Assembly: GCA_900555955.1 (NCBI GenBank)
Contig: USNA01000068.1
Span: 1-6,023 of the forward strand
Length of the DNA stretch: 6,023 bases
Reading direction: 5' to 3'
From: an uncultured Collinsella sp.
Lineage (GTDB): Bacteria > Actinomycetota > Coriobacteriia > Coriobacteriales > Coriobacteriaceae
The position numbers were made by a program, and so were the translations under genes. Below, piece after piece: positions 1-6,023 of the stretch; the first letter of the stretch is position 1, and every line of letters begins with the position of its first letter. A model generated the notes under the pieces. That model was not told where the DNA came from and ran no database searches. It saw only the letters and a list, made by a program, of their open reading frames with translations.

Positions 1-247
1 CCTCGAGCACCACGGGGATCGAGCCAGCCTGGACAGGCGTGGGCGCCGTGTAGCCCAGGTTCTCGATGGCACGAAGCATCTCGTCGGAAAGGCCCAGCTC
101 GTCAAAGGCGGGCAGGCTCTCGGTAGCGGACTCGACGGCCTGGGCAGCATTTGCCTCATCGGCGGCATCGAAGGCAGCCTGGGTCATGGCCTCGCGGGCC
201 TCGTCCAGAATCTCGGCGTCCGTGACGTCGGATACAGAATTACGCAT
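1..247 (-). CDS. DEAD-box RNA helicase, N-terminal part (runs off left edge)
   Basis: The 82 visible codons read leftward from an ATG at 247-245. A well-placed AAGGA (258-262) lies 10 nt upstream and supports this start. Residues 1-45 form an acidic, Ala/Glu/Asp-rich extension. Residues 48-73 then match the Q motif of DEAD-box ATP-dependent RNA helicases: an upstream Phe (F48), the stretch LGLSDEMLRAIENLGY, then TAPTPVQ with the adenine-sensing Gln at Q73, followed by the usual IPVVLE lead into motif I. In this family the Q motif reads the adenine of ATP, and the enzymes unwind short RNA duplexes in ribosome assembly, mRNA decay or cold adaptation. Motifs I to VI lie outside the window, so the subfamily (CshA-, DeaD- or RhlE-like) cannot be given and no symbol is assigned. 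Its leader is unusual: about 270 nt of non-coding DNA and then the inverted-repeat array. Confidence 0.9.
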   Translation of the reverse strand, partial: MRNSVSDVTDAEILDEAREAMTQAAFDAADEANAAQAVESATESLPAFDELGLSDEMLRAIENLGYTAPTPVQAGSIPVVLE

Positions 248-519
248 ATGTTGTTGTTCCTTATCTGCACGCGCAATGGGCACGGCATGCGGCCGCGCGG
301 GCGTGCTTGGTAGTGCGCTAATACATACAAAAACGGGTGCGCACAGAGAGGACGTTGCTCAGCACGCTGGCGATCGCTTTGGCAGCCCTATCACGCGCCG
401 TCCAGACGCAGCAGCTCTAAGCGATGGAGCAGATTCGCCGCGGGTTAGTATACCCGTACTCCGTATGCCCCCACGTAAACCACAGATGACGAGGCGGACG
501 CAGCGGGTCTGGGCTGTTC
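248..519. other. Non-coding leader/promoter region of the helicase
   Basis: No credible gene is seen here. Frames open on either strand lack ribosome binding sites and have low-complexity Arg/Ser-rich translations. The helicase Shine-Dalgarno is at 258-262. A possible minus-strand -10, TATACT (452-447), overlaps a small dyad, CGGGT-N6-ACCCG (441-456), that could be an operator, but no recognisable -35 lies 16-18 bp upstream of it. The GTTGCGCAAC promoter motif found before the other genes in this window is absent. Whether the helicase transcript starts here or to the right of the repeat array cannot be decided from sequence. Confidence 0.4.
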
Positions 520-898
520 GTCTCAATCTGTAACAGTTACGGGGCAAAACCGGGTCTACACGTTACGGATCGAGACATTCAGTCAGCCCCTTGGCTAACA
601 TCTCAATCTGTAACATCTACAGGCCGAATCTTCGTCTAGGTGTTACAGATCGAGACAAACGGTCAACACGGCCCACAAACGTCTCAATCTGTAACAGTTA
701 CCAAGTAAATCGACCCGTAACTGTTACAGATCAAGACAAACCAATCCGTCTGAAGACAACATCTCGATCTGTAACAGTTGCGGGGCAAAACCAGCCCCAG
801 ATGTTACAGATTGAGACAGTTGAGTTGTCGGTCGAGGAACAATCTCAATCTATAACAACTAGACCCCGTATCCCCCGCCAGATGTTACAGATCGAGAC
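520..898. repeat. Tandem array of five ~57-bp imperfect inverted repeats, 80-81 bp period
   Basis: Five units lie at 520-576, 601-656, 681-737, 761-817 and 842-898. Each has a left arm close to TCTCAATCTGTAACA and a right arm close to TGTTACAGATCGAGA, its reverse complement. The 14-mer TCTCRATCTGTAAC thus occurs ten times in alternating orientation, with only one to three differences per copy. Between the arms are about 15-27 variable bases that in some units extend the stem: unit 3 continues GTTAC/GTAAC, and unit 4 has GGGGC/GCCCC. Units are separated by 23-24 bp of unrelated sequence. Unit starts fall at 520, 600, 681, 761 and 842, so the period is nearly constant although the loops and separators are not conserved. 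This fits a row of RNA hairpins or paired protein-binding sites. No ORF, transposase or cas gene is associated. The array lies between the terminator of the acetyltransferase gene and the start of the helicase. Confidence 0.9.
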
Positions 899-930
899 AA
901 ACGTGCCGAACACCAAACCCGACAGGCAAC

Positions 931-975
931 AAAAAGGACCGGACGTCCAGCCATCACAACTGGAACGTCCGGCCC
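931..975 (-). terminator. Rho-independent terminator of the acetyltransferase gene
   Basis: Bases 936-950 pair with 960-974 in a GC-rich stem of about 14 bp (core CCGGACGT / ACGTCCGG) with two single-base bulges (938 and 965) and a 9-nt loop. Read on the minus strand, the stem is followed directly by TTTTT (935-931). It lies 45 nt past the stop codon of the acetyltransferase and ends that transcript before the repeat array. No T-run exists on the plus-strand side, so it works in one direction only. Confidence 0.85.
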
Positions 976-1019
976 CGTCAAGCACCAACTAGGGAAGCTG
1001 AACCAACAGATCGCAGCCT

Positions 1020-1568
1020 CTACTCTGCGTCCGGGTCCTTAAAGTTCTTGGGATCCAAGACCATGCAGGTGTAGGTAATGTCGTGGTCATCGTCGGGGAT
1101 GGGCTCAAACCCGTTCTTACCAAAGAAGTCGATGAGCAGATGTGCGAGCTTAATCGGATCCGCATCAGCATCGTCAAAGAGATATTCGCTCAGATCCAGG
1201 AATGTAGGCTGCTGTTCGCCCTCGCTCTCCCAGTATCCCAACAGGGCGTCGTGCACCAGGCGCGCGCCATAGCCGTTACCGCGGTAGTCGGGGTCAACAT
1301 ACACATGGCTCAAAAACGTCGACGTGTACTCGTTGAGCGGGTGATCCGTAACGGCATCCGGCAGGTCGGGGTCATCTGCACCGCCCGTTACACAAAAACC
1401 GACCAGCTCATCATCGGCAAAGACGCCCCAGAGGTAACAGTTCTCCTCGTCCTCGTCCTCAACATAGTCCGCCCACGCGTCATAGACCTCGTAGCCCGAC
1501 TGCTCGTCCAGATCGACCATATCGTCGACGTCGTCGGGACCCAAAGCCCTTACTTCAACTTCAGCCAT
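1020..1568 (-). CDS. GNAT-family N-acetyltransferase
   Basis: This 182-residue cytoplasmic protein fits the single-domain GNAT fold, which moves an acetyl group from acetyl-CoA to an amine. The core appears as beta strands LWGVFADDELVGFCV (about 46-60) and FLSHVYVDPDYRGNGYGARLV (85-105). The latter is motif A, with the pyrophosphate-binding loop R96-G-N-G-Y-G101 and the preceding V-x-V-D-P turn. The C-terminal part (FFGKNGFEPI) matches the usual final helix-strand segment. The protein is strikingly acidic, rich in Asp and Glu at 12-42 and near the end. The substrate cannot be inferred. The start at 1568 is chosen because AAGGA (1580-1576) sits 7 nt upstream; an in-frame ATG at 1604 lies inside the proposed -10 hexamer and cannot be in the mRNA. 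The gene has its own promoter and terminator, so it appears monocistronic. Confidence 0.85.
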   Translation of the reverse strand: MAEVEVRALGPDDVDDMVDLDEQSGYEVYDAWADYVEDEDEENCYLWGVFADDELVGFCVTGGADDPDLPDAVTDHPLNEYTSTFLSHVYVDPDYRGNGYGARLVHDALLGYWESEGEQQPTFLDLSEYLFDDADADPIKLAHLLIDFFGKNGFEPIPDDDHDITYTCMVLDPKNFKDPDAE

Positions 1569-1603
1569 TGTCCTGTCCTTTCTCTCGCTTTCAGGACAAC
1601 CCA

Positions 1604-1639
1604 AGCATACGGCGCTGTCCCAACACTCTGTTGCGCAAC
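1604..1639 (-). promoter_or_regulatory. Promoter of the acetyltransferase: palindrome plus -10
   Basis: On the minus strand, GTTGCGCAAC (1639-1630, part of the 12-bp palindrome TGTTGCGCAACA at 1629-1640) is followed by 20 bp and then TATGCT (1609-1604), a plausible -10. There is no TTGACA-like -35. Transcription would begin near 1597, giving a leader of about 30 nt. A second, degenerate copy, GTTGCGCCAA (1647-1656), lies with its centre exactly 17 bp further upstream; it also forms a 7-bp stem, GCGCAAC/GTTGCGC (1633-1639 with 1647-1653), with the main site. The same layout occurs at three other places in the window. Confidence 0.6.
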
Positions 1640-1664
1640 ATCGGCCGTTGCGCCAATACCGTCG

Positions 1665-2210
1665 CTAGCGACGACGACGCCTCAGGGCAATGCATGCAAC
1701 GACAATCGCCAGCAGCACCAAGCCCTGGAAATTGATGCGGCTAATAGCGAAGCCCGAAGGAACAATAAAACTGTCGTAGAACATGTCGAGCATGCCGATA
1801 AACACCAGAAACGCAATGAAGATCCAGAACGCGCGACTCCTTAAAATGGGAGTAAACATGCCGAGCACCGAACCGCCCGAGGAAGAGCCCTGATAGCCAA
1901 TCAAATCAAACGGCTCATCCTTTTCCACCTCGTCGACATCGCTCGAAGCGCTCGAAGACTCGGACTCCAAATCGCGACGATTCGTCCAATACCCGGGCAC
2001 ATGGTCGCGCTCACCAAGGTACTCACCGTTTTTGACCACCGGCTCAAACAACATGGCACTCGAAAGCTGCTCGAGCTCCTCGCGAATCAACTGGTCAGCA
2101 CGAGCGTCATGAGGCTCCTCGAGCTCGCACTCAAGCTCGTACATATGCTCCATGACTCGCTCGTAGTCCTCTTCAGACATATCGTCATCGTAATAGGAGT
2201 TCCCGCTCAT
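1665..2210 (-). CDS. Hypothetical membrane protein, two C-terminal helices
   Basis: This protein of 181 residues belongs to no family I recognise. Residues 1-50 are very acidic and probably helical (DDDMSEEDYERVMEHMYELE), residues 54-80 may form a small folded segment (FEPVVKNGEYLGERDHVPGYW), and 82-91 is a Ser-rich linker. Two hydrophobic helices follow at about 125-145 (FWIFIAFLVFIGMLDMF) and 161-176 (FQGLVLLAIVVACIAL), then five terminal arginines. By the positive-inside rule the Arg tail and the long acidic N-terminus should both be cytoplasmic, with a short outer loop between the helices. No signal peptide is seen. The start at 2210 is backed by GAGGGA (2222-2217) 6 nt upstream; M11 is a weaker alternative. 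It lies 96 bp upstream of the acetyltransferase gene on the same strand, but each gene has its own promoter. A role as a small membrane anchor or scaffold is only a guess. Confidence 0.75.
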   Translation of the reverse strand: MSGNSYYDDDMSEEDYERVMEHMYELECELEEPHDARADQLIREELEQLSSAMLFEPVVKNGEYLGERDHVPGYWTNRRDLESESSSASSDVDEVEKDEPFDLIGYQGSSSGGSVLGMFTPILRSRAFWIFIAFLVFIGMLDMFYDSFIVPSGFAISRINFQGLVLLAIVVACIALRRRRR

Positions 2211-2254
2211 CGTTCATCCCTCATTCAAGAACCGAATCCCTTTTGGACAACTCA

Positions 2255-2290
2255 AGTGTAGAAATCCATACCGAGCAGACGTTGCGCAAC
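2255..2290 (-). promoter_or_regulatory. Promoter of the membrane-protein gene: palindrome plus -10
   Basis: Read on the minus strand, GTTGCGCAAC (2290-2281) is followed by exactly 20 bp and TACACT (2260-2255), a likely -10. No -35 consensus is present. Transcription would start near 2248, about 38 nt before the ATG at 2210. From the last two bases of the -10 onward the sequence reads CTTGAGTTGTCC, 11 of 12 identical to CTTGGGTTGTCC at the same position in the acetyltransferase promoter, so the two transcripts should have nearly the same 5' end. Confidence 0.6.
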
Positions 2291-2370
2291 ATTGCCGAGA
2301 ACGAGACGGATCCGCTCTCACAACGCCCCGGGACAGACCGTTCCGCATTGTAATTTGCGCACTCGCGGAT

Positions 2371-2406
2371 GTTGCGCAACGTTCTTGCCCATCGGGGCGG
2401 TAGCGT
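2371..2406 (+). promoter_or_regulatory. Promoter of the three-repeat gene: palindrome plus -10
   Basis: GTTGCGCAAC (2371-2380) is followed by exactly 20 bp and TAGCGT (2401-2406). The hexamer is a weak -10 on its own, keeping only T1, A2 and T6, the most conserved positions; the call rests on the identical spacing at the other three sites. Transcription would start near 2413, giving a leader of about 64 nt. A degenerate TTTGCGCACT (2354-2363) lies upstream with its centre 17 bp from that of the main palindrome, the same offset as at the acetyltransferase promoter. Confidence 0.5.
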
Positions 2407-2476
2407 TCAAGTTAGCAAAGCCACGAGCCCTAAAACCCGGGATCGTTGGCTTCCACCGCATACGAAAGAAGGAACG

Positions 2477-4582
2477 ATGGACGAGATTTTTGAGCATCTG
2501 CTTCAAGATACCGACCGAGGGATCTCGATCAACCAGATTGTCAATCGCATCGTGTTTCCCAACCACGATATCTGCATGCAAGCCAAAGCTGCCCTGGAGC
2601 GAGACTATGGCGAGTTCTGCTTTGCTGCCGTGATCCCCGATTACGAGGACTTCCAGCACATGGATCCGACCGACGCCACCAATGCCGCCCTGGAAACCTG
2701 CGGGTCCGACGGCGAAGAGGTCACCAACGTCGTCTGGGGCTACAACTCGCTCCAGTACGAATACAACGGCATTCCCTCGCTGGAGGTTGCCAAGACTATC
2801 TCCAAGATGATCGGCGTCCCCGTCTACTACGAGTACACCGATGCCGATGAGCTCGCTGCCGGCGCCGTGATCGCCGATGCGCAGGGCAACAGTGTCTCGT
2901 TTGCCAACGTGGTCGACAAGAGCTGCTGGGTGTATTTCCCGGAGGGGTTCGACGGTGCCACCGACACCCTGTTCCGCTGCGGCATGGGAACCATGTCCAT
3001 GCCCGACGGAAGCCAAAAGTACTTTGAGGACACCACCGACCCCATCATGCGTTCGTATGCGCAGCGCGGAAACGTGTCCCTGTACTTCGACTTTCTCAAG
3101 GACCAGTTTGGCGCCCAAGAGGAGCCCCAGCCGGCGCCCTCGCGCAAAAAATCGTCTTCTGCGGCTAGCAAACGCAAAAAGAAGTCGACCAAGACGCAGG
3201 AGGTCGCAACCGCCACCATGGACACATCGGACGTTGACGTGCTCTTTAGCCATCTAATCGAAGAGACAGGCGGTCAGATCCAGCCCCAAAGGGTCATCAA
3301 CCGCATCGTCTTTCCCGGACACAATGCTTGCATGCAGGTAAAGGAGACCCTGGAACAGGAATTTGGCGGCTTTTCGCTCGCCACGCTGATACCCGCAATC
3401 TCCGACCTTGGCGATTTGAGCCAGCCGCAAAACGCCGCCATGTGCATCCATATCTGTGGCGCCCTAGGCGGACAGACATTCAACGAGATGTGGGGCTACA
3501 ACTCGCTTCAATACGAATACGACGGCATCCCGCTGCTGCGAGCTGCGAAGGCGCTCGCCGGCCTGCTCGGGGCGCCCGTTTATTACGAGTACGTAGTGAC
3601 CGACGGCTACAAGGCCGGAGCATGGCTAGCCGATCCCGATGACGACGACGTCTCGTTTGCGGCAAGCCTCACTAAAAGCCAGTGGACGTTCTTCCCCGAC
3701 AACAGCCAGTACCGAGATGCCACGGCAGTTCGTTGCGGCGTGGCGACCGTCACGCTTTCCGTGACCCAAAATGGCGTGCCCCAGGACCGCGAGGTCTCGT
3801 TTGCGGACACGTTCAATCCCATCATGCAAAAGCTGGCAACCCGCGGGACCGTCTCCATGTATCTCGACCTGATCAATGCAAACTACAGCTCGTTTGCAGA
3901 CCCATCGGACGATGACAACGAAGACGAGGATGAAGAGCCCCAGGCAGAGTCCGATGCCCAGGCGTCGGGCAACGTCTACATGTCCCAGGCCATGGGCGCG
4001 ATGACGTTTCGCATCGTCTTTCCCAATCATGACTGCTGCGAGTATATCCGCAATGATCTCGAAAAGTGCTTTGGCGGGTTCTCGCTCCAGGCGATTTGCG
4101 GCACACCCGACGGTACGTTTGACTCACCCGATGAAGTCCTGTCCACCATGGCAGGCCACGGAATCCCCGATGATGCAACCGATGTCGAATGGGGCTATAA
4201 CTCCGTGCGCTATCGCGTGGCGCACTCCGTGCCCAACGCCATCGTTCTCGAGACGTTGGTCCAGCACTACAACATTCCGCTGTACGTCGAGTATTTCGAT
4301 GAGCTTAAACGCGCGACCGGCGCTGCCATTACGATCCCCGACATGGCAAACCCGACCGCATTCATCCCCGGCACACTCGGATGCAAAGAGCAGATGTACT
4401 TTGACCGCGGCAGCGACAACGAAGGCTACGTTGCACTTCGATGCGGCTATTGCCAGGCAGTCTCCGATGATGGCAAAACGCGCATTTCCTTTGTCGACGA
4501 CCCATCGCAGTCGGTCATGGCGGAAATGGCAGAAGAAGCATCGGTCGGAGTCTACGTTAGGCTGCTTAAAAAATTCGATCTT
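2477..4582 (+). repeat. Three tandem domain-coding repeats inside the large gene
   Basis: Repeat-coding segments are about 2477-3109, 3236-3886 and 3998-4582. Copies 1 and 2 are also similar as DNA around WGYNSLQYEY (from 2735 and 3491). Copy 3 is the most divergent: it has lost the N-terminal helix and the W-x-x-F-P motif of copies 1 and 2 (W151 and W403), with QMYFDRG in its place. This pattern suggests an older duplication producing copy 3 and a younger one producing copies 1 and 2. Confidence 0.85.
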
Positions 4583-5866
4583 GAGCAAGTTCTCCCCGCT
4601 GGATATCAGAAACCGACTTCTCGTCCCGCCGCAAGCTCTAAAAAGAACACCTCGACCTCCTCGGCAGAAAAATCAAAAATCAGCCTGTGGATGAACCCCA
4701 TTGCAGAGAAGCATGTCTGGAACTCCCTCGATGCCTACGGTCAAAAGCAGGGCAAGCAAAATGACATGAACATGTTCTTTTTGGAGCCGCTCTATCGCGG
4801 CGGCGACCAGATCCGCGACCCATTTGGATTTGCCACAGGCCGCAAACCTATGCCGGCTTATGCAAGCCACCAGGCGCACCGCAAGGTTATCGACGCCGCC
4901 CTTACTACCGACATAGAAGTCAGCGCGCTTGTCGCGGGGCTTCTCGGCCAAGACCTGTTGACATCCGAAGAGCTCAACGCGCTGCACCGTGACATCGAGC
5001 TCAAGGCCCAAGGTATAAGCGCCATCGCCACCGGAAGAGGTGCCGCACTCGAGAGCCGCTGCGACTCGGTTTGCTACCTTATTGCAAAGCTCCGGAGCCA
5101 TGACGGCGACAATAGCCATCGCTTTATGATGTGGATGGCGGACACCGACCAAGCCGTACGCGTAAAGTTCTACGGCGAGGCGCCGGCAATCGGCACGCCC
5201 TTTACGTGCCGCTTTAGCGTAGTGGAAAATGACGTCATTACGCACTGGATGCCCGTCGAGGGCGAGAAGGGCTTCTCTCGCTATAAGCAGATTCCCGAGG
5301 GAGGACGCATCGACGTCTCCACGGCAAAGAGCGACTCTGCCGCCATGAGCGCCCTGCGCAAGGCCAACGCGATGTTCCTTAAGACGTGCGGACTCAAGCA
5401 GACCGCACCGTCCAAAACGCACATGACCCCGGAGCAGTCGCAACGATTTAGCGAGCTGCGAGAGAAACTGGGCCGTAAAACGGGCTATGCTCTTACGGTG
5501 CTCTTCTCGCGCTGCGTACTCTGCAGCGCCGAAGCGGACCGATTCCTCGAGCTCATGGAGCACGCCGCCGCCGCGCACGATCGTGGAGAGGTGATCGACG
5601 TCGACGATACCGAGGCCGTAGAGCACAAGGCCGTTTACATGGTTGGCCCGATCTCTACCGAGGATGGTACTTGTCAGCTCTACAACCCCAACACCGTCAA
5701 CTTTGAGGACTTTAGGTTCCAGCCCAACCTGCTCGAAGACTTCCATACCGACCTGCCCCGTGCCGGCAGCTTTATCAACATTGCAACGAGCGTCGTTGAG
5801 TCGGACGTCATCGCCGCTTGGGCGGGCTACAACCCGGGCAACGCCCAGCGCTCGGCGCGCTACTAG
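2477..5866 (+). CDS. Large three-repeat protein of unknown function
   Basis: The 1129-residue product looks cytoplasmic, with no signal peptide or membrane helix. Three tandem homologous domains lie at about 1-211, 254-470 and 508-702. Each carries RIVFP near its start (24-28, 276-280, 512-516), WGYNS (87-91, 339-343, 572-576), a Y-x-E-Y strand (117-120, 369-372, 603-606) and RCG (167-169, 419-421, 655-657). Copies 1 and 2 are in exact register, offset by 252 residues, and share an N-terminal helix that copy 3 lacks. Linkers are basic (223-239, RKK and KRKKK), acidic (477-492, DDDNEDEDEE) and Ser/Thr/Lys-rich (711-735). Residues 736-1129 are an unrecognised mixed alpha/beta region with a CVLC pair at 1013-1016. 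The N-R-I-x-F opening, FxxxxxIP and WGYNS faintly recall the Api92-like ferredoxin-fold family (DUF1281, WGTKW motif); this is a weak inference. The start is set by AAGGA (2469-2473); an upstream ATG at 2369 lies inside the promoter. No function is assigned. Confidence 0.9.
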   Translation: MDEIFEHLLQDTDRGISINQIVNRIVFPNHDICMQAKAALERDYGEFCFAAVIPDYEDFQHMDPTDATNAALETCGSDGEEVTNVVWGYNSLQYEYNGIPSLEVAKTISKMIGVPVYYEYTDADELAAGAVIADAQGNSVSFANVVDKSCWVYFPEGFDGATDTLFRCGMGTMSMPDGSQKYFEDTTDPIMRSYAQRGNVSLYFDFLKDQFGAQEEPQPAPSRKKSSSAASKRKKKSTKTQEVATATMDTSDVDVLFSHLIEETGGQIQPQRVINRIVFPGHNACMQVKETLEQEFGGFSLATLIPAISDLGDLSQPQNAAMCIHICGALGGQTFNEMWGYNSLQYEYDGIPLLRAAKALAGLLGAPVYYEYVVTDGYKAGAWLADPDDDDVSFAASLTKSQWTFFPDNSQYRDATAVRCGVATVTLSVTQNGVPQDREVSFADTFNPIMQKLATRGTVSMYLDLINANYSSFADPSDDDNEDEDEEPQAESDAQASGNVYMSQAMGAMTFRIVFPNHDCCEYIRNDLEKCFGGFSLQAICGTPDGTFDSPDEVLSTMAGHGIPDDATDVEWGYNSVRYRVAHSVPNAIVLETLVQHYNIPLYVEYFDELKRATGAAITIPDMANPTAFIPGTLGCKEQMYFDRGSDNEGYVALRCGYCQAVSDDGKTRISFVDDPSQSVMAEMAEEASVGVYVRLLKKFDLEQVLPAGYQKPTSRPAASSKKNTSTSSAEKSKISLWMNPIAEKHVWNSLDAYGQKQGKQNDMNMFFLEPLYRGGDQIRDPFGFATGRKPMPAYASHQAHRKVIDAALTTDIEVSALVAGLLGQDLLTSEELNALHRDIELKAQGISAIATGRGAALESRCDSVCYLIAKLRSHDGDNSHRFMMWMADTDQAVRVKFYGEAPAIGTPFTCRFSVVENDVITHWMPVEGEKGFSRYKQIPEGGRIDVSTAKSDSAAMSALRKANAMFLKTCGLKQTAPSKTHMTPEQSQRFSELREKLGRKTGYALTVLFSRCVLCSAEADRFLELMEHAAAAHDRGEVIDVDDTEAVEHKAVYMVGPISTEDGTCQLYNPNTVNFEDFRFQPNLLEDFHTDLPRAGSFINIATSVVESDVIAAWAGYNPGNAQRSARY

Positions 5867-5895
5867 AGAGCGATTGGCACGGCCAAGCCATGTAT

Positions 5896-5954
5896 CTGTT
5901 GCGCGGCATCGGCCCTGGACGTCGAACCGCGCCGTCCACGATGTTGCGCAACAG
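5896..5954 (+). other. Strong RNA hairpin after the large gene
   Basis: CTGTTGCGCGGCATCG (5896-5911) pairs with CGATGTTGCGCAACAG (5939-5954) over 16 positions. The two non-Watson-Crick positions are GG opposite TT, which are G-U wobbles in plus-strand RNA but mismatches in minus-strand RNA. Inside, TGGACG (5916-5921) pairs with CGTCCA (5933-5938), leaving an 11-nt loop. It begins 30 nt after the stop codon and suits a 3' end structure of the large transcript. No T-run follows, so it is not a standard intrinsic terminator. Its right arm is the palindrome of the next promoter. Confidence 0.55.
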
Positions 5955-5978
5955 AATGCAGCGCAGGCGGCCTAGTAT
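5943..5978 (+). promoter_or_regulatory. Outward promoter for the gene beyond the right edge
   Basis: GTTGCGCAAC (5943-5952, within TGTTGCGCAACA at 5942-5953) is followed by exactly 20 bp and TAGTAT (5973-5978), a good -10. No -35 consensus is present. Transcription would begin near 5985. A ribosome binding site about 30 nt further on, at the window edge, supports a gene starting just outside. This is the fourth copy of the same architecture. Confidence 0.6.
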
Positions 5979-6012
5979 GCGAAGTAACAGGGGGTCGCGA
6001 GCGCGGACGGAC

Positions 6013-6017
6013 AAGGA
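6013..6017 (+). promoter_or_regulatory. Probable ribosome binding site of the next gene
   Basis: AAGGA, six bases from the right edge, is the same Shine-Dalgarno core used by the other genes here. With normal spacing its start codon would fall just past 6023, in agreement with the promoter at 5943-5978. Confidence 0.45.
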
Positions 6018-6023
6018 ACTCGG

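Follow-up and report, generated by a model that had tools for sequence, protein, structure and literature searches.

A perfect palindrome exactly 20 bp from a TAnnnT hexamer: a predicted activator-dependent promoter class in Coriobacteriales

The palindrome GTTGCGCAAC, followed by exactly 20 bp (N20) and the hexamer TAnnnT, is probably bound by a single, undescribed activator that acts as a dimer and would replace the contact of sigma-A RNA polymerase with a -35. The first-pass annotation had proposed a promoter class common to several genes, with 20 bp as its fixed distance, from four copies in a 6,023-nucleotide stretch of DNA of an uncultured Collinsella sp. (the whole of it is called the window here), and this proposal is supported well beyond the window, in Coriobacteriales, an order of common gut bacteria.

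RESULTS

Four palindrome-hexamer pairs in the window

The window contains four exact copies of GTTGCGCAAC, where 0.01 is expected, and none of 200 window shuffles reached four; the full arrangement of palindrome, N20 and TAnnnT did not occur even once in any of these 200 shuffles. All coordinates and spacings that had been annotated for the four palindromes and the four hexamers were exact. The features are, by position:

1020 to 1568, minus strand: GNAT acetyltransferase gene 3' of promoter 1 (Pfam Acetyltransf_1, E 1.7e-10)
1604 to 1609, minus strand: predicted -10 TATGCT, N20 from palindrome 1 (by position and spacing)
1630 to 1639, minus strand: palindrome 1, exact copy of GTTGCGCAAC, predicted activator site
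1665 to 2210, minus strand: gene of a 181-aa protein 3' of promoter 2, without a match in Pfam or NCBIfam
2255 to 2260, minus strand: predicted -10 TACACT, N20 from palindrome 2, kept in locus L001
2281 to 2290, minus strand: palindrome 2, exact copy, kept in locus L001
2371 to 2380, plus strand: palindrome 3, exact copy, divergent from palindrome 2, kept in locus L001
2401 to 2406, plus strand: predicted -10 TAGCGT, N20 from palindrome 3, kept in locus L001
2477 to 5866, plus strand: gene of a 1129-aa protein 3' of promoter 3, without a match in Pfam or NCBIfam
5943 to 5952, plus strand: palindrome 4, exact copy, kept in locus L001
5973 to 5978, plus strand: predicted -10 TAGTAT, N20 from palindrome 4 (by position and spacing)

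The starts of the GNAT gene (ATG 1568) and the 1129-aa gene (ATG 2477) were chosen; Shine-Dalgarno-like AAGGA/GAAGGA, read by eye, precede them. With these starts the palindromes lie between genes, as had been stated, but taken mechanically the open frames extend as far as TTG 1604 and ATG 2369, and the second of these frames then touches palindrome 3. The spacers had been called unrelated, which applies to five of the six pairs (4 to 6 of 20 bases in common) but not to sites 1 and 4 (11 of 20). TATGCT at N20, with a different spacer, also precedes a related GNAT gene in genome G003 (L018/L053), and the 1129-aa protein has a 98% identical relative in L001. The gene of promoter 4 would begin outside the window; in L001, a 423-aa reading frame is found 80 nt past the -10. 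Only one consensus promoter was detected in the window, located elsewhere than the four palindrome sites, and an Rfam search of the window and eight loci returned three tRNA matches only.

The 20-bp spacing across Coriobacteriales

A pooled set of 224 sites from Collinsella and other Coriobacteriales, fetched with a preference for palindrome-rich genomes, was sorted into 177 groups with less than 45% flank identity between groups. TAnnnT was present at N20 in 38 of the 177 groups, compared with a mean of 2.95 and a maximum of 8 (at N21) for the 39 other spacings. Outside the window locus, the 20-bp spacing beat its neighbours as predicted: 34 of 173 groups had N20, the mean of the other spacings being 2.90, and N18, N19, N21 and N22 occurred in 3, 3, 8 and 5. 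Counted as single sites, 56 of 224 had TAnnnT at N20, none of them in both orientations, and the hexamer was missing from most palindromes examined (168 of 224). The N20 peak was repeated separately within the set of Collinsella sites (36 of 129, with 0 to 13 at other spacings) and in loci from genomes outside this set (18 of 90; other spacings, 0 to 4), where G119 alone supplied 10 of the 18 sites. No TAnnnT at N20 was found at any of the six sites of G167, which had been picked since its six palindromes all fall inside one 10-kb patch, at the sites of G068 (5 of 8 fetched), or among the sites fetched from G154 and G160.

The N20 peak depended on particular positions of the hexamer. It stayed when the first T was excluded ([^T]A...T; 37 versus 12.8) and was gone when the A (T[^A]...T; 14 versus 12.5) or the last T (TA...[^T]; 11 versus 8.8) was excluded. 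Since the A and the last T are needed and the first T is dispensable, the hexamer is as expected of a sigma-A -10. Allowing NAnnnT instead of TAnnnT gave an excess of approximately 24 more groups at N20, and an open reading frame started within 200 nt downstream in 82 of 95 cases with NAnnnT at N20 versus 217 of 336 (Fisher, 2.7e-5). The dependence on the A and the last T and the gene starts downstream both support the annotation of TAnnnT as a -10.

The spacing at exact and imperfect palindromes

In G001, the nearest genome found (a Collinsella MAG), 15 exact palindromes were counted versus 1 for the reversed control, and one-mismatch palindromes were not enriched (80 versus 95). TAnnnT stood at N20 in 8 of 29 exact oriented contexts of this genome versus 0 of 70 one-mismatch contexts, the latter sampled from 35 of the 80 places, in 34 stretches. 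Imperfect palindromes in an interim set of the fetched DNA gave no N20 peak either, with 2 of 59 oriented contexts for one mismatch and 2 of 570 for two mismatches. An extended consensus had also been annotated, and in 40 groups its preceding T (88%), the A/T before that (95%) and the following R (87%) were borne out, but the final K of "RK" was weak (59% K, 38% A).

Genes next to the palindromes

The downstream set is coherent, with zinc-ribbon proteins, Hanks-type kinases and secreted-looking proteins; among 52 chosen downstream proteins, a zinc ribbon was found in 23 and a kinase domain in 6. Kinase genes were at most 5 kb from a palindrome in 23 of 42 places (1.58 expected) and FHA genes in 18 of 36 (1.28 expected), counts that are not independent, since orthologues were included. 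In G001:C28, an FHA gene adjoins a palindrome, but there is no N20 hexamer in its own direction. NifH, BrxA, GGDEF and an ABC transporter part, also encoded downstream, are seemingly unrelated and may be there by chance.

Predicted mode of action and alternatives

If the -10 lies at -12 to -7, the palindrome would span -42 to -33, with its center at about -37.5. A TTGACA-like -35 hexamer at 16 to 18 bp was not found; the end of the palindrome and the first spacer bases occupy that place. By sequence, the palindrome thus replaces the -35, as had been annotated, and the protein bound there is presumed to touch RNA polymerase. A bound dimer would sit next to sigma region 4 or the alpha subunits and so recruit the polymerase. 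The activator would turn on zinc-ribbon and protein kinase genes together, and the kinases and FHA proteins whose genes adjoin many sites would either pass a phosphorylation signal to the regulator or count among its outputs.

Strict palindromes are common among repressors, and GTTGCGCAAC could be an operator that overlaps the polymerase footprint, its fixed distance arising from the need to block the -35 region. Pairs of close copies in L010 before a kinase gene, where their starts are 35 bp apart, and in L088 before a WXG100 gene would fit a repressor. However, a repressor tolerates many positions, yet a single spacing dominates the 177 groups, and N20 promoters without a -35 in the usual place are expected to be weak unaided, which also argues against repression. 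We regard a repressor as unlikely. Slightly less likely still is an alternative sigma factor that would use GTTGCGCAAC as its -35 element. The rigid spacing, the lack of any other -35 and the sampled one-mismatch palindromes of G001, which had no TAnnnT at N20, are in line with such a factor, but the left half of the palindrome (about -42 to -38) would lie upstream of the region read by sigma and nevertheless belongs to the exact word, conservation is better in the upstream flank of the palindrome than in the gene-side flank, and the hexamer acts like a sigma-A -10. ECF sigma factors have a -35 to -10 spacing of 16 to 17; for the right half alone as an ECF -35, 20 bp is too long.

As for the identity of the predicted activator, an improbable candidate is a protein of the Rrf2 family whose gene adjoins a conserved copy in one clade of Collinsella. 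The palindrome is found 202 to 204 nt 5' of a 161-aa Rrf2 gene in eight loci (doubled in G004), the protein matches the Rrf2 model TIGR00738 with a score of 98.4 (cut-off, 73.3), and Rrf2 is the only clear DNA-binding family that we noticed by eye among the recurring neighbours. On the other hand, Rrf2 homologues occur in 160 of 197 genomes and are not specific, the contig holding the Rrf2 gene has no listed palindrome in G107 and G119, and the N20 hexamer faces away from the Rrf2 gene in seven of the eight loci. The tie between Rrf2 and the palindrome appears to be one of adjacency in a single clade.

Two further candidates were rejected. The AlphaFold2 model of an FHA-domain protein (pLDDT 90.8) gave Foldseek matches of which the best 50 of 280 were nearly all named FHA-domain entries, and its helical N-terminal part, taken by itself (pLDDT 89.5), matched nothing at E 0.001 or better, so that the model suggests no recognisable DNA-binding fold. 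An XRE-like gene adjoining a kinase gene in G200 (HTH_26, E 0.0017, under the curated cut-off) is unspecific: 132 of 197 genomes carry relatives of it.

That the sites arose by chance, or by the copying of a single dispersed repeat, is very hard to credit: some sites are orthologous with common flanks, but 177 groups share less than 45% flank identity between them, the 40 sites that 29 permuted palindromes gave in the same DNA had one hexamer at N20 and three at N18 and thus no N20 peak, and the spacing prediction preceded the independent data, by which chance and repeats are refuted at the level of counts.

DISCUSSION

No regulon of this kind was found in the literature searches made here. 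No paper was found describing the motif GTTGCGCAAC or TGTTGCGCAACA, TTGTTGCGCAA, TTGCGCAACAA or TTGCGCAA, as judged mostly by titles and the starts of abstracts among the matches listed, and none of the best 12 to 20 literature matches listed per search was, by title, on a Collinsella promoter motif. The IolQ footprint, as far as given in an excerpt of PMC5504672, differs in shape; the sequence matches in the parts seen of PMC5715377 and PMC12016517 are primers.

One exact word and one distance predict which genes form a set, among them genes whose products have no match in Pfam or NCBIfam, like the window's 1129-aa and 181-aa proteins. This would also offer a compact system for studying how an activator that tolerates almost no change in its sequence can substitute for the -35 contact. 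More tentatively, as a fair possibility short of a probable one, an activator that reads only perfect GTTGCGCAAC and docks polymerase exactly 20 bp from a -35-less promoter might be the Coriobacteriales master switch of a surface programme of kinases, FHA proteins and zinc-ribbon proteins, extending to type VII secretion in some species.

At class II promoters of CRP/FNR, a dimer binds a palindrome near or over the -35, at a fixed distance to a sigma-A -10, with a weak or absent -35 and a center at -41.5. The promoters described here are similar in that the palindrome, with its predicted dimer, is at or over the -35 and at a fixed distance to a sigma-A-type -10, but the center would be at about -37.5 rather than -41.5 if the -10 is at -12 to -7, no spacer separates the half-sites, and single changes are seemingly not tolerated at N20. 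With response regulators such as PhoB, CtrA and Spo0A, and with WhiB7 acting with sigma-A, the regulator site replaces the -35, and their sites are direct repeats or other sequences. The predicted regulator site stands in for the -35 in the same way, but is a perfect 10-bp palindrome. Promoters of the MerR family share the rigid geometry of about 20 bp; there, the site lies between a real -35 and the -10, whereas GTTGCGCAAC precedes the 20-bp spacer and no -35 is in the usual place. In ECF sigma promoters an AAC-type -35 alone is conserved and the -10 is not TAnnnT, whereas here the upstream T is conserved, the left half belongs to the exact word and the hexamer is TAnnnT.

Among the gene products, the closest parallel is with type VII secretion system d (T7SSd) of Olsenella uli, as described in the portion seen of PMC11217815; the main text of that paper contains the word "promoter" 0 times. 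Homologous ATPases in G154 and G160 are without a nearby palindrome, unlike the case of G042, where WXG100 and FHA-FtsK ATPase genes, as in T7SSd according to the same portion of PMC11217815, lie behind a palindrome pair. WXG100 (E 1.3e-19), FtsK_SpoIIIE and FHA matches beside a palindrome site were obtained in L088 only, and a near-identical ATPase gene in G036 also lies behind a palindrome pair.

The 20-bp spacing in the window and beyond

The first-pass annotation had proposed a promoter class in which the palindrome GTTGCGCAAC is followed, towards the next gene, by the predicted -10 hexamer TAnnnT at a distance of exactly 20 bp (N20). Four exact palindromes were indeed present in the window where it had placed them (0.01 expected by shuffling), and the combination with the hexamer occurred four times versus none in 200 shuffles. 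The sites and the genes that follow them are:

1630-1639, minus strand: palindrome 1, GNAT acetyltransferase gene
2281-2290, minus strand: palindrome 2, gene of a 181-aa protein
2371-2380, plus strand: palindrome 3, gene of an 1129-aa protein
5943-5952, plus strand: palindrome 4, a gene beyond the window

The last gene is a 423-aa frame in the matching contig (L001) of the nearest genome found, an uncultured Collinsella MAG (G001), with its start 80 nt after the -10 hexamer. The start codons of the GNAT and 1129-aa genes were picked downstream of the predicted promoters; their open frames extend back to 1604 and 2369. Predicted promoters 2 and 3 (2255-2406) lie back to back with their palindromes 80 bp apart, and both are kept in L001. 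A near-copy, GTTGCGCGGC (5898-5907, two mismatches), lies 45 bp, start to start, ahead of palindrome 4.

The 1129-aa protein (2477-5866) had no match in Pfam or NCBIfam, and the sole relative found (98% identity) is encoded in G001; RIVFPxH and WGYNS blocks repeat within it, as judged by eye. Elsewhere in the window (520-903), a 62-nt element occurs five times with a start-to-start spacing of 80 to 81 nt; its copies carry TCTCAATCTGTAACA / TGTTACAGATCGAGA-type inverted arms and would thus form five imperfect hairpins in a row.

The exact palindrome was present at least once in each of the 43 Collinsella genomes and in 168 of 197 Coriobacteriales genomes. Spacing was tested on a sample, since sequence was taken for part of the counted sites only; palindrome-rich genomes were favoured, and the hexamer played no part in the choice. 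Among 129 Collinsella sites, window included, 36 had TAnnnT at N20, with 0 to 13 at other spacings within 0 to 30 bp. For 90 sites from genomes outside this set, the figures were 18 versus 0 to 4, with 10 of the 18 from G119 alone and the remainder from G107, G132, G174, G193 and G200. The final pool had the hexamer at N20 in 56 of 224 sites, always in one orientation and never in both. Grouping by flank similarity left 177 groups, of which 38 had N20; the 39 other spacings averaged 2.95, with a maximum of 8 at N21. The predicted preference for N20 also held after all groups from the window and L001 were removed (34/173 versus 2.90; Poisson, 1e-24), and because 20 bp had been named beforehand, no correction for the choice of spacing is due. 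In the same DNA, 29 half-site-permuted palindromes (40 occurrences) had the hexamer once at N20 and three times at N18.

Strictness of the palindrome

In G001, the exact palindrome occurred 15 times and its reversed form, used as a control word, once; one-mismatch forms numbered 80 versus 95 for the control (totals of 95 and 96 minus the exact ones). TAnnnT stood at N20 in 8 of 29 oriented contexts of exact palindromes versus 0 of 70 sampled one-mismatch contexts (9/29 versus 1/70 with the first hexamer base free, NAnnnT). The N20 peak was also absent from imperfect palindromes in the DNA sampled beyond G001. Across 40 groups, conservation extends to WT-GTTGCGCAAC-R, with the upstream flank kept better than the gene-side flank, and several sites in G119 lengthen towards AATTT-GTTGCGCAAC-AAATT. 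All six palindromes of G167 lie in one 10-kb patch (C1:125493-135421), none with TAnnnT at N20.

The hexamer and a possible activator

When the first hexamer base was varied, the N20 peak stayed (37 groups versus 12.8; largest other, 20). It was gone when the A (14 versus 12.5) or the last T (11 versus 8.8) was changed. These two are the -10 bases flipped out by sigma-70-type factors. In 82 of the 95 cases that had NAnnnT at N20, the next 200 nt downstream contained the start of an ORF no shorter than 100 aa; for the other orientations, the count was 217 of 336 (Fisher, 2.7e-5). Both figures are inflated by spurious ORFs in this GC-rich DNA.

By this geometry, the palindrome would cover about -42 to -33 and stand in for the -35 box. 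A repressor would not require one fixed distance; a sigma factor reading the palindrome itself would not be expected to reach -42 to -38. A dimeric activator contacting polymerase at the palindrome would explain together why the distance is rigid, why the -35 is missing and why the site is symmetric.

A candidate for this regulator is an Rrf2-family protein, in whose gene's upstream region a conserved copy of the palindrome lies 202 to 204 nt away in eight Collinsella loci (L016, L019, L028, L035, L052, L058, L061 and L119; doubled in L019). In all but L035, TATACT stands at N20 pointing the opposite way; the sole Rfam match there in L016, L052 and L058, the three loci scanned, was a tRNA encoded on the opposite strand. 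Since Rrf2 homologues occur in 160 of 197 order genomes, the protein is a lead only. In G200, an XRE-like HTH gene, with relatives in 132 of 197 genomes, lies directly 5' of a Ser/Thr kinase gene (L196:3195-5722).

Genes near the palindrome

Among 52 downstream proteins, hand-picked from ORFs with some orthologues included and thus not a random sample, domains were Zn_Ribbon_1 (23), protein kinase (6), CAP (2), SLH (1) and WXG100 (1); NifH, BrxA, GGDEF and part of an ABC transporter were off theme. In G003, four palindromes lie within 20 kb, and a fifth follows about 15 kb further. The products of this whole region include kinases, one FHA protein, zinc-ribbon proteins, GrpE, two Hsp70 proteins, of which one carries a VWA domain, and GAP1-N2/GAP1-M and double-GTPase domains. 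G119 and G107 show the same combination of kinase, FHA and zinc-ribbon genes.

FHA genes of this family were found in 59 of 197 order genomes; among 198 genomes sampled from the phylum, six had them, each of which was already part of the order set. Order genomes with the gene averaged 5.58 palindromes versus 2.58 without (P = 5.7e-11); the control word gave 3.76 versus 2.84 (P = 0.035). Where all palindromes were listed, 18 of 36 FHA places (1.28 expected) and 23 of 42 kinase places (1.58 expected) lay within 5 kb of one, orthologues being counted repeatedly. One FHA protein (L164:13079-14059) has a confidently predicted helical N-terminal domain, for which no good match was found among solved structures.

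Comparison with known systems

In G042, a WXG100 gene and a gene for an FHA-FtsK ATPase follow a palindrome pair with the N20 hexamer GATACT; this set resembles the T7SSd described from Olsenella uli (PMC11217815). A near-identical ATPase gene in G036 has a palindrome pair about 400 to 500 bp upstream. The link is limited, because distant ATPase homologues in G154 and G160 had no palindrome nearby.

A literature search that covered few subscription papers turned up no account of the motif. PhoB, CtrA and WhiB7 are known examples of activators standing in for the -35 box, so the kind itself is known. Novelty appears to lie in the palindrome element, in how strictly it is kept at N20 promoters, in its position centred near -37.5 and in the regulon.
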